A DNA stretch of 64,000 bases, from positions 1-64,000 of the forward strand of contig CAIQQB010000018.1 of assembly GCA_903873805.1 (NCBI GenBank), in the 5' to 3' direction. This DNA is from an uncultured Opitutia bacterium. GTDB taxonomy: Bacteria > Verrucomicrobiota > Verrucomicrobiia > Opitutales > Opitutaceae. The first letter of the stretch is position 1, and every line of letters begins with the position of its first letter. Position numbers and translations under genes: made by a program. The notes beneath the pieces are model-generated. The model was not told the DNA's origin. It saw only the letters and a program-made list of their open reading frames with translations, and did no database searches. Of the stretch, positions 1-64,000 are shown piece after piece.

Positions 1-99
1 GGCTTCGCCCCTCCCCCTGCACCCCCTCCCATATTAACTTATTTTACCCGATCCGCTGTCCAACGGACGGGGACCACCTCAGCGTGTGCAAACCCAGCT

Positions 100-330
100 C
101 GCGGCGGGGCGTGGGCGGCGGGGCGGCGAACTGGCGGATGGCCTCGATGATCGCGGCCAGCTGCTCGTCGTGGACGCCGACGCGGGCGTCCAACTCGTTC
201 AGGCGCTTGGTCGGCACGCCCTAGCGTGCGGCGAGGTCAGCGTCGAGGAGGATGCGCTGACCGCGCAGTACCAGAATGCGGCTCTGGATGTGCTCGTCGG
301 GTATGAGTTCTTCCGGCCTAATCGATGAAT
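100..330 (-). pseudogene. ORF6N-domain protein remnant
   Basis: Read leftwards, the sequence gives ELIPDEHIQSRILVLRGQRI and LLDADLAAR, then an in-frame TAG at 219-221, then GVPTKRLNELDARVGVHDEQ and LAAIIEAIRQ followed by a proline-rich end. This matches the start of ORF6N (KilA-N-associated) DNA-binding proteins, where DLAxLYGVxTKxLN is typical, joined directly to the C-terminal coiled tail usual for the family. The stop falls where the LY of that motif should be, and the body between RLNE and LDARVGVHDEQ is missing, so I read it as a decayed gene with an internal deletion. ORF6N proteins are common on phages and mobile elements; nothing else phage-like is visible nearby. Confidence 0.6.
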
Positions 331-441
331 CAATTCTAAATTGGCATAGCTGCGCGCGAAAAAGCGAGTCGGCAAGCCGGAGCGCGGCCGGATAAAACCG
401 CATTGCCAACGGAAGCCGCGGCGGGCAAGACTGGCCCTTCC

Positions 442-2106
442 ATGTTCACCCTCGGCATTGACTACGGAACCAACTCGGTGCGCGCCCTCGTGGTGCGTTG
501 CGTGGACGGCAAGGAACTCGGCTCCTGTGTCGTCAACTACCCCTCCGGCCACCAGGGCGTGCTGCTCGATCCGCGGGACCATCACCTCGCCCGTCAGCAT
601 CCCGGCGACTACCTCTTCGGCCTTGAGAAATCCGTCAAGGGCGCGCTCGCCCAGGCGAAGAAAACCCGGGGCTTCGATGCCAAAAAAGTGGTCGGCCTCG
701 GCGTCGACACCACGGGCTCCAGCCCGATTCCGGTCGATGCCCGCAACGTCCCCCTCGCGCTGCACGCCAAGTGGGCGAAGAATCTCCACGCCCAGTGCTG
801 GCTGTGGAAGGACCACACCGGCTGGCGCGAGGCGGCGAAAATCACCGCGCTCGCGGCCCAGCACCGGCCGCAGTTCATCGCGAAATGCGGCAACACCTAC
901 TCCTCCGAATGGTGGTGGTCGAAGATCTGGCACTGCCTCAACGTCGCCCCGAAGGTCTTCGACGCCGCCTATTCCTGGGTCGAGCTCTGCGACTGGGTGC
1001 CGTCCGTCCTCGCCGGCGTGACCGACCCGCGGGCCGTGCAACGCGGGGTCTGCGCCGCCGGCCACAAGGCGTTCTACGCCGCCGACTGGGGCGGCCTGCC
1101 CGACAAGGAGTTTCTCGCATTACTCGATCCCAAGCTGGCCGACCTGCGCGACCGCCTCTACACCGAGGCCCACGACGCCTCCGTCGCCGCCGGCGCGCTC
1201 TGCCCCGAGTGGGCGAAAAAGCTCGGCCTCCCCGCCGGCATCCCGATCGCCATCGGCGAGTTTGATGTCCATTACGGCGCCATCGGCTGCGGTGTCACCG
1301 AGGGCACGCTGGTCAAGGTCATCGGCACCTCCACCTGCGACTGCGGCGTGGTCTCCGCCCAGAAGTCCGTGCCCGACATCCCGGGCATCTGCGGCATCGT
1401 CAAGGGCGCGATCCTCCCTGGCTACTACGGCATCGAGGCCGGCCAGTCCGCCGTCGGCGACATCTTCAAGTGGTGGGTCGAGGTCGTCTGCCGCGGTGAC
1501 GCGAAGCTCCACGCGCAGTTCACCGCCGAGGCGGCGAAGCTCCGGCCCGGCCAGAGCGGCCTGCTCGCCCTCGACTGGAATAATGGCAACCGCACCATCC
1601 TCGTGGACCAGCTTCTCACCGGTCTGGTGCTCGGGCAGACGCTCTATACGACCTCGGCCGAGATCTACCGCGCCCTGATCGAGGCGACCGCCTTCGGCGC
1701 CCGCGCCATCATCGAGCGCATCCGCGAGTACGGCGTGCCGATCGACCGCGTCGTCTGCGCCGGCGGCATCGCCGAGAAGAACCCGCTGCTGATGCAGATC
1801 TATGCCGACGTCACCGGCTGCACGATGCTCGTCGCCGGTTCGAGCCAGGCGTGTGCGCTCGGCTCGGCCGTTTCGGCGGCCGTGCTCGCGGGCGCGCAGC
1901 CGGACTTTCCGACGGCGCAGAAGAAGATGACTTCACTGAAGAAGGTCGCCTACAAGCCGACCGCCGCCGGCCGGAAAACCTACGATCAGCTCTATGCGCT
2001 TTACCGCCAGGTGCACGACGCCTTCGGTGGCCTGAACAAATCCGCCGACCTGTCGCGCGTGATGAAAGACCTGCTGGAGCTGAAAACAGTAGCGAGTAGC
2101 GGGTAG
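442..2106 (+). CDS. araB: ribulokinase
   Basis: Cytoplasmic FGGY-family kinase of about 554 residues that phosphorylates L-ribulose to L-ribulose-5-phosphate with ATP. The N-terminal phosphate-binding motif LGIDYGTNSVRA lies at residues 3-14, GVDTTGSSPIPVD near residue 90, and the C-terminal FGGY signature-like CAGGIAEKNPLL near residue 440; the length fits AraB. I chose the ATG at 442, just before MFTLGIDYG, over an in-frame TTG at 403 because AraB proteins normally begin here. First gene of araB-araA-araD. Oddity: the last residues (TVASSG) and the stop codon are encoded by a 7-bp repeat array that continues into the spacer, so the repeat has replaced the original 3' end. Confidence 0.95.
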   Translation: MFTLGIDYGTNSVRALVVRCVDGKELGSCVVNYPSGHQGVLLDPRDHHLARQHPGDYLFGLEKSVKGALAQAKKTRGFDAKKVVGLGVDTTGSSPIPVDARNVPLALHAKWAKNLHAQCWLWKDHTGWREAAKITALAAQHRPQFIAKCGNTYSSEWWWSKIWHCLNVAPKVFDAAYSWVELCDWVPSVLAGVTDPRAVQRGVCAAGHKAFYAADWGGLPDKEFLALLDPKLADLRDRLYTEAHDASVAAGALCPEWAKKLGLPAGIPIAIGEFDVHYGAIGCGVTEGTLVKVIGTSTCDCGVVSAQKSVPDIPGICGIVKGAILPGYYGIEAGQSAVGDIFKWWVEVVCRGDAKLHAQFTAEAAKLRPGQSGLLALDWNNGNRTILVDQLLTGLVLGQTLYTTSAEIYRALIEATAFGARAIIERIREYGVPIDRVVCAGGIAEKNPLLMQIYADVTGCTMLVAGSSQACALGSAVSAAVLAGAQPDFPTAQKKMTSLKKVAYKPTAAGRKTYDQLYALYRQVHDAFGGLNKSADLSRVMKDLLELKTVASSG

Positions 2107-2173
2107 CGAGCATCGCGCCGCTCCCAGCAACTCGCCTCCACTGTCTTTCTACTCACTCCTCACTACTCGCTAC
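2089..2173. repeat. palindromic heptamer array, araB-araA
   Basis: The left arm has three 7-bp units (GTAGCGA, GTAGCGG, GTAGCGA at 2089-2109). The right arm (about 2149-2173) carries complementary units CTACTCA, CTCCTCA, CTACTCG, CTAC. The arms could form an imperfect hairpin in RNA. The araB stop codon lies inside the left arm and the araA start is 12 bp after the right arm. A sister array lies between araA and araD. Confidence 0.85.
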
Positions 2174-2184
2174 TTTCCCATTCC

Positions 2185-3699
2185 ATGAAACTCCTCGAAA
2201 CTCCCAAGATCTGGTTCGTCTGCGGTTCGCAGCACCTCTACGGCCCCGGCCCGCTCAAGCAGGTCGCCGCCAACGCGCGCAAGGTCGCCGAGGCCCTCGC
2301 CGCCTCCGACAAGCTGCCGCTGACCACGGTCTTCAAGGCGCTGCTCACCACGCCCGATGAGATCGCCAACCTCTGCATCGAGGCCAACTCCGACGCGAAC
2401 TGCGCCGGCCTCATCCTCTGGATGCACACGTTCTCACCCTCGAAAATGTGGATTCGCGGGCTGACGTCGCTGAAGAAGCCTTTCCTCCACCTGCACACGC
2501 AGTTCAACCGCGACCTGCCGTGGGGCACGATCGACATGGATTTCATGAATCTAAACCAGGCCGCCCACGGCGACCGCGAGGCCGGTTTCATCCACACCCG
2601 GCTCCGGCTCGGCCGCAAGGTGGTCGTCGGCCACTGGGGCGACGCCGAGGTGCAGGATCGCATCGGCGCCTGGATGCGCGCGACCCGCGCCTGGCACGAC
2701 GCCCAGGGGGCGCGCTTCGCCCGCTTCGGCGACAACATGCGCCAAGTCGCCGTCACCGACGGCGACAAGGTCTCCGCCGAGATGCGCTTCGGCTACGCGG
2801 TCAACGGCTACGGCATCGGTGACCTCGTGGCGAAGATCTCCGATGCCGGCATCAACGACCGCGCCGTGGACCGGCTCTGCGCCGAATACGCCGACCGCTA
2901 CACCGTCGCGAAGGAGCTGCGCAAGGGCGGCTCGCGCCACGACTCCCTGCGCTACGGCGCCCGCATCGAGCTCGGCCTGCGCGCGTTCCTCGAGGAAGGC
3001 GGCTTCAAGGGCTTTACGACCACGTTCGAGGATCTGCACGGTCTGCGGCAGCTCCCCGGCCTCGCGGTCCAGCGCCTGATGGCCGACGGCTATGGCTTTG
3101 GCGCCGAAGGCGACTGGAAGACCGCCGCGCTGCTCCGCGCCATGAAGGCGATGGGCGCGGGCCTGCCGGGCGGCACCTCGTTCATGGAGGACTACACCTA
3201 CCATCTCGCCCCCGGCAAACACCAGGTGCTCGGCGCGCACATGCTGGAGATCTGCGAGTCGATCGCGGCCACCAAGCCCTCGCTCGAAATCCATCCCCTC
3301 GGCATCGGCGGTCGCGAGGATCCCGTGCGCCTCGTGTTCGACGCGCCCGCCGGTCCGGCGCTCAACGCCTCGCTGATCGACCTGGGCAATCGATTCCGCC
3401 TGATCGTGAACGAGGTCACCGCCGTGAAGCCCCCAAAGCTGCCCAAGCTGCCGGTCGCCCGCGCCGTCTGGGAGTGCCAACCCGACTTCAAGACCGCCTG
3501 CGCGGCCTGGATCCTCGCCGGCGGCGCCCACCACACCGGCTACAGCTACAGCGTCACCTCCGAGATGCTCGAGGACTACGCCACCATCGCCGGCATCGAG
3601 TTGGTCGTCATCGGGGCCGACACCCGCCTCGCCGACTTCAAGCAGACCCTCCGCAACAACGAAGTCTACTACCACCTCGCCCAGGGCTTCCGGGCGTAG
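2185..3699 (+). CDS. araA: L-arabinose isomerase
   Basis: Cytoplasmic, metal-dependent isomerase converting L-arabinose to L-ribulose; 504 residues, the usual AraA length. The N terminus [15 protein letters not shown] is diagnostic. Segments carrying the active-site and metal ligands known from E. coli AraA are intact: GAEGDWKTA and SFMEDYTYH (glutamates), GAHMLEIC and [10 protein letters not shown] (histidines). The ATG at 2185 immediately precedes this conserved N terminus; the leader is CCCATTCC with no Shine-Dalgarno sequence. It sits between araB and araD, flanked on both sides by palindromic 7-bp repeat arrays. Confidence 0.97.
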
Positions 3700-3705
3700 G
3701 CGGAA

Positions 3706-3802
3706 GTAGCGAGTAGTGGGTAGCGAGTAGCGAGCATTCCGCCGGGCCTCTCGTTGCTTGCGCCCTCAAACTACTCGCTACTCACTACCCACTACTCGCT
3801 AC
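3706..3802. repeat. palindromic heptamer array, araA-araD
   Basis: Left arm: GTAGCGA, GTAGTGG, GTAGCGA, GTAGCGA (3706-3733). Right arm: CTACTCG, CTACTCA, CTACCCA, CTACTCG, CTAC (3771-3802). Left and right arms are almost exact reverse complements over about 28 bp, separated by a 37-bp loop. It lies 7 bp after the araA stop and ends 9 bp before the araD start. Confidence 0.9.
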
Positions 3803-3811
3803 TTCTCTCCC

Positions 3812-4504
3812 ATGCTGACCGAACTCAAACGCGAAGCCTACGAGGCCAATCTGGCCCTGCCGAAACACGGGCTGATCAACCTCACTTTCGGCAACGCCAG
3901 CGCGCTCGACCGCGCCCGCGGAATCTTCGCCATCAAGCCGAGTGGCGTCGACTATGTCGCGCTCCGGCCGGCCGACATGGTGCTGGTCGATCTCGAGGGC
4001 CGCCGCGTCGAGGGGAAGCTCAACCCCTCCTCCGACACGCCCACCCACCGTCGGCTGTTCCTCGCCTTCAAGGACATCGCCGGCGTGGTCCACACCCATT
4101 CCTCGCGCGCGACCGCGTTCGCGCAGGCGGGGCGCCCGATCCCGATCTTCGGCACCACCCATGCCGACTATTTCTTCGGCGACGTGCCGGTGACACGGAA
4201 GCTCACCGCCAAGGAGATCGCCACGGCTTACGAGTGGGAAACCGGCAACGTCATCGTCGAGCGGTTCAAGCAGCTCGATCCGGCCGACTTTCCCGCGGTG
4301 CTCGTCAACCGCCACGCCCCCTTCACCTGGGGCCCGACGGTGGCGAAGGCCGTCGAGGTGGCGGTGGCGGTGGAGTGCATCGCCCACATGGCGCTGATGT
4401 CGCTCCAGCTGGCGCCCAAGCTGGCGCCGATCGAAGGCGCGCTCCTCCGGAAACATTTCAAGCGCAAGCACGGCCCGGGCGCCTATTACGGCCAGCGTCG
4501 GTGA
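3812..4504 (+). CDS. araD: L-ribulose-5-phosphate 4-epimerase
   Basis: Class II aldolase/epimerase fold, 230 residues; converts L-ribulose-5-phosphate to D-xylulose-5-phosphate, the last step of the AraBAD pathway. Visible hallmarks are NLTFGNASALDR near residue 22, the zinc-ligand motif VVHTHSSRATAFAQAG, GTTHADYFFGDVPVTR with the catalytic aspartate region, and the third histidine in NRHAPFTWGPT. I chose ATG 3812 (MLTELKREAYEANLALPKHG, the standard AraD start) over an upstream ATG at 3758 that lies within the repeat array. Third and last gene of the ara cluster. Confidence 0.96.
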   Translation: MLTELKREAYEANLALPKHGLINLTFGNASALDRARGIFAIKPSGVDYVALRPADMVLVDLEGRRVEGKLNPSSDTPTHRRLFLAFKDIAGVVHTHSSRATAFAQAGRPIPIFGTTHADYFFGDVPVTRKLTAKEIATAYEWETGNVIVERFKQLDPADFPAVLVNRHAPFTWGPTVAKAVEVAVAVECIAHMALMSLQLAPKLAPIEGALLRKHFKRKHGPGAYYGQRR

Positions 4505-4626
4505 CCGCGTCGTTCGGGTTGGTTGCATAGGTTCGCCCTCGACCCGGCACGTCCCGCTGGAACGTCACCCAATCTTCACCCAGGCAGATTGCGCAGCAAA
4601 TTTTCCGGCGGTTAGTGTGTCGGGGC

Positions 4627-5550
4627 GTGGATCAACCTCCGTCCCATCGCCCACCGCCACCCGACCGGGCGCCGTCCTTGGTACTCTTCCTCTTGGCCTG
4701 TCTGCTCGGCTGCCTGATTCCAGCCGTGGGGTTCGGAGCCGAGCCGCCGCCGGACCTGACAACGGCGCTGACCCTGTACAACGACTGCCAGTATTCGGCC
4801 GCACGGAAGATCTTCTCCACCCTGGCCGCCGCGCACCCCGACGACCCGGGGCTCAATTTCTACCTGGGGCGGCTGGCGCTTTGGTTTAATGACGATTCGC
4901 AGGCGCTCGCCTGTCTCCAGAAGGCCGCGCAGCTTGCGCCAACCGAGGCGCGGATTCAGAACGCCCTCGGTGACGCCTTTGGGCTGGCCGCGCAAGAGGC
5001 GGGACTGTTGTCCAAATTCGGCTGGGCGGACAAATGTCTCGCCGCCTACCGCCGGGCGGTGGAGCTCGAGCCTGGCAATCCCGATTTCCACTGGAGCCTG
5101 CTCTGCTATTACAGCATGGCCCCGATGATTGCCGGTGGATCCATGTCCAAGGCCTACGCCCAGGCGGCCGAAATCCGGAAACTCGATCCCGTCGGCGGCC
5201 GCACGGCCTTTGCCACCCTTTATCTGGAAGACAAGCGAAACGCCGAGGCCTTTGCCGAGTTTGACGGCATTCTCGGGCGTCAACCGGACGATTATCTGGC
5301 GCTCTATCAGATCGGGCGGTGCGCGGCGCTCAGTGGCGAGCAGCTCGGCCGCGGCCTGACAGCCCTTCGCCGTTGCCTCATGCTACCCCGTCCGGCCGGG
5401 GTTGGAATTCCGCGGGAATGGAACATCCATTATCGGATCGGCAACATCCTCGAAAAGCAGGGCGACACCGCCGGGGCCCGGCGGGAATACGATCTCGCCA
5501 CAAAGTCCAACCCGGACTTTCGCCCCGCCAAGGAAGCGCTGAAGAAGTAA
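4627..5550 (+). CDS. exported TPR-repeat protein
   Basis: About 307 residues with no ATG near the 5' end; GTG codons at 4615 and 4627 are the possible starts. A hydrophobic stretch (LVLFLLACLLGCLIPAVGFG) followed by AEPPPD looks like a signal peptide. The remainder consists of tetratricopeptide helices, for example LTLYNDCQYSAARKIFSTLA, LNFYLGRLALWFNDDSQALA and a final repeat NILEKQGDTAGARREYDLAT. TPR proteins are scaffolds, so no enzymatic role can be assigned. It is separated from araD by 122 bp and followed by a GTAG-ended hairpin. Function unknown; likely periplasmic. Confidence 0.75.
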   Translation: MDQPPSHRPPPPDRAPSLVLFLLACLLGCLIPAVGFGAEPPPDLTTALTLYNDCQYSAARKIFSTLAAAHPDDPGLNFYLGRLALWFNDDSQALACLQKAAQLAPTEARIQNALGDAFGLAAQEAGLLSKFGWADKCLAAYRRAVELEPGNPDFHWSLLCYYSMAPMIAGGSMSKAYAQAAEIRKLDPVGGRTAFATLYLEDKRNAEAFAEFDGILGRQPDDYLALYQIGRCAALSGEQLGRGLTALRRCLMLPRPAGVGIPREWNIHYRIGNILEKQGDTAGARREYDLATKSNPDFRPAKEALKK

Positions 5551-5576
5551 ACATCGCGGGGCCCGGCTCGACCACG

Positions 5577-5646
5577 GTAGCCGGGGTCGCCGCACCCGGG
5601 TGTTTAATATTGCCCTCACGGCACCGGGATCAGCGACCCCGGCTAC
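5577..5646. repeat. GTAG-ended hairpin repeat (GTAGCCGGGGTCGC family)
   Basis: Perfect 14-bp inverted arms GTAGCCGGGGTCGC (5577-5590) and GCGACCCCGGCTAC (5633-5646). The same arms recur at 26282-26376, and a shortened copy lies at 24601. It sits between two convergent genes, where such elements are usual. Confidence 0.9.
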
Positions 5647-5697
5647 AGTTTTCCGGCAGATTTCTCCGTCCCCTTGCGAGCTTAATTCCCGCCCGTA

Positions 5698-7173
5698 TTA
5701 CTTGGGGGCACCCGCGCCCGGGTTCCAGCCATGGCCGAGGACGAATGCGGGACTGCGGTAATTCGCAATGAGCTCGGCGTCGTCGGCCGTGAGCTGGCGG
5801 GAACCGGAAAAGCGCCGGCTCATGTCCACCGGTTGGCCGTCCGGACGGCGGCTGCCGGCTTCCCAAAAGTGCACTCCGCTCGCATCGCCGGCCTGATCAA
5901 ACCGCCAGGCGGCGGCCGCAACGGCGTCGGTGAGCGTGCAGTCGAGCAGCACCACCTCGCTGGCGGGAAAACGGGCCGGCGCGATCCGCGACAGAAAGCT
6001 GCCCGCCACACCAGGTGCGCCTTCAAAGTTGCAGCGCACATAGACGAAACCGTGGTTCGTTGCCTGATTGCGAATCTGGGTGAAATACGTGCCCGACCGA
6101 AGCGAACGGGCGGTGCAGCCGTCAAAATAACAGGGGCCGGTACCCCACATGAAATCCACGTCGCCCTCAATGCGGCAGTTGCTCAGATAGGTCTGGCCGT
6201 TGAGCTGGACCGTGTCCTGGTAGCTGAAGAAATCCACGTCGTGCAGGATCGCGCGGGCGTTGGTGGTCCCGTTAAGAATGAGCGTCTCGGCCTGCGAGCC
6301 GCCCACCGGCGTGGTGTTGTGCAAAGTGAGATTGGCGATCGTGAGCCCCTCCACCCGGTGGGCGAGCAGGAGGCCGCGCCGGTAGACCGCCCCACCCTGC
6401 GCCGGATCGGCGGCGCTGGGATCCGGTTTGGCCCCCCCAAAGGGATTGCCGTTGAGATCGGGGTTGAACAACGCGTTGTTCGCGTAGGCGATCACCGTCT
6501 GGCCGCGGTCCTCGCCCAAAAGCGTGACCGCATTGCGATGGGTCAGCACCACGATTTCGCGGTAGGTGCCCTTGCGGATGAAAACGGTCACCGGTGACGT
6601 GTTGCCCTCCGGGATGAAGTCGAGCGCGCCCTGCACCGTGCAAAAGTCGCCGGTGCCGTCGGCGGCCACCGTTAGTTTCGCCGCCCCAGCCTGCGGGGCG
6701 TCCGAACGGGTGGTAAAGTGCCAATTGCCGGAGCCGGTGACCGGAGCGGAAGCGGCGCCGCCGACCTGGAAGGTACCGGCGTCAAGGGTGATGTAGTAGG
6801 AGTGCCCGCGCACCAGAACCCCGGGCTGCGGACAGACCAGCGCCTCGTTGCCCGTGATGATGACCGGATGGTAGCTAAAGCCGGGAATTCCGCCGATCGG
6901 CTTGGTCGCGGTCGATTGGGCAACGTCGATCGTGTCCACCGCTTTCTCCGCGCTCGCGTCGATAATCCGGATCAGCCCGGTGCCGGGGGCGGGCGGACTC
7001 GCAAAGGTCAGCCGCAGCGGCGTATCCGGGCAGACCCCGGTGGCACCGGCCGCGGGAAACAGACTGATGGCCGCCGGAGCAGCCGGGGCAGAGGATGCAG
7101 CAGTCAGGGGGCAAGTCGGTGCGACCAGCCAGACGGCGCCCGCGGTGAACATGAGGGAAAAGAAGCGGGACAT
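5698..7173 (-). CDS. pectinesterase (secreted)
   Basis: Carbohydrate esterase family 8 enzyme that removes methyl esters from homogalacturonan; 491 residues from ATG 7173. Signal peptide (MSRFFSLMFTAGAVWLVAP), then a bacterial Ig-like segment at roughly residues 35-165 (ATGVCPDTPLRLTF), then the right-handed beta-helix domain. Pectinesterase signatures: TVAADGTGDFCTVQGALDFI, FIRKGTYRE, the catalytic SYQDTVQ, and GDVDFMWGTG carrying the second aspartate. The longer upstream reading frame runs into the tRNA gene, so the ATG at 7173 is preferred. It would work with the GH28 enzyme at 44.4 kb, which acts on demethylated pectin. Confidence 0.92.
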   Translation of the reverse strand: MSRFFSLMFTAGAVWLVAPTCPLTAASSAPAAPAAISLFPAAGATGVCPDTPLRLTFASPPAPGTGLIRIIDASAEKAVDTIDVAQSTATKPIGGIPGFSYHPVIITGNEALVCPQPGVLVRGHSYYITLDAGTFQVGGAASAPVTGSGNWHFTTRSDAPQAGAAKLTVAADGTGDFCTVQGALDFIPEGNTSPVTVFIRKGTYREIVVLTHRNAVTLLGEDRGQTVIAYANNALFNPDLNGNPFGGAKPDPSAADPAQGGAVYRRGLLLAHRVEGLTIANLTLHNTTPVGGSQAETLILNGTTNARAILHDVDFFSYQDTVQLNGQTYLSNCRIEGDVDFMWGTGPCYFDGCTARSLRSGTYFTQIRNQATNHGFVYVRCNFEGAPGVAGSFLSRIAPARFPASEVVLLDCTLTDAVAAAAWRFDQAGDASGVHFWEAGSRRPDGQPVDMSRRFSGSRQLTADDAELIANYRSPAFVLGHGWNPGAGAPK

Positions 7174-7191
7174 GGGGCAGGTTGCTCCGCC

Positions 7192-7265
7192 TGGCTGCCC
7201 GACCTGGATTCGAACCAGGACTAGGCGAGTCAAAGTCGCCTGTGCTACCATTACACCATCAGGCA
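7192..7265 (-). tRNA. trnQ: tRNA-Gln (TTG)
   Basis: Read leftwards from 7265: acceptor TGCCTGA pairs with TCGGGCA (one G-T pair), D arm TGGTGTAATGGTAGCACA, anticodon stem GGCGA/TCGCC with loop CTTTGAC giving anticodon TTG, T arm CCTGG-TTCGAAT-CCAGG, discriminator G, and an encoded CCA at 7192-7194. It starts 92 bp upstream of the pectinesterase ATG on the same strand and ends 18 bp before it. Confidence 0.96.
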
Positions 7266-7606
7266 AAACAGAGGAAGGATGAGGCTGAAACGAATTGCGG
7301 TCCCGTCAAGGCTGGACGACACCCGGTAGTGGTGCCATTTGCTGATTGCCACCGTAGGTCGGGCTTCACGCCCGACGTGTCGGGGATAAACCCCGACCTA
7401 CAATTCGCATTCTTGTACCACTACCCGACACCCTCCGCTCGCCTGAGTCGCAAGCTTGGTCTCGGAGCAGCGCCCGTCTCCGATGGTCATTCGGTCGCCG
7501 GAAGCTCGGATGGAACGCCACTGGGGAGCTGACCTCTGCCTCTCGCACCGGACTTTTGCGGGCGGGGTGAGGACACCCCACCGGTTCAACCCAGCAGAAG
7601 CGGCTT
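7266..7606. other. intergenic spacer with two hairpins
   Basis: 341 bp without a convincing gene. It holds a GTAG-ended hairpin at 7354-7401 (arms GTAGGTCGGG / CCCCGACCTAC) and, near 7559-7584, a GCGGGCGGGGTGAGGACACCCC stem related to the elements at 15887 and 26571. The tRNA promoter should lie in the right part of its upstream flank, but I cannot point to clear -35/-10 boxes. Confidence 0.6.
7354..7401. repeat. GTAG-ended hairpin (GTAGGTCGGG family)
   Basis: GTAGGTCGGG at 7354 is mirrored by CCCCGACCTAC ending at 7401; an inner stem (GTCGGGC/GCCCGAC) adds a second hairpin. The ends are GTAG and CTAC, as in the other dispersed hairpins of this window. Confidence 0.8.
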
Positions 7607-9247
7607 TCAGCAGAGCTGATACTCGGGCGACTGGAGAATGGTGATGGTGGCGTTGCGCAGGCGGCTAAGACGGCGCAGTTCGGCGCCTGCTGAACCCGCC
7701 CCCCGCCGGGCGCCCTGGCCCGCGCCGCGGGGCACGGCGCTGTTTTCCGGCGTGTCCGTGGCCAGAAATTCGGCGATCGCGGAACGATACGCAGAGTCGA
7801 CCTTCATCGGCAGCAGGGTCTCAATAAGCTGGTCGGTGAGCTGCTCCGGGGGCAACTGGGCCAGCCCGGCCAGGCGGTCGGGGGTGAAGCTGAAGTGGCT
7901 GTCGCCCTGGGTCCGTGCTTCGTCGAGCGCGACCCGCTCGTCGGCGTTGAGCGCGGCCTCGTTGAACGGGGCGAAGAGGGTTTCGACCGCCTGCCGCCGG
8001 GCCGCGAGCGTGCTCGAGTTGATCCAGTTGCGGCCGCCCACCCAGCCGCGGACGTTGGGCGGCCGGAACGGAATCTGATTCATGAGGCGGAGCGGGGCGA
8101 TGGTGCGGCGCGGAATCGGCGCCACGTCGAGATTCAAATCCTCCGTCATGCCGAGGAGAAACTGCACCGGGCTCTTGATGTAGTTGCCGCGGAAAGCCGG
8201 GTCGAAAAAGATCCGGCTGCCGAAAAACCGCTGGGCCATCCGGCGCAGATCATAACCGGCCGCGTTGCGCCACCAGTCGCCTAGGGCGGCCAGGTACGGC
8301 TTCGGCAGCGGGTCGTCGGTCAGGTAGAACCGCGCCAGCTTGTGCGCCAGATACGTCCCGGCGGCGGGCAACCCGAAGGCGAGATCGATGACATCGTCGC
8401 CCACAAAGGAGCCGCTGTGGCCGAAGATGGTCTTGGTCCCCGGATCATGCTGGCCGGGGGCGAAGCGGTAGACGCCCCGCACCTGCCGGTAGCCGGTGAA
8501 GGCGCGCGCCGACTCCTTGATATCCTGCTCGGTGTAATTTCCCTCGCCGAGCAGGAAGAGCTCGAACAGCTCCCGCGCAAAATTCTCGTTGGGCGCATTA
8601 CGCTGACTCTGCTGGAGGTCCAGATACATGATCATCGCCGGCGACCGGGACACTGCCTTCGCCAGTGCCACCGCGTTGCCCAACCCCTCGCGGCGCAGCA
8701 GGTCCTGATGTGCGTAAATCAGCTCCGGGTTCCGCACCTTCTCCTGGCTCACGACGTAAACATCACCGAGGAACAGCACCCATTTCTCCGTCACCGCATT
8801 CTCCGGCCGGCCCGCGAACTGCAGCCAGTGGCAGGTGAGCTCCTGCTCCGCCTGCTGGAGCGAGGCGTTGAGCTCCGCCCGCAGTTTTTGCTGGGGCTGG
8901 TCCGGAGCGGCGGATGCGGTCGCAATCTGGGTTTGCAGACCGGCCATCTTTTCATCCAAGCCCACGAGGGCGGTCGGAACCGCAAAGGCCGGGACGCTCA
9001 CGGGAAAGAGTCGGTCGAGGCTGGCCGCGAGACCTTCCTTGGTCACCCGGGCCACTTCGGCGGGTTTCGCCGTCCAGCCGGCCCGGCGCAGCAGGTGACG
9101 CGCGGCAGCGGCATTCCAAGCCGAGTCCGGCAACGGCTCCCAGGCCTCGTCGGGCGTAAGCGTGAGGCCGAGTGCCGCGGCCGTCTCCGGCAATATGGGT
9201 GGCGAAGTTGGAACGCCAGACGCCGGATCTGATGGGGTGGCCGACAT
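7607..9247 (-). CDS. DUF1800 family protein
   Basis: 546 residues, ATG at 9247. The DUF1800 family shows as NAAAARHLLRRAGWTAKPAE near residue 45, the central NENFARELFELFLLGEGNYTE segment, ARAFTGYRQVRG and LARFYLTDDP, and the late RPPNVRGWVGGRNWINSSTL motif. DUF1800 proteins are abundant in Verrucomicrobia and Planctomycetes, are often exported, and have no established biochemical role. They are normally followed by a DUF1501 gene; here a tRNA and a pectinesterase follow instead, so the usual partner is absent. There is no obvious signal peptide at the N terminus (MSATPSDPASGVPTSPP). Confidence 0.88.
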   Translation of the reverse strand: MSATPSDPASGVPTSPPILPETAAALGLTLTPDEAWEPLPDSAWNAAAARHLLRRAGWTAKPAEVARVTKEGLAASLDRLFPVSVPAFAVPTALVGLDEKMAGLQTQIATASAAPDQPQQKLRAELNASLQQAEQELTCHWLQFAGRPENAVTEKWVLFLGDVYVVSQEKVRNPELIYAHQDLLRREGLGNAVALAKAVSRSPAMIMYLDLQQSQRNAPNENFARELFELFLLGEGNYTEQDIKESARAFTGYRQVRGVYRFAPGQHDPGTKTIFGHSGSFVGDDVIDLAFGLPAAGTYLAHKLARFYLTDDPLPKPYLAALGDWWRNAAGYDLRRMAQRFFGSRIFFDPAFRGNYIKSPVQFLLGMTEDLNLDVAPIPRRTIAPLRLMNQIPFRPPNVRGWVGGRNWINSSTLAARRQAVETLFAPFNEAALNADERVALDEARTQGDSHFSFTPDRLAGLAQLPPEQLTDQLIETLLPMKVDSAYRSAIAEFLATDTPENSAVPRGAGQGARRGAGSAGAELRRLSRLRNATITILQSPEYQLC

Positions 9248-9337
9248 GCGAGCACGCTATGCAACGGGGAGCTTGTTGCAAGTCATGGGAGGTGATGCGG
9301 GATGGACGAGGCGCAAAGCAGAGGGCCGAAACACTCT

Positions 9338-9365
9338 GTAGCCCAGCGCGTAAGCGGCGGGCTAC
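9338..9365. repeat. short GTAG-ended hairpin
   Basis: GTAGCCC ... GGGCTAC, with 7-bp perfect arms and an inner GCGCGTAAGCGGC loop, between the divergently read ends of the DUF1800 gene and alr. A related half-element (GTAGCCCTACGCGTGGACGC) lies at 11448. Confidence 0.7.
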
Positions 9366-9383
9366 GGGAAGAAAGCCGCTTCT

Positions 9384-10532
9384 TCAGAACCCCAGCCCGC
9401 CATGGTAGAAACGCGGTACTCGCTTGGTGATCGCGCACAGGGTCTCCCACGGGATCGTGCCGGCCCATTGGCTGAATTCCGCGAGCGAAATCGCCCCCCC
9501 GCCCTGCCGGCCCACCAGCACGGCTTCGTCGTTGACCTCCACGCCGGGCACGTCGGTCACATCGACCACCGTCTGGTCCATCGTCACCCGGCCGAGCACG
9601 GGACAGCGCTGACCGCGTACCAACACCTGCGCGCGGTTGCTCACGGCCCGAGGCACGCCGTCACCATAGCCCGCGGTGAGAATGGCCACCGTCGAGTCGC
9701 GGCGTAGCGTATGCGTCCGGCCGTAGCTCACGCTCGCGCCTGCGGGCAGTCGTTTCACCAGGCCCACGCGCGCATGGAAACTGAGCACCGGCTCCGTGCG
9801 GACGGAGGCCAGCAGCGAGCCGGCGCGCGGCAGGATGCCAAACTGCAGCAGGCCCACCCGTACGGCGTTGAACGGGCCCGCGCCTTCGATGGTCTCGAGA
9901 CCGGCACTGTTGTCGGCGTGGATGAGCAGCGCAGCCGGATCGAGCCCGGGGCAGCGCGCCAGGGCGGCGAGGAACCGCTGCCGCTGCTCAGTCGTGAACG
10001 CCGCGTCCTCGTCCGGGCTGGCAAAATGGGTGAACACGCCCGCGAGCCGCAGGTGAGGCAGCCGCCCGATCCGTTCCCACAGCGCCGTCACCTCCTCGTG
10101 CCACACGCCGAGTCGGCCCATGCCGGTGTCGATCTTCAGGTGCACCGTAACGGGCTGACCGGCGGCCTGACCGGCGGCGTTGAGGCGGTCGGCCTCCCCC
10201 GCCGAGGAAACGGTGGCGGCAAAGCCCCGCTCGGCGGCGCGCCGGTCCTCGCCGGGCAGCAGCGGGCTCAGCAGCAGTACCGGCCAGTCCGTGCCGGTTT
10301 CGCGCAGCGCCATGGCCTCGGCGAGATTGGCGACTGCGAACAGGTCCACCCCCGCGTGCACGAGCCGGCCGGCAATCTGCGGCAGGCCGTGACCGTAGGC
10401 GTCGGCCTTGACCACGGCCACGTAGCTGATGTGCGCCGGCAGCGAGGCGCGGATCAGGCGCACGTTGCGTTCCAGCGCGGCGAGATCGATGTCGGCCCAG
10501 CAGCGGGCGGAAGCGCGGTTGCCGTCGCTCAT
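9384..10532 (-). CDS. alr: alanine racemase
   Basis: PLP-dependent fold-type III racemase, 382 residues, making D-alanine for peptidoglycan. The PLP lysine lies in VVKADAYGHG near residue 42, the catalytic tyrosine in SVSYGRTHTL near residue 265, and the substrate-site methionine in GRVTMDQTVVDVTDVP. The start ATG at 10532 overlaps the stop of tsaB in an ATGA arrangement, so the two are probably translationally coupled with tsaB upstream. Length and motif order are typical, and nothing is truncated. Confidence 0.96.
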   Translation of the reverse strand: MSDGNRASARCWADIDLAALERNVRLIRASLPAHISYVAVVKADAYGHGLPQIAGRLVHAGVDLFAVANLAEAMALRETGTDWPVLLLSPLLPGEDRRAAERGFAATVSSAGEADRLNAAGQAAGQPVTVHLKIDTGMGRLGVWHEEVTALWERIGRLPHLRLAGVFTHFASPDEDAAFTTEQRQRFLAALARCPGLDPAALLIHADNSAGLETIEGAGPFNAVRVGLLQFGILPRAGSLLASVRTEPVLSFHARVGLVKRLPAGASVSYGRTHTLRRDSTVAILTAGYGDGVPRAVSNRAQVLVRGQRCPVLGRVTMDQTVVDVTDVPGVEVNDEAVLVGRQGGGAISLAEFSQWAGTIPWETLCAITKRVPRFYHGGLGF

Positions 10533-11353
10533 GGTGACGGGTCTTGCCGGGGCCCATTCTCGCCGCGCCCATGTATCGCACCCGCTCCCGCAGGGTCTTC
10601 GCTCGCCGACGCCCTCTGTCCTTTGGCTTCCGGCCTCCGGCCTCCGGCCTCAGCCTTCTGGCCTCTGACCTCTGACTTCTGACCTCTGGCCCCCGGCCTC
10701 TGGCCTCTGGCCTCTATCATCTGGTGCACTTGCGGTGTCCACGTCGCATACGCCGGCTCCTCGTGCAGAAACGCATCAGGCGCGTCGGTGGGCTGAAACA
10801 AGTCCACGTCGGCCACCGCCGGCAACAAAGCGGCCAGGTCGTAGGGCGTGCGATGGAGATTCGCCGGCAGCGGCGTCCAGCTCCGGAAATGCTCCGGCAT
10901 CACGAGGTCACCCGCGAGTTCGGCCGTCGGCACGCGACGAAGCGGGGCGCCGAGCTGCGCGACATGCCACGAATCGCGGCGGGCGTCGGCGATGACCCGG
11001 GCCGCCGGATCGCCCAGCGCCGCCGCGACGAGTCCGAGGCTCTGAAAGGAAAACGCCGGCGCGGGATTCAGCACGCGCCACACGCGCAGCGCCACCGCCG
11101 AGGTGCGGATGCCGAGGACGGAGCCGGGGCCCTCGCAAAAAACATAGGCCTTGAGATCCGCGATGCGCAGCCCGGCTCCGGTTAGCAGGGTCTCCACGCC
11201 GGCGAACACGCCCATGCCGGCCTCGGCATCCTGCGCCTGCCAGCGCGGCTCCGCGGTGGCCCCGGTCCACAACCCGACCTGCACGCGCGCCGAGCTGGCG
11301 TCGATGAGCAGGAGCGGTGCGTGGGCCGCAAGCAGTTGGCGGAGACTGGGCAT
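10529..11353 (-). CDS. tsaB: tRNA t6A biosynthesis protein TsaB
   Basis: 274 residues, ASKHA-fold partner of TsaD in threonylcarbamoyladenosine formation at A37 of ANN-decoding tRNAs. Recognisable parts are LLLIDASSARVQVGLW at the N terminus, the conserved FCEGPGSVLGIRTSAVALRV near residue 95, and SFQSLGLVAAAL. It overlaps alr by 4 bp. The final 60 or so residues are not TsaB-like: they form a basic, low-complexity seven-residue repeat (EARGQRP, GARGQKS, EVRGQKA and so on) encoded by the heptamer array at 10624-10721, so the repeat has extended the protein in frame. Confidence 0.85.
   Translation of the reverse strand: MPSLRQLLAAHAPLLLIDASSARVQVGLWTGATAEPRWQAQDAEAGMGVFAGVETLLTGAGLRIADLKAYVFCEGPGSVLGIRTSAVALRVWRVLNPAPAFSFQSLGLVAAALGDPAARVIADARRDSWHVAQLGAPLRRVPTAELAGDLVMPEHFRSWTPLPANLHRTPYDLAALLPAVADVDLFQPTDAPDAFLHEEPAYATWTPQVHQMIEARGQRPGARGQKSEVRGQKAEAGGRRPEAKGQRASASEDPAGAGAIHGRGENGPRQDPSP
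10624..10721. repeat. 14 tandem 7-bp units inside tsaB
   Basis: Fourteen consecutive 7-bp units, consensus TGGCCTC on the + strand with variants CGGCCTC, TGACCTC, TGACTTC and TGGCCCC. Because 3 x 7 = 21 bp, the array is translated as a seven-residue peptide repeat in the tail of TsaB. Confidence 0.9.
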
Positions 11354-11567
11354 GACCCCACCACGAAACGCCCGTCGCCCGCGCCGCGCAAGCGCGCAGA
11401 ATCCCGCCCCTCCCGCGCCGGGCCACGGGAAAAGGCATGAGACCTATGTAGCCCTACGCGTGGACGCAGGGACTGCTCCCGTCCATCAACTTTCGGCACG
11501 TGCCACGCCAACTCGAGAACGGAATCCACTTGTCCCAATCAGAGCTTGCGCCTATCCATCACCCACG

Positions 11568-11804
11568 GTGAAGAGGCGCGTGATCATCGGAATCTCATTG
11601 GTGTTCGTTTGCCTGGCGCTTGGCTTGTGCCTTAGAGACCGGATCAATGGCGGTTCAGTAGCTGCCCTGCAGAAGCAAGAAGTCAGCCTGGATCCGGCGA
11701 CCCTTCGCCGGCTGGAGGCAAGGGGCAACGGGCTAAATCCCGAACGGCTGACATCCGCGGATGTCGCAGGAATCAACTTCAGCAAGATTCTGGAGCAGGC
11801 CTAA
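11568..11804 (+). CDS. small membrane-anchored hypothetical protein
   Basis: 78 residues from GTG 11568: MKRRVIIGISLVFVCLALGL, a single N-terminal membrane or signal segment, then a polar tail (DPATLRRLEARGNGLNPERL) ending at TAA 11802-11804. I do not recognise the family. The same reading frame stays open for a further 78 codons after this stop and that part also looks coding, so this may be the front part of a broken gene. Base composition is clearly lower in GC than the neighbours. Confidence 0.4.
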   Translation: MKRRVIIGISLVFVCLALGLCLRDRINGGSVAALQKQEVSLDPATLRRLEARGNGLNPERLTSADVAGINFSKILEQA

Positions 11805-12041
11805 CCTTCCGCGTCACATTACTCAACTCGCTGGTTCATTCTAACAAAAACAACGGCATATCGTTACATTCAAACCTCCCTTGTTTTGACTCCTTCAAAA
11901 CTGTTCGCGTATGAAAGTGGAAGATATTTCTATTTTTCCGGCGGGACCACGACACGAACTATTCGCGATTTTTCCTATGGCATAGCGGTGGATAAGATCA
12001 GTGGCCGCATTTATGAGTGGCAAGGAGTGTCTGTACGATAA
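11805..12041 (+). pseudogene. C-terminal coding remnant in frame after a stop
   Basis: Directly after the TAA at 11802, the same frame reads HYSTRWFILTKTTAYRYIQT, then SLVLTPSKLFAYESGRYFYF, then SGGTTTRTIRDFSYGIAVDK and ISGRIYEWQGVSVR before TAA 12039-12041. The amino-acid composition (aromatic/hydrophobic alternation, GIAVDKxSGRIYEW) looks like genuine beta-rich protein, but no ATG exists in this frame. Either the two halves are one gene broken by a nonsense mutation, or this is the tail of a second, truncated gene. The region is low in GC, which suggests acquired DNA. Confidence 0.5.
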
Positions 12042-12119
12042 CCCGGCAGAATCGCAGCCACTAGAATCGGCATTGACCCTCGGCGCGCGCGGGGCGTAGC
12101 CTGACCGTTTCTCCATTCC

Positions 12120-13466
12120 ATGCCCACCTCCGACACCGCCGCCGTGAACCTCGAAATCAAGGACCTCTCCGCCACCCGCAAGAGCCTCGTCGTTTCCCTC
12201 GCCCCCGCCCAGGTGGACGAGGAACACACGGCCGTTGTCAGCGAATTCTCCAAGGCCGCCCGCCTGCCCGGCTTCCGGCCCGGCAAAGCCCCGGCCAGCC
12301 TCATCCTCAAGCGCTATGGCAAGGAAATCGGTGAGGAGTTCAAACAAAAGGTCGTCGCCAAGGCCTACCGCCTCGGCATCGACCAGTCCAAGCTCGATGT
12401 TGTCCAGGTCACCGGCGTCGAGGAGGGCACCATCGCCCCCGCCACCGCCGCCACCATCACCATCACCGTCGATGTGCGCCCGGATTTCGCCCTGCCCGAC
12501 TACCTCGGCCTCGCCACCGAGGTGCGGCCGGTCGAGCCGACCGACGCCGAGGTCGACGCCATCATCGACGGCCTCCGGTCCGAGCGCGCCGACTTCAAGG
12601 TCGCCGACCGCTCCGCCCAGAAGAGCGATTACGTGAAGCTCGCCTACGAGGGCACGATCGACGGCAAACCGATTTTGGAAATTCTGCCCGAAAAGCAGAT
12701 CTACGGCAAGGTCCCGCAGACCTGGGAAGAGGTTGAGGGCGAAAATCAGGGCGTCATCCCCGGCCTCGGCCTGCAGCTCGGCGGACTCAAGGCCGGTGAC
12801 AAGAAGACCGTGAGCGTGACGTTTCCCGCCGACTTCCCCGCCGCTCCCGCCCTCGCGGGCAAGGCCGCCACCTACGCCGTCGAGGTGCAGGAGGTCCGCG
12901 AACGCGTGCTGCCCCCGCTCGACGAGGCGTTCTTCAAGTCCCACCAGACCGACAATCTCGAGGGCCTCAAGGCCGGCGTCCGCAACAACCTCAAGCTGCG
13001 CAAGGAGCAGGAGAACCGCACCGCCCAGCGCCGGCAGGTGTCCGAGGCGCTGAGCGCCAAGGTCGATTTCGAAGTGCCGGAGAGTCTCATTGAGTTTGAA
13101 ACGCAGAATATCCTCCGCCGCTTCATTGAGGACAACATGCGCCGTGGCGTCGGCGCCGACCAGTTTGAGAAGGACAAGAAGGAGCTCTACGAGGGCGCGC
13201 GCAAGTCCGCCGCCGTCCGCGTCAAGACCCAGCTCCTCCTCGCCAAGATCGCGGAGAAGGAAAAGATTACCGTGACCGAGAAGGATATCGACACGTTTAT
13301 CTACCAGGAGGCGGCCCGCTCGAACCAGCGCCCCGACAAGATTGCGAAGGATCTCGGCAAGGACCGCGAGCAACTGCGCAGCGTGCAGCAAGCGGTCATT
13401 TTCGACAAGGCGCTTGATTTGCTGGTGGACAAGGCTAGCGTGAAGACGGTCCAGCCCAAAGCCTGA
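12120..13466 (+). CDS. tig: trigger factor
   Basis: Ribosome-associated chaperone and peptidyl-prolyl isomerase, 448 residues. The N-terminal ribosome-binding signature is GFRPGKAP (residues 56-63, E. coli GFRxGKxP). The central FKBP-type PPIase domain follows at about 155-245 ([35 protein letters not shown]), and then the helical C-terminal domain. Start ATG 12120 with leader CTCCATTCC. Followed 19 bp later by clpP, the conserved tig-clpP arrangement. Confidence 0.96.
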
Positions 13467-13485
13467 GCCGGCCCACCCACCTCCT

Positions 13486-14109
13486 TTGAGCTACTATCCG
13501 ATCCCCTCCGTCATTGAAAACACCGGCCGCGGCGAGCGGGCGATGGACATCTATTCGCGCCTGCTGAAGGACCGGATCATTTTCATCGGAACGCCGATCG
13601 ACGACAATGTGGCCAATGCGGTGATTGCGCAGATGCTGTTTCTGCAGATGGAGGAGGCCAAGAAGGACATCCACATCTACATCAACTCCCCCGGCGGTGT
13701 GGTGACGGGCGGCATGGCGATCTACGACACGATGAATTTCCTCCAGTGCGACATCGTAACCTACTGCATCGGCCAGGCGGCGAGCATGGCGACGGTGCTG
13801 CTGGCGGCCGGCACGAAGGGCAAGCGGTTCGCGCTGCCCAACAGCCGCGTGATGATCCACCAGCCGAGCGGCGGCGCCGGCGGCCAGGCTTCCGACATCG
13901 CGATCGCGGCCAAGGAAATTCTCCGCTGGCGGCAGACGTTGAACACGACCATCGCGCGCCACACCGGCAAGACCGCCGATGAGGTCCAGAAGGATTCGGA
14001 CCGCGATTACTATCTCAGCGCCCAGGAAGCCAAGGAATACGGCCTCGTCGACCACGTGGTTCAGTCCACCCGCGAGGCACAGCAGTCGCTCGCCGTCGTG
14101 GCGGCGTAA
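13486..14109 (+). CDS. clpP: ATP-dependent Clp protease proteolytic subunit
   Basis: 207 residues; serine peptidase that forms the barrel used by ClpX/ClpA. The catalytic triad is visible: Ser in [11 protein letters not shown], His in MIHQPSGG, Asp in [12 protein letters not shown]. The start appears to be TTG 13486, since [20 protein letters not shown] is the expected ClpP N terminus and no ATG or GTG precedes it in frame after the tig stop. It lies 19 bp downstream of tig and is probably cotranscribed. clpX, which often follows, is absent here; the next gene is pyrE on the other strand. Confidence 0.95.
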
Positions 14110-14128
14110 GGCACCGCGGCGCGATGGC

Positions 14129-14340
14129 TTATTGGCTATTGGTTATCGCTCAGTTGGTTATTTCGGAATGTCCGATTTCCGACCCTGCGCGAATACGCGA
14201 CAACCAAGTGCCCATCAGCCTTGCGGTTGCTTTTAAGGCCAGGCTCGACACGCGGTCGAGCCCTGCGGGTCTGACTATTTCAATCCAGCCGATGCGCAGT
14301 TCCGAAATGACCCAATAAGCGTCAACCAATATCCAACAAG
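14129..14340. repeat. inverted TTATTGG-type repeat flanking a hairpin
   Basis: The left arm at 14129-14166 (TTATTGG, CTATTGG, TTATCGC, ... ATTTCGG) has an inverted counterpart at 14302-14340 (CCGAAATG ... CCAATAAGCG ... CCAATATCC). A perfect 8-bp hairpin GGCTCGAC/GTCGAGCC lies between them at 14242-14262. A second copy of the outer repeat is at 58863-58940. Located between convergent clpP and pyrE. Confidence 0.75.
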
Positions 14341-14354
14341 TGATCACCCCGCTC

Positions 14355-14924
14355 TCAGCTCCCCGGTTTTTCCACGGGCAGCTTCGCCAGCTCCGCGGGC
14401 ACCTGGTCGGCCGGATAGGTCGGGAAACTCAGCTCGAGCAGCGAAATCGCCGGCACATCGAAGCGGGTCGTGCCCGCGCTGCGGTCCACCAGCATCGCCA
14501 CAGCCACGGGCATGCCGCCGGCCGCGCGGATCAGGTTCACGCACTCGACGACCCGGCCGCCGCGCGTCACCACGTCCTCGACAATCAGCACCGGTTCGCC
14601 GGGGGCGAATTTGAAGCCGCGCCGGAGCACCAGCACGTTGTTCTCCTTCTCGGCAAAAACATAGCGCGCCTTCGTCTGGCGGGCGACTTCCTGCCCGATG
14701 ACCAGCCCGCCCATCGCAGGTGCCAGTACCGTAACAAACTTCACGCCGCCCAGCCGGGCGACAAGCAGCTCCGCCAGCCGGGTGACGGCGGCCATGTCCT
14801 GACACACCTGCGCGCACTGGAAATAGTGCCCGCTGTGCAGTCCGGACCGGAGTACAAAATGCCCCCGCAGCAGCGCCCGGGTGCGGGTGAAAATGTCTAG
14901 AACCTCGGTTTGGGTGGAATCCAT
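14355..14924 (-). CDS. pyrE: orotate phosphoribosyltransferase
   Basis: 189 residues; joins orotate and PRPP to form OMP in pyrimidine synthesis. The PRPP-binding motif VLIVEDVVTRGGR lies near residue 115, with LAPAMGGLVIGQEVA and ARYVFAEKENN before it, as in type I OPRTases. I chose ATG 14924 (MDSTQTEVLDIFTRTRALLR). The reading frame extends 77 codons upstream into the divergent gene's promoter region, and that part has no similarity to PyrE. Divergent from the HTH/MBL gene with 109 bp between starts. Confidence 0.94.
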   Translation of the reverse strand: MDSTQTEVLDIFTRTRALLRGHFVLRSGLHSGHYFQCAQVCQDMAAVTRLAELLVARLGGVKFVTVLAPAMGGLVIGQEVARQTKARYVFAEKENNVLVLRRGFKFAPGEPVLIVEDVVTRGGRVVECVNLIRAAGGMPVAVAMLVDRSAGTTRFDVPAISLLELSFPTYPADQVPAELAKLPVEKPGS

Positions 14925-15033
14925 CCGCCCGACGCTGCGGGCTCCGCGCGAAAAGCCAAAAACTTTTTTCGGACCCCGGGGTCCCGCCGCCTCGCAGCTT
15001 GCACGCTCCGGCGGGCCCGGCCACACTGCCAGC

Positions 15034-15879
15034 ATGGTCATCGAACGCGCACCGCTGGAAGACGAGCTGGGCGACGTGCTGGAAAAGGCAATGCGGCTCG
15101 CCGGCTGCGACGGGCCCGCGCTCGCCGCCCGCGCGGGCCTGGACGTCGCCCGCATTCGCGACGCGATGGACTACCGCTCCGACTTCACCTGCGCCGAAGC
15201 CAGCCGGCTGGCGGCGGCGCTCGGGCTCAACGAGGTCGGCCTCGCGGCCCTCGCCGGCGGACGCTACCCGCTGCCGGAGATCACCGGGCTGCCGTTCTGC
15301 CTCTACCCGCTGCGGATGCCGTACGGGGTCGGCGTGGTCAACGCCTACCTAGTCGCGGATTGCCCGCAGTCCCACGGCATTCTGTTCGACACGGGCGCGG
15401 ACTTCTCGCAGCTGTGCCGGGTCTGGCCGAAAAACATCAAGAAACTGGACGCTGTTTTCATCACCCATGCCGAGACCGAACACATCGGCGGCCTGACCGA
15501 AGTGCTGGCGGCGTTCGGTCCCGCGCCGGTATACCTTCCCGCGGGGGCGAACCGGGCCGGGGCCATCAACCTGAGCGAGGGTGAACGCGCGGAATTCGGC
15601 GGCATCGAGGTGCGGGCCCTGCATACCCCTGGTCATGCGGCCGCCCACAACTGCTACAGCGTGATGATGCACCGCGTGGCCGGCGCCACCCCGCTGCTGG
15701 TCTCGGGTGACCTGCTCTTCGCCGGCTCGGTGGGCGGATGTTATTTTTCCGCTCCTCTGTTGCGTGAGGCCCTGCGCCGGCTGTTCGCCGATCTGCCGGC
15801 GGCGACCGTCGTGGCGCCGGGGCACGGTCCGCTGACCACGATCCGGCACGAGCGGTCGTACAATCCGTTCGCAGTCTGA
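15034..15879 (+). CDS. HTH plus metallo-beta-lactamase-fold protein
   Basis: 281 residues. Residues 1-80 look like a helix-turn-helix module (LAARAGLDVARIRDAMDYRS, CAEASRLAAALGLNEVGLAA). The rest is a metallo-beta-lactamase fold: GILFDTGADF, ITHAETEHIGGLTEVLAAFG, HTPGHAAAHNCYSV, LLVSGDLLFAGSVGG and VVAPGHGPLT. The usual HxHxDH metal motif reads HAETEH here, while the later HTPGH, GD and PGHG ligand positions are kept. The combination suggests a DNA-binding hydrolase or a regulator sensing a small molecule; the substrate is unknown. Start ATG 15034, divergent from pyrE. Confidence 0.75.
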   Translation: MVIERAPLEDELGDVLEKAMRLAGCDGPALAARAGLDVARIRDAMDYRSDFTCAEASRLAAALGLNEVGLAALAGGRYPLPEITGLPFCLYPLRMPYGVGVVNAYLVADCPQSHGILFDTGADFSQLCRVWPKNIKKLDAVFITHAETEHIGGLTEVLAAFGPAPVYLPAGANRAGAINLSEGERAEFGGIEVRALHTPGHAAAHNCYSVMMHRVAGATPLLVSGDLLFAGSVGGCYFSAPLLREALRRLFADLPAATVVAPGHGPLTTIRHERSYNPFAV

Positions 15880-15886
15880 TGCTGAT

Positions 15887-15946
15887 GTGGGCCGGGAGCT
15901 CTCACCCCGCGCGCCCGTCCCTGCGGGGTGAGGGCACACCGCCCAC
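15887..15946. repeat. hairpin repeat (GCGGGGTGAGGGCAC family)
   Basis: Outer arms GTGGGC/GCCCAC and inner arms CTCACCCCGC/GCGGGGTGAG. Relatives occur at 26571-26595 (GCGGGGTGAGGGCACCCC then GCCTAC), inside rsmB at 23571-23594 and near 7559. Confidence 0.8.
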
Positions 15947-16059
15947 ATGAGAAATCCCAGCGCTCGGCCAGACACTGCTGCTAAAAGGCTCCGCTGCGTT
16001 CTCGCCGGGGAGGTTGCGCTTGCCTGAGGCTTCCCCTCGTGAAAAACTTCCGGACCCCC

Positions 16060-18033
16060 ATGAAACGCCCATGTCCCGCCCTCGCGGTTTCCCTGCTCCT
16101 GCCTGCCCTCGCCCTGTTCGCCGCCCCGGTCCTCCGCTCGGCCGAAACCGCCGCGAGCGTCACGATTGACGCGGGCCAGCCCGGCCACGCCGTCAGCCCG
16201 CTGCTCCACGGCATCTTCTTTGAGGACATCAACTATGGCGCTGACGGCGGCCTCTACGCCGAGCTCGTGCAAAACCGCTCCTTCGAGCACGACGAACACC
16301 TGTTTGGCTGGGCAACCGTCAGCCGCACCGGCGCCGACGGCGCCGTGAGCATCGAGACCGCCAGTCCGGTCAACGCGAAAAACCCGCACTACGCCCGACT
16401 CACCGTCCGCACCACCGGCAAGGGCTTCGGCCTGGCCAACGACGGCTACGGTGGCATCGCATTGAAGCAGGCGGAGAACTATTTCGTCAGCCTCCGCGCG
16501 CGCGGCACCACGCCGCTGCAGGTGGTTCTGGAAGACGAGACCGGCCGGCCACTCGGCAAGTGCCAGTTCGACGCCCCCGGGGCGGACTGGAAGCAGCTCG
16601 ATGCCACCGTCCGCAGTTCCGGCACGACCGCGCACGCGCGGCTGGTGGTGCTCGCCACCGCCGCGGGCCAGGCCGACCTCGATGTCGTGTCGCTGTTTCC
16701 CGAGCACACCTGGAAGAACCGCCGCAACGGTCTGCGCGCCGACCTCGTGCAACTGCTCGCCGACCTGCACCCCGCGTTCCTCCGTTTCCCGGGCGGCTGC
16801 ATTGTCGAGGGCAAGAACCTCGCCAACCGCTACCAGTGGAAGAACACCATCGGCGACGTCGCCGAACGCGTGCAGAACTGGAACCGCTGGCAGGACGCCG
16901 TCAGCCTGACGGCCCCGGAATATTACCAGACCTACGGGCTGGGCTTCTACGAGTATTTCCTGCTCTGCGAGGACATCGGCGCGGAGCCGCTGCCCATTCT
17001 CAATTGCGGCATGAGCTGCCAGTTTCAGGACAAGGAGTTCGTCTCGCTCGACCAGCTCGATCCCTACGTGCAGGACGCGCTCGACCTGATCGAATTCGCC
17101 AACGGACCCGTCACCAGCGTCTGGGGTGCGAAACGCGCGGCGTTCGGCCACCCGGCGCCGTTCAACCTCAAGCTGCTCGGCGTGGGCAATGAGCAGTGGG
17201 GCGAAGACTATTTCGTGCGCTATCCGATCTTCTACAAGGCCATCAAGGCGAAGTATCCGGACCTCAAAATCGTCACCGGCGCGGGCCCGGGGGTGGATGC
17301 CGGCGACTTCGCCCGGTACAAGCTCGCCTGGGACAAGTTCAAGAGCGGCACGCCGGCCGACATCGTGGACGAACATTTCTACCGCTCGCCCCAATGGTTC
17401 CTCGACAACGCGACCCGCTACGACACGCAGGACCGCAACGGCCCGAAGATCTTCGCCGGCGAGTTCGCCGCCCACGACGGTGTCGCCAAGCGCAACAGCC
17501 TCCGCGCCGCCCTCGCCGAGGCCGCCGTCATGACCGGCTTCGTGCGCAACAGCGACATCGTCGCGATGTCCTCCTATGCGCCGCTCTTTGCCAAGGCGGG
17601 CGCGTGGCAGTGGAACCCCGACCTCATCTGGTTCGACAACACGCGCGCCTACGGTTCGCCGTCCTACTACGTGCAGCAGCTGTTCAGCCGCAACCGGCCG
17701 GACGTCGTGCTGCCCACCGCCGTCACTGCCCCCGCGCATTCGCTCTACGCCGTCGCCGGTCGCGACGACCGCACCGGTGAAACCGTGGTGATGCTCGTCA
17801 ACCCGACCAACGCCCCACTGCCGGCGGCGATCAGCCTGCACGGCGCCGCCCCTGGCCCGCTGCACGGCCGCGCCATCGTGCTCACCTCGGCCAGCGCCAA
17901 TGACGAGAACACCTTCGAAAATCCGACCAAGGTCGCGCCGCAGGAGGAGGAGTTCTCCGCACCCGCGGCGGACTTTGCCCGCACCCTGCCCGCCAATTCG
18001 CTCACCGTGCTCCGGCTCAAGAACGCCCCATGA
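16060..18033 (+). CDS. alpha-L-arabinofuranosidase, GH51 (secreted)
   Basis: About 657 residues; releases terminal L-arabinofuranose from arabinan and arabinoxylan. Signal peptide MKRPCPALAVSLLLPALALF, then the N-terminal segment ASVTIDAGQPGHAVSPLLHG with GIFFEDINYGADGGLYAELV, a beta-sandwich insert at about residues 95-210, and the TIM barrel. The acid/base glutamate is in GVGNEQWGE near residue 376 and the nucleophile in FAGEFAAHDG near residue 467. ATG 16060 is preferred to the GTG at 16039 because it begins the signal peptide. The stop overlaps the next gene's start (ATGA). First gene of the arabinan cluster that ends at the terminator at 22883. Confidence 0.93.
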   Translation: MKRPCPALAVSLLLPALALFAAPVLRSAETAASVTIDAGQPGHAVSPLLHGIFFEDINYGADGGLYAELVQNRSFEHDEHLFGWATVSRTGADGAVSIETASPVNAKNPHYARLTVRTTGKGFGLANDGYGGIALKQAENYFVSLRARGTTPLQVVLEDETGRPLGKCQFDAPGADWKQLDATVRSSGTTAHARLVVLATAAGQADLDVVSLFPEHTWKNRRNGLRADLVQLLADLHPAFLRFPGGCIVEGKNLANRYQWKNTIGDVAERVQNWNRWQDAVSLTAPEYYQTYGLGFYEYFLLCEDIGAEPLPILNCGMSCQFQDKEFVSLDQLDPYVQDALDLIEFANGPVTSVWGAKRAAFGHPAPFNLKLLGVGNEQWGEDYFVRYPIFYKAIKAKYPDLKIVTGAGPGVDAGDFARYKLAWDKFKSGTPADIVDEHFYRSPQWFLDNATRYDTQDRNGPKIFAGEFAAHDGVAKRNSLRAALAEAAVMTGFVRNSDIVAMSSYAPLFAKAGAWQWNPDLIWFDNTRAYGSPSYYVQQLFSRNRPDVVLPTAVTAPAHSLYAVAGRDDRTGETVVMLVNPTNAPLPAAISLHGAAPGPLHGRAIVLTSASANDENTFENPTKVAPQEEEFSAPAADFARTLPANSLTVLRLKNAP

Positions 18034-19028
18034 AGCTCGGCCGATTGCTCCGCCTCGTTTCGGTTCTGACCGCCCCGCTGTTGCTCGCGGCCGCCGTCGC
18101 CGCCGCGGACAACGCCGCCGCACCCCAGCCCATCGACGTGTACCTGATCGGCGGCCAGTCCAACGCCACCGGCCAGGGCTATCTCAAAAACCTGCCCCCG
18201 GACTTCAAGATCGACACCCGGGTGCAGCTCTTCAACTCCGGCCGCCCGCACCTCAACAGCGGCGCCGCACCCCTCACCTGGGTGCCGCTCCGCCAGGCTT
18301 CCGAGACCCCCGACCGCTTCGGCCCCGAACTGGGACTCGGCAACCGGCTCCAGGAGTTGTTTCCCGCCCACCGGATCGCGCTGATCAAACACGCGCATTC
18401 CGGCACCGACCTCGTCCGCAACTGGGCGCCCGGCGAAAAAGCTGACGACCGCACCGGCTGGGGTCCGCAATGGATCACCTTTGTCGACACCGTGGACGCC
18501 GGCCTCAAGTCCCTGCGCGAGCAGGGCTATACCCCCACCCTGCGCGGCATGGTCTGGCAGCAGGGCGAGAATGACGCCGACAAAGGCGGCCCCGCCGCAT
18601 CCGAATACGGCCAGAACCTCGCCCATTTCATCGCCCGGGTGCGCGAACAGTTCCACGCACCCGACCTGCTCTTTGTTTACGGTTATGTTTATCCGCTCCC
18701 GCTGCCGCCGCCGCCCAAAACAGTGCCGGGCCGCGACGCGGTGCGTCAGGCCGAGCATGACGTCGATCAGAACTCCAGCTCGCCTCTCGCCGTCAAGGGC
18801 GCGTTCGTGATCGCGACCGATGACCTGAGCCACCGCGCCAACGATCCCGGCGTGGCCGCAAACCTGCGCAATGACCATCTCCATTTTGGCACCGCCGGCA
18901 TGTTGGAGCTGGGCCAACGCATGGCCGAAAAGCTGGCCCATCCCGGCACCGCCCAGCCGCCGACGCCCGGCGTGACACCCACCCCGCCGCCCGCGGCTGG
19001 GAACTCCACCGCGACCACCGGCCCGTGA
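18030..19028 (+). CDS. SASA-type (sialate O-acetylesterase-like) carbohydrate esterase
   Basis: 332 residues with signal peptide (LLRLVSVLTAPLLLAAAVAA). The SGNH/SASA fold is indicated by the nucleophile motif LIGGQSNATGQG near residue 42, GPELGLGNRL, LIKHAHSGTDL, GMVWQQGENDAD and the C-terminal NDHLHFGTAG with the catalytic histidine. Such enzymes deacetylate plant polysaccharides (CE6-like); next to GH51 and GH43-like genes, an acetylated pectin or xylan side chain is the likely substrate. The start overlaps the GH51 stop by 4 bp. The C terminus after residue 305 is a proline/threonine-rich tail. Confidence 0.85.
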   Translation: MKLGRLLRLVSVLTAPLLLAAAVAAADNAAAPQPIDVYLIGGQSNATGQGYLKNLPPDFKIDTRVQLFNSGRPHLNSGAAPLTWVPLRQASETPDRFGPELGLGNRLQELFPAHRIALIKHAHSGTDLVRNWAPGEKADDRTGWGPQWITFVDTVDAGLKSLREQGYTPTLRGMVWQQGENDADKGGPAASEYGQNLAHFIARVREQFHAPDLLFVYGYVYPLPLPPPPKTVPGRDAVRQAEHDVDQNSSSPLAVKGAFVIATDDLSHRANDPGVAANLRNDHLHFGTAGMLELGQRMAEKLAHPGTAQPPTPGVTPTPPPAAGNSTATTGP

Positions 19029-19106
19029 GCCGGCCGTTTGCGCCCTGCTTCACCAACCCGTTAACCTCCATCTCCGCGTCCACCACCCACCCCGCCCCAT
19101 ACCCCC

Positions 19107-20051
19107 ATGCGCTCCCGACTCCTCGCCGCCTCCGTCGTTTGCCTGTTGCTCGCTTTCACGCCCGCCCGCGCGGCGGACTACTTGTTCACCTACTTCACCG
19201 GCAACGGCGACGGCCTGCACCTCGCGGCCAGCAAGGACGGCCTCAAGTGGGAAGTGCTCAACGGCGGCAAGACCTACCTCACGCCCACGGTCGGCGGTAA
19301 ACTCATGCGCGACCCGTGCCTCCTGCTCGGACCCGACGGCGTGTTCCGCATGGTGTGGTCCTCCGGCTGGTATGAGAACTGTATCGGCTATGCGTCATCC
19401 AAGGATCTGATCACCTGGTCGGAAGAGCAAGCCGTCCCGGTGATGGCCGCCGAACCGACCGTGCGCAATTCCTGGGCGCCGGAGGTCGCTTACGACGAGA
19501 AAAAGCAGGAGTATCTCATCTTCTGGTCCTCGACCATTCCCGGCAAGTTTCCCGAAACCCAGGCCACCGGTGACAACGGTCTCAACCACCGGGTGTATTG
19601 CACCACGACCAAGGACTTCGTCACCTTCACCCCGACGCGGCTCTTCTACGAGCCCGGTTTCAACGTGATCGACGCCACGATGCTCCGCGCCAACGGCAAG
19701 TTCTACCTCGTCGTGAAGGACGAGACCATCCAGCCGGTGGCGAAGAAGAACCTGCGCCTCGCCAGCAGCGATAGCATCGACGGCCCGTTCTCCGCTGCGG
19801 GCGAACCGTTCAGCCCCCCGGGTGTGTGGGCCGAGGGCCCCACCGCGATCAAGATCGGCGACGACTACATCGTCTATTACGACATGTATCGGGATAAGAA
19901 ATACGGCGCCGTGCGCTCGAAGGACCTGAAGACCTGGGAGAACATCAGCTCCCAGCTGGCCTTCCCGCCCGGCACACCGCGCCACGGCACTGTCCTCGCC
20001 GTCCCCCCCGAGGTCGTCGCCCGGCTCCGCGCCGTTCCGGCGGCCAAGTAA
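19107..20051 (+). CDS. GH43-like glycoside hydrolase (secreted)
   Basis: 314 residues; signal peptide MRSRLLAASVVCLLLAFTPA. It shows the five-bladed propeller pattern of GH43/GH117-like proteins: YLFTYFTGNGDGLHLAASKD, KLMRDPCLLLGPDG, GYASSKDLITWSE, NSWAPEVAYDEKKQEYLIFW, GFNVIDATMLRANGKFYLVV and WAEGPTAIKIGDDY. Acidic residues at the expected strand positions (RDP, WAPE, AEGP) are consistent with catalysis. Likely releases arabinose from arabinan or a related glycan. Lies 78 bp after the esterase gene on the same strand. Confidence 0.85.
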   Translation: MRSRLLAASVVCLLLAFTPARAADYLFTYFTGNGDGLHLAASKDGLKWEVLNGGKTYLTPTVGGKLMRDPCLLLGPDGVFRMVWSSGWYENCIGYASSKDLITWSEEQAVPVMAAEPTVRNSWAPEVAYDEKKQEYLIFWSSTIPGKFPETQATGDNGLNHRVYCTTTKDFVTFTPTRLFYEPGFNVIDATMLRANGKFYLVVKDETIQPVAKKNLRLASSDSIDGPFSAAGEPFSPPGVWAEGPTAIKIGDDYIVYYDMYRDKKYGAVRSKDLKTWENISSQLAFPPGTPRHGTVLAVPPEVVARLRAVPAAK

Positions 20052-20100
20052 TCGTCCGAATCGTCGGCTCCGACGCCAACGGGTGCGTCCCTGTAGATTC

Positions 20101-20146
20101 CACGGGCAGGATGCCCGTGCCACGTGGCATGGGCATCCTGCCCGTG
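20101..20146. repeat. 46-bp near-perfect palindrome
   Basis: CACGGGCAGGATGCCCGTGC followed by CAC, mirrored by GTGGCATGGGCATCCTGCCC followed by GTG; a single mismatch over 23-bp arms. Lies in the 225-bp spacer between the GH43-like and GH2 genes. Confidence 0.85.
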
Positions 20147-20276
20147 TCAGAGGGAAGCCGCGCCAAAATAAATGACCTTGCCGCACAACCACGGCGGGCG
20201 ACTTTGCGGCTTGCGCGCCGGCCCGCACGAGCAAAGCTCAACCTCCGGTCTGCGCCCCCTTTTCCCCGTCCCTCCC

Positions 20277-22829
20277 ATGAACCCCATGCGCTCCATTGCC
20301 GCCCTGTGTCTCCTCGGCCTGATCAGCCCGCTCGCCGCCCAAACTGCCGGGCCCCGCGAACGGCTCAATTTTGACGCCAACTGGCGCTTCATCAAGGGCG
20401 ACCCCGAGGGCACCGGCACGGCGCTTTCCTACGCCACCCTCAAGGCCCAGCTCCTCGTCAACGCCCGCAGCGCCGACTTCGTCGTCCGCTCCTTTCCCGC
20501 GGGCGACGCCCAGCCCGGCCATGATGTGGCTTACGCCCAGCCCGCCTTCAACGACAGCGGCTGGCGCCAGCTCAACCTGCCGCACGACTGGGGCATCGAG
20601 GGTCCGTTTGACATGAAGCTCAACGGTAACACCGGCAAGCTCCCGTATTTCGGCACCGCTTGGTACCGCAAGACTTTCGCCGTCCCCGCGTCCGACGCCG
20701 GCAAGCGCATCTCGCTCGAGATCGACGGCGCCATGGCTTATGCCTCCGTCTGGTTGAACGGCGTCTTCATCGGCGGCTGGCCCTACGGCTACGCCTCGTT
20801 CGCCCTCGACCTGACGCCCCAGATCAAGCCCGGCGCCGACAACGTCCTCGCCATCCACCTCGACAACCCGAACAACTCCTCGCGCTGGTATCCCGGCGGC
20901 GGCATCTACCGCAACGTCTGGCTCGTCAAGACTTCGCCCGTCCATGTCGCCCACTGGGGCGCCTATGTCACCACCCCGGAAATCACCCCGGCCGCCGCTA
21001 CCGTGAACCTCCATGTCAGCGTCGACAACGAGTCCGACCCGACCGCCAGCACAACCGTGCGCGCCCAGATTTTCGCCGTCGGCCCCGACGGGCAGCTCAC
21101 CGGCCCCGCCCTCGCCTCGACCGCGTCGGCCAACCTCGCCATTGATGGCCACAGCACCAAGACCGCCGCCCTCACGGTCAGCCTGGCGCAACCCAATCTC
21201 TGGAATCTCGACCACCCGAATCTCTACGCCGCCGTCACCACCGTCACCCAGGACGGCCGCGAGGTTGACCGACTCCAGACCAAGTTCGGCATCCGCACGC
21301 TCAAGTTCGACCCCAACCAGGGTTTCCTGCTCAACGGCGAACACGTGCGCATCAACGGCGTCTGCAACCACTCCGACCTCGGGCCGCTCGGCAGCGTCAT
21401 CAACGTCCGCGGACTCGAGCGCCAGATCCAACTCCTCAAGGAAATGGGCGGGAATGCCATCCGAACGTCCCACAACATGCCATCGCCCGAGCTGCTCGAT
21501 CTGTGCGATCGCCTCGGCATGCTAGTGATGGACGAGTCATTTGACTGCTGGGCCCGCCAGAAGACCCAGAATGACTACCACCTGCTCTTCGCCGACTGGC
21601 ATGAGAAAGACATCCGCGCCGAGGTCCGCCGCGACCGCAACCATCCTTCGGTCTTCATGTACAGCGTCGGCAACGAAATTCCCGAGCAGGGCTCGCCCAC
21701 GGGCAACCAGATTCTGGCCGACCTGATCAAGTTCGTCCACCAGGAGGATCCCACCCGCCCGGTCACGACCGCCAACAACGGCAACGGGTTCACCGGCTTC
21801 TCCCCCGCCGAATACCTCTACGGCTTCAATTACAAGCCCACCCAGTATAACGGCTACCACCAGCGCAACCCCGAGGTCTTTGTCTTCGGCAGCGAGACCG
21901 CCTCCTGCGTCAGCACGCGCGGCTTCTACTTCTACCCGATAAGCGACAACAAGGGCCAGGGGGACGACAACAGCGTTTTCCAGGTGAACTCCTACGACCT
22001 CTCCGCGCCGGCCTGGGCCTGGCCGCCCGACGTCGAGTTCCGCGGTCTCGACTCCAGTCCGTTCACAGGGGGTGAGTTCGTCTGGACCGGTTTTGACTAT
22101 CTCGGCGAACCCACCCGCTCCGGCCGCGGCGCCGGCAATGCACCGTCCCGCAGTTCGTACTTCGGCATCATCGATCTCGACGGATTCAAGAAGGACCGGT
22201 TCTACATCTATCAGGCCCACTGGCGGCCCGACTTCCCCATGGCCCATCTCGTCCCCCAGAACTGGAACTGGAAGGGCGCCGACGGCGAAGTCACGCCGGT
22301 CCACGTTTACACCTCCGGGGATGAAGCGGAACTGTTCATCAACGGCGTTTCGCAGGGCCGCAAGAAGAAGGCCCCGCTCGAATACCGCATCCGCTGGGAT
22401 GACGTGAAATACCAGCCTGGCGAGCTCCACGTCGTCGCCTACAAGAATGGCGTCAAGCTGGCCGAGGACACCGTCAAAACCACCGGGGCCGCCGCCAAGG
22501 TCGCCATCGCGCCCGACCGCGCGACCATCGCCAGCGACGGCGCCGACCTCTCCTATGTGACCGTCAGCATTCAGGACTCCGCCGGCCTCACCGTGCCGGA
22601 CGCCATGAACAAGCTGCATTACGAAATCTCCGGACCCGGCGAAATCGTAGCGGTGGACAACGGCGATGCGACCAGCCTTGAACCGATCCAGGGCACATCA
22701 GACAGCAAGGCCTTCTACGGTCTCGCCCAGGTGATTGTCCGCGCCAAGGCCGGCCAGACCGGCACGATCACGCTCCGCGCCCAGTCAGACGGACTGACCG
22801 CGGCCTCGGTGGCGATCATGAGCAAGTGA
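20277..22829 (+). CDS. GH2 beta-galactosidase-like enzyme with DUF4982 region
   Basis: 850 residues from ATG 20277; signal peptide MNPMRSIAALCLLGLISPLA. Sugar-binding domain at about 25-220 (LNLPHDWGIEGPFD, TAWYRKTFAVPASDAGKRIS), Ig-like domain, then TIM barrel (GFLLNGEHVRINGVCNHSDL, GGNAIRTSHNMPSPELLDLC). Acid/base Glu in YSVGNEIPEQG near residue 467, nucleophile Glu in VFGSETASC near 538. A C-terminal DUF4982-like module (VHVYTSGDEAELFINGVSQG) and a further beta domain follow. Predicted to cleave beta-galactosides such as galactan or arabinogalactan branches. Last gene before a strong terminator. Confidence 0.9.
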   Translation: MNPMRSIAALCLLGLISPLAAQTAGPRERLNFDANWRFIKGDPEGTGTALSYATLKAQLLVNARSADFVVRSFPAGDAQPGHDVAYAQPAFNDSGWRQLNLPHDWGIEGPFDMKLNGNTGKLPYFGTAWYRKTFAVPASDAGKRISLEIDGAMAYASVWLNGVFIGGWPYGYASFALDLTPQIKPGADNVLAIHLDNPNNSSRWYPGGGIYRNVWLVKTSPVHVAHWGAYVTTPEITPAAATVNLHVSVDNESDPTASTTVRAQIFAVGPDGQLTGPALASTASANLAIDGHSTKTAALTVSLAQPNLWNLDHPNLYAAVTTVTQDGREVDRLQTKFGIRTLKFDPNQGFLLNGEHVRINGVCNHSDLGPLGSVINVRGLERQIQLLKEMGGNAIRTSHNMPSPELLDLCDRLGMLVMDESFDCWARQKTQNDYHLLFADWHEKDIRAEVRRDRNHPSVFMYSVGNEIPEQGSPTGNQILADLIKFVHQEDPTRPVTTANNGNGFTGFSPAEYLYGFNYKPTQYNGYHQRNPEVFVFGSETASCVSTRGFYFYPISDNKGQGDDNSVFQVNSYDLSAPAWAWPPDVEFRGLDSSPFTGGEFVWTGFDYLGEPTRSGRGAGNAPSRSSYFGIIDLDGFKKDRFYIYQAHWRPDFPMAHLVPQNWNWKGADGEVTPVHVYTSGDEAELFINGVSQGRKKKAPLEYRIRWDDVKYQPGELHVVAYKNGVKLAEDTVKTTGAAAKVAIAPDRATIASDGADLSYVTVSIQDSAGLTVPDAMNKLHYEISGPGEIVAVDNGDATSLEPIQGTSDSKAFYGLAQVIVRAKAGQTGTITLRAQSDGLTAASVAIMSK

Positions 22830-22882
22830 TTTCGGCTGCGGCGCTCCCTCCGCGCCGCCTTCCGCCAGCTGCTCTCTTCATG

Positions 22883-22911
22883 GGCCTCACGTCGCGTGAG
22901 GCCTTTTTATT
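22883..22911 (+). terminator. rho-independent terminator
   Basis: GGCCTCACG / CGTGAGGCC stem with a short loop followed directly by TTTTT, 53 bp after the GH2 stop codon. The best intrinsic terminator in the window; it closes the 16-22.8 kb glycosidase cluster. Confidence 0.9.
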
Positions 22912-22963
22912 TCCCCAGACTGTCCTCTCCCAGTGTATCCAATTTTGCAGAACAACTTAAGTG

Positions 22964-23015
22964 GTAGGGACGGCTCGGAGTGACGTCCGCGGACGCCTCG
23001 GAGTGACGTCCCTAC
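22964..23015. repeat. GTAGGGACGG family hairpin
   Basis: GTAGGGACGG ... GACGTCCCTAC with internal GTCCGCGGAC palindrome. Close copies at 26434-26485 and 29462-29513. This copy has a variant inner segment (CGGAGTGACGTC in both halves). Confidence 0.9.
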
Positions 23016-23062
23016 CAACATCGTCAATCTGTTCCAACTACCCCAGCTCACCGGCTCCCACC

Positions 23063-24541
23063 TTATCCGAGCCGGCGGAGGAGAAACGCACCTGCCCCGT
23101 CGTGCCCGTCGACCCACGGAAGGCTCACGACTTTCTGCTCCAGCTCGAAACGTCCACGCGTGTCGTGGAGAAACGACGCCACCACGTCCTCGTTCTCCTC
23201 CTCATCGATGCTGCAGGTGCTGTAGACGAGGCGTCCGCCGGGTGCGACCAGCCGCGCGGTCGCATGCAGCAACGCGAGCTGTTGCCCCGCGTGCTTCCGA
23301 AAATCCCCCGCCTGCAGCCGCCACTTCACATCCACGCGGTGCCGCATCACGCCGGAATTCGTGCAGGGCGCGTCCAGCAGCACCGCCGCGTATTCCGCGG
23401 GCAAGCCGTGTTCCTTGAATAATCCGGCGCCGCCCTGCAGCAGGTCGCCCTGCACCAGCGCCACCTCCACGCCCTGCACGCGCGCGAGGTTTTCCTTCAA
23501 CCGGTCGATGCGCGGCCCCGGAAGATCCACCGCCACCAGTTTGCCCGTCGTTGCCGCAACTTCCTCCGCTGTAGGCGGGGTGCCCCCACCCCGCTCCGAA
23601 GTTTCCGCCACTGAGGCCAGAGTTGGAGCCGCAACTGGGGCCAGCCCTGGGGCCGGGGCGCCCTCGCCCCGGTCTTTTCCCTTCGACGTCGCTGCCGGTG
23701 CCACCCGGCCGCCCCCATCCCTCATCGTATCCGTAATCAGCAAACTTTTCCCGCCGGGCGCCGCACAGGCATCAAGCACGGTTTCACCAGCCCGCGGCGC
23801 GAGCAACCCGACGGCCAGCCGCGTGCCCGGATCCTGCAAATAGATCTGCCCGCCCGTCAGCAGCGGCTTGATCTCGCCCCAGCGACCGCTCGGCACCTCG
23901 ACGAAACCCGGCCAGGCGGACGCCTTGAGCCAGGCCGGCGGTGGCGTGCCGGGCACGCGCCAGCGGGCGTAGACCGGCGCGGGCCGCTGGTTCCAGTCGA
24001 GCAACAACCGGGTGGACTCGGGACCAAAATGCACCAGCCAGCGCCGCACCAGCCATTCCGGATGGGAATAATACTCGGCCAGCACCGCGGCGTCAGCCAG
24101 CTTCGCCGGCGGTGGCGCGACGAGGGAGCCCGCAAGCTTGCGCACAACGGCGTTGACCAGCCGCGCCTCGGCGGGGCTGGTGAGAGTTTTGGTCTGCTCG
24201 ACGGCGTGATGGACAATCTTGGCGGTCTGACCGGCCTCCGCCGGACCCTCGGACGCCTCGATGAGCTCAAAGCCCGCGATAAACAGGACGGCACGGGTGG
24301 CGAAGCGCGGCGGATGGGCGATGAGCCGGCCGAGCGCGGCGTCGAGCCGGCCGAAATGGCGGATGACGCCGAACACCAGGTGCTGGCAGCGGGCGCGCTC
24401 CGGACCGGACAGTTCCCGCGGCAGCGTCTCGAGGAGGGCATCGATGCGTTCATGGCGTTCGAGCCAGGCCGCGACGAGCCAGGCGGCGGCGGGCCAGGCC
24501 CCGGAGAATTTTGCGGCGGCCGGTGCGGCGGGAAATGTCAT
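23063..24541 (-). CDS. rsmB: 16S rRNA (cytosine-967-C5)-methyltransferase RsmB-like
   Basis: 492 residues. N-terminal NusB-like helical domain (about 1-165, ERARCQHLVFGVIRHFGRLD), then a Rossmann methyltransferase: DACAAPGGKSLLITDT (SAM site), VDLPGPRIDRLKENLAR, and the two RNA m5C cysteines in LLDAPCTNSGVMRHRVD and VYSTCSIDEEENEDV. The order and residues fit RsmB. Between the SAM motif and GKLVAVDLPG there is a roughly 55-residue low-complexity insertion (about nt 23556-23720) encoded by GC-rich hairpin repeats; ordinary RsmB has a short turn there. The reading frame stays open, so the enzyme may still work. Confidence 0.88.
   Translation of the reverse strand: MTFPAAPAAAKFSGAWPAAAWLVAAWLERHERIDALLETLPRELSGPERARCQHLVFGVIRHFGRLDAALGRLIAHPPRFATRAVLFIAGFELIEASEGPAEAGQTAKIVHHAVEQTKTLTSPAEARLVNAVVRKLAGSLVAPPPAKLADAAVLAEYYSHPEWLVRRWLVHFGPESTRLLLDWNQRPAPVYARWRVPGTPPPAWLKASAWPGFVEVPSGRWGEIKPLLTGGQIYLQDPGTRLAVGLLAPRAGETVLDACAAPGGKSLLITDTMRDGGGRVAPAATSKGKDRGEGAPAPGLAPVAAPTLASVAETSERGGGTPPTAEEVAATTGKLVAVDLPGPRIDRLKENLARVQGVEVALVQGDLLQGGAGLFKEHGLPAEYAAVLLDAPCTNSGVMRHRVDVKWRLQAGDFRKHAGQQLALLHATARLVAPGGRLVYSTCSIDEEENEDVVASFLHDTRGRFELEQKVVSLPWVDGHDGAGAFLLRRLG
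23556..23720. repeat. hairpin repeats inside rsmB
   Basis: GTAGGCGGGGTGCCCCCACC at 23571 (continuing CCGC) is the reverse complement of the GCGGGGTGAGGGCACCCC-GCCTAC element seen at 26571, with one difference. A second stem, GCCGGGGCG/CGCCCCGG, follows near 23651. Together they encode the extra RsmB loop. Confidence 0.75.
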
Positions 24542-24600
24542 GCCGTCACCCTCACCCGGTGCCGCCTACTGGCAAGCTTTTGTGCACGAGCGTCAGCACT

Positions 24601-24623
24601 GTAGCCGGGGTCGATGACCCCGG
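24601..24623. repeat. truncated GTAGCCGGGGTC hairpin
   Basis: GTAGCCGGGGTC-GAT-GACCCCGG: left arm identical to the elements at 5577 and 26282, right arm cut short. Lies between the rsmB start and the 3' end of the next gene. Confidence 0.7.
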
Positions 24624-24695
24624 TCCGCGACGTTTGGAAATGTGCAGAGCCTCGCGGTGCAATCGGGACACCGGCAAGCCCTTCCAACGGCGCGG

Positions 24696-26168
24696 CTACG
24701 GCCCGGTCAGAGCAGGAGTGGGTAGCGGGTGGGGCCCAAATTTCCATGTCGCCGCCGCCCCGGCCGCCCAGTTGCACGTAATATCCAAGCGGATGCTGTC
24801 GTATTTCAAATCGTCATTTTCTTCCTCCGACAACGACCTACTCCCGTAAATCGACCTGGACCCGTAAATCATGGCTCCGCCCGGTCCGGGGATGTAGATG
24901 AGCGGCTCACCGTGATCCATGGGGACTTCGCGCAGAAATTCCGGCACCAATTCCGCCATCTTCGCCGGATACCCGCCCTTCGTCTGATGGAATCGCTCCA
25001 TCGCCAGCCCGACCTCGGCCGCTGCAATTTCAGTCTGCAAATTTTCGATTCGATCGCCGCCGACACAGCATTCAATTAAATGTGACGACTCCAATAGATC
25101 GCCTAAGAGGCGGTGCTCAAATACCTCTTCGAAATTCCTGTTCCCCAAAAGCTCTTTCCAAAGAGGGCTCGGCTCTCCTGACGATGTCCCTGCCGCACGA
25201 CCGCGCCACTCCCGCATCAGGTCAAGGTAGTCCGCATACTCGATCCGGACCATTCCCGCAGCACGGTAGCGCTGGGTTGCGAGCCAATTCCACAGCTCTC
25301 CCCTATCCCTTGGAACTCCGTCCATGGGCAGCAATATGCTGCTCGGTGAGATACCGCTCTTGAGCAGATTGAGCAGATCAATGATGGCTACGCCCACGAT
25401 TATCCGACTGCCGTCAATGGCACGCACACGTCCCGGGATCAGATCCAAACCGGCCAGTCGTTCGACAAATTTCTGGTTCCATGCCGGTGAAACGGCTCCG
25501 GCGGCCACAACTTTTTCCAATTGATCCAAAGCCTGCTCCCAAGCGCGCCAGTGGACGCGTTGCGAATTATCAATCGGCTCGGCGGCCCCAAAATCGGCCA
25601 GGATCATCATGTCCCAGACATCGGCGCATGCCTCTGCGTTCTGGCCCCGGCTGGCCGCCAGCAGCGCGTGCGGCGCGAGGAGCCGGGCGGCCCATGCCAT
25701 TGGAAATTCGTTGGGGTTCTTACAATCGATGCCTTTCTCGTATTCGAGCTTGGCATCATAGCCTTTGCGGCTGGCAGCCTCACGAATCAACGCCAACACG
25801 TCTTGCACAGGTTGGGGTTCCAATAGGGTTGCCAGTTCCTTCGTTCCCGCCTCATCGAGCCGAAAACCCGGATGGGCTTCGTTAAACTTATCCAGCTTCC
25901 CCGCCAATCCATGCTCATTACTTTCCCTAAGCAAGGGCTCCAGGACCGGTCCGATTTTCGCGATCACCAGCGCCGCGTTGTCCGCATCCGGCATGGGCGG
26001 AGGGCGGATTTCGTCGATCGTCATCGGCAGTCCGGCGGCGAGGCAGCGGGCCTGGGCCGCAGCGAGGGCGGATTTGGTGGACTCATTCCAACCCCACGCC
26101 GCCACTGCCAGCACGACCAGCAGGCCCGCGAAAAGCTTGAGAACGAAGATCAATCGCTTCCGTTTCAT
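24696..26168 (-). CDS. membrane-anchored protein of unknown function
   Basis: 490 residues from ATG 26168. A single N-terminal membrane segment (LIFVLKLFAGLLVVLAVAAW) is followed by a large, mostly helical extracytoplasmic region. Near residue 395 the segment EVGLAMERFHQTKGGYPAKM with AELVPEFLREVPMD resembles the C-terminal part of type II secretion/pilin-like proteins, in which a helix is followed by GxYP. I recognise no catalytic motif. A short duplication (IYGSRS twice, near residues 434-445) is visible. The gene is lower in GC than its neighbours. Such anchored proteins are frequent in Verrucomicrobia and Planctomycetes; function unknown. Confidence 0.75.
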   Translation of the reverse strand: MKRKRLIFVLKLFAGLLVVLAVAAWGWNESTKSALAAAQARCLAAGLPMTIDEIRPPPMPDADNAALVIAKIGPVLEPLLRESNEHGLAGKLDKFNEAHPGFRLDEAGTKELATLLEPQPVQDVLALIREAASRKGYDAKLEYEKGIDCKNPNEFPMAWAARLLAPHALLAASRGQNAEACADVWDMMILADFGAAEPIDNSQRVHWRAWEQALDQLEKVVAAGAVSPAWNQKFVERLAGLDLIPGRVRAIDGSRIIVGVAIIDLLNLLKSGISPSSILLPMDGVPRDRGELWNWLATQRYRAAGMVRIEYADYLDLMREWRGRAAGTSSGEPSPLWKELLGNRNFEEVFEHRLLGDLLESSHLIECCVGGDRIENLQTEIAAAEVGLAMERFHQTKGGYPAKMAELVPEFLREVPMDHGEPLIYIPGPGGAMIYGSRSIYGSRSLSEEENDDLKYDSIRLDITCNWAAGAAATWKFGPHPLPTPALTGP

Positions 26169-26281
26169 GGGGTGCCGTCAGATAAACCCCTTGCCGCCTC
26201 GCGGGCAAGCCCGCCCCGGCGGGTCGGAGCACCTTTCATTCGCAATGGAGCCCATGCCCCGAAGCTGGCTTCGGCTCGGTT

Positions 26282-26376
26282 GTAGCCGGGGTCGCGAGAG
26301 TGCGACAGCCTCGGCGGCTGCCCCCGGTGCTTGGGTTTGCCCAACACCGAACCCCGGGGTCAGCGACCCCGGCTAC
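26282..26376. repeat. GTAGCCGGGGTCGC family hairpin
   Basis: Perfect arms GTAGCCGGGGTCGC (26282-26295) and GCGACCCCGGCTAC (26363-26376), identical to those at 5577-5646 but with a longer, unrelated loop. Confidence 0.9.
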
Positions 26377-26433
26377 AGTGGATCCTCAATGCCCCGGGGC
26401 TTGCCCAGGGTGATGCTTACTCATTTCCGAACG

Positions 26434-26485
26434 GTAGCGACGGCTCTCCGAGCCGTCCGCGGACGCCACGGAGTGACGTCCCTAC
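26434..26485. repeat. GTAGGGACGG family hairpin
   Basis: GTAGCGACGGCTCTCCGAGC ... GTGACGTCCCTAC; over 45 bp nearly identical to 29462-29513. Confidence 0.9.
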
Positions 26486-26570
26486 CAAAAACATCAAACG
26501 CTGCCTTCGCCCCCACCGGGGCGCTCCACTCCCAATCAGCGCATTGGGGTCAATGCGCTCCACCTCAATC

Positions 26571-26595
26571 TCGCGGGGTGAGGGCACCCCGCCTA
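26571..26595. repeat. GCGGGGTGAGGGCAC hairpin
   Basis: GCGGGGTG-AGGG-CACCCCGC stem followed by CTAC. The reverse complement of this element lies inside rsmB (23571-23594), and relatives occur at 15887 and near 7559. Confidence 0.8.
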
Positions 26596-26824
26596 CAATC
26601 CTGGAATCCGACCCGCCGGAGCAACGCAACGGGGGCGTCGCGTCCCCAGGGTGATGCGACCCGCCGGTTGAGGCAGTCACGGCCGCGTTCGGAAACTCCG
26701 CGGCTGTGGGATCATCGCTTCGCCGTCCCCACATTTGGCTTAAACCCAGGTCCGACACCCTCCGGATCTTCCCGCCAGTCGACGCCACCACGCCCGGGCG
26801 GCTCAGATGAATCCGACACACTGT

Positions 26825-26854
26825 TTGACAAGCGGGGGTTTTCTGCGCTCAAAT
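26825..26854 (+). promoter_or_regulatory. possible greA promoter
   Basis: A perfect TTGACA at 26825-26830 is followed 18 bp later by TCAAAT (26849-26854), about 29 bp before the greA ATG. The -10 box is a weak match. Confidence 0.35.
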
Positions 26855-26882
26855 GACCGTTTAGGCCCTCACACACGCAAAA

Positions 26883-28724
26883 ATGAATTCCGAAGCCGTC
26901 TCCGCGCTCATCGCCAAAAACCCGTCCCTGAAGACGGCCAAAGCCAAGCTGGAGGCGATGGAGCCTGGCGCCTACTGCATCCACCGCAGCTGGGGCTTCG
27001 GCCAGATCAAGAAGTACAACGAGTCCACCCAGAAGCTCGTCATCAACTTTGAGGGCAAGAACGCCCACCAGATGGACCCCGTGTTCTGCGTCACCACCAT
27101 GGACGTCCTGCCCGCCGGCCACCTGCTGGTCCGCAAGGAGACCGAGCCCAAGGTCATCGCCGCCCTCATCGCCGAAAATCCCGCCCAGCTGATCGTCGAG
27201 GCCCTGCAGGCCTACCCGAACAACGCCACCACCGCCATCGACCTCGAAATCACCCTCGCCCAGGTCGTCGGCGAGGAGAAGTTCAAAAAATGGTGGTCCC
27301 TCGCCAAGAAGGCCGTGGCCAAGGACCCGCGCGTCGCCGTTCCCGCCAAGAAGACCGAGTGCTACATCCTCCGCGAAACCCCGGTCGCCGTCGGTGACGA
27401 GATCTTTGAAGCCTTCACCGGCACCCGTTCCGCCCGCCGACGCATCGCGCTGGCCGAGGACATCATCGGCGTCGGCAAGGACTTCAAGGGCGACCTCAAC
27501 GTCATCCTGACCGGCGTCACCGAGCAGGTGAAGACCAGCAACCAGCTCGACTCCGCCGAACGCCTCTACGGCGCCCACATCCGCGACCGCCTGGCCAAGC
27601 TGGCCGGCGTCGACCCGGCCACCCTCGAGCCGTCCCAGGCCTCCCTCGTCACCAACGTCCGCGATCTCGCCGCCATCGCCGACAAGATCCCGGTGCACTT
27701 CCAAAGCACCTTCCTCGAGCTGATCAAGGAGACCCACCCGGTCGAATACCGCGACCTCACCTTCGGCCTCCTCAAGACCAGCCAGGGCAAGTTCACCACC
27801 GAGTGCATCAACTTCCTCGTCGAATACGGCCACGCCGACGAACTCGCCGCCGCCCTCAAGCGCTGGCAGGTCGAGCAGAATCTCCGCGTCCATGTCCTGC
27901 TCTGGATCGTCAAGAACCGTCACTCGAAGAAGTTCGCCAAGCTGCTCAACGACCTGATCACCCCGCGCCTGCTCAGCTCCATCTTCTTCGCCATCGACTA
28001 CGAGGCGCTTCAGGCCGCCAGCGCCCGCCGCATCCCGCTCGCCGACATCCTCAGCGAGGACACCGACCTCATCTCCGACCTGCTCTCGACCGCGGATCCC
28101 GAAACGGCCCGCGATCTGGCCAACACGCTCCTGCTCAACCAGGGCTTCGAACAGCTGACCAAGAAGTCCCTGCTCGCCCGCTTTATCAAGATCTTCCCCG
28201 GCATCCAGTCCCTCGTGGCCGCCGACGCCGAATCCAAGGAGGAACAGCTCCTCGTTTCCCGCGAAAGCTACGAGCGCAAGCGCTCCGAATACGAGACCAT
28301 CGTGTCCCGGAAGATCCCCGAGAATTCCAAGGCCATCGCCACCGCGCGCGAACACGGCGATCTCAAGGAAAACTCCGAATATAAGATGGCTAAGCAGGAC
28401 CAGTCCGTCCTCATGGCCCAGAAGTCCCAGCTCGAACGCGAGCTCGGCCACGCCCGCATCACCGATTTCAAGGAAGCCAGCGCCGACCAGGTCAGCGTCG
28501 GCAGCGTCGTCGACGTCACCCTCGGCTCCACCGGCAAGGCCACCCGCTACACGATTCTCGGCGCCTGGGACAGCGTGCCGGACCAGAACGTGATCGCCTA
28601 CAAGACGCCGCTCGGCCTGGCGCTCCTCTCCAAGAAGCCCGGCGACACCATCAAGGTGAAGATCGGCTCCTCCGAGGAGAGCTATACCGTCACCGGCCTC
28701 GGCCGGTACGTGGACGGCAAATGA
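26883..28724 (+). CDS. greA: transcription elongation factor GreA, long form
   Basis: 613 residues. The last 160 residues are a complete GreA: coiled-coil finger (EQLLVSRESYERKRSEYETI) with the acidic tip AREHGDLKENSEYKMAKQDQ that rescues backtracked RNA polymerase, then the FKBP-like C-terminal domain (VGSVVDVTLGSTGKATRYTI). Residues 1-450 form an extension not found in E. coli GreA (158 residues); it begins with a beta-barrel-like module (GAYCIHRSWGFGQIKKYNES) and continues with alpha-helical repeats. Long GreA proteins are known in Chlamydiae and relatives, so this is a PVC-type trait. ATG 26883. Confidence 0.88.
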   Translation: MNSEAVSALIAKNPSLKTAKAKLEAMEPGAYCIHRSWGFGQIKKYNESTQKLVINFEGKNAHQMDPVFCVTTMDVLPAGHLLVRKETEPKVIAALIAENPAQLIVEALQAYPNNATTAIDLEITLAQVVGEEKFKKWWSLAKKAVAKDPRVAVPAKKTECYILRETPVAVGDEIFEAFTGTRSARRRIALAEDIIGVGKDFKGDLNVILTGVTEQVKTSNQLDSAERLYGAHIRDRLAKLAGVDPATLEPSQASLVTNVRDLAAIADKIPVHFQSTFLELIKETHPVEYRDLTFGLLKTSQGKFTTECINFLVEYGHADELAAALKRWQVEQNLRVHVLLWIVKNRHSKKFAKLLNDLITPRLLSSIFFAIDYEALQAASARRIPLADILSEDTDLISDLLSTADPETARDLANTLLLNQGFEQLTKKSLLARFIKIFPGIQSLVAADAESKEEQLLVSRESYERKRSEYETIVSRKIPENSKAIATAREHGDLKENSEYKMAKQDQSVLMAQKSQLERELGHARITDFKEASADQVSVGSVVDVTLGSTGKATRYTILGAWDSVPDQNVIAYKTPLGLALLSKKPGDTIKVKIGSSEESYTVTGLGRYVDGK

Positions 28725-28771
28725 GCTGACGCGGGGCAGGCCGGCCGGATTCAAATCTCCGCTCCCGCCCC

Positions 28772-29395
28772 ATGGCGCCTCTCCTCCAGGGTTTTGCCAT
28801 CGGCTTTGCGGTGGCGGCCCCGGTCGGCCCCATCGGCCTGCTCTGCATCCGGCGCTCGATTCTTGACGGCCGGCTCACGGGATTTGTCACCGGACTGGGC
28901 GCTGCCTTTGGCGACGCCATTTACGGACTGGTGGCCGCCCTCGGCCTGACGTCGGTGACGGGCTTTGTCGGCCACCACGGACCCGCTTGCGAACTGGCCG
29001 GCGGCCTCTGCCTCCTGGTGCTCGGGCTGGCCATGGCGCGCAGCCGCCCGCGACCCCGCCCCGCCGGCACCGTGCATGCGCCCAATCTCACCGCCGCCTT
29101 CGCCTCGGCCGCCGCCATCACCCTCGCCAATCCGATGACTGTCGCCGCCTTCCTTGGAATCTTCACCGGCCTGGGCCCCGGCCTCACCGCCAGCGGAATC
29201 GCCCCGGTCAGCTGGCTCGTGCTCGGCGTCTTTCTCGGCTCGGCCGCCTGGTGGCTGATCCTCAGCGGCTGCGCGAGCTGGTTCGGCCGCAATATCTCCG
29301 ACGAACGCCTGCACCTCTTCAATCTTACCGCCGGCCTGGCGATCGCAGCCTTCGGCGTCTGGCAACTCGTGCGCGCGGGAGCCCGGCTGATATGA
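28772..29395 (+). CDS. LysE-family exporter
   Basis: 207 residues, about six membrane helices. The N terminus FAIGFAVAAPVGPIGLLCIR carries the PxGP motif typical of the LysE/RhtB superfamily, and the middle ITLANPMTVAAFLGIF carries the conserved NP. These inner-membrane proteins export amino acids or related small molecules; the substrate cannot be told from sequence. Start ATG 28772, 47 bp after greA, same strand, possibly cotranscribed. Confidence 0.85.
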   Translation: MAPLLQGFAIGFAVAAPVGPIGLLCIRRSILDGRLTGFVTGLGAAFGDAIYGLVAALGLTSVTGFVGHHGPACELAGGLCLLVLGLAMARSRPRPRPAGTVHAPNLTAAFASAAAITLANPMTVAAFLGIFTGLGPGLTASGIAPVSWLVLGVFLGSAAWWLILSGCASWFGRNISDERLHLFNLTAGLAIAAFGVWQLVRAGARLI

Positions 29396-29461
29396 CCGGT
29401 TCAGCTGCGCGATTTCCCCTCTTCGCATCTTCGTGGTACATCTTTCACAACATCCCACGTG

Positions 29462-29513
29462 GTAGGGACGGCTCTCCGAGCCGTCCGCGGACGCCACGGA
29501 GTGAAGTCCCTAC
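29462..29513. repeat. GTAGGGACGG family hairpin
   Basis: GTAGGGACGGCTCTCCGAGC, then CGTCCGCGGACGCCACGGAG, then TGAAGTCCCTAC. Nearly identical to 26434-26485; a single-base change (GTGAAGTC for GTGACGTC) breaks the outer pairing at one position. Confidence 0.9.
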
Positions 29514-29591
29514 CAAGATCGCCAAACAGTACCATCCCCCCTCGCACCGCCCGCTTGCCATGCCGGGTCCCAGGCCCCAGCCTTCCGTCCG

Positions 29592-30530
29592 TTGAACGCC
29601 TCATGGGACACCCTCAAACTCCTCGCCGACCCGACCCGGCTGCGCATCCTGGCGCTCCTGCTCCGCGAAGAGCTGTCGGTGGCCGAGCTGCAGGAGATCC
29701 TCGGCATGGCCCAGTCCCGCATCTCCTCGCAGCTCGCGATGCTCCGCCAGGCCGACGCCGTGACGGACCGGCGCGAGGGCAAAAAGGCCTTTTACTCGCT
29801 GCGCCCCGGTCTGCCCGCCAAGACCCGCGCGCTGCTCGCCGCCGCCTGCGACGCGGTGGCCGAGCTGCCGGAACTGGCCGAGGACCACACCAATCTCGAA
29901 CGCATTCTGCAAAAGCGACGCGCCCATCAGGAACAGTATTTCAATCTCATCGCGGGCCGCCTCGGCAAAAACTACTTTCCCGGCCGGTCCTGGGAGGCCA
30001 TCGGCCATCTGGCGCTCCGGCTGGCGCCGGCGATCACGGTCGCCGACCTCGGCGCCGGCGAGGGGCTCATTTCGCAGCTGCTCGCCCGCCGGGTGGCCAA
30101 GATCTGGTGCATCGACAACTCCCCCCGCATGGTCGAGGTCGGCACCGCCCTGGCCAAGAAGAACGGCTTCGCCAACCTCACCTACAAGCTCGGCGACATC
30201 GAGGCCGTGCCGCTGCCCGACCGCTCGGTTGATCTCGCCATCCTCAGCCAGGCCCTGCACCACGCGCAGCACCCGCAGACGGCCGTGGACGAAGCCGCGC
30301 GCATCCTCCGGCCGGGCGGCCAGCTCCTCGTGCTCGACCTGCGGGAGCACGGCTTTGAAAAGGCGCGCGAACTCTATGCCGACGTCTGGCTGGGCTTCAA
30401 GGAAAGCGCCCTGCACGGATTCCTGAAGCAGGCCGGCTTCCAGCACGTCGAGATCAACACCGTCGCCCGCGAGCCCGCCGAGCCGCATTTCGAAACCCTG
30501 CTCGCCAGCGGGGTGAAACCGGGCCGCTGA
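29592..30530 (+). CDS. ArsR-type regulator fused to SAM-dependent methyltransferase
   Basis: 312 residues. Residues 1-90 form an ArsR winged helix (LKLLADPTRLRILALLLREE, VAELQEILGMAQSRISSQLA) lacking an obvious CxCxxC metal site. Residues 115-300 are a class I methyltransferase: VADLGAGEGLISQLL, CIDNSPRMVEVG, GDIEAVPLPDRSVDLAIL and EAARILRPGGQLLVLDL. Such fusions are known and are often placed near methionine/SAM-cycle genes, hinting that the methyltransferase fold senses SAM or SAH; no such gene lies beside it here. The start appears to be TTG 29592, as no ATG or GTG precedes the conserved helix in frame. Confidence 0.85.
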   Translation: MNASWDTLKLLADPTRLRILALLLREELSVAELQEILGMAQSRISSQLAMLRQADAVTDRREGKKAFYSLRPGLPAKTRALLAAACDAVAELPELAEDHTNLERILQKRRAHQEQYFNLIAGRLGKNYFPGRSWEAIGHLALRLAPAITVADLGAGEGLISQLLARRVAKIWCIDNSPRMVEVGTALAKKNGFANLTYKLGDIEAVPLPDRSVDLAILSQALHHAQHPQTAVDEAARILRPGGQLLVLDLREHGFEKARELYADVWLGFKESALHGFLKQAGFQHVEINTVAREPAEPHFETLLASGVKPGR

Positions 30531-30549
30531 CCATCCCGCGAACCCGGTC

Positions 30550-32004
30550 TCAGACCCGCTCCCTGTCACCCGGGTTGGGGTCACTGCCCAGATCCGGCCG
30601 GAGGCCGTAGAATTTCAGCTTTTCCCGGACGGTCAGGCGGGACCAACCGAGGAGGCGCGCCATCTGCGTGATGTTGCCTGTGGTGGCGGCATGGGCTTGC
30701 GCCAGCAGTTCGCGCTCGACGGCGCCGAAGACACTGCTGATCGCGCCCAGGCCGGGTTCACGCCGCGCCTGGGTCAGCGCCTCGGCGCAGATCGCCTGCA
30801 GGGACTGGCTGGACGCCGACTCCGGAGCGGCGAGCGGACCCTGCGTCAGCGACTGCTGCGCCACTTCGCCGGTGATCGCATAGCCGTGCGCGAGCAGCAG
30901 CATCCGCTTCACCACGTTCTCCAGCTGCCGCACGTTACCCGGCCAGGGCTGAGCCGCGAGGACGCGCAGAGCGGCCGGTTGGACCGCCGCCACGCCGCCG
31001 AGATCCGCCCCGTGGCGGGCCACGAAATAGCTCACCAAGGCGGGAATGTCCTCCGGCCGCTCCCGCAGGGGCGGTATCCGAATTACCACGACATTCAGGC
31101 GATACCACAGGTCCTCCCGGAAGGCCCCTTTGGCGACCAGGGCCGGCAAGTCGCAATGGGTGGCGGCGATGACCCGCACATCCACGGCGATGGACTCGCG
31201 CCCGCCCACCCGGGAGATCACCCGCTCCTGCAGCACGCGCAGCAGCTTGGCCTGCGTTTCCAGCGCCAGGTCGCCGATTTCATCGAGAAAAAGCGTCCCC
31301 TGGTCCGCCTGCTCGAAGCGGCCGATCCGACGCTGTTCCGCGCCCGTGAACGCGCCGCGCTCATGGCCAAACAATTCGCTCTCGAGCAGATTCGCGGGGA
31401 TGGCCGCACAGTTGAAGGCGACGAACGCCCGACCCTTGCGGTCACCATGCTGCCACAGGGCACGGGCGACCAGTTCCTTGCCGGTGCCCGTTTCGCCCAG
31501 AATCAGGATCGACACGGGCTTCTCCGCCACGCGGCCGATCTCCTTGTACACAGCCTGCATGACCCGGCTTTGTCCGACCAGCGCCAGATCCTGCACTGGC
31601 TCCACGCCGATCGCGACCCGCTCCCGCCCGCGGCGTCCGGCCGCGGCGGCGCGGGCCAGCACTGGGATGAGCTCCTCCATCTCGAACGGTTTCAGGAGAT
31701 AGTCGAACGCCCCCCGGCGCGTGGCCTCGATGGCGGTTTCGGTCGTGCCATGGGCGGTCATCAGCACCACCGGCAGGTTGGGCAATTCCTGACGCAGGGT
31801 GTCGATCAGCGCCAGGCCTGAAACTTCCGGCATCCGCAAATCGGTGAGCACGCAGTCAAAGTCCTCCGCCAGCGCCGCCGCCAGCCCGCTTTTTCCGTCC
31901 GCATGGCTGGTCACGTCGTACCCCTCGCCCACCAGGACCCGCTCCAGCGCCGATCGGGCGGAAGCATCGTCATCAATCAGGCAGACTCGCGGGGGGAGAC
32001 TCAC
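30550..32004 (-). CDS. NtrC-family sigma-54-dependent response regulator
   Basis: 484 residues. Receiver domain 1-120 with phospho-acceptor Asp in CVLTDLRMPE and KPFEMEEL; AAA+ domain about 145-380 with Walker A GETGTGKELVA, the sigma-54 contact loop ERGAFTGAEQ, Walker B TLFLDEIGDLA and the arginine-finger region FREDLWYRLNV; C-terminal Fis-type helix-turn-helix NITQMARLLGWSRLTVREKL. It starts at GTG 32004, overlapping the kinase stop (GTGA), which argues for translational coupling. It activates sigma-54 promoters when phosphorylated by the adjacent kinase. I could not find a convincing TGGCAC-N5-TTGC site in the window. Confidence 0.94.
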   Translation of the reverse strand: MSLPPRVCLIDDDASARSALERVLVGEGYDVTSHADGKSGLAAALAEDFDCVLTDLRMPEVSGLALIDTLRQELPNLPVVLMTAHGTTETAIEATRRGAFDYLLKPFEMEELIPVLARAAAAGRRGRERVAIGVEPVQDLALVGQSRVMQAVYKEIGRVAEKPVSILILGETGTGKELVARALWQHGDRKGRAFVAFNCAAIPANLLESELFGHERGAFTGAEQRRIGRFEQADQGTLFLDEIGDLALETQAKLLRVLQERVISRVGGRESIAVDVRVIAATHCDLPALVAKGAFREDLWYRLNVVVIRIPPLRERPEDIPALVSYFVARHGADLGGVAAVQPAALRVLAAQPWPGNVRQLENVVKRMLLLAHGYAITGEVAQQSLTQGPLAAPESASSQSLQAICAEALTQARREPGLGAISSVFGAVERELLAQAHAATTGNITQMARLLGWSRLTVREKLKFYGLRPDLGSDPNPGDRERV

Positions 32005-33386
32005 GGTTCCGCAGCTTGGCGGGGCGAATTGGACAGGGGCAAGCCCACAAGAAACTGGGTGCCGGTTCCGGCCGCGCTTTGGAAGCGGATCGCGCCGCCG
32101 AGGTTCTCGACCAGTCGCGCCACGATTGACAGCCCGAGCCCGGTGCCCGACGGCTTGGTGGTGAAGAACGGGTCGAAGAGCCGGGGCCGGACGTCGGCCG
32201 GAATCCCGGGGCCGTCGTCGGTCACGGAAAGGACGGCGCACTCCGTCCGTTGGCCCGGCAAGAACCCGCGCTCGCAGTGCAGCTTCAGCTCAATCCGGCC
32301 CGGCCGGCCCCCAAAGGCCTCCTGGGCGTTGCGAACCAGATTGAACATGATTTGCCGAAGCTGGTCAGGATCGATGACGACGGTCGCACTCCCCGCCGTG
32401 ACCATCGTCAGGTCAACGTGCGCCGCGGCAAGTTCCGGCAGGACGAAGGCGGCGAATTCGCCCAGCCAGACGGCCAGGTCCACTTTCCGGAGCGCGGCCT
32501 CGGCCGGGTTCGCGTAACCGAGCACGTCGCGGACAATGCGCTCCAGCCGGTCCACCTCCATCGCGATGGCGTGCAGATCGTCCCGGCCATCGCCGGCCCC
32601 CAGCGTCTGGCGCAAGGTATACAGGCGGGCCTTGATCGCGGTGAGCGGATTGCGGATTTCGTGGGCCACACCGGCCGCCAGGGTGCCGAGCGCGGAAAGC
32701 TTCTCCCGTTTAACGAGGAGGGTCTCCTTGTCCACCAGCTGCAGGCGCAACGGCTGGACCACATCGCGGTAAAGCAACCGAACAAGCGCGGCGATGGAAG
32801 CCAGCAGGAGCCCGAGTCCAACAAAGATCAGGTTGCGCATCCAGAGCAGCGAATTGAGCGAGGCCGCCAGCAGATCCCGCAGATCTCCGTCGTGGGCGGC
32901 CGCAAAGTCGTCGGCAATGCTCTGCAGTCGGTTCGCGCTGTCATCGAACATCACCACCGTATCGCGGTCGAGCGGGCTGCTCAGCCCGTTGGTGTGGGCG
33001 TCGAGGGCGTCCAGCTTGATGAAGTAGGACTGCGTTTCCACGACCATTTTGTGCACGATCGATCGTTCCGTCATGCTGTTGTCGGCCAGTTGCTGGGCGG
33101 TCAGCCAGTCGCTCAGTTTCTGGCGCCGCTGCCGGATGACCGCCACACTGTCCGCCGCCGCCGCCGTGCCGATGCGGAGCAAGGCCCCGTGCAGGTCGTC
33201 CACCGCGGACCGGAATTGGCGCGCCAGGGTGGCCGCCTCGATCTCCACGTGGGCCAGTTGCTGCAGTTTGCTGCTCGCGTCGCGTTGCACCACCACCGCG
33301 AGCCATACACAGGTGGACACGGCGAGTGCGAGCACCAGGGCCAGGAACACAATCCGGCGCCGGAAAACATGAGAGAACGCATACAT
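32001..33386 (-). CDS. sensor histidine kinase (NtrB-like)
   Basis: 461 residues. Two membrane segments (about 11-33 IVFLALVLALAVSTCVWLAV and about 188-210 LIFVGLGLLLASIAALVRLL) enclose a roughly 150-residue periplasmic helical sensor region. The HisKA phospho-acceptor is in GVAHEIRNPLTAIKARL near residue 243; the ATPase domain shows NLVRNAQEAF, VTDDGPGIP, FDPFFTTKPSGTGLGLSI and a final GGAIRFQS. No HAMP or PAS domain is evident. Partner of the downstream NtrC-type regulator, with which it overlaps by 4 bp. Confidence 0.94.
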   Translation of the reverse strand: MYAFSHVFRRRIVFLALVLALAVSTCVWLAVVVQRDASSKLQQLAHVEIEAATLARQFRSAVDDLHGALLRIGTAAAADSVAVIRQRRQKLSDWLTAQQLADNSMTERSIVHKMVVETQSYFIKLDALDAHTNGLSSPLDRDTVVMFDDSANRLQSIADDFAAAHDGDLRDLLAASLNSLLWMRNLIFVGLGLLLASIAALVRLLYRDVVQPLRLQLVDKETLLVKREKLSALGTLAAGVAHEIRNPLTAIKARLYTLRQTLGAGDGRDDLHAIAMEVDRLERIVRDVLGYANPAEAALRKVDLAVWLGEFAAFVLPELAAAHVDLTMVTAGSATVVIDPDQLRQIMFNLVRNAQEAFGGRPGRIELKLHCERGFLPGQRTECAVLSVTDDGPGIPADVRPRLFDPFFTTKPSGTGLGLSIVARLVENLGGAIRFQSAAGTGTQFLVGLPLSNSPRQAAEP

Positions 33387-33707
33387 GCTGATAAGCTAAT
33401 GACCGGTTACCGGTCATCCACCAGCCACCCGCAACCGCCAGCGCGATGCGAGAATATTCGCATATGATTTATCCATTGTTGTTTGAGTAAGCTGACCAGG
33501 GCGGCATGGAAGCGGCAGAGGGAGGGCATGATGTTCCGACCAGCCCTTCCCGGGGTAAGTGCCATACCAACCGACCAATTATCCGGAAATTGGATACCCG
33601 GGTGCGGGAAGATCGCGGCCGGCCGGGGGCCGGTTGCGGGAGGATGAGACCGCCATCCAGCCCACCCCTTCGCTGCAACCACCGCATCGACCCGTTGGCC
33701 ACCGCAG
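33387..33707. other. divergent regulatory spacer
   Basis: 321 bp between the kinase gene and the divergently read hypothetical gene. It contains a perfect 19-bp palindrome and a second inverted repeat close to the kinase start. No open frame in it looks real. Confidence 0.6.
33399..33417. promoter_or_regulatory. perfect palindrome, candidate operator
   Basis: ATGACCGGT-T-ACCGGTCAT, 9-bp perfect arms, 13 bp upstream of the histidine-kinase ATG. A second inverted repeat, ATGCGA-GAATAT-TCGCAT, follows near 33445-33463. The spacing suits autoregulation of the two-component operon. Confidence 0.45.
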
Positions 33708-34289
33708 GTGAATGCTGCCGCTCCATGCTCCGTCTCCGTGCTTCGGCTGAGCCGCGCCGGGCTCGCCTCCTGTCTGCTCCTGACCGCGCTGACGCAGGGC
33801 GGGCTGTTCCTGCTCCAGGCGGACGAACCGGCCCGCCCCCCTGGCACCGCCGGGAGCGGATCCGCCGTATCCCCGGCGGTCCGGCGGGAATTCGACCGCT
33901 TTCTCGACCACCATCCGCTGCTGGAAGACCAACTGCGGCTCCAGCCGCAGCTCATCTCCGATGCGGCCTTTGTGACTCGGAATGCCGAACTGCACGATTT
34001 CCTCCAGACCAATCCGACCTTGGTTTCGAACCTGCGCGTCGATCCCGGATATTATGTCAACCGCGCCCTGCTGCGGCAGGCGAACGCCCCGCTGCCCGTC
34101 ACCGAGTTTGCACCCCTGCGGGACCTGTTTCAGCAGCAACCCCGGGTCGAACTGGCGTTGAAAATCCGCCCCGAGCTGATCCGGGATCCGCGTTTCCTGG
34201 CGATGCACCCGGAGCTGCATGATGTGCTCACCGGCCATCCCTCCCTCGCGCGGGTTTTCCTGCCCGTCCCGCCGCCGTCGCACAAATAG
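33708..34289 (+). CDS. exported protein with two tandem repeats
   Basis: 193 residues from GTG 33708; signal peptide region LSRAGLASCLLLTALTQGGL. The mature part contains two related segments of about 50 residues: one with FLDHHPLLEDQLRLQPQLIS and AELHDFLQTNPTLVSNL, the other with LFQQQPRVELALKIRPELIR and PELHDVLTGHPSLARVF. I do not recognise the family. It is followed 83 bp later by a pseudopilin gene on the same strand and lies divergent from the two-component pair, so all may share regulation. Confidence 0.65.
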   Translation: MNAAAPCSVSVLRLSRAGLASCLLLTALTQGGLFLLQADEPARPPGTAGSGSAVSPAVRREFDRFLDHHPLLEDQLRLQPQLISDAAFVTRNAELHDFLQTNPTLVSNLRVDPGYYVNRALLRQANAPLPVTEFAPLRDLFQQQPRVELALKIRPELIRDPRFLAMHPELHDVLTGHPSLARVFLPVPPPSHK

Positions 34290-34372
34290 GGAATCCCGTT
34301 CCTTTCGCACCGCTGTCCTCGACCACGTTTACGTCCTGACCATTCCGCTCCGAAACCAATAACATCATCCGC

Positions 34373-34741
34373 ATGTCTCCCGCCCTCCCAAACACCAACC
34401 GCATCCGCGCCTTCACCCTCGTTGAAATCATGATCGTGGTCGTCATCATCGGCCTGCTTGCCGCCATGGCCATTCCGGCGTTCCAAAAGGTCCGCTCCAG
34501 TTCACAGGACAAGACGGTGCTCAACAATCTCCGGCAGCTCAGCACCGGGGCCGACCAGTATTACCTTGAGATGGGGGTCAGTTCCGTCGCCACCACCGAC
34601 CTGATGGGGAGTAACTCCTCCCAATACGTGAAGACGTTCCCGACCGTCGCCAACGAGACCTACACGGCGGTGTTGCAGCAGGGAGTGGCCATCACAGCCA
34701 GTGGTGTCGCCGGCGCCCGCACCATCACTTACAGCCCCTAG
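34373..34741 (+). CDS. type IV pilin / GspG-like pseudopilin
   Basis: 122 residues. The short basic leader ends in RAFTLVEIMIVVVIIGLLAA, the class III signal recognised by prepilin peptidase; cleavage would fall between A and F, followed by the conserved Glu at mature position 5. After the helix comes FQKVRSSSQDKTVLNNLRQL and a short globular domain ending ARTITYSP. Small pseudopilins of this kind are abundant in Verrucomicrobia. Its body is closely matched by an internal segment of the lipoprotein at 51054-52979. No secretion or pilus assembly genes are nearby. Confidence 0.88.
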   Translation: MSPALPNTNRIRAFTLVEIMIVVVIIGLLAAMAIPAFQKVRSSSQDKTVLNNLRQLSTGADQYYLEMGVSSVATTDLMGSNSSQYVKTFPTVANETYTAVLQQGVAITASGVAGARTITYSP

Positions 34742-34781
34742 GCCGGCCCTTGCCGACGCCGCGGGGCGCGGGACCACTGGG

Positions 34782-36179
34782 TCAATGTGCCGGCGCCAAC
34801 GCGGCCGGGCCCCAGGCGCCGCCGGCGGCCTTGAAAAGGACCACGCCGGCGTTCAGCCGGTGGCCGAGGAGTTCGACATTTGTCCGCTCGGCGTTCAGCT
34901 GGGCGGACTGCGCGGTCACGACGTTGAGATAGCTGACGGTGCCCGCGCGGTATTGGTTGAGGGTGATGGTCGCGGATTTCCGCGCGGCGGCCAGCGCCCG
35001 GTCCTGCACGACGGCCTCCTGCGCAAGAATGTTCACGGCCGCGAGGTTGTCCTCCACCTCCTGAAAAGCGGTCAGCACGGTCTGCCGGTAGGTCGCCAGG
35101 CTCGCATCATAGACCGCGCGGGCCTGCGCCACCCCGGCGCGGACTTTGCCGGAATCGAACAGCGGCACGGCGGCCGCAGCCCCGAGCGACCAGAGCTCGC
35201 TGGGGGCCGAAAACAGCCGTTGGTAGCGCGGGCTCTGGAAGCCGGCGGCGCCCGAAAGCGAAACCAGCGGAAAGTAGCCGGCCCGGGCGACGCCGATCTG
35301 GGCGGAGGCGGCGGCCAACCGCCGCTCGGCTCCGGCGATGTCGGGCCGGCGTTCGAGCTGCTGCGAGGGAATCTGGGCCGGGGGCGCCGGCGGGAGCAGC
35401 GTGAGCTCGGCCGTCGGCAGTGAGAAACCTGCGGGGGGCTGGCCAAGCAGGACGGCGATCGCGTGCTCGAGCTGGGCGCGTTGCAGGCCGAGGTCAATGG
35501 CCTGGGCCCGGGCGCTTTCGAGCTGGGACTCGGCGGCGGCGACATCGGCGGGGGTGTCGACCCCCTGCGCATACCGGTTCTGCGAAATCTGGAGGAAGCG
35601 CGCATAGTCCGCGAGGATCCGGGTGTAGAGCTGCTGCTCGGTGTCCGCCACCCGGAGGGAAAAATACGTCTGGGCGAGCGTGGCCTGAAGGCTGAGCCGG
35701 ACCGACTCAAGGTCGGCCGCGCTGGCGGCGGCGGTGGCCCGGCCGGCCTCGGTCTCGCGTCGCACCCGGCCCCAGAGGTCGAGCTCCCAGGCGGCCGACA
35801 ACCCGGCGCCAAAGAGGTTGCGCGCGGTCCCCGGGGTGCCGTTCCGACCGGCCGAGCCGTCGGCGCTGACCGACGGAAGGAGGCCGGCCTCGGCGATGGT
35901 GGCGGCGGCCTGGGCCTGCCGGAACTGCGCCTCGGCGATCTGGAGCGTGTTGCTGGAGACCGCGAGCCGGTCCTCGAGACCGCTGAGCACCGGGTCGCCG
36001 TAGGCCAGCCACCAAGCGCCGCGCGGCAGCTGTTCGGCCGGCGCGGCGGCTTTCCAGTCGCCGGCCTCCTTGAACGCAGGCGCGTCGACCTTCGGGCGCT
36101 GATAGTCGGGCCCGAGGGCACAGCCGGCGAGGAGGAGCAGGGCGGAAACGGCGGCGGGAAAATGGCGGTGGGCTTTCAT
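34782..36179 (-). CDS. RND outer-membrane channel lipoprotein (OprM/NodT family)
   Basis: 465 residues. The lipoprotein signal ends in [16 protein letters not shown] (lipobox LAGC). Two repeats of the TolC-like helical barrel are visible: [20 protein letters not shown] ... [20 protein letters not shown] and [20 protein letters not shown] ... [20 protein letters not shown]. Forms the outer-membrane duct of the efflux pump. ATG 36179 overlaps the stop of the preceding RND gene (ATGA). Last gene of the five-gene tetR-RND operon. Confidence 0.93.
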
Positions 36180-39100
36180 GCGAGGGGAAGGCGGGCGGGA
36201 ACCGGGACCGGAACGGACGCCGGACGCAGGGCGCGCCAGACGCTCGTGCCCCAGACACCGAAACGATCGAGGTAGAGATAGACGACGGGAGTGGTGTAAA
36301 GGGTCAGGATCTGGCTCACGACCAGGCCGCCGACGATCGCGATGCCGAGCGGCTGCCGCAGCTCCGCGCCGTCGCCATGGCCCATGGCCAGCGGGACCGC
36401 GCCGAGGAGGGCGGCCATGGTGGTCATCATGATCGGGCGGAACCGCAGCAGGCAGGCGCGGTAAATGGCGTCTTCCGCCCGCGACCCGGTCCGCCGCTGG
36501 TCCTCGATCGCGAAGTCGATCATCAGGATGGCGTTCTTCTTCACGATGCCGATGAGCAGGATCACCCCGATGAACGCCATGATGGTGAAATCCGTGCGGC
36601 TGACGAGGAGGGCGAGGAGAGCGCCGCCGCCCGCCGAGGGCAGGGTGGAAATGATGGTGAGCGGATGGATGAGGCTCTCGTACAGGATGCCGAGCACGAG
36701 GTAGACGGTGACCAACGCGGCCAGAACCAGCAGCGGCTGGTTGGCCAGCGCCGCCTGGTAGGCCTGGGCCGTGCCCTGAAAGCTGCCGTGGATCGAATTG
36801 GGAACGCCGGCGCGCATCAGGGCATCCTCCACCGCGCGGGTGGCGTCGGAGAGCGAGTTGCCGGGGGCGAGATTGAAGGAGACGGTGGTCGCCACGAACT
36901 GGCCCTGGTGGTTCACGGCGAGCGAGGTGTTGGTGGGCTCCCAGCGGGCGAAGGCCGACAGCGGCACCTCGGCCCCGCTGTTGGAGACGATGTAGGTGTT
37001 GCCCAGCTCGGAGGGATTCTGCCAGTAGGGCGGCGCCACCTCCATCACGACATGATATTGATTGAGGGGATTGTAGATGGTCGAGACCTGCCGCTGGCCG
37101 AACAGGTCGTTGAGGGTGGAGTCGAGCTGGAAAAGGTTGATTCCCAGACGGGTCGCAGCGTCGCGGTCGACCACCAGGGAGGTCTGCAGCCCGAGGTCCT
37201 GCTGGTCGGTGCTCACGTCCGCGATTTCGGGCACCGCGGCGAGCGCCTGACGGATGCGCGGCTCCCACGCGCGGAGCTCGCCAACGTCGTCGGCGCTGAG
37301 GGTGTACTGGTACTGGGCGTTGGCGCCGCGGCCGCCCACGCGCACATCCTGCGAAGCTTGGAGGATCAGGGTCGCACCGGGCACACGCGCGAGCTGCCGG
37401 CGAAGGCGGGCGATGACCAGGTCGGCCGAGAGCTGGCGTTCGGCAATGGGCTTCAGAAAGACGAAGAAGAACGCGCCGTTCCGCTGGCCGCCGCCGGTGA
37501 AGGCGACCACGTGATCCACCGCCGGATCGGCCTTCACGATGGCGACAAAGCCGGTCAGCTTCTGCTGCATCGCCTGAAAAGAAATGCTCTGGTCCGCCAC
37601 CAGGTTGCCCTGCAGCCGGCCGGTGTCCTGCTGCGGCATCAAGCCCTTCGGGATGATGATGTACAGGCAGACATTGAGCACAACCGTGCCGACCAGGGCG
37701 ACCAGCATCACGAAGCGGTGGGCCAGCGCCCACCGGAGCGTCCGGTCGTAGCCCTGCAGCAGCCGGTCGAACAGCCGGCCGATGAAGCGGGACAGCCGGC
37801 CGGGCTTCTCCTCGTGCTCCGAGCGCAGCAACCGGGCGCACATCATCGGCGTGGTCGTCAGCGAGACCACGAGCGAGATCAGGATCGCGGCGGACAGCGT
37901 GACGGCGAACTCGCGGAAGAGCCGCCCGATGATTCCGCCCATGAGCAGGATGGGCACGAAGACGGCGATGAGCGACAGACTCATCGAAATCACCGTGAAG
38001 CCGACCTCCCGCGCCCCGCGGAGCGCCGCCTCGAACGGGGTCAAGCCCTGCTCGATGTGCCGGGAAACGTTTTCCAGCACCACCACGGCGTCGTCCACGA
38101 CAAAGCCCGTGGCAATCGTCAGCGCCATGAGCGAGAGGTTATCTAGGCTGTAGCCGGCGAGATACATGATGCCGAAGGTGCCGATGAGCGAAACCGGCAC
38201 GGCCACGGCGGGAATGACGGCGGCGCGCCAGCGGCGCAGGAACAGGAACACCACCATGATCACCAGCGCGAGCGAGATCAGCAGCGTGCGCTCCACCCCG
38301 TGCAGCGACGCGCGGATGGTGGTCGTGCTGTCAGAGGCGATCTGGAGGTCGATCGAGCTCGGGATTGAGGCCTGCAACATGGGCAGGATAGCCTTCACCC
38401 GGTCCACGGTCTCGATCACATTCGCCCCGGGCTGGCGCCGCACCTGGACGAGCACGGCGGGCCGGCCGTCGGCCAGGCCGGCATTACGCAGGTCCTGGAC
38501 CGAATCGGTCACGGTGGCGACATCGGCGAGCCGCACCGCCGCGCCGTTGCGGTAGGCGACCACAATGGGCAGGTAGTCCGCCGCCTTGTTTGCCTGGTCG
38601 TTGGCGGCGATCTGCCAGTGATGGGTGTCGCCGTCGAGTGAACCCTTCGGGCGGTTGGCGTTGGTCGTCGCAATGGCCGAGCGGACCGCCGAGGTGGCGA
38701 TACCGTAGCGGTCGAGCGCGGTCGGAGTGAGCTCCACGCGCACCGCCGGCAACGAGCTGCCGCCGACATCGACCTGCCCCACTCCATCCACCTGCGCGAG
38801 CGCCTGCGCGAGGACGGTCGAGGCAGCGTCATACATCTGACCCTGGTCGAGCGTGGGCGAAGTCAGCGACAGGATGATCACCGGGGAGTCGGCCGGGTTG
38901 ACCTTGCGGTAGGTCGGATTGCTCGGCAACCCGGTCGGCAGCAGGCTGCGGGCGGCATTGATCGCCGCCTGGACATCGCGGGCAGCGCCGTCGATGTCGC
39001 GGCTCAGATCGAACTGCAGCGTGATGCGCGTCGAGCCGAGCGAGCTCGAGGAGGTCATCTCCGTGACGCCGGCGATCCGGCCGAGCGAGCGTTCCAGCGG

Positions 39101-39295
39101 CGTCGCGATGGTCGCGGCCATGGTCTCCGGGCTCGCGCCCGGGAGGTTCGCGTTGACCGAGATGGTGGGAAAGTCGACCTGCGGCAGCGGCGACACCGGC
39201 AGCAGCTGGAAGGCGATGATGCCCGTCAGCGCGATGCCGAGGGTCAGCAGCGAAGTGGCGACGGGCCGCCGGATGAAGGGGGCGGACAGGCTCAT
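36176..39295 (-). CDS. RND efflux permease, MdtC-like
   Basis: 1039 residues, 12 predicted membrane helices with two large periplasmic loops. The N terminus [34 protein letters not shown], the proton-relay region [20 protein letters not shown] and the late [20 protein letters not shown] are typical of MdtB/MdtC. Two different RND permeases in a row is the hallmark of MdtABC-type heteromeric pumps. It overlaps both neighbours by 4 bp, indicating tight translational coupling. Confidence 0.94.
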
Positions 39296-42200
39296 GGGGT
39301 CGCCAAAGCCGGAGCGGGCTGCGCCCGTTTCATCCGCCGGGCCAGGCGGTCGAAAGCCAGGTAGATCACCGGGGTGGTGAACAGCGTGAGCATCTGGCTG
39401 AAGATCAGGCCGCCGACCATGGTGATGCCGAGCGGATGGCGCAGTTCGGAGCCGACGCCGGTGCCGAGTATCAGCGGCAGGGCGCCGAGCAGGGCGGCCA
39501 TGGTGGTCATCAGGATCGGACGGAAGCGGAGCAGGCAGGCCTGGTAGATGGCCTCCTCCGGCGCCTTGCCCTCGTGGCGTTCGGCGTCGAGGGCGAAGTC
39601 AATCATCATGATCGCGTTCTTCTTCACGATGCCGATGAGCAGAATGATGCCGATGATCGCGATCATGCCGAGGTCGGTGCCCCAGAGCTGGAGGGCCAGC
39701 AGCGCGCCCACGCCCGCGGACGGCAGCGTGGACAGGATGGTGATGGGATGGATGTAGCTCTCGTAAAGGACGCCCAGGACGATGTACATCGTGACCACCG
39801 CGGCGAGGATGAGGAACAAGGTGTTAGTGAGCGAGGCGCTGAACGCCTGCGCCGCGCCCTGGAAGCTCGTGATGATGCTGGCGGGCAGACCGAGGTCCTG
39901 CTTCGCCTGCCCGATGGCGTCGACGGCGTCGCCCAACGAAAAGCCCGGCGCCAGATTGAACGAGATGGTCGCGGCGGGAAATTGGGCGGCGTGGTTGATC
40001 GACAGCGGAGCGCGGCGTTCGCTGACCTTGGCCACGGCGGTGAGGCGCACTTCGGCGCCCCCGACCGCGGTGACATAGATATTGTCGAGCGCCGCCAGAT
40101 TGCGCTGCAGCTCGGGCGGCGCCTCCAGCACCACCCGGTACTGGTTGGATTGGGTGAAGATGGTCGAAACCAGGCGCTGACCGAAGGCGTTGTAGAGCGC
40201 GTTGTCGATGGCCGCGACGGTGACCCCAAGGCGCGAAGCCGAGTCGCGGTCGATCTCAAGGTAGGCCTGGAGGCCGTCGTTCTGGAGATCGCTCGCGACA
40301 TCGGCGAGGGCCGGCAGCGTCTGCAGCTTGTCGACGAGCCGGCCGACCCAGAGATTGAGGTCGTCCGGATTGGCGGACTCGACGCTGAACTGGTACTGCG
40401 TGCGGCTGACGGTGCTCTCGATGGAGAGATCCTGCACGGGCTGGAGGTAGAGAGAGATGCCGGCGACGGCGGCGAGCTGCGGCTCGAGGCGGCGGATGAC
40501 GTCCACCGCCGAAACCCGGCGTTGGCGCTCGGGCTTCAGGTTGATCAGCATCCGCCCGCTGTTGAGGGTGGCGTTGGTGCCGTCCACGCCGATGTAGGAG
40601 GACAGGCTTTCCACCGCCGGATCGGCGAGGATGACGCGGCCCAGCGCCTGCTGGCGGTCGGCCATGGCGGCGAAGGAGACCGACTGGGCCGCCTCGGAGA
40701 TGCCCTGGATCGCGCCGGTGTCCTGCACGGGAAAGAAGCCCTTCGGGATGTTGAGGTAGAGGACCACGGTGAGGACGAGCGTACCGACGGCGACGACCAG
40801 GGTGAGCCCCTGGTGCTTGAGCACCCAGCGCAGCATCGTGCCGTAGCGTGCGATCACATTCTCAAAGAACCGGCCGCTGGCCCGGAAGAAACGCCCCTGC
40901 TTCTCCGGCGGCGTATGGTGCAGCAGCTTGGCGCACATCATCGGGGTGAGCGTCAGCGACACCACCGCCGAGATGAGGATGGAGACGGCGAGGGTGATCG
41001 CGAACTCGCGGAAGAGCCGGCCGACCACATCGCCCATGAAGAGCAGCGGGATAAGCACGGCGATCAGGGACACGGTCAGGGAAATGATGGTGAAGCCGAT
41101 CTGCTCGGCGCCCTTCAGCGCGGCGGCGAGCGGGGCCTCACCCTCCTCGATGTAGCGTGAGATGTTTTCGATCATCACGATGGCGTCGTCCACGACGAAA
41201 CCGGTCGCGATCGTGAGGGCCATGAGCGTGAGGTTGTTGATGCTGAAGCCCGCGAAATACATCACCCCGAAGGTGCCTACGAGCGAGAGCGGGACGGCCA
41301 CGCCGGGGATGATCGTCGCCGGGATGTTGCGCAGGAAGAGGAACACCACCATCACGACCAGCGCGACTGAGATCATCAGCTCGACCTGCACGTCGGCGAC
41401 GGACGCCCGGATCGTCACGGTGCGATCGGTCAGCGGAATGACCTCGATGGCGGCCGGCAGCCCGGCCTGCAGTTGCGGGAGCAGCTTCTTGATGAGATCG
41501 ACGACCTCGATGACGTTGGCGCCGGGTTGGCGCTGGATGTTGAGGATGATGGCCGAGCGGTCGTTGGCCCAGGCCGCCAGCTGGGTGTTTTCCGCGCTGT
41601 TGACGATCTTCGCGACGTCGCTCAGCCGGATCGGGGCGCCGTTGCGGTAGGCGATGATGAGATTCGCATAGTCGTCGACGGACTTGAGCTGGTCGTTGGC
41701 GTCGATCGTCGAGGCGCGGGTCGGGCCGTCAAAGCTGCCCTTGGCCTGGTTGACGTTAGCGCTGCCGATGGCGGTCCGGACGTCGTCGAGGGTGAGCCCG
41801 GCGGCGGCGAGCGAGCGGGGATCGGCCTGGACGCGCACCGCGGGCCGTTGCCCGCCGCTGATGCTCACCAGACCGACGCCGGCGATCTGCGAGAGCTTCT
41901 GCGCGAGGCGGGTGTCGACCAGGTCCTCCACCTTGGGGAGCGGGATCGTCGTTGACGTGATGCCAAGGGTGATGATGGGGGCGTCCGCGGGATTGACCTT
42001 GTTGTAGATGGGCGGCGTCGGCAGGTCGGTGGGCAGCAGGTTGCTGGCCGCGTTGATCGCCGCTTGGACCTCCTGCTCCGCGACGTCGAGGGTCAGGTCG
42101 AGGGTGAACGTCAGCGTGATCAGCGAGGCGCCGCCCGAGCTGGTCGAGGCCATCCGGCCGAGGCCGGGCATCTGCCCAAACTGGCGTTCCAGCGGCGCGG

Positions 42201-42390
42201 TGATGGAGGAGGTGATCACATCGGGGCTGGCGCCCGGGTAAAGGGTGACAACCTGGATGGTCGGGTAGTCCACCTGCGGCAGGGCCGAGATGGGCAGCAG
42301 GCGGTAGGCAAAGGCGCCCGCCAGCAGGATCGCGACCATCAGGAGCGAGGTCGCGACCGGACGGACGATGAAGGGTTTGGAGGGATTCAC
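39292..42390 (-). CDS. RND efflux permease, MdtB-like
   Basis: 1032 residues, RND fold. [20 protein letters not shown] at the start (GTG 42390), [40 protein letters not shown] (relay aspartates) and [20 protein letters not shown]. It partners the following MdtC-like protein in a presumed heterotrimer that exports drugs or bile-salt-like compounds by proton antiport. Begins 21 bp after the adaptor gene. Confidence 0.94.
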
Positions 42391-42411
42391 GCGAGCACGG
42401 GTCCGGGTTGC

Positions 42412-43686
42412 TCAGCTTTGCGGCGCCGCGGGCGGGGTCCCGGTGCCGTCCCCACTCCGCCGGCCGCCGCCGCGCCCGCCCCGGGTTCCGGGACCGGCCG
42501 CCGGGATGGCCGCGGTTCCCGCGGCCGAAGCCGGAGCGACGAGGTCGACCGCGGCGCCGTCGCGCAGCTTGTCCACGCCGTCCACCACCACCTGCTCGCC
42601 GGCCGCGATGCCTTTGGTCACCGCCGTCACCCCACGCTCGGCCGGCCCGGTTTCAATCGGGCGCACCGCCACGGTCTTCTGGGCCGACACCACATAGACA
42701 TAGGTCGCCGAGGTGCTGCGCTGCACGGCGGCCGTCGGCACGACCGTAGCGCCCTTGATCTGGTCGGCGATCAGCTGTACATTCACAAACTGGTTGGGAA
42801 ACAGCGATTCGTCCGCATTCGGAAACTCGGCCCGGAGTTTCACCGTGCCCGTCGATTGGTCGATCTGGTTGTCCACCGTCACCAGTTTGCCGGTGGCAAG
42901 CAGCGTCTTGCCGTCGCGATCGTAGGCCTCGACAACCATGGGCAGGCCCGCCTTGAAGCGTTTCTGGACCCCGGGCAGCGCATCCTGCGGGATGCTGAAC
43001 AGCACCGTGATCGGCCGGAGTTGCGTGATCACTGCCAGCCCGCTCGCGTCGGACGGATGGATCATGTTGCCAGTGTCCACGAGGCGCAGCCCGACCCGGC
43101 CGGCGGCGGGCGCCGTGATGTGCGCGTAGGTGAGCTGCAGCGAGGCCGTGTCGATCTGCGCCTGGTCCAGCTTCACGGTCGCCTCATACTGCCGCACCAG
43201 CGCTTCCTGCGTGTCCACCTGCTGCTTCGCCACCGAATCCTGGCTGAGCAGGGTCCGGAAGCGATCGAGGTCGAGCCGGGCGTTGTCGAGCAGGGCCTGA
43301 TCCCGCGCCAGCAGCGCTTCGCCCTGTTCCTTCTGGACCTGAAACGGCCGCGCATCAATGTCCGCCAGCGGGGCGCCGGCCTGGACCAACTGCCCTTCCG
43401 TGAAATAGATCTTCTGCAGCTGCCCGTCGACAAGGCTGCGCACGGTGACGGTGCTGACCGGCGTGACCGTGCCCAGCGAAGCGATGCGTACATCCAAGTC
43501 CGCGAGGCGGGCCGGCTCGGCTGACACGGCGGCGGGCCGCGCCTCCAAGCCGCCCCGGCCGCCCCCGGCCGCCGATCGTGGAGCGGAGCGGGCATAGAAA
43601 TAATAGGCGCCCGCCAGGAGCGCGAGGACGATCAGAATCCAAATCAGGGCGGAGCCGCGGACAGCGCGGGAAGGATATTTGGCCAT
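42412..43686 (-). CDS. RND periplasmic adaptor, MdtA-like
   Basis: 424 residues: N-terminal membrane anchor (ALIWILIVLALLAGAYYFYA), lipoyl-type half motifs (SLVDGQLQKIYFTEGQLVQA and TAPAAGRVGLRLVDTGNMIH), an alpha-helical hairpin between them (LLARDQALLDNARLDLDRFR), beta-barrel, and a glycine/arginine-rich tail (GGRGGGRRSGDG) absent in most homologues. Links inner-membrane RND pump and outer-membrane channel. Starts at ATG 43686, only 8 bp after tetR. Confidence 0.93.
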   Translation of the reverse strand: MAKYPSRAVRGSALIWILIVLALLAGAYYFYARSAPRSAAGGGRGGLEARPAAVSAEPARLADLDVRIASLGTVTPVSTVTVRSLVDGQLQKIYFTEGQLVQAGAPLADIDARPFQVQKEQGEALLARDQALLDNARLDLDRFRTLLSQDSVAKQQVDTQEALVRQYEATVKLDQAQIDTASLQLTYAHITAPAAGRVGLRLVDTGNMIHPSDASGLAVITQLRPITVLFSIPQDALPGVQKRFKAGLPMVVEAYDRDGKTLLATGKLVTVDNQIDQSTGTVKLRAEFPNADESLFPNQFVNVQLIADQIKGATVVPTAAVQRSTSATYVYVVSAQKTVAVRPIETGPAERGVTAVTKGIAAGEQVVVDGVDKLRDGAAVDLVAPASAAGTAAIPAAGPGTRGGRGGGRRSGDGTGTPPAAPQS

Positions 43687-43694
43687 GGGGAAGA

Positions 43695-44381
43695 TCAGGT
43701 TGAAAGGGAAGCAGGACGGGAGGAAGCTTGAACCAAAAATGGGCGGGGATGTTCCGCCGGCGGGGAAACGGCTTCGGCCGGGCGGACCGGCCGTTCGCGG
43801 ATCATGCCGGAAACCAGGCAGGTCACAAGGGGCACCACCCGGGGCCGGGGGTTGCCAAACGGCTTGTTCAGCATCATCCAGGGCAGCACAAACGGGGCGC
43901 TCGCCAGCAGGATCATCCGGCTGTCGTCCGCCTCCCCGGTGCCGGCCGCGGCCAAAATGGACGCGATCCGCCGTTCCACCTCGTCCAGAAACGCCCGACG
44001 GGTACCCGGGATTTCGCGGGCCACGATCAGACCCAGCTCAAACAGGAGCGGGTGCTGCTTGAGACGGCGTTGGTGGCTGTCGATCAACGCGTGAAACAGC
44101 GCAATCAGGCGGGCCGTGACGTCAAGGGGGGCGGCCGCCACCGCCGCATCGCAAGCGGCAAACAGTTCCGCCTGCTCAGCCGCCGCCACCGCGCCGCCGA
44201 TGGCGATCTTGCCGTCGTAGAAACGGTAGAGGTTCGCGGCCGACATCCCGCAGGCCGCCGCAATCTCCTGCATCGAGGTTTTCGCATAGCCAAACTGCTG
44301 GAACCGCGCCCGGGCCGCAGCCACGATCCCGGCCGGCGGCCCGCTCGGTTGTAAATCCTGAATATTCTGTTTATTATTCAC
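43695..44381 (-). CDS. TetR-family regulator
   Basis: About 228 residues from GTG 44381. N-terminal helix-turn-helix: ARARFQQFGYAKTSMQEIAA with ACGMSAANLYRFYDGKIAIG, exactly the TetR pattern. The remaining helical part is the ligand-binding domain. It is the first gene of the RND operon with 8 bp to the adaptor gene, so it probably represses its own efflux operon and is released by a pump substrate. The open frame extends upstream without TetR-like sequence, hence the GTG choice; the AT-rich stretch around the start (44345-44390) may include the operator. Confidence 0.88.
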   Translation of the reverse strand: MNNKQNIQDLQPSGPPAGIVAAARARFQQFGYAKTSMQEIAAACGMSAANLYRFYDGKIAIGGAVAAAEQAELFAACDAAVAAAPLDVTARLIALFHALIDSHQRRLKQHPLLFELGLIVAREIPGTRRAFLDEVERRIASILAAAGTGEADDSRMILLASAPFVLPWMMLNKPFGNPRPRVVPLVTCLVSGMIRERPVRPAEAVSPPAEHPRPFLVQASSRPASLST

Positions 44382-44440
44382 TGCTGAGCGAAAAGACGCC
44401 TTGTCCACGGGTCGGGTTACAGGCGAAATCGGAAAGCCGA

Positions 44441-46075
44441 TCAGGGCTTGGGCGGCACGACCGCCGCCGCCGAGCGGAAGAGGGCCTGGCCTGCGGCCGT
44501 GGCGCCGACGGCGTCCAAGTGGGCGTCGGCCAGCCCGGGCAGGCTCCGGGCCGTGAGATCGTGCACCCCCCACGCCATCACCAGCGGGGCGCCGGCGGTC
44601 CGCTGGCCCAAAATGTCGTCAAGCGTCACCCCGGCCACATCATCCAGGATCACCGGCGGGCGCTGCTCGGCGTTGACAAAACCGACCTCCACGTGGCGCG
44701 CGGTCAGCCCGGTCACATGCCGGGCAAACAATCCGTAGGATGGCAGGAGGCCGAAGCTGCCGGGCTCCGGGTAGAAATTGGGTTCGTCCTCCGGCGGGTT
44801 GTTGTCCGCCTGCGCCGCCGTGCCGCCGCCTTGGAAAGAGACCCGGATGTCGGTCAGCCGCAAATCCTCGATCGGGTGTCCGGCCGTGCCGGCGATCAGC
44901 ATGGCTGACCGGCCGCTAACGTCGGACGCGACGAGGCCGCTGATGCTGACCCGGCGGATGACTCCGATCGGAGTCCCCGCTGGTCCGCGCATCCGGTGGC
45001 CGAGGCGGACGAAGACCGGGGCGTTGGCGATGTGGCGCATCGCGAGATTGGAGATGGTGACGTCCTCGATGATCCCGCCGTCGACCGCCTCCAGGGCAAG
45101 CCCATTGCAGTGGTCGAACACGCAGTTGGAAATCGTGATGTTCCGGAAGCCGCCGTTGGACTCGGTGCCGAACTTGATCCGGCCGGTGCCGCCAAGTCCG
45201 TTGGCCCGGTAGGTGCCGTCGAGGAAGGTGCCCATGATATAGCCGCTGACCTGGCAGTTGGTGATCGTCACGTTTTCGGTCGGACGGGCGAAGCCGAGGG
45301 CGAACGTGCTCTTGAGGCAGATGCCGTCGTCCTGCGGCGAGTTGACGCTGCAATTGGACACATGGACGTTGCGGCAACAGTCGATATCAAAGCCGTCGCG
45401 GTTGGTGTCCACGCGGAGGCCATCGATCGTGAGGTTGTCCACGCCGGTCGCGAGCAGCGAAAACCAGCCCGCCTGCAGGAGGGTGAAGTCCTTCAGGGTG
45501 ACATTGCGGCAGAGTTTGAGGGCGATGGCCTTGTTGCCCTGGCCCGGCCGGTTGCCGCCGTTGCGGAGGAGGCCGAGCCCGTAGATGCGGCCCGGGCCGA
45601 GGATGGAGACGTTCTCGACGTTTTCGCCCCAGATGAGGCTGTTGTGAAAATGGCTGTGCCCGTAGTCTTGGTAAACGTTGTCCTGGCCGTTGAGGAGGTT
45701 GGGCTCGGCCGGATCGTAGCCGGGCTCGCCCGCGGCGGGTTGGGCCGCCGCTAGAATGGTGGCACCTGCATCCAGATAGAGCGCAAGGTTGCTGCGCAGC
45801 CGGATGGAATAGGAAAGATAGCTGCCGGCCGGAAACCGCACCGTGCCGCCGCCGGCAGCCGACGCGGCGGCGATCGCACGGTTGATCGCATCGGTATCCA
45901 GTGTCGTGCCGTCGCCTTTCGCGCCGAAAGTCCGGACGTCGAACACCAGCGGCGCCAGCGCAACCGGGGGCGGGGCTCCGCTCCCGGCGGGAACTTCCAC
46001 GGCACGCCCCACCAAGGGAGTCAGCGCGAGGAGGAGGATCGCAAGCAGGGCAGGACGGATTCGGGGTGAAGTCAT
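44441..46075 (-). CDS. polygalacturonase, GH28 (secreted)
   Basis: 544 residues; signal peptide PALLAILLLALTPLVGRA. The pectate-lyase-3/GH28 N terminus is DVRTFGAKGDGTTLDTDAIN. Active-site landmarks: NRDGFDIDCCRNV (usual NTDG region), NSPQDDGICLKS (paired aspartates), and GGTGRIKFGTESNGGFRNIT (RIK motif). The NTD to NRD change leaves the aspartate. It would hydrolyse homogalacturonan once pectinesterase has removed methyl groups. Transcribed alone between tetR and mutS. ATG 46075. Confidence 0.9.
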   Translation of the reverse strand: MTSPRIRPALLAILLLALTPLVGRAVEVPAGSGAPPPVALAPLVFDVRTFGAKGDGTTLDTDAINRAIAAASAAGGGTVRFPAGSYLSYSIRLRSNLALYLDAGATILAAAQPAAGEPGYDPAEPNLLNGQDNVYQDYGHSHFHNSLIWGENVENVSILGPGRIYGLGLLRNGGNRPGQGNKAIALKLCRNVTLKDFTLLQAGWFSLLATGVDNLTIDGLRVDTNRDGFDIDCCRNVHVSNCSVNSPQDDGICLKSTFALGFARPTENVTITNCQVSGYIMGTFLDGTYRANGLGGTGRIKFGTESNGGFRNITISNCVFDHCNGLALEAVDGGIIEDVTISNLAMRHIANAPVFVRLGHRMRGPAGTPIGVIRRVSISGLVASDVSGRSAMLIAGTAGHPIEDLRLTDIRVSFQGGGTAAQADNNPPEDEPNFYPEPGSFGLLPSYGLFARHVTGLTARHVEVGFVNAEQRPPVILDDVAGVTLDDILGQRTAGAPLVMAWGVHDLTARSLPGLADAHLDAVGATAAGQALFRSAAAVVPPKP

Positions 46076-46272
46076 GGGGCAAAAACCTGTCGGGCCGGAA
46101 TGACAGAACAGGCCAGCGGAGCCAATCGCTTCACCCCCGCCCCGTCAACCGTCCGCCGGCCATCCATCCGGCAGTGAGGCCGTCTCACTGCTGCCCGCCC
46201 GAGTCCCGAGGGGACGGTTAAACCACTGGGACACCGCGAAGGCCGTGATCGACACGGCTTCAACTTTTAAAA

Positions 46273-46304
46273 ATTCTCCGTGCTCTCCGTGCCTCCGTGG
46301 TTCA
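46273..46304. repeat. CTCCGTG tandem repeat upstream of mutS
   Basis: TCTCCGTG, CTCTCCGTG, CCTCCGTGG in tandem directly before the mutS start. Similar short arrays are seen elsewhere in this window with other unit sequences. Confidence 0.55.
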
Positions 46305-46315
46305 ACCATTGTCCC

Positions 46316-48940
46316 ATGTCTGACGCCAAGCCCACCCCCATGATGCAGCAGTATTTCGAGGTGAAACGCGGCCTGCCGCGCGACACCGTGCTGCTTTTCC
46401 GGCTGGGCGACTTCTACGAGATGTTCTTCGACGACGCCGTTGTCGCCTCGCGCATCTGCGGCCTCACGCTGACCAAGCGCCAGGACCACCCGATGGCGGG
46501 CATTCCGTTTCACGCCGCCGACAACTACGTCGGCAAGCTGCTGGCGGCCGGCAAGAAGGTCGCCATCTGCGACCAGCAGGAACCCGCGACCCCCGGCAAG
46601 CTCGTCCGCCGCCAGCTCACCCGCATCCTCTCGCCCGGCACCACGCTCGCCGCCAGCCAGCTGGACGCGCAACGAAACCACTACCTCGCCGCCCTCGCCT
46701 TCGACAAGGCTGGCCTGCACGCCGCCTGGCTCGACCTGTCCACCGGCGAATTCAAGGTCGCGACCGACGCCTCCCCCGCCAGCCTGCTGCCCGTCCTCAC
46801 CGCCCTCAACCCGGCCGAGCTCATCCTCACCGAGGGCGAACTCGAGCGCTGGCAGGCCGCCCCACACGAGGACACCGCCCGCCACGCCCTCCATGCGTTT
46901 TGCGCCGACCGGCTCATCACCGAAGTCCCCGGCTACCAGTTCGACCCCGCCTCCGGCGCCCGCAGCGTCATGAGCACGCTCGGCGTCCTCAACCTCCAGG
47001 GCTTCGGTCTCACCCACGATCATCCCGGTCTGGGCCCCGCCGGCGCCCTCGTCACCTACGCGACCGACAACCTCTGCGCCAAACCCGAAAATCTCCGCGC
47101 CCTCCGCGAATACCGCAGCGCCCGCACGCTGCTGCTCGATCCCGCCACCCTGCGCAACCTCGAGATTTTCGAATCCACCCGCGGCACCCGCGAGGGCTCC
47201 CTGCTCGCCGCCATCAACCGCACCGTCACCGCCACCGGCGCGCGGCTCCTCGAACGCTGGCTTGCCGCCCCCACCCTCGACCTGACCGAGATCCGCCGCC
47301 GCTCGGCGCTCGTCGGCGAGCTCCTTGCCCGGCCCGACCGCCTGGCCGACCTGCGCGACGCGCTCGCCGGGGTCCGCGACATCCCCCGCATTCTCGGCCG
47401 CCTCCAGAACCGCCTGCGCAACCCACGCGAGCTCGGCGGCGTCCGCGACACCCTCTCCCAGCTCCCCGCGCTCCGCGCCACCCTCGCCGCCTTCGGGGGC
47501 GAATCGCCGATTTCAAATCTCAAACCGGAAAGCGCAGAGCCCAATCCCCGTTCACCGCATTCGAACTCTCAAATCTCAGATCTCAAATCTCAGATTCAGG
47601 AGCTGCCGACGTTGCGGGATCTCCTGGCCTCCGCCCTCGCCCCCGAACTGCCCAATGATCTCGCCGAGGGGAACTTCATCCGCGCCGGCCACGACGCCGA
47701 GCTCGACCGCCTCCGCGCCCTCACGTCCGACAACCGCACCTGGCTCTCCGACCTGGAGAAACAGGAACAGGAACGCACCGGCATCCGCAGCCTCAAGGTC
47801 AGGTTCACCAATAATTTTGGCTACTATATCGAGGTCACGAAGGCCAACCTGCACCTCGTTCCGGCCGACTACATCCGCCGCCAGACCACCGTCGGGGGCG
47901 AGCGCTATGTCACCGAGGACCTGCGCAAAAAGGAAAAGGAGATCTTTCACGCCGAGGAAAACGCCCTCGCCCGCGAGCAGACCCTCTTCGCTTCGCTGGT
48001 CGCCGCCGTGCTCGACGAATCCGTCGCCCTCACCCAGACCGCCGACACCCTCGCCGAGCTCGACGTCCTCGCCGGCTGGGCCGTCCTTGCCCGCGAATGG
48101 GACTACTGCCAACCCGTGCTTGACGAAGGCGACACGCTCGAGATCACCGACGGCCGCCACCCGGTCGTCGAGCAGGTCCTCCGGCATCCCGCCGCGACCG
48201 CGACCCAGGGCGCCCACGGCTTCGTGCCCAACGACACCGTTCTCACCTGCGCCGACGCCCAGATCGCCCTGCTCACCGGACCCAACATGGCCGGCAAATC
48301 CACCTACATCCGCCAGGTCGCGCTCATCACCCTCCTCGCTCAGGTCGGCTGCTGGACGCCCGCCCGCGCCTGCCGCGTCGGACTGGTGGACCGCATTTTC
48401 TCCCGCGTCGGCGCCAACGACGACCTCGCCCGCGGCAACTCCACGTTCATGGTCGAGATGAACGAGACCGCCAACATCCTCAACAACGCCACCGGCCGCT
48501 CGCTCATCATCCTCGACGAAATCGGCCGCGGCACCTCGACCTACGACGGCCTCGCCATCGCCTGGGCGGTCGTCGAGCACCTGCACCGCGACCCCGACCG
48601 GGGCCCGCGCACGCTCTTCGCCACCCACTATCAGGAGCTCACGCAGCTGGACAAACACCTCCCGCGCCTCCGCAACTTTTCCGTCGCGGTGAAGGAATGG
48701 AACGACGAGATCGTCTTCGTCCGCCGCGTCGTCCCCGGCGCGGCCGACCGTAGCTACGGCATCCAGGTGGCCCGGCTCGCCGGCCTGCCCCTGAGCGTGA
48801 TCGACCGCGCCAAGGTGATTCTGGCGAAGCTGGAAAGCGACGACACTGCCGTCGACCTCCCCGCCGTCGCCCCGCAGGCGAAGCCGAAGAAAAAGATCAT
48901 GGTCAGAGACGCCGACGATTCGCAGCTCAACCTGCTCTGA
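46316..48940 (+). CDS. mutS: DNA mismatch repair protein MutS
   Basis: 874 residues. Mismatch-binding domain with the Phe-x-Glu motif in LGDFYEMFFDD near residue 40; connector; lever and clamp domains; ATPase with Walker A TGPNMAGKSTYIRQ near residue 660, ARGNSTFMVEMNETANIL, Walker B LIILDEIGRGTSTYDG and TLFATHYQELTQL. I chose ATG 46316 (MSDAKPTPMMQQYFEVKRGL) over the upstream ATG 46280, which lies in a repeat. Between GVRDTLSQLPALRATLAAF and ELPTLRDLLASAL, residues about 397-428 are a hydrophilic insertion (SNLKPESAEPNPRSPHSNSQ, ISDLKSQI) encoded by 7-bp repeats; E. coli MutS has only a short linker there. Confidence 0.96.
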   Translation: MSDAKPTPMMQQYFEVKRGLPRDTVLLFRLGDFYEMFFDDAVVASRICGLTLTKRQDHPMAGIPFHAADNYVGKLLAAGKKVAICDQQEPATPGKLVRRQLTRILSPGTTLAASQLDAQRNHYLAALAFDKAGLHAAWLDLSTGEFKVATDASPASLLPVLTALNPAELILTEGELERWQAAPHEDTARHALHAFCADRLITEVPGYQFDPASGARSVMSTLGVLNLQGFGLTHDHPGLGPAGALVTYATDNLCAKPENLRALREYRSARTLLLDPATLRNLEIFESTRGTREGSLLAAINRTVTATGARLLERWLAAPTLDLTEIRRRSALVGELLARPDRLADLRDALAGVRDIPRILGRLQNRLRNPRELGGVRDTLSQLPALRATLAAFGGESPISNLKPESAEPNPRSPHSNSQISDLKSQIQELPTLRDLLASALAPELPNDLAEGNFIRAGHDAELDRLRALTSDNRTWLSDLEKQEQERTGIRSLKVRFTNNFGYYIEVTKANLHLVPADYIRRQTTVGGERYVTEDLRKKEKEIFHAEENALAREQTLFASLVAAVLDESVALTQTADTLAELDVLAGWAVLAREWDYCQPVLDEGDTLEITDGRHPVVEQVLRHPAATATQGAHGFVPNDTVLTCADAQIALLTGPNMAGKSTYIRQVALITLLAQVGCWTPARACRVGLVDRIFSRVGANDDLARGNSTFMVEMNETANILNNATGRSLIILDEIGRGTSTYDGLAIAWAVVEHLHRDPDRGPRTLFATHYQELTQLDKHLPRLRNFSVAVKEWNDEIVFVRRVVPGAADRSYGIQVARLAGLPLSVIDRAKVILAKLESDDTAVDLPAVAPQAKPKKKIMVRDADDSQLNLL
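47511..47594. repeat. 7-bp repeat block inside mutS
   Basis: TTTCAAA, TCTCAAA at 47511-47524, and TCTCAAA, TCTCAGA, TCTCAAA, TCTCAGA at 47567-47594, with a 42-bp segment between. It contributes an in-frame peptide to the lever region of MutS. Confidence 0.8.
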
Positions 48941-49026
48941 TTTTATCCCGATTTCACGGGGACTTCGCACGGACTTCATATCGGCGGGGCAGGATGGCGG
49001 TGCCGTCTGGTCAACCCTCGCGCCCC

Positions 49027-49977
49027 ATGAACCTCATTGTACCCCCGCTCACCATCGTTATCTGCTGCCTCTTCTGGCTTTCCCTTGTGACGCTGCCTTT
49101 GGCGTTGCCCCTGGTGATTTGGTGGCGGTCTTGGCCGAAGTGGATTCTCTCCCTGATTTTGACCAACGGCTTGCTGCTCCCGATCATTGCCTTTCTCGGC
49201 AGCTGCCTGCTCGGCCCGGATTGGAAGGGCGACTGCCCGAATGGCTGGATCGACTGCCTGACGGTGGGCAAGCTGGCCCTGCTGCCTTTGGTGCTGTGGG
49301 CCAGCGCCGCTTGGTATGCGGTCGAGATCCATCGCGTCACCGCCGAAACCCGCACGCGACCATGGATTGTGCTGGGATTCCTTCATGGCGCCGCGGTCAG
49401 TCTCGCGTGCTGCTGGTACCTGCTCGTCCGCTGGCAGGAGGCAGGCTTCGCGCCGGACGGCCTGAGGCTCGACCCGCGCAGCCTGGCCGTCCTGAGCGCA
49501 CTCTTGCTGCCGTTTTATGTCGCCGCCGGATACGCCATCCGGACGGGGCAACTGGTTCGGGTCGCCAAACTCAAACCCTCCACCTGTCTGAAAAGCCTGC
49601 TGATCGCCTTGCCCTGCTGGATCGCCAGTGTGATCTGGGCGAAACACATCTTCGCCGCGTTGCCCGACAAGTCGCCCGATTGTTTCGTCGTCACGGCGGC
49701 ATCGCGCGGACACCCAACGTTCGTCGGCCCGTTCACGGAAATCACGCACCGCGGACGCCGCCGGCGGGCCAACCGGCAGCTCGTCACCTTCTGGCAATTC
49801 GAGGAACGTTGGCAGCGGCGGGCGCCGGCCAGCCACGCGGCTTTCCGCCGCTGCTACAATCGCGTCGGACCGATGCTCGCCCGCCACCTCACCCACCGCT
49901 GGCTGGCCGACCTCGCCTGGCTCGCGCTCAAGCCCGCCGAACTGCTCGCCCGTCTCGCCACGCGGAACGCCGGCTGA
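49027..49977 (+). CDS. multi-pass membrane protein with CFI-box-like C terminus
   Basis: 316 residues from ATG 49027. Five or so hydrophobic helices occupy residues 1-210 (LIVPPLTIVICCLFWLSLVT, WILSLILTNGLLLPIIAFLG, ALLPLVLWASAAWYAVEI, WIVLGFLHGAAVSLACCWYL, LLIALPCWIASVIW). The soluble tail begins DKSPDCFVVTAASRGHPTF and ends in FWQFEERWQRRAPASHAAFR, RCYNRVGPMLARHL. This resembles the CFI-box C-terminal domain (CFIATAA, then RRFRDxxL, then YYRxGPxxA) found at the end of varied bacterial proteins, here with CFVVTAA. Function unknown. Confidence 0.65.
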   Translation: MNLIVPPLTIVICCLFWLSLVTLPLALPLVIWWRSWPKWILSLILTNGLLLPIIAFLGSCLLGPDWKGDCPNGWIDCLTVGKLALLPLVLWASAAWYAVEIHRVTAETRTRPWIVLGFLHGAAVSLACCWYLLVRWQEAGFAPDGLRLDPRSLAVLSALLLPFYVAAGYAIRTGQLVRVAKLKPSTCLKSLLIALPCWIASVIWAKHIFAALPDKSPDCFVVTAASRGHPTFVGPFTEITHRGRRRRANRQLVTFWQFEERWQRRAPASHAAFRRCYNRVGPMLARHLTHRWLADLAWLALKPAELLARLATRNAG

Positions 49978-50032
49978 GTACTCGCATTGCCAAAAGATGG
50001 AGCGAGATGTCGCCCCCGACCCAGATCCGGAC

Positions 50033-50875
50033 TCAACCCTTCCGGCGCGACCAGACCAGCAGAAGAACACCACCCGCGGCGAGCAGGGGCAGGATGCCGG
50101 GCTCCGGCACGGCCTGGAACTGCCCTCCCTCGACCAGCCAGGCCGCCGAATTCAGCGCCAGAATGCCGTTGGAATTGATGGAGGGTGAAAACGGATTCAC
50201 GCCGTAGCTGGAGATCATGTCCACATCGCTGAAGACCAGCAGCGCTCCCGCCCCGAGGGCGAAGGTGCCGCGGGGCCAGTACACGATGGTCACCTGCCCC
50301 GAAGTGTTTCTGCCGGCAACAATGCCGCCCAGCGCGACGATGGTCGCCTCGTCAAACTGCGCAAAGTTACCGTACGTGCCGGTGTTGGTCGCCGTGCCAA
50401 ACGGGCCGTTGAAGAACGGCGCGTAGCCGTTGGAAACCGTGCCGTCGGCCGGTGACTGGACAAGGCCCAGCGCGGCGCCGATGGCGTTGTGCGAGGTGTC
50501 GTCCTCCAGCAGCCAGAGGTCCATGCCGCTCCGGAAGGCGCTGACGACGGCGGACACGTTGGGCGTGCTCTGGGCGTTGTCCCACCAGGCCGACATGAAA
50601 CCGTTCAGCCCCGTGAGATTGTCCGGTGCGGCGGCGGACAGATCGGTGATGGAGATGGTCGTGCCGACGGTGCCGCCCGACCCGAAGTTGGCGGGGTTGG
50701 TGATCGCCGCGCGAAAGCCGCTCAAGTAGGCGGACGAAAGCGACCAGGCCTCATTGTCCAGGGTGGCGTCGGGACTGCCGAGCACGTAGGTCTGCGCCCG
50801 AGCGACCGGGGACGCGAACGCCACAGCCCCGATGAGGCCGAGCAGCTTAAGACCAGAGGGCACGGTAAGTTTCAC
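50033..50875 (-). CDS. PEP-CTERM sorting-signal protein
   Basis: About 280 residues from GTG 50875 (alternative GTG 50863). Signal peptide (LKLLGLIGAVAFASPVARAQ), a secreted domain of unknown fold, and the C-terminal tripartite sorting signal AVPEPGILPLLAAGGVLLLV followed by WSRRKG: VPEP motif, hydrophobic helix, basic end. Exosortase cleaves such tails and the protein is released or anchored at the envelope, usually together with exopolysaccharide. The exosortase at 60.6-62.3 kb is a candidate processing enzyme. No catalytic motif is recognised in the body. Confidence 0.85.
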   Translation of the reverse strand: MKLTVPSGLKLLGLIGAVAFASPVARAQTYVLGSPDATLDNEAWSLSSAYLSGFRAAITNPANFGSGGTVGTTISITDLSAAAPDNLTGLNGFMSAWWDNAQSTPNVSAVVSAFRSGMDLWLLEDDTSHNAIGAALGLVQSPADGTVSNGYAPFFNGPFGTATNTGTYGNFAQFDEATIVALGGIVAGRNTSGQVTIVYWPRGTFALGAGALLVFSDVDMISSYGVNPFSPSINSNGILALNSAAWLVEGGQFQAVPEPGILPLLAAGGVLLLVWSRRKG

Positions 50876-51053
50876 AGCGGGAGGATGGCCGGCCAGACTG
50901 GCGACCACCGCCTGCCATGCAAGCACCCTTCGCGCCAATTGCGGCTGCGGCAGGAGCGATTGACCGGCCGGTCGCGAAGCTGCGGCCGGCCACCCTTTCA
51001 CCATCCCTTGGAGGGCCAGACCCTTAACCGAGGAGCCGGCCCCGGGTCGCGCA

Positions 51054-52979
51054 TCAGGGCGACGGTAGCGCCTTTGCGACGGTGGCCTGGAGCGTTTTCA
51101 GCCGGGCCACCAGATCGGCCGCCGTCGCCTTTGCGGCGGTCGTCTCGCCACCACGGGCGCCGACGTTCTCGACCCGCTGAATGGTGGCATCGAGGGCCGT
51201 ATGCAGCGCGAGAATCTGTGCCGGTGTCGGATTCGCGCCCAGCGCGGTAGCCGCACTGGCCAGCCGGTTCAGGTCGGTCCGGACCACCGGGTGGGCGTTG
51301 ATATACGTGGTGGAGGAACTGCGGATTACCTGCACCTCGGCCAGGACCTCGGCGGAGACCGGACGGGACGGCTTTTCCGGTGCGGAAGCGGATGGGCCCT
51401 CGTCGTCACCGTAGGAAATCGTGCGGCCGTCGGGGGTCGTGACCTTCAGGGCCAGTCCCTGCCTGAATCTCAGGTGGGAGTAGTCCTCGCCGGTGACCGA
51501 TGGGATGCTATGGATATATTTCTCCTTTTCCGGTCCGACGAGCTGGGCGTAGGTGACGGTGTCGACCCCGTGCTCCAAATAATACTGGTCCGCCGCGGTC
51601 GATAGCATGCGGAGATTGTTGGTGATCGCCTTGTCCTGCGAGGAGGCGCGGACCTTCTCAAACGCCGGGATGGCCATCGCGGCCAGGATGCCAACGGTGA
51701 TGGGGTTATAGATCGAGATCATCGCGACTTCCTGTTTGAGCGAGCGGAAGGAATGAGAGCGGATGAGGATGCCATCCGGGAGGTTTGCGCTCACGGAGAC
51801 AACCGGATCCTTGAGGTCGGGCAGCTGGCGCGTGATCGCGCCCAACACCTGGGTGATCTCCGGAACGGCCTTGGGATTGAGGCTGGAAAGCTGCTTGAGC
51901 CGAGTGACAAACTGCGGACTGACGTAGCTGAGGCTGTTGCCCTCGGGGCCGACGGCCGCGAGCGCCTTCTGGAACGCGGGATCCTGATCCAGCCCCGCCT
52001 TGCGGTCGTGGCACTCGGTGAGAAACTCCTTGGTCGTCGCCAGGTAAAGGGTGCCGCCCTCGACGGCGAGCACCGGCCGCAGTCCCTCGACGGGCAGTTC
52101 GGTCTTGAGCGCATAGATCTTGAGCGTGCCGACGGTGGAGGATTCCAGCATCGGGAGCTTGTCGAGCGTGCCGGTGAGCGGAGCCCCGATGCCGTCAATG
52201 CGGATGAGCAGCGAGATTTGCGGCAGCACCAGCGGACTCTGCGGCGGGAAAGGCAGCGTGAAGGTGTTCTTGTCATCAAGCTTGCCGAGCACGACCAGCC
52301 GGCCCTTGAGACTGTCGATGATCTGCTGCCCGGTGATGCCGGCATCGCCGGCGGGAATCTTCAGAGCGGCCTCCATGGCGTTGACCGCGGTGGTGCCGCC
52401 GATCTGCGCCACGACCTCCTTCACGGCCGCGTAGATGACCGGAAGGTCAAACTCACCCTCGCTGTAAAAGTCGGCATCCGCCGGAGCGAGCTGGGGAAAT
52501 TTGAACGGGCCCGCCGTGCCGCCGAAACCGGCGAGAAAACCGTGGCGGCCGTCGGGAGTGTAGAGGAAAATGCGGTTGCGGAAGCCGCCCGCCGCGTCGG
52601 GCACGGAACTGAGGCCGAGGGCCTTCACATCGGTGAAGCCGAGCGTGGTGCCGATCTTGCCAAAGTCCTGCTGGAGAAAAACCCCCGCCGCCGGCGGCAG
52701 GTTCGGAATGCTGGTCAGGGTCGTGCGGAGACTGTTGGCGAGCTTGAGCACGTCGCCGTCGATGTCGACATAGCCGTACATCGTGCCGCCGAGCTCGAGC
52801 TGGCGGTTGACCGCGTCAAAATGCTTGCTCCGTTCGGCGGCCGACACGAGCGGGGCGGTGGCGGGGAACTTCGCGGTGGAGTCGGCGGCCGGGGGGGATT
52901 TTTCACAGGCGGCCAGCGCCAGCAGCAGCGCGGCGAGAACGGAACCGACGAGGGGCAGCAGCACGGTCTTGGTTTTCAT
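51054..52979 (-). CDS. lipoprotein with internal pseudopilin-like segment
   Basis: 641 residues from ATG 52979. Signal peptide with lipobox LLALAACEKSPP (cysteine near 25). Residues about 40-415 form a large periplasmic domain of unknown function (GGTMYGYVDIDGDVLKLANS; LKGRLVVLGKLDDKNTF). At residue 420 begins MISIYNPITVGILAAMAIPA, then FEKVRASSQDKAITNNLRML, STAADQYYLEHGVDTV and GRTISYGDDEG. This is the helix plus body of a pseudopilin, closely matching the gene at 34373-34741 but without the GFTLVE cleavage motif. A helical 100-residue tail follows. The internal hydrophobic helix could act as a second membrane anchor. Function unknown. Confidence 0.8.
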   Translation of the reverse strand: MKTKTVLLPLVGSVLAALLLALAACEKSPPAADSTAKFPATAPLVSAAERSKHFDAVNRQLELGGTMYGYVDIDGDVLKLANSLRTTLTSIPNLPPAAGVFLQQDFGKIGTTLGFTDVKALGLSSVPDAAGGFRNRIFLYTPDGRHGFLAGFGGTAGPFKFPQLAPADADFYSEGEFDLPVIYAAVKEVVAQIGGTTAVNAMEAALKIPAGDAGITGQQIIDSLKGRLVVLGKLDDKNTFTLPFPPQSPLVLPQISLLIRIDGIGAPLTGTLDKLPMLESSTVGTLKIYALKTELPVEGLRPVLAVEGGTLYLATTKEFLTECHDRKAGLDQDPAFQKALAAVGPEGNSLSYVSPQFVTRLKQLSSLNPKAVPEITQVLGAITRQLPDLKDPVVSVSANLPDGILIRSHSFRSLKQEVAMISIYNPITVGILAAMAIPAFEKVRASSQDKAITNNLRMLSTAADQYYLEHGVDTVTYAQLVGPEKEKYIHSIPSVTGEDYSHLRFRQGLALKVTTPDGRTISYGDDEGPSASAPEKPSRPVSAEVLAEVQVIRSSSTTYINAHPVVRTDLNRLASAATALGANPTPAQILALHTALDATIQRVENVGARGGETTAAKATAADLVARLKTLQATVAKALPSP

Positions 52980-53112
52980 ATGGCCCGCTTTATACTCCGG
53001 CCAGGGGGGGAACAAAAGCGGAAACCCATTACAAGGCGGGAGCCTGTTTCCACCGGCGGCATGGCGCCACGCGGCGTTTGACGGCCGGCCGGCGGGCCTG
53101 TGTGCTCGCGGC

Positions 53113-53880
53113 ATGAGCGGCCCCCCGCGCTATAATGTCCTCGGTGTCGGCGTCTCGGCCCTGTCGCTGGCGGAGGCTGCGGCTGCCGTGGTGACGGCCG
53201 CCCGCACCCGGCGGCGCGGTTACGTCTGCCTTTGCGATGTCAACAGCGTCTCCTGTGCCCGGCGCGATGAGCGCCACCGGAGCATCCTCAACCAATCCCT
53301 GCTCACGACCCCCGACGGCATGCCGCTGGTCTGGCTGGGGCGCCGCGCCGGCCAACGGGGCATCACCCGCGTCTACGGCCCCGACCTGCTGGAGGCGGTG
53401 TGCGCCGCGACGGCCGGGACGGAGCTCACGCATTTCTTCTACGGGGCCGGTCCGGGCACGGCGGAGCTGCTCGCGACGCGGCTGGCCCGGCGTTTTCAGG
53501 GCCTGCGCGTCGCCGGCACCCACACGCCGCCGCAGGGCGAGCTTCCCGCCGCCGAGGCGGCGGCGCTGACGGCCCGCGTAGGCGAGTTGCGGCCGGATTT
53601 TTTCTGGGTCGGACTGAGCACACCCAGGCAGGAGGCGTTCATGGCGGAACAGGTCGCCCGTCTGGACGCGGGTGTGATGCTCGGAGTCGGTGCGGCCTTT
53701 GACCTGCTCTCGGGCCGGGTGCGGCAGGCCCCGCGCTGGGTGCAGCGCAGCGGGGGCGAGTGGCTCTGGCGGCTGGCGATGGAGCCGCGTCGCCTGGCTC
53801 CGCGTTACTTCAAGAACAACCCGCTGTTCGTGCTGCGGGTCCTCGCCCAAGTTGGCGGATTGAAAAAATATCCGCTCTGA
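53113..53880 (+). CDS. WecG/TagA/CpsF-family glycosyltransferase
   Basis: 255 residues, GT26 fold. NVLGVGVSALSLAEAAAAVV at the N terminus, the conserved TPDGMPLVWLGRRAG (DGxP motif near residue 70), FFYGAGPGTAELLATRLA, FFWVGLSTPRQEAFMAEQ and GVGAAFDLLSGRVRQAPRW. The family transfers N-acetylmannosaminuronic acid or a related sugar to a lipid-linked precursor in envelope or exopolysaccharide synthesis. ATG 53113 gives the standard start; divergent from the lipoprotein gene. Likely connected with the glycosyltransferases and exosortase at 60-64 kb. Confidence 0.92.
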   Translation: MSGPPRYNVLGVGVSALSLAEAAAAVVTAARTRRRGYVCLCDVNSVSCARRDERHRSILNQSLLTTPDGMPLVWLGRRAGQRGITRVYGPDLLEAVCAATAGTELTHFFYGAGPGTAELLATRLARRFQGLRVAGTHTPPQGELPAAEAAALTARVGELRPDFFWVGLSTPRQEAFMAEQVARLDAGVMLGVGAAFDLLSGRVRQAPRWVQRSGGEWLWRLAMEPRRLAPRYFKNNPLFVLRVLAQVGGLKKYPL

Positions 53881-54023
53881 GTCCGGCCGCTCCGGTCTGC
53901 CTACCTCCCACCCCGGACCGATTTCACCCCGGGTCGACCACTAACATGTCAACTAATCGTTGCCGTGTTCGCGGGAAGCGCGAAAACCAAACCGTGGGCC
54001 GGGCAGACCGGTCCAGGGGCTTG

Positions 54024-54689
54024 TCAGAACAGTTCGCCCTGATTGAGAGCCGCGCGTTTGGCGGGGTCGAGGGTGCTTTGGGTGAGCAGCCAGCCGAGTG
54101 ACCGGGCCGCCACTTCCGGTTCCGCCGCCAGGCGCGCCAACAGCAGTGCGCCGGCCAGGGCGTCGAAAAGAGCGGCGTGATAGTGCCGCCGGTCCGGCGG
54201 GCAGTGTCGGGCGGCCGAAGCCTCGAGCGAAGTCTGCAGGCCGAAGGCCGCGACAAGATCCTCCAGCTTGGCGGAAGGCAGCCCGGCATACAGCTGCGGA
54301 TACAGCCGGCCGGTGTCGATCCAAGGCCCCCAGTCCGCCATGCGCCCTCCCGGCCGGGCGAAATCGGGCGACTCCCGCGGGTAGGGCCAGACCGACTTGA
54401 GCAGGGCGTTTTCCACGCCCGCAAAGTGCGCCGCCAGCGGGCCGGTTTCGCGCAGGCCGGCGAAAAACTGCCAGTCATCGGCCAGCGGTGCGCAACCCGC
54501 CAGCGCGTCCACCCCCAGCCCGTGCACCGCCACATCCTCGGGCCGCACCGGGCCCGTCGCGCGGCACGGACGCGTCCGCGCCGCCAGGATGTCGCCCCCT
54601 CGGAGCGTGACCACCCCATATTCGAGGATTCCGGAGGCCTGACTGCCCTCAAAATCCAGATAATAGATGGGCTGGTCGATCCACGGCAT
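54024..54689 (-). CDS. DEDDh-type 3'-5' exonuclease-like protein
   Basis: 221 residues. Exonuclease motif I YLDFEGSQASGILEYGVVTL holds the first Asp and Glu; motif II appears as AAHFAGVENALLK, with Glu where an Asp is usual (HNxxFD); motif III is YHAALFDALAGALLL, giving the His and Asp. This fits DnaQ-like proofreading/RNase T-type exonucleases, with a question over activity because of the motif II change. Convergent with the WecG-like gene and divergent from hisN; no operon partner. Confidence 0.8.
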   Translation of the reverse strand: MPWIDQPIYYLDFEGSQASGILEYGVVTLRGGDILAARTRPCRATGPVRPEDVAVHGLGVDALAGCAPLADDWQFFAGLRETGPLAAHFAGVENALLKSVWPYPRESPDFARPGGRMADWGPWIDTGRLYPQLYAGLPSAKLEDLVAAFGLQTSLEASAARHCPPDRRHYHAALFDALAGALLLARLAAEPEVAARSLGWLLTQSTLDPAKRAALNQGELF

Positions 54690-54781
54690 CCGGCATACGA
54701 AACATACCGGACCGGCGAAATCGAGAACCAGTTCGGCGAAATTTGCGTGTATTCGGCCCCGTTCCCGGTTTCACTGACCGG

Positions 54782-55558
54782 GTGGATCTGACGCCCTACC
54801 ACCCGTTCATCCGTGAACTCGCTGAACAAAGCGGCGACTTCATTCGGCCCTTTTTCGGCCGGCCGGGGCTGGCGGTCGAGACCAAGGCCGACGCGTCGCC
54901 CGTCACCGCGGCCGACCGCGGTGCCGAGGAACTGCTGCGGGACTTGATCACGAGGAAGTTCCCCGCCCATGGCGTGATCGGCGAGGAGATGGGCAACGTG
55001 CGGACCGACGCCGAGTTCGTCTGGGTATTGGACCCCATCGACGGCACCAAGGCGTTTGTGACCGCCTGCCCGCTCTTCGGCACCCTCATCGCCCTGCTCC
55101 ACCGGGGCGAACCGGTCCTCGGCGCCATCCACCTGCCGGTGCTCGGCCAGCTGATGATCGGCGACGGCACCACCACGACGCTGAACGGGCGGGTGATGCG
55201 CGTGCGGGCGTGCGACCGCCTGGCGGAGGCCACGCTGCTGACCAGCGACCCGCTCAACCCCGCCAAATATCAGGACGGCGCGGCCTTCGAGGCGGTGGCC
55301 CGGCGCGCCCGGCTGGTGCGCACATGGGGGGACTGCTACGGCTATCTGCTGCTCGCCGGCGGCTGGGCGGACATCATGTGCGATCCCGTCATGAACCCCT
55401 GGGACATCGCCGCGCTGGTGCCGGTCGTGCGCGGTGCGGGCGGTGTCATCACCGACTGGCAGGGACGCGACCCGATGCGCGGCACCTCCATCGTCGCCTC
55501 CGGACCGGCGCTCCACGGTCCCGTGGTGGCGGCGCTGAATCCCGGAACCGGAGGGTGA
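54782..55558 (+). CDS. hisN: inositol-monophosphatase-family histidinol-phosphatase
   Basis: About 258 residues from GTG 54782; TTG 54743 is an alternative. IMPase metal-site motifs are intact: VIGEEMG, WVLDPIDGTKAFVTACPLFG and the late CDPVMNPWDIAALVPVVRGA. The segment TWGDCYGYLLLAGGWADIMC matches HisN-type histidinol-phosphatases better than general inositol phosphatases. It would dephosphorylate histidinol phosphate in histidine synthesis; no other his genes are nearby. A decayed copy of its 3' end lies at 56361-56474 after a tandem duplication. Confidence 0.85.
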   Translation: MDLTPYHPFIRELAEQSGDFIRPFFGRPGLAVETKADASPVTAADRGAEELLRDLITRKFPAHGVIGEEMGNVRTDAEFVWVLDPIDGTKAFVTACPLFGTLIALLHRGEPVLGAIHLPVLGQLMIGDGTTTTLNGRVMRVRACDRLAEATLLTSDPLNPAKYQDGAAFEAVARRARLVRTWGDCYGYLLLAGGWADIMCDPVMNPWDIAALVPVVRGAGGVITDWQGRDPMRGTSIVASGPALHGPVVAALNPGTGG

Positions 55559-55597
55559 CCTCCCGGCCCCCGAATTCCAACCAGGCCCGGATTCAAA

Positions 55598-56296
55598 ATG
55601 AGAGTTTCGCTCCTATGGCTTTACCTGCTTCTGACCGCGGGAGCCGTCGCCGGTGAACTGCACCAGTGGACCAACAAGGATGGTCGCACGGTCCAGGCCG
55701 AGTTTGTCGAACTTAGCGCAACGGACGTGACCATCCGGCGCGAGGACGGGCAAACCTTCAAGGTCCCGAAGGACTCGCTCTCGGACGAAGATCTGGCCTA
55801 CGCGGCCAAGGCCGACGCCAACCGACCCATCAGTGTGAAGCTGGAGGTGAGCCGCGCCATGTTCAGTTCCAACTCGACCCATACCGTCAGTGAAATCACC
55901 ACCACTGAAAACTGGGGCTATAACATCACTGTCAGCAACACCGGCTCCGTCCCCGGCCAGAACCTCCGCGTCGAATATCTTCTCTTCCTGCGCCACAGTC
56001 CGGGACCCGGGAAAAGCATCTCCCTGCAGCCGCTGGTCCGCCAAGCCGGCTCCGAGCCGATTTCCAAGCTGGAGCGCCTGGGCAAGTTCAGCTTTCGCAG
56101 CGCCACCGTCGCCCTGATCTCGCTCAAGCTCCAGAACGGCTATTACTGGTCCAGCACCGGGGACAGCGCCACCTCCAGCGATGAACTCGAGGGCATCTGG
56201 GTGCGCGTTTACCAAAATGACCGCGTCATCGGCGAGTACACCTCGGCCGACAGTTTTCTCAAGGAAGGCTGGGACAAACCGGCGGCGGCCGAATAA
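55598..56296 (+). CDS. SHD1-domain exported protein, copy 1
   Basis: 232 residues; signal peptide LLWLYLLLTAGAVA. Residues 22-68 form an SHD1-like module (HQWTNKDGRTVQAEFVELSA, REDGQTFKVPKDSLSDEDLA), common in Planctomycetes and Verrucomicrobia. The rest is a beta-rich domain (GYNITVSNTGSVPGQNLRVE) ending EGIWVRVYQNDRVIGEYTSA. Starts 40 bp after hisN. It is the first of two tandem paralogues; the second is at 56553. Function unknown, probably envelope-associated. Confidence 0.82.
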   Translation: MRVSLLWLYLLLTAGAVAGELHQWTNKDGRTVQAEFVELSATDVTIRREDGQTFKVPKDSLSDEDLAYAAKADANRPISVKLEVSRAMFSSNSTHTVSEITTTENWGYNITVSNTGSVPGQNLRVEYLLFLRHSPGPGKSISLQPLVRQAGSEPISKLERLGKFSFRSATVALISLKLQNGYYWSSTGDSATSSDELEGIWVRVYQNDRVIGEYTSADSFLKEGWDKPAAAE

Positions 56297-56360
56297 TCGC
56301 GCGGGACGCTCCGGCCGGCGGCAATTTTGGACCAGCGCCTCCCAAGTATATGATGATGGA

Positions 56361-56474
56361 GGTAGCGCGAGGCGACATCACCGACCGGCAGGGAAGAGAC
56401 TCGAGGCACGCCACCTCGTTCGTCGCCGCCTGTCCCGCGCACACGGACTGGTATTTGCGGCGTTAAACCCCTGA
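56361..56474 (+). pseudogene. decayed copy of the hisN 3' end
   Basis: Reads GDITDRQGRDSRHATSFVAA, then after a frameshift HGLVFAALNP and a stop, against GVITDWQGRDPMRGTSIVAS and HGPVVAALNP at the end of hisN. A 54-bp stretch aligns without gaps to hisN 3' DNA. It lies directly before the second SHD1 gene, as hisN lies before the first, so one duplication event copied hisN-end plus SHD1 gene. Confidence 0.8.
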
Positions 56475-56552
56475 TACCCGGCCTCCCACAGGGATTTCAC
56501 CGACCCCGAAAAACGCCTTGTTTTCTCTCGGATCGTCCTCATAGCGTTCAGC

Positions 56553-57317
56553 ATGAGATCCATCCGACTCCCCCTGATCTGGCTGCTGATCGTGCTTCCG
56601 CTGGCCAGAGCCGACCTGCCGCATACCTGGACCGATACCACCGGACGCACCCTCAACGGAGAATTCGTCGAAGCCAACGGCCAGGAGGTCACCGTTCGGT
56701 TGGAAAACGGCCAGACGGTAAAAATTCCCCGCGCCATGCTCTCCGCCGCTGACCTCGACTTCGCCGACAAAGCCCAGGCCAACCGGCCGATCAAAGTCAC
56801 GATCGAGGCGAGCCGCGCCGTTTTCAGCACGAAGACCAGCAAAGACACACAAATCAAAACTGTGAGCGATCAGACCGGTTACAATGTCACCATCTCGAGT
56901 CAGAGCTTGATTCCGGGCCAGAATCTCCGGGTTGAATACCGGATATTCTACCGTAAGGCCGTACAGGGTCAGTCCATCACCTCCCAGCCCCAGGTGCATG
57001 TGGCGGGCTCCGAGTCGATCGACAAGCTCGAGCCTCAGGGGAAAAAAAGCTTCCGCACGACCGCCGTCGCTCTCAGCAAACAGACGCCCATGACGGTCAC
57101 CTCAGGATCCACCACGACCATCTATACGTGGCACAACGGCAGTCAGGAAACGGTGGCGGACCAAATTGATGGCATCTGGGTGCGGGTGATCCAGAACGAA
57201 AAAATCATCAGCGAATATACCTCTTCGGACTCACTGAGCAAAGCCGGCTGGCCGGACGCCGGAAGCTCCGCGGTCAAGAAGAAGACTCCGGCCCAACCCG
57301 CTGCGGCGGAGAATTGA
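56553..57317 (+). CDS. SHD1-domain exported protein, copy 2
   Basis: 254 residues; signal peptide LPLIWLLIVLPLARA. Same layout as copy 1: SHD1-like HTWTDTTGRTLNGEFVEANG, LENGQTVKIPRAMLSAADLD; then QANRPIKVTIEASRAVFSTK, GYNVTISSQSLIPGQNLRVE and DGIWVRVIQNEKIISEYTSS. It differs from copy 1 in a longer C terminus (KKKTPAQPAAAEN) and a serine/threonine-rich insert (MTVTSGSTTTIYTWHNGSQE). The pair has clearly diverged, yet both frames are intact, implying that both are kept for a purpose. Confidence 0.82.
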   Translation: MRSIRLPLIWLLIVLPLARADLPHTWTDTTGRTLNGEFVEANGQEVTVRLENGQTVKIPRAMLSAADLDFADKAQANRPIKVTIEASRAVFSTKTSKDTQIKTVSDQTGYNVTISSQSLIPGQNLRVEYRIFYRKAVQGQSITSQPQVHVAGSESIDKLEPQGKKSFRTTAVALSKQTPMTVTSGSTTTIYTWHNGSQETVADQIDGIWVRVIQNEKIISEYTSSDSLSKAGWPDAGSSAVKKKTPAQPAAAEN

Positions 57318-57425
57318 CCGGGGGCGGGCAGTCGGCACGGAAGCACGGACCTCCGTAAACCAACTTGCCCAGCATTCACCCCGCCGCGAGTCCGGCCGCG
57401 GATTCGGTTTCGCGCCGCCACGAGC

Positions 57426-58196
57426 TCAGTTCGTGGGTGCCGGCGCCGGAGTGGCGGCCTGTTTCTTGGCCGTCTGCTGCTGGGCGAAGTCCTGCGCCAT
57501 GGCCTGGATTTTCGGCATCGCCGCCATGATGCGGGGCATCATCAGCTCGGACATTTTCTGCTGCACCACGGGCTGCTTGTCCGCCGTGGCCTGTCCGGCC
57601 GCCGTGCTGTAGAAATCGGCCTGGGCCTGCAGTTCCTCCTTGGTGAAAACATCGCTGTAAATCTTGGCGACGTCCGCCTGCATCGAATCGGGCTGCATCT
57701 CGGCAAACATCACATCCACGATTTTGGCTTGAAAGGCCGCAATATCATCAGCCGACGCCCCCATGTCGCCCATCTGCGCGGTCATCTGTTTCATCATGGC
57801 GGGGATGCTCTTTTTCTGCTGCTCGAGGATCCGGCTCATCATCTGGCTGAAGTTCATCTTGCGCAACACGTCCTCGGCATCGGCGAGGGTCGCCTTCGTG
57901 TCGGACGTGGCGGCGATGACACTGGACGCCAGCTTGATCGCCTCCTCGCGCCCGCCCTTGGTGATCACCAGACTTTCATCCGCCTGCCGGTAGTCGGTGA
58001 CTTTCCAACCGTCAAAGGTCTCCCCAATGCCGACCCAAGCCGTGCCGCCCGCGGCCGAGGCCAGGGCGAAATGGCGATCGGTGCCCGCCATCAGCATGCC
58101 GCGTAATTCCGGGACGGAGCTGGTGACGGTGTCGGCCGCCAAGGCGAGCGACGCGGTGAAGGTGAACAGGGCCAGATAGGAACGGAGGGTGCGCAT
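57426..58196 (-). CDS. DUF2059-like exported protein
   Basis: 256 residues from ATG 58196; signal peptide RTLRSYLALFTFTASLALA. N-terminal third resembles a small beta domain (GTAWVGIGETFDGWKVTDYR). The C-terminal two-thirds is the helical DUF2059 pattern: AEDVLRKMNFSQMMSRILEQ, then VAKIYSDVFTKEELQAQADF and YSTAAGQATADKQPVVQQKM. DUF2059 has no known activity. A longer in-frame region upstream lacks features of a protein. Transcribed alone, convergent with the SHD1 pair. Confidence 0.8.
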   Translation of the reverse strand: MRTLRSYLALFTFTASLALAADTVTSSVPELRGMLMAGTDRHFALASAAGGTAWVGIGETFDGWKVTDYRQADESLVITKGGREEAIKLASSVIAATSDTKATLADAEDVLRKMNFSQMMSRILEQQKKSIPAMMKQMTAQMGDMGASADDIAAFQAKIVDVMFAEMQPDSMQADVAKIYSDVFTKEELQAQADFYSTAAGQATADKQPVVQQKMSELMMPRIMAAMPKIQAMAQDFAQQQTAKKQAATPAPAPTN

Positions 58197-58451
58197 GGTC
58201 GTGAGAGGTGGAGAAACGGGCTCGGGAACGAGGTGATTCAACAACCGATGGAGTGCAAACTCAAGCTTCAACCCGAAGGGGACGGAGCTGGCAAGAACCC
58301 GGATTGTTGTTCGTGACGGGATGAAGTTGGCGGTGGCAGGAGTCCACTCCCTGCTTCTTCGGAAAGCACCGGACAAGGTTACAGCCCGGAAGAACAATCG
58401 TGCGGTCCGCGGGTGCGTTTCTCGGAAAGCGGCGCCAGCCGCACCCGCCGC

Positions 58452-58814
58452 CTAGCGCTTCCGGCGCGCCGGCTGCCACTCGGCGGTGATGCGGGAGGTG
58501 AAGCCGCCGCGGGCCTTCCAATCGGCGACGACGGTGAGCGCGCGGGGCCGCAACGCGGTGCCGAGCTCGTCGCAGATCTGGTTGGTCACCGCCTCGAAGA
58601 ATGCGCCGGCGTTGCGGTAGGCGTGAAAGTACAGCTTGAGCGACTTCAGTTCAACGCACTGCTTGTCCGCCACATAGCGCACGGTGATGGTGGCGAAATC
58701 CGGATGACCCGTGAGCGGACACAGCGAGGTGAACTCGTGGTGCGTGTGCTCAATCAGATAGTCTCTCCCCGGGGCGGGATTGGGAAAAGTGGCGAGGATC
58801 TTCGGATCGGACAT
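58452..58814 (-). CDS. queF: NADPH-dependent preQ0 reductase
   Basis: 120 residues, the short (type I) QueF. It reduces preQ0 (7-cyano-7-deazaguanine) to preQ1 in queuosine synthesis. The nucleophilic cysteine is in FTSLCPLTGHPDFATI near residue 32, and the QueF signature CVELKSLKLYFHAYRN follows near residue 53. ATG 58814. No preQ1 riboswitch could be recognised upstream; the upstream DNA is instead a run of 8-bp GCTGAAAN repeats. Other queuosine genes are not in the window. Confidence 0.93.
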   Translation of the reverse strand: MSDPKILATFPNPAPGRDYLIEHTHHEFTSLCPLTGHPDFATITVRYVADKQCVELKSLKLYFHAYRNAGAFFEAVTNQICDELGTALRPRALTVVADWKARGGFTSRITAEWQPARRKR

Positions 58815-58825
58815 GCGGGAAGAAA

Positions 58826-58859
58826 AGCTGAAAAGCTGAAACGCTGAAAGGCTGAAATG
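58826..58859. repeat. GCTGAAA tandem repeat
   Basis: Four 8-bp units GCTGAAAA, GCTGAAAC, GCTGAAAG, GCTGAAAT just upstream of queF. Confidence 0.75.
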
Positions 58860-58862
58860 TAT

Positions 58863-58940
58863 GATTGGTTATCGCCTATCGCTCATCGGGCCATTTCGGC
58901 AATTTCCAAATAAGCGATAACCAACAACCAATAAGCAATC
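58863..58940. repeat. inverted ATTGGTTATCG repeat between rny and queF
   Basis: Left arm ATTGGTTATCGCCTATCGCT ... ATTTCGG; right arm AATTTCCAAATAAGCGATAA followed by CCAACAACCAATAAGC. The arms are partly complementary, and the sequence is related to the element at 14129-14340. Confidence 0.8.
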
Positions 58941-58948
58941 CCCCGCCG

Positions 58949-60529
58949 TTACGTCGCCGTTTCCGTAAACCTATTTTCGCGGATGACGGTGATTTTGATC
59001 GAGCTCGGGTACTGGAGCTCCCCCTCGATCCGCTGGCGCAGCACCTTGGCGAGCTCGCGCGCCTGTTCGTCGGTCACGCTCTGCGGATTGACCACCACGC
59101 GGACCTCGCGGCCGGCCTGGATGGCATAGGCCTGCTGCACGCCTGGCAGCGCCAGGGCGAGCTTCTCCAGCCGGTCCAGGCGCTGGATGTAGCTCGCCAT
59201 CGCCTCGGCGCGGGCCCCCGGGCGGACGGCGGAAACCGTGTCGGCGAGGATCACCAGCCCGGCGTAGACGGTCTCGGGTTTGACCTCCTCATGATGGGCG
59301 GCGATGGCGTTGACGACGATCGGGGTTTCGCCGTGCCGCCGGACGAAATCGGCCCCGATGGTGGCGTGGCTGCCCTCGTAGTCGCCCTCGATGGCCTTGC
59401 CGAGGTCGTGCAGCAGACCGGCGCGTTTGGCCACGTTCGGGTCAAGGCCGGTCTCGCTGGCCAGCATGGAACACAGGAAGCCCACCTCGACGGAGTGGTC
59501 GAGGACGTTCTGGGTGTAGGAAAAACGGTACTTCAGCCGGCCGAGCCGCTTGATGATTTCCGGATGGAGGCCGTTGATGCCGAGCCGCTGCACGGCGTCC
59601 TCGCCGGCCTGCTGGGCGTGGAGATCGACCTCTTCGCCGGCCCGCTTCACAAACTCCTCGATTGTCGCCGGGTGGATGCGGCCGTCCTTGACCAGGGCGT
59701 CGAGGGCGATGCGCGCCACCTCGCGCCGGACCGGATCGAAGGACGAGATCAGCACGACCTGGGGCGACTCGTCGATGAGGAGTGTGACCCCGGTCGCGGC
59801 CTCGAAGGACTTGATGTTGCGCCCCTCGCGGCCGATGATGCGGCCTTTCATCTCCTCGCTGGGCAACGCCATGACGGTGGCGGTGACATCGTTGTTGGGC
59901 TTGCTGGCCAGCCGCTGCATCGCGGTGATCAGAATGCGCTTCGCCTCGTTGTGGAGATCCTGTTCGGACCGGTCGAGAATCTCGTGCCGCAGGGCCCGCA
60001 GTTCGTCCTGGCACTCCAGCTTGACCTCCTCGCGCAGGGTCCGGTGAATCTCCTCGGCGTCCATGTGCGCCACGCCCTCGAGGCGCTTGCGCAGCGACTT
60101 GGACAGGCCGCGGATGGCGTCGCGCGCCTGGCTGATGGCGGCGTTCTCCCGGGCCAGCCGTTCGCCCTTCTGCTCCAGCTGGTAGTCGAGCAGGGCCAGC
60201 GACTCCTCGTGGGAGCGGATTTCGCGGAGCTTGATCTCGCTCTCGATCTCACGGCGGTCAAATTCGCGGTTCGCCTCGGCGCGCCGGGCGGCGATCTCCT
60301 CTTCCGCCTTCTGCTTCGTGGACTGCGCCTCCACCGCCGCCTCCCGGCGCCCGACCTCCAGCAACTGCGCCGCTTGGCTCCGTGCCTGGCGCCGGAAGTG
60401 GCGCGTGGCCAGCCAGACCGCGAGGAAACCGAGACCCACGCCGGCCACCAGCGCCACCGCCAGCGACCAGGGCGCAAGATCCCCGGCGGCAAACAACCGG
60501 TACGGAGCAGTGACGTGGACAGGATTCAA
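58949..60529 (-). CDS. rny: ribonuclease Y
   Basis: About 526 residues. N-terminal membrane anchor (LAVALVAGVGLGFLAVWLAT), a long coiled coil (about 45-200, rich in E/R/K), KH domain GRIIGREGRNIKSFEAATGV, HD phosphohydrolase domain with HSVEVGFLCSML and AGLLHDLGKAIEGDYEGSHA, and the typical end QYPSSIKITVIRE. Membrane-bound endonuclease initiating mRNA decay. There is no ATG in frame before the anchor; the TTG at 60529 is the most reasonable start. The exosortase gene starts further upstream on the same strand and ends 50 bp before this start. Confidence 0.92.
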   Translation of the reverse strand: MNPVHVTAPYRLFAAGDLAPWSLAVALVAGVGLGFLAVWLATRHFRRQARSQAAQLLEVGRREAAVEAQSTKQKAEEEIAARRAEANREFDRREIESEIKLREIRSHEESLALLDYQLEQKGERLARENAAISQARDAIRGLSKSLRKRLEGVAHMDAEEIHRTLREEVKLECQDELRALRHEILDRSEQDLHNEAKRILITAMQRLASKPNNDVTATVMALPSEEMKGRIIGREGRNIKSFEAATGVTLLIDESPQVVLISSFDPVRREVARIALDALVKDGRIHPATIEEFVKRAGEEVDLHAQQAGEDAVQRLGINGLHPEIIKRLGRLKYRFSYTQNVLDHSVEVGFLCSMLASETGLDPNVAKRAGLLHDLGKAIEGDYEGSHATIGADFVRRHGETPIVVNAIAAHHEEVKPETVYAGLVILADTVSAVRPGARAEAMASYIQRLDRLEKLALALPGVQQAYAIQAGREVRVVVNPQSVTDEQARELAKVLRQRIEGELQYPSSIKITVIRENRFTETAT

Positions 60530-60579
60530 GGGCGGCCATCGTGAAAACCGTCGGAGAAAACTCAACCCTTGTTTGTTCG

Positions 60580-62286
60580 TCAGGGTCCGGCCGATACCGT
60601 CTGGAACGCCGGCAAGGCCGCCCCCACCACCGCCTGCAGCCGCGCCAGGGCGGCCACCTCGCCATCCCCGGCCAGGGTCTGCGCGACCACATAGGCCCAG
60701 CGATCCGACTGAAAACGCACCAGCCGGTCCGTCGCGGTGAGCCACATCCGTTCGCCGTGGGTGGCAACCACCGCGCCGCCCCCGACGAACCAGTAGGCGA
60801 ACAGCGCCGCCACCCGCTGGCGGCCGCCCGCCGGGGTCACCTGCTCCCGCGTGATCCGCAGCACGGTCGCCGGCACATATCCGCCCGGCCGGCCCGGCCA
60901 GTCAAAACGATGGCCAAACTGCCCCTCGATTGTCCAGCCCTGACCGACCAGACAGATCTCGGGCCGGTGGATCGAGCTGCGGTCCCGGCCGCTGAGCACT
61001 ATCGACAGGAAGACCTGCTGCGCCGGGTCGCGCAGGGCGTAATACAGCCGGCGGGAATAACCGGTGTCGGCCGGCAGGGTTTCCCGCTCGATCGCCGTGA
61101 CCTCCACGTCGCGGGCCGCCCAGCCGGCGGCCAGTATGCCCGGAAGTTCCACCGGATTGGCCCCGTCCGCCGTGAGCCGCACCCCGGCGGTCGGGGCGAC
61201 CGGCCAGCGGTCCACCCGGGTCGTGCTCCAGGCCGTCAGCCCGGCCGCCGCCAGCACCAGCCCGCTCAGCCCCGCCAGTGCCCGGCCGGACGTGGCAACG
61301 ATGGGTTGACGGAGTCGTGCCGAGCCTTCGGGGACCGGGGTTTCAACCGGCGCGATGCGTTCGGGGCGGAGCCGCTGCCAGAGGCTGACGGCACCGAGCA
61401 CGCCGCCCAGCACGACGGCAAACACGAGAAAACCGGCCGCGGGATGGACGGATTCGCCCGCCTTCTGGCCCAGCCACTCCCCCGTCAGCACGATGGTCGA
61501 GATGCGCAGCACGTTGCCCAGGTAGGCGAGCGGCAGGCAGAGGGCGAAGATGGCCGCGCGCCGGCCCCAGCCGCGAAAATTGAGATAGCCCGCGAGCATG
61601 GTCAGCGCCATCAGCGCCATCAGCGAACGCACGCCCGAGCAGGCCGCCGCCACGTCATACTGATAGCGGCCGTCAGGCGCAAACAGTTGCGTTCCGTTGC
61701 GGATCACACCGAGCCCGACGAGGCGGGCAAGTCCGGCGGTCGCCCCGGTCACCCACAGCCGCAGGTAGAAGCCCAGTGAATCCAGGAAATTGACCGGCAC
61801 GGCGAACAGCATGAAGGCCAGGGGAAACGCCGTCGCCCGCCCCCACCGGCGTCCGCCGCCCAGCGTGAAACCGCCCCAGAGGAACAGCAGGAAGCCCACG
61901 AGGGAGACGCGGTCCTGTTGCGCGGCGTAACCCAAAGCATGGAGCGCGAGCCCGCCGAGCATGGCGGCGGTCGCGGCGAGGGCGCAGTTCACGATTTCGG
62001 GTTTTGCGCTTGGCTCCGGCGACTCCGCATTCCGGAGGTTCCGCCAGCCCAGCCAGACGGCCAGCCCCAGGATCAGCCAGCCGTGCTCGCACTCGGCCCG
62101 CGGGTCGAGCCACTGCGACACCCACCAGCCCGGCAGCGACGCGGAGTCGACATATCCGCGCGTGCTGTTCCCAAAGCCAAGAAAAACCACTCCGCCAGCG
62201 AGGGCGCAAAGCAGGGCCACGCCCACCGAACGGTGGGACGAAGGCCGGCTGGAATGGGAGCCGGGATCATGCACGCCCGGCAGCAT
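60580..62286 (-). CDS. exosortase with fused EpsI-like domain
   Basis: About 568 residues from ATG 62286. Multi-helix exosortase domain (residues 20-310) with the catalytic Cys in YDVAAACSGVRSLMALMALT, the Arg in YLGNVLRISTIVLTG and the His in VHPAAGFLVFAVVL, spaced as in the family. Residues about 350-568 are an EpsI-like periplasmic domain (DTGYSRRLYYALRDPAQQVF, HRPEICLVGQGWTIEG, GGRQRVAALFAYWFVGG). Exosortases cleave PEP-CTERM tails; EpsI fusions accompany exopolysaccharide loci. One candidate substrate is encoded at 50033. Confidence 0.92.
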   Translation of the reverse strand: MLPGVHDPGSHSSRPSSHRSVGVALLCALAGGVVFLGFGNSTRGYVDSASLPGWWVSQWLDPRAECEHGWLILGLAVWLGWRNLRNAESPEPSAKPEIVNCALAATAAMLGGLALHALGYAAQQDRVSLVGFLLFLWGGFTLGGGRRWGRATAFPLAFMLFAVPVNFLDSLGFYLRLWVTGATAGLARLVGLGVIRNGTQLFAPDGRYQYDVAAACSGVRSLMALMALTMLAGYLNFRGWGRRAAIFALCLPLAYLGNVLRISTIVLTGEWLGQKAGESVHPAAGFLVFAVVLGGVLGAVSLWQRLRPERIAPVETPVPEGSARLRQPIVATSGRALAGLSGLVLAAAGLTAWSTTRVDRWPVAPTAGVRLTADGANPVELPGILAAGWAARDVEVTAIERETLPADTGYSRRLYYALRDPAQQVFLSIVLSGRDRSSIHRPEICLVGQGWTIEGQFGHRFDWPGRPGGYVPATVLRITREQVTPAGGRQRVAALFAYWFVGGGAVVATHGERMWLTATDRLVRFQSDRWAYVVAQTLAGDGEVAALARLQAVVGAALPAFQTVSAGP

Positions 62287-62435
62287 TGCAGTTGCGCCCG
62301 GTTTTCCAAGCAACTTGATGGGCGGGCGCATTTCCCTCTGTCTTCGCCACGGCCCCGGATGCGCGGGCTTGCCACGGGGCCGCTGCAACGGGCAAAAGCC
62401 TTCCGGCCCAACCGCACTACCCAGGCCTCCATCGA

Positions 62436-63521
62436 ATGCGCCTTCTCTACACGCTGCGTGACCAGGATCTGGCCACCACCAAGTCCGTCGGCATCCTCCA
62501 TGTATCCGTGGCGGTGCTGCACGGGCTGGTCCGCCAGCCGGGAATCCGCCAGCTCGATGTGCTCGCCAACCAGTCGCTCGCGGCCCTGCTGCCGGCCCCG
62601 CCGCCGCATGTGCGGTACCATTTCACCGCCGCCCCCGCGCCCCGGCGCTGGCAACGGCTGTGGTGGGACCAGTGGACCCTCGCCGGCTGGACCCGGCGGC
62701 TCGCACCGGACTGGCTCCTGCTGCCCAAGGGGTTCTTTCCGCTGCTGCGGAACCCGACCGCCCGCGTCTCGGCCTACGTGCATGACAATATTTTCGGGCA
62801 CCATGCGCGCCACGGGGCCGATCCGTTTCCCCTTGGCGAGATGGCGCTGTTCCGCCGCGCGCTGGCCCGCACCGCCGCCCGGGCCGACGTGATCGTGACG
62901 AACTCCGCCTTTACGGCCGGCGAGATTGCCTCCGCCTACCGCTGTCGCACGCCCCCCGTGGCAATCAGCGCGCCGCTGCTGCCGTTCTCCGCGCCACCGC
63001 CCGCCCGGGCCGAAACCTCCGGCCCGGTCCGGGTGCTGCTGCTGACCTCGCCCCACCCCCACAAGCTCACCGCCCAGGCCGTCGCCTGGCTGCAGCGGCT
63101 TCAGGCCGAAATTCCCGGCGGCCTGACGGTCACCGGCGTCGGCGGCCTGCCGGCCGGCCTCTCCTGGCCCGACCAGCCCGTCTGGCGCCGCCATCCGCGC
63201 CTGGGTGAAGCGGACTATGCCGGGGTGCGCGCGGGTTGCACGCTGCTCGCCTATTTTTCAGCCTATGAGGGCTTCGGGCTGCCGCCGTTGGAGGCGTTGC
63301 GGGATGGCCTGCGCGTGGTCGCGTCCGACCTGCCGCCCCTGCGGGAGAATTTGCCCGCGGAAATCCTCTTCAACAACGGCAGCTACGACTCCTTCCGCCA
63401 GGCCATGCAGCGGGCTCTGGCCTCGGACACCCCGCCGGACGTCGCGACGGCCTCCCCCCATGAGGTCGCAGGCCGCTGGATGGATTTGCTGCGGCAGACC
63501 GACGCGAAAGACCGCCGCTGA
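62436..63521 (+). CDS. group 1 glycosyltransferase (GT4-like)
   Basis: 361 residues, GT-B fold. N-terminal acceptor domain (LLYTLRDQDLATTKSVGILH; VSAYVHDNIFGHHARHG; ADVIVTNSAFTAGEIA) and C-terminal donor domain (VRVLLLTSPHPHKLTAQAVA; YFSAYEGFGLPPLEALRDGL with the EGFGLPxLE motif). Transfers a sugar from a nucleotide donor, presumably to an exopolysaccharide precursor given exosortase next door. Divergent from the exosortase gene with 149 bp between starts; convergent with a second glycosyltransferase. Confidence 0.88.
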   Translation: MRLLYTLRDQDLATTKSVGILHVSVAVLHGLVRQPGIRQLDVLANQSLAALLPAPPPHVRYHFTAAPAPRRWQRLWWDQWTLAGWTRRLAPDWLLLPKGFFPLLRNPTARVSAYVHDNIFGHHARHGADPFPLGEMALFRRALARTAARADVIVTNSAFTAGEIASAYRCRTPPVAISAPLLPFSAPPPARAETSGPVRVLLLTSPHPHKLTAQAVAWLQRLQAEIPGGLTVTGVGGLPAGLSWPDQPVWRRHPRLGEADYAGVRAGCTLLAYFSAYEGFGLPPLEALRDGLRVVASDLPPLRENLPAEILFNNGSYDSFRQAMQRALASDTPPDVATASPHEVAGRWMDLLRQTDAKDRR

Positions 63522-63528
63522 GCGTTGC

Positions 63529-64000
63529 TCAGGCCATGGTCTCGCGATACACCGCCAGCGTCTCCTCCGCGCAGCGCGCGAGCGTGAACACGGCGCTTTG
63601 GACCAGGCCCCGGCGGACGAGGTCCGCCGCCAGCCCCGGATCGTCCTCGAGGTGCCGAATGGCGGCGAGGAAGGCCGCCGGATCGAGATCGGCATATAGC
63701 GCCGCGTCGCCCCCGATCTCCGGGAGGCTGGCCACCCGACCGCACACCACGGGACAGCCCGCCCTCATCGCCTCGACCACGGGATAACCAAAGCCCTCGT
63801 AAAGGCTCGGGAAGAGCAGGGCCTGGGCACGCTGGAGTAGTGCCTCCACGACCGCATCCGTCTGGAATCCGAGATAGACCCAGCCGGCCGGCGGAGTGGT
63901 TTCCCGCGGCACGCCGGCCCAGCGGTCGCCGACCACGACCAGCGGCGGCAACCTCCTCCCCGCCTCGGCTGCCAGCTGCCAGGCTTGGGCGAGCAACGAC
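63529..64000 (-). CDS. group 1 glycosyltransferase, C-terminal part (runs off window)
   Basis: The stop is at 63529; the frame is open to the window edge, so only about 157 C-terminal residues are visible. PPLVVVGDRWAGVPRETTPP, VYLGFQTDAVVEALLQRAQA, LLFPSLYEGFGYPVVEAMRA and GCPVVCGRVASLPEIGGDAA show a GT4 donor-binding domain with the EGFGYPxxEAM signature. Ends 7 bp from the stop of the preceding glycosyltransferase, in a tail-to-tail arrangement. Confidence 0.88.
   Translation of the reverse strand, partial: SLLAQAWQLAAEAGRRLPPLVVVGDRWAGVPRETTPPAGWVYLGFQTDAVVEALLQRAQALLFPSLYEGFGYPVVEAMRAGCPVVCGRVASLPEIGGDAALYADLDPAAFLAAIRHLEDDPGLAADLVRRGLVQSAVFTLARCAEETLAVYRETMA

Follow-up and report, generated by a model that had tools for sequence, protein, structure and literature searches.

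An exported protein, predicted to be a lipoprotein and encoded in a 64,000-nucleotide stretch of DNA from an uncultured Opitutia bacterium (the window), carries a helix and head of the kind found in the pseudopilins of its own genome, placed after a large domain related to DUF3352 and lacking the prepilin signal. What defines a pilin is an N-terminal signal together with a helix that starts the mature protein, and a pilin module that is C-terminal, has no such signal and belongs to the pseudopilin class of its own lineage departs from that definition. Exported DUF3352-related proteins with a pilin module of the lineage's type, which recur in Verrucomicrobiota, suggest a so far undescribed partner of pilus-like secretion fibres. 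They are a candidate for a new partner of the large pseudopilin repertoires of this phylum, and they offer an initial clue to what a DUF3352-related family may do.

A predicted lipoprotein contains a pilin-type helix and head

The gene occupies positions 51054–52979 of the window on the minus strand (ATG at 52979, stop codon at 51054–51056) and encodes 641 residues, with orthologs supporting its overall composition. A signal peptide and lipobox (residues 1–25; 52905–52979) end in Cys25, which is invariant in an alignment of the window protein with its 12 nearest full-length relatives. Thereafter follow, on the same strand, an N-terminal domain (residues 46–424; 51708–52844), a pilin-type helix (residues 426–470; 51570–51704), a pilin head (residues 471–523; 51411–51569) and a C-terminal helical domain (residues 539–641; 51057–51365), the last of which is absent from most orthologs and common to L002, a paralog in the same genome. 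The signal peptide, lipobox and invariant cysteine are those of a bacterial lipoprotein, and lipidation is predicted on this basis. An earlier note on this DNA had called the protein a lipoprotein, which agrees with the lipobox and Cys25 of the window protein but does not extend to the family as a whole, where a lipobox-like motif is found in 52 of 120 members (duplicates counted). Scans of the window lipoprotein against Pfam, NCBIfam and PHROGs returned no family beyond weak pilin matches.

A separate pilin with an FTLVE motif, encoded in the same genome at 34373–34741 of the window on the plus strand, served as the comparison sequence. By BLASTP, residues 430–523 of the lipoprotein match residues 27–120 of this pilin with 53% identity over 95 columns (E 2e-30), which bears out the claim of the earlier note that the lipoprotein carries a pilin helix and body. 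The note had the two sequences aligning along the whole length of the pilin; this holds for pilin residues 27–120 and fails for the first 26 residues, FTLVE included, which have no counterpart in the lipoprotein. As had also been proposed, the prepilin-peptidase motif is lost: a Pfam scan placed the separate pilin above the cut-off of the N_methyl family (PF07963) and gave no match for the lipoprotein, which in the alignment reads ISIYNPITV ahead of GILAAMAIPAF where the pilin has FTLVE. With this stretch in place of FTLVE the cleavage site and Glu5 are gone, so that normal processing is not expected. At the position aligned with Glu5, neither the window protein nor its nearest relatives have an acidic residue, and the equivalent of Pro22 and an AAMAIPAF(E/Q)KVR core are retained in the lipoprotein. 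When the segment was searched against its own genome it matched a small family of pilins, with which it has in common a two-residue loop insertion.

The structure ranking and the sequence match together establish firmly that the segment is a pilin-type domain. Built from the window protein and 12 relatives, a 13-sequence profile found solved type IV pilins at the helix, among them 8tj2, Myxococcus PilA (E 4e-5), rather than pointing to some non-pilin fold. In an AlphaFold model of the full protein, residues 426–470 form one helix that is followed by short strands, with pLDDT below 50 for residues 417–444; a model of the segment alone has a mean pLDDT of 76.1. The long alpha1 helix and small beta-containing head of pilins are present in the models. 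VIA-align of the segment-alone model placed type IV pilins or minor pilins in rows 1–10 (Z 6.4 to 4.2; best row 6xxd, Z 6.4, rmsd 4.6, 100 aligned) ahead of the first unrelated row at Z 3.7, Z values that are modest and that derive from a model whose underlying alignment includes the window pilin as one row. Neither the full-protein model nor the segment model had a Foldseek match in the PDB at or below E 0.001. Two further structural comparisons were rejected: VIA-align of the whole model, which was dominated by the C-terminal helix bundle and unspecific (Z up to 12.1), and a match of residues 160–424 to the Treponema lipoprotein TP0453 (Z 7.5, rmsd 5.1, 182 aligned), which lies within chance arrangements.

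The architecture recurs in Opitutales

A scan of a collection of other public genomes yielded 13 loci, mostly labelled Opitutaceae. The order N-domain, pilin-type helix, body is found in all 13, and the lipobox cysteine aligns in 12, the thirteenth (L054) being split between two reading frames. Whole-genome searches recovered the architecture from many further genomes, and it is conserved across numerous genera; the two sets of loci overlap, the contigs of L054 and L043 having been met in these searches too. The joining of two genes by an assembly error, a possibility raised in the earlier note, is rejected by these 13 loci, which show the same architecture in independent assemblies. Several of the loci adjoin a gene for a WecG-family glycosyltransferase (confirmed by Pfam for L044, L047 and the window), and further neighbours conserved among several loci were recognised by eye.

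In an order-wide search the N-domain was found in 66 of 373 genomes. A recognised pilin body is present in 47 of the 83 distinct Opitutales members and absent from 36, and most of these body-less members still have a hydrophobic stretch in the corresponding position, frequently together with an acidic tail. The paralog L002 is body-less; it is 54% identical to the window protein over the N-domain and has TPR repeats.

Relatives with other pilin modules are found elsewhere in Verrucomicrobiota

The Pfam scan of the window protein gave no match to PF11832 (DUF3352). Four of the distant N-domain family members that were scanned do pass this profile (38.3, 40.0, 28.1 and 28.2 bits; cut-off 26.8) and, since they were found with a profile of the N-domain, the N-domain of the window protein is probably related to DUF3352 by transitive homology. 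We found no paper naming the family in the open-access literature. Across the phylum, the N-domain was detected at E 1e-5 or better in 74 of the 289 genomes drawn. All 20 of the C-terminal tails read outside Opitutales look pilin-derived, 7 by an HMM of the Opitutales body and the rest by eye and by similarity to pilins. The distant tails are of other pseudopilin classes, namely one with CINNLRQIDSAKEQWAL and three cysteines, one that is GspG-like, and one of the DUF1559/H-X9-DG type, whose PF07596 cut-off is passed by the C-terminus of L188. A module of the DUF1559/H-X9-DG kind (PF07596) belongs to relatives from other classes within the phylum and not to the window protein.

The class of the fused module agrees with that of the lineage's pseudopilins

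For each of 17 fusions the nearest standalone pseudopilin belongs to the fusion's own class (and for 10 of them lies in its own genome), as compared with a mean of 5.0 under permutation and with 0 of 2000 permutations reaching 17, a result that is not specific for co-adaptation because the pilins were fetched in a biased manner and class tracks phylogeny. Specifically, classes were assigned by hand, genome by genome, and for the distant genomes most pilins were retrieved by querying with fusion heads, few being added by a counter-search with the Opitutales pilin. Pseudopilin class follows phylogeny, and the class-match test cannot tell co-adaptation apart from shared descent or the capture of an available pilin.

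Within Opitutales, own-genome pilins rank 1, 4, 5, 5 and 2 of 29 for the five fusion genomes compared, and in the window's genome own pilins come first of the 29 genomes (247 versus 225 for the next). A tree of 128 bodies puts the lipoprotein bodies of Opitutaceae in a group of their own, away from the pilins that the same genomes encode, and the support for this fork is moderate (82/80, from few columns). Gene conversion at the level of the genome is not supported as a general rule in Opitutales, as own pilins are not consistently nearest and the tree separates the bodies. A local and partial exchange of the head in the window's genome is possible, given that own pilins are nearest there and that the loop insertion is common to both. 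It is very improbable, and already largely refuted, that the whole similarity stems from a recent local event between the window pilin and the lipoprotein, be it a fusion, a gene conversion or an assembly artefact: this explanation would account for the ranking of own pilins and the loop insertion, but independent assemblies show the same architecture amid conserved neighbours, and the tree separates the bodies it would have to join.

The pilin head probably lies in the periplasm

The maximal 19-residue hydropathy of the fused segment (0.87–2.22 in 54 members with a body) does not overlap that of 56 pilins (2.77–3.08). Three or more cysteines are found in 9 of the 11 fused heads of the cysteine class and none in the other two. 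For the ortholog pair L049/L051, dN/dS was 0.13 for the N-domain, 0.265 for the head and 0.034 for the helix, this last value, a sign of strong purifying selection, being based on 33 codons with saturated dS. That a helix which would not be processed is kept this strictly suggests that it has a partner.

Since the helix is less hydrophobic than those of pilins and the cysteines are usually kept, we place the head in the periplasm, which, taken with the N-terminal export signal, appears to be the simplest reading of these sequences. Were the helix instead a true transmembrane anchor with a single pass, the DUF3352-related domain would be periplasmic and the pilin head cytoplasmic. The hydropathy of the segment is borderline for a membrane helix, and body-less members also have a hydrophobic segment at this place, which would fit such an arrangement. 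We think it improbable, however, because the hydropathy is far below that of pilins, cysteines are retained in the heads of one class, and the charge asymmetry around the segment is small.

A possible partner of the cell's own pseudopili

The picture that we favour, tentatively and as something a little short of an even call, is that the window protein acts as an accessory subunit, packing against the pseudopilins of its lineage from the periplasm. The protein would be exported by the Sec route and probably lipid-anchored, its helix would not span the inner membrane, leaving the head in the periplasm, and the conserved helix core would pack against the pseudopilins of the same cell. Through this contact the module would link the DUF3352 domain with the pseudopilus, acting as an adaptor, cap or terminator. 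A helix that lacks Glu5 and bears a large domain on its N-terminal side is unlikely to be built into mid-fibre and would fit better at a fibre end, the site that we favour. The genome holds pilin machinery (one prepilin peptidase, 11 T2SSE-family matches and 19 N_methyl matches), and the cell's own pseudopilins are the best candidate for the partner. The role of anchor, cap or docking partner suggested in the earlier note is made likelier, though not shown, by the class match. A broader form of the proposal, which we regard as unlikely on present evidence, is that such proteins constitute phylum-wide "inverted modular pilins", Sec-exported and DUF3352-related, in which an unprocessed C-terminal module caps, terminates or docks the cell's own pseudopilus from the periplasm and changes with the pseudopilin class.

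Several observations count against a role at the pseudopilus. In the loci that we read, the lipoprotein gene has no secretion or pilus gene beside it; the body is missing from 36 of 83 Opitutales members; own-genome pilins are not consistently nearest in Opitutales; and the body also occurs on unrelated proteins. The last of these leads to an alternative that we take seriously while rather doubting it, namely domain shuffling without any role in a pilus, by which abundant pilin heads were captured repeatedly as a periplasmic domain or stalk, and the class match reflects only which pilins were at hand. The body, mostly lacking the pilin helix, is carried by ECF sigma factors and M48 peptidases as well as by small secreted proteins and one small lipoprotein, tandem copies of it occur, and genomes of the phylum can hold more than 100 similar pseudopilins, all of which such shuffling would explain. 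It sits less easily with the DUF3352-related proteins, which keep the helix core as well as the head and keep it strongly conserved, and in which the fusion is old and widespread.

Comparison with known pilin-like systems

Modular type IV pilins such as PilB of Streptococcus sanguinis are described as having a class III signal and pilin module at the N-terminus and a grafted domain at the C-terminus, and the survey of modular pilins searched for an N-terminal IPR012902 (PMC8179133). Like these modular pilins (PMC8179133), the window protein unites a pilin module with an unrelated bulky domain; unlike them, it has the parts in reversed order, lacks the signal and Glu5, and has a Sec-type signal peptide. 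With the order reversed and the signal and Glu5 lacking, proteins of the window type are DUF3352-related proteins with a pilin-derived module, and we do not class them as pilins. GspK, a large minor pseudopilin of type II secretion, has been proposed to lie at the pseudopilus tip (PMC8179133), and tip complexes are described as capped by a subunit without Glu5 (PMC10191384). Compared by description, GspK and the window protein are both large and combine a pilin part with a bulky additional domain; in GspK, a processed pseudopilin, that domain interrupts the head, whereas the window protein has it ahead of the helix and lacks a prepilin signal. An Opitutales isolate is described as having 67 homologous PulG-like pseudopilins, an indication of the size such repertoires can reach (PMC13274419). 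In the portion of the open-access literature covered, we found no published account of a C-terminal pilin module on a lipoprotein.

Pilin bodies and neighbouring domains on other proteins

Pilin bodies were also seen in other settings. Two to four occur in tandem in each of several proteins (L021:393-2678, L050:5752-8061, L022, L090 and L097), the first body alone keeping a pilin-like helix. In L031, L032, L034, L035 and L037, ECF sigma-factor-like proteins end in a helix-less body that comes behind a predicted membrane segment (sigma domains Pfam-confirmed in L031 only), and a pilin-type helix and head end M48 peptidase-like proteins at L036:1715-3028 and L030:1486-2805 (PF01435 confirmed for L036). 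Directly downstream of a full fusion gene, L088:2077-2418 encodes a small lipoprotein (LSGC lipobox) with little beyond the pilin body, and in the window's genome (contig C136) L013:347-1117 encodes two adjoining short membrane-anchored pilin bodies without FTLVE.

The C-terminal helical domain of the window protein (51057–51365) is found in the body-less paralog L002 and also in a small secreted protein (L012:8237-9019), and the end of a kinase adjoining L002 resembles it by eye. Next to the lipoprotein gene, at 50036–51004 of the window (minus strand), is a gene with a probable PEP-CTERM motif (18.6 bits versus the Pfam cut-off of 20.7). At 57429–58196 of the window (minus strand) is a small domain like the start of a DUF2059 protein (PF09832), and a domain of this kind, recognised by eye, is joined to pilin bodies in L006, L009, L010 and L033, which come from the same genome and one relative.
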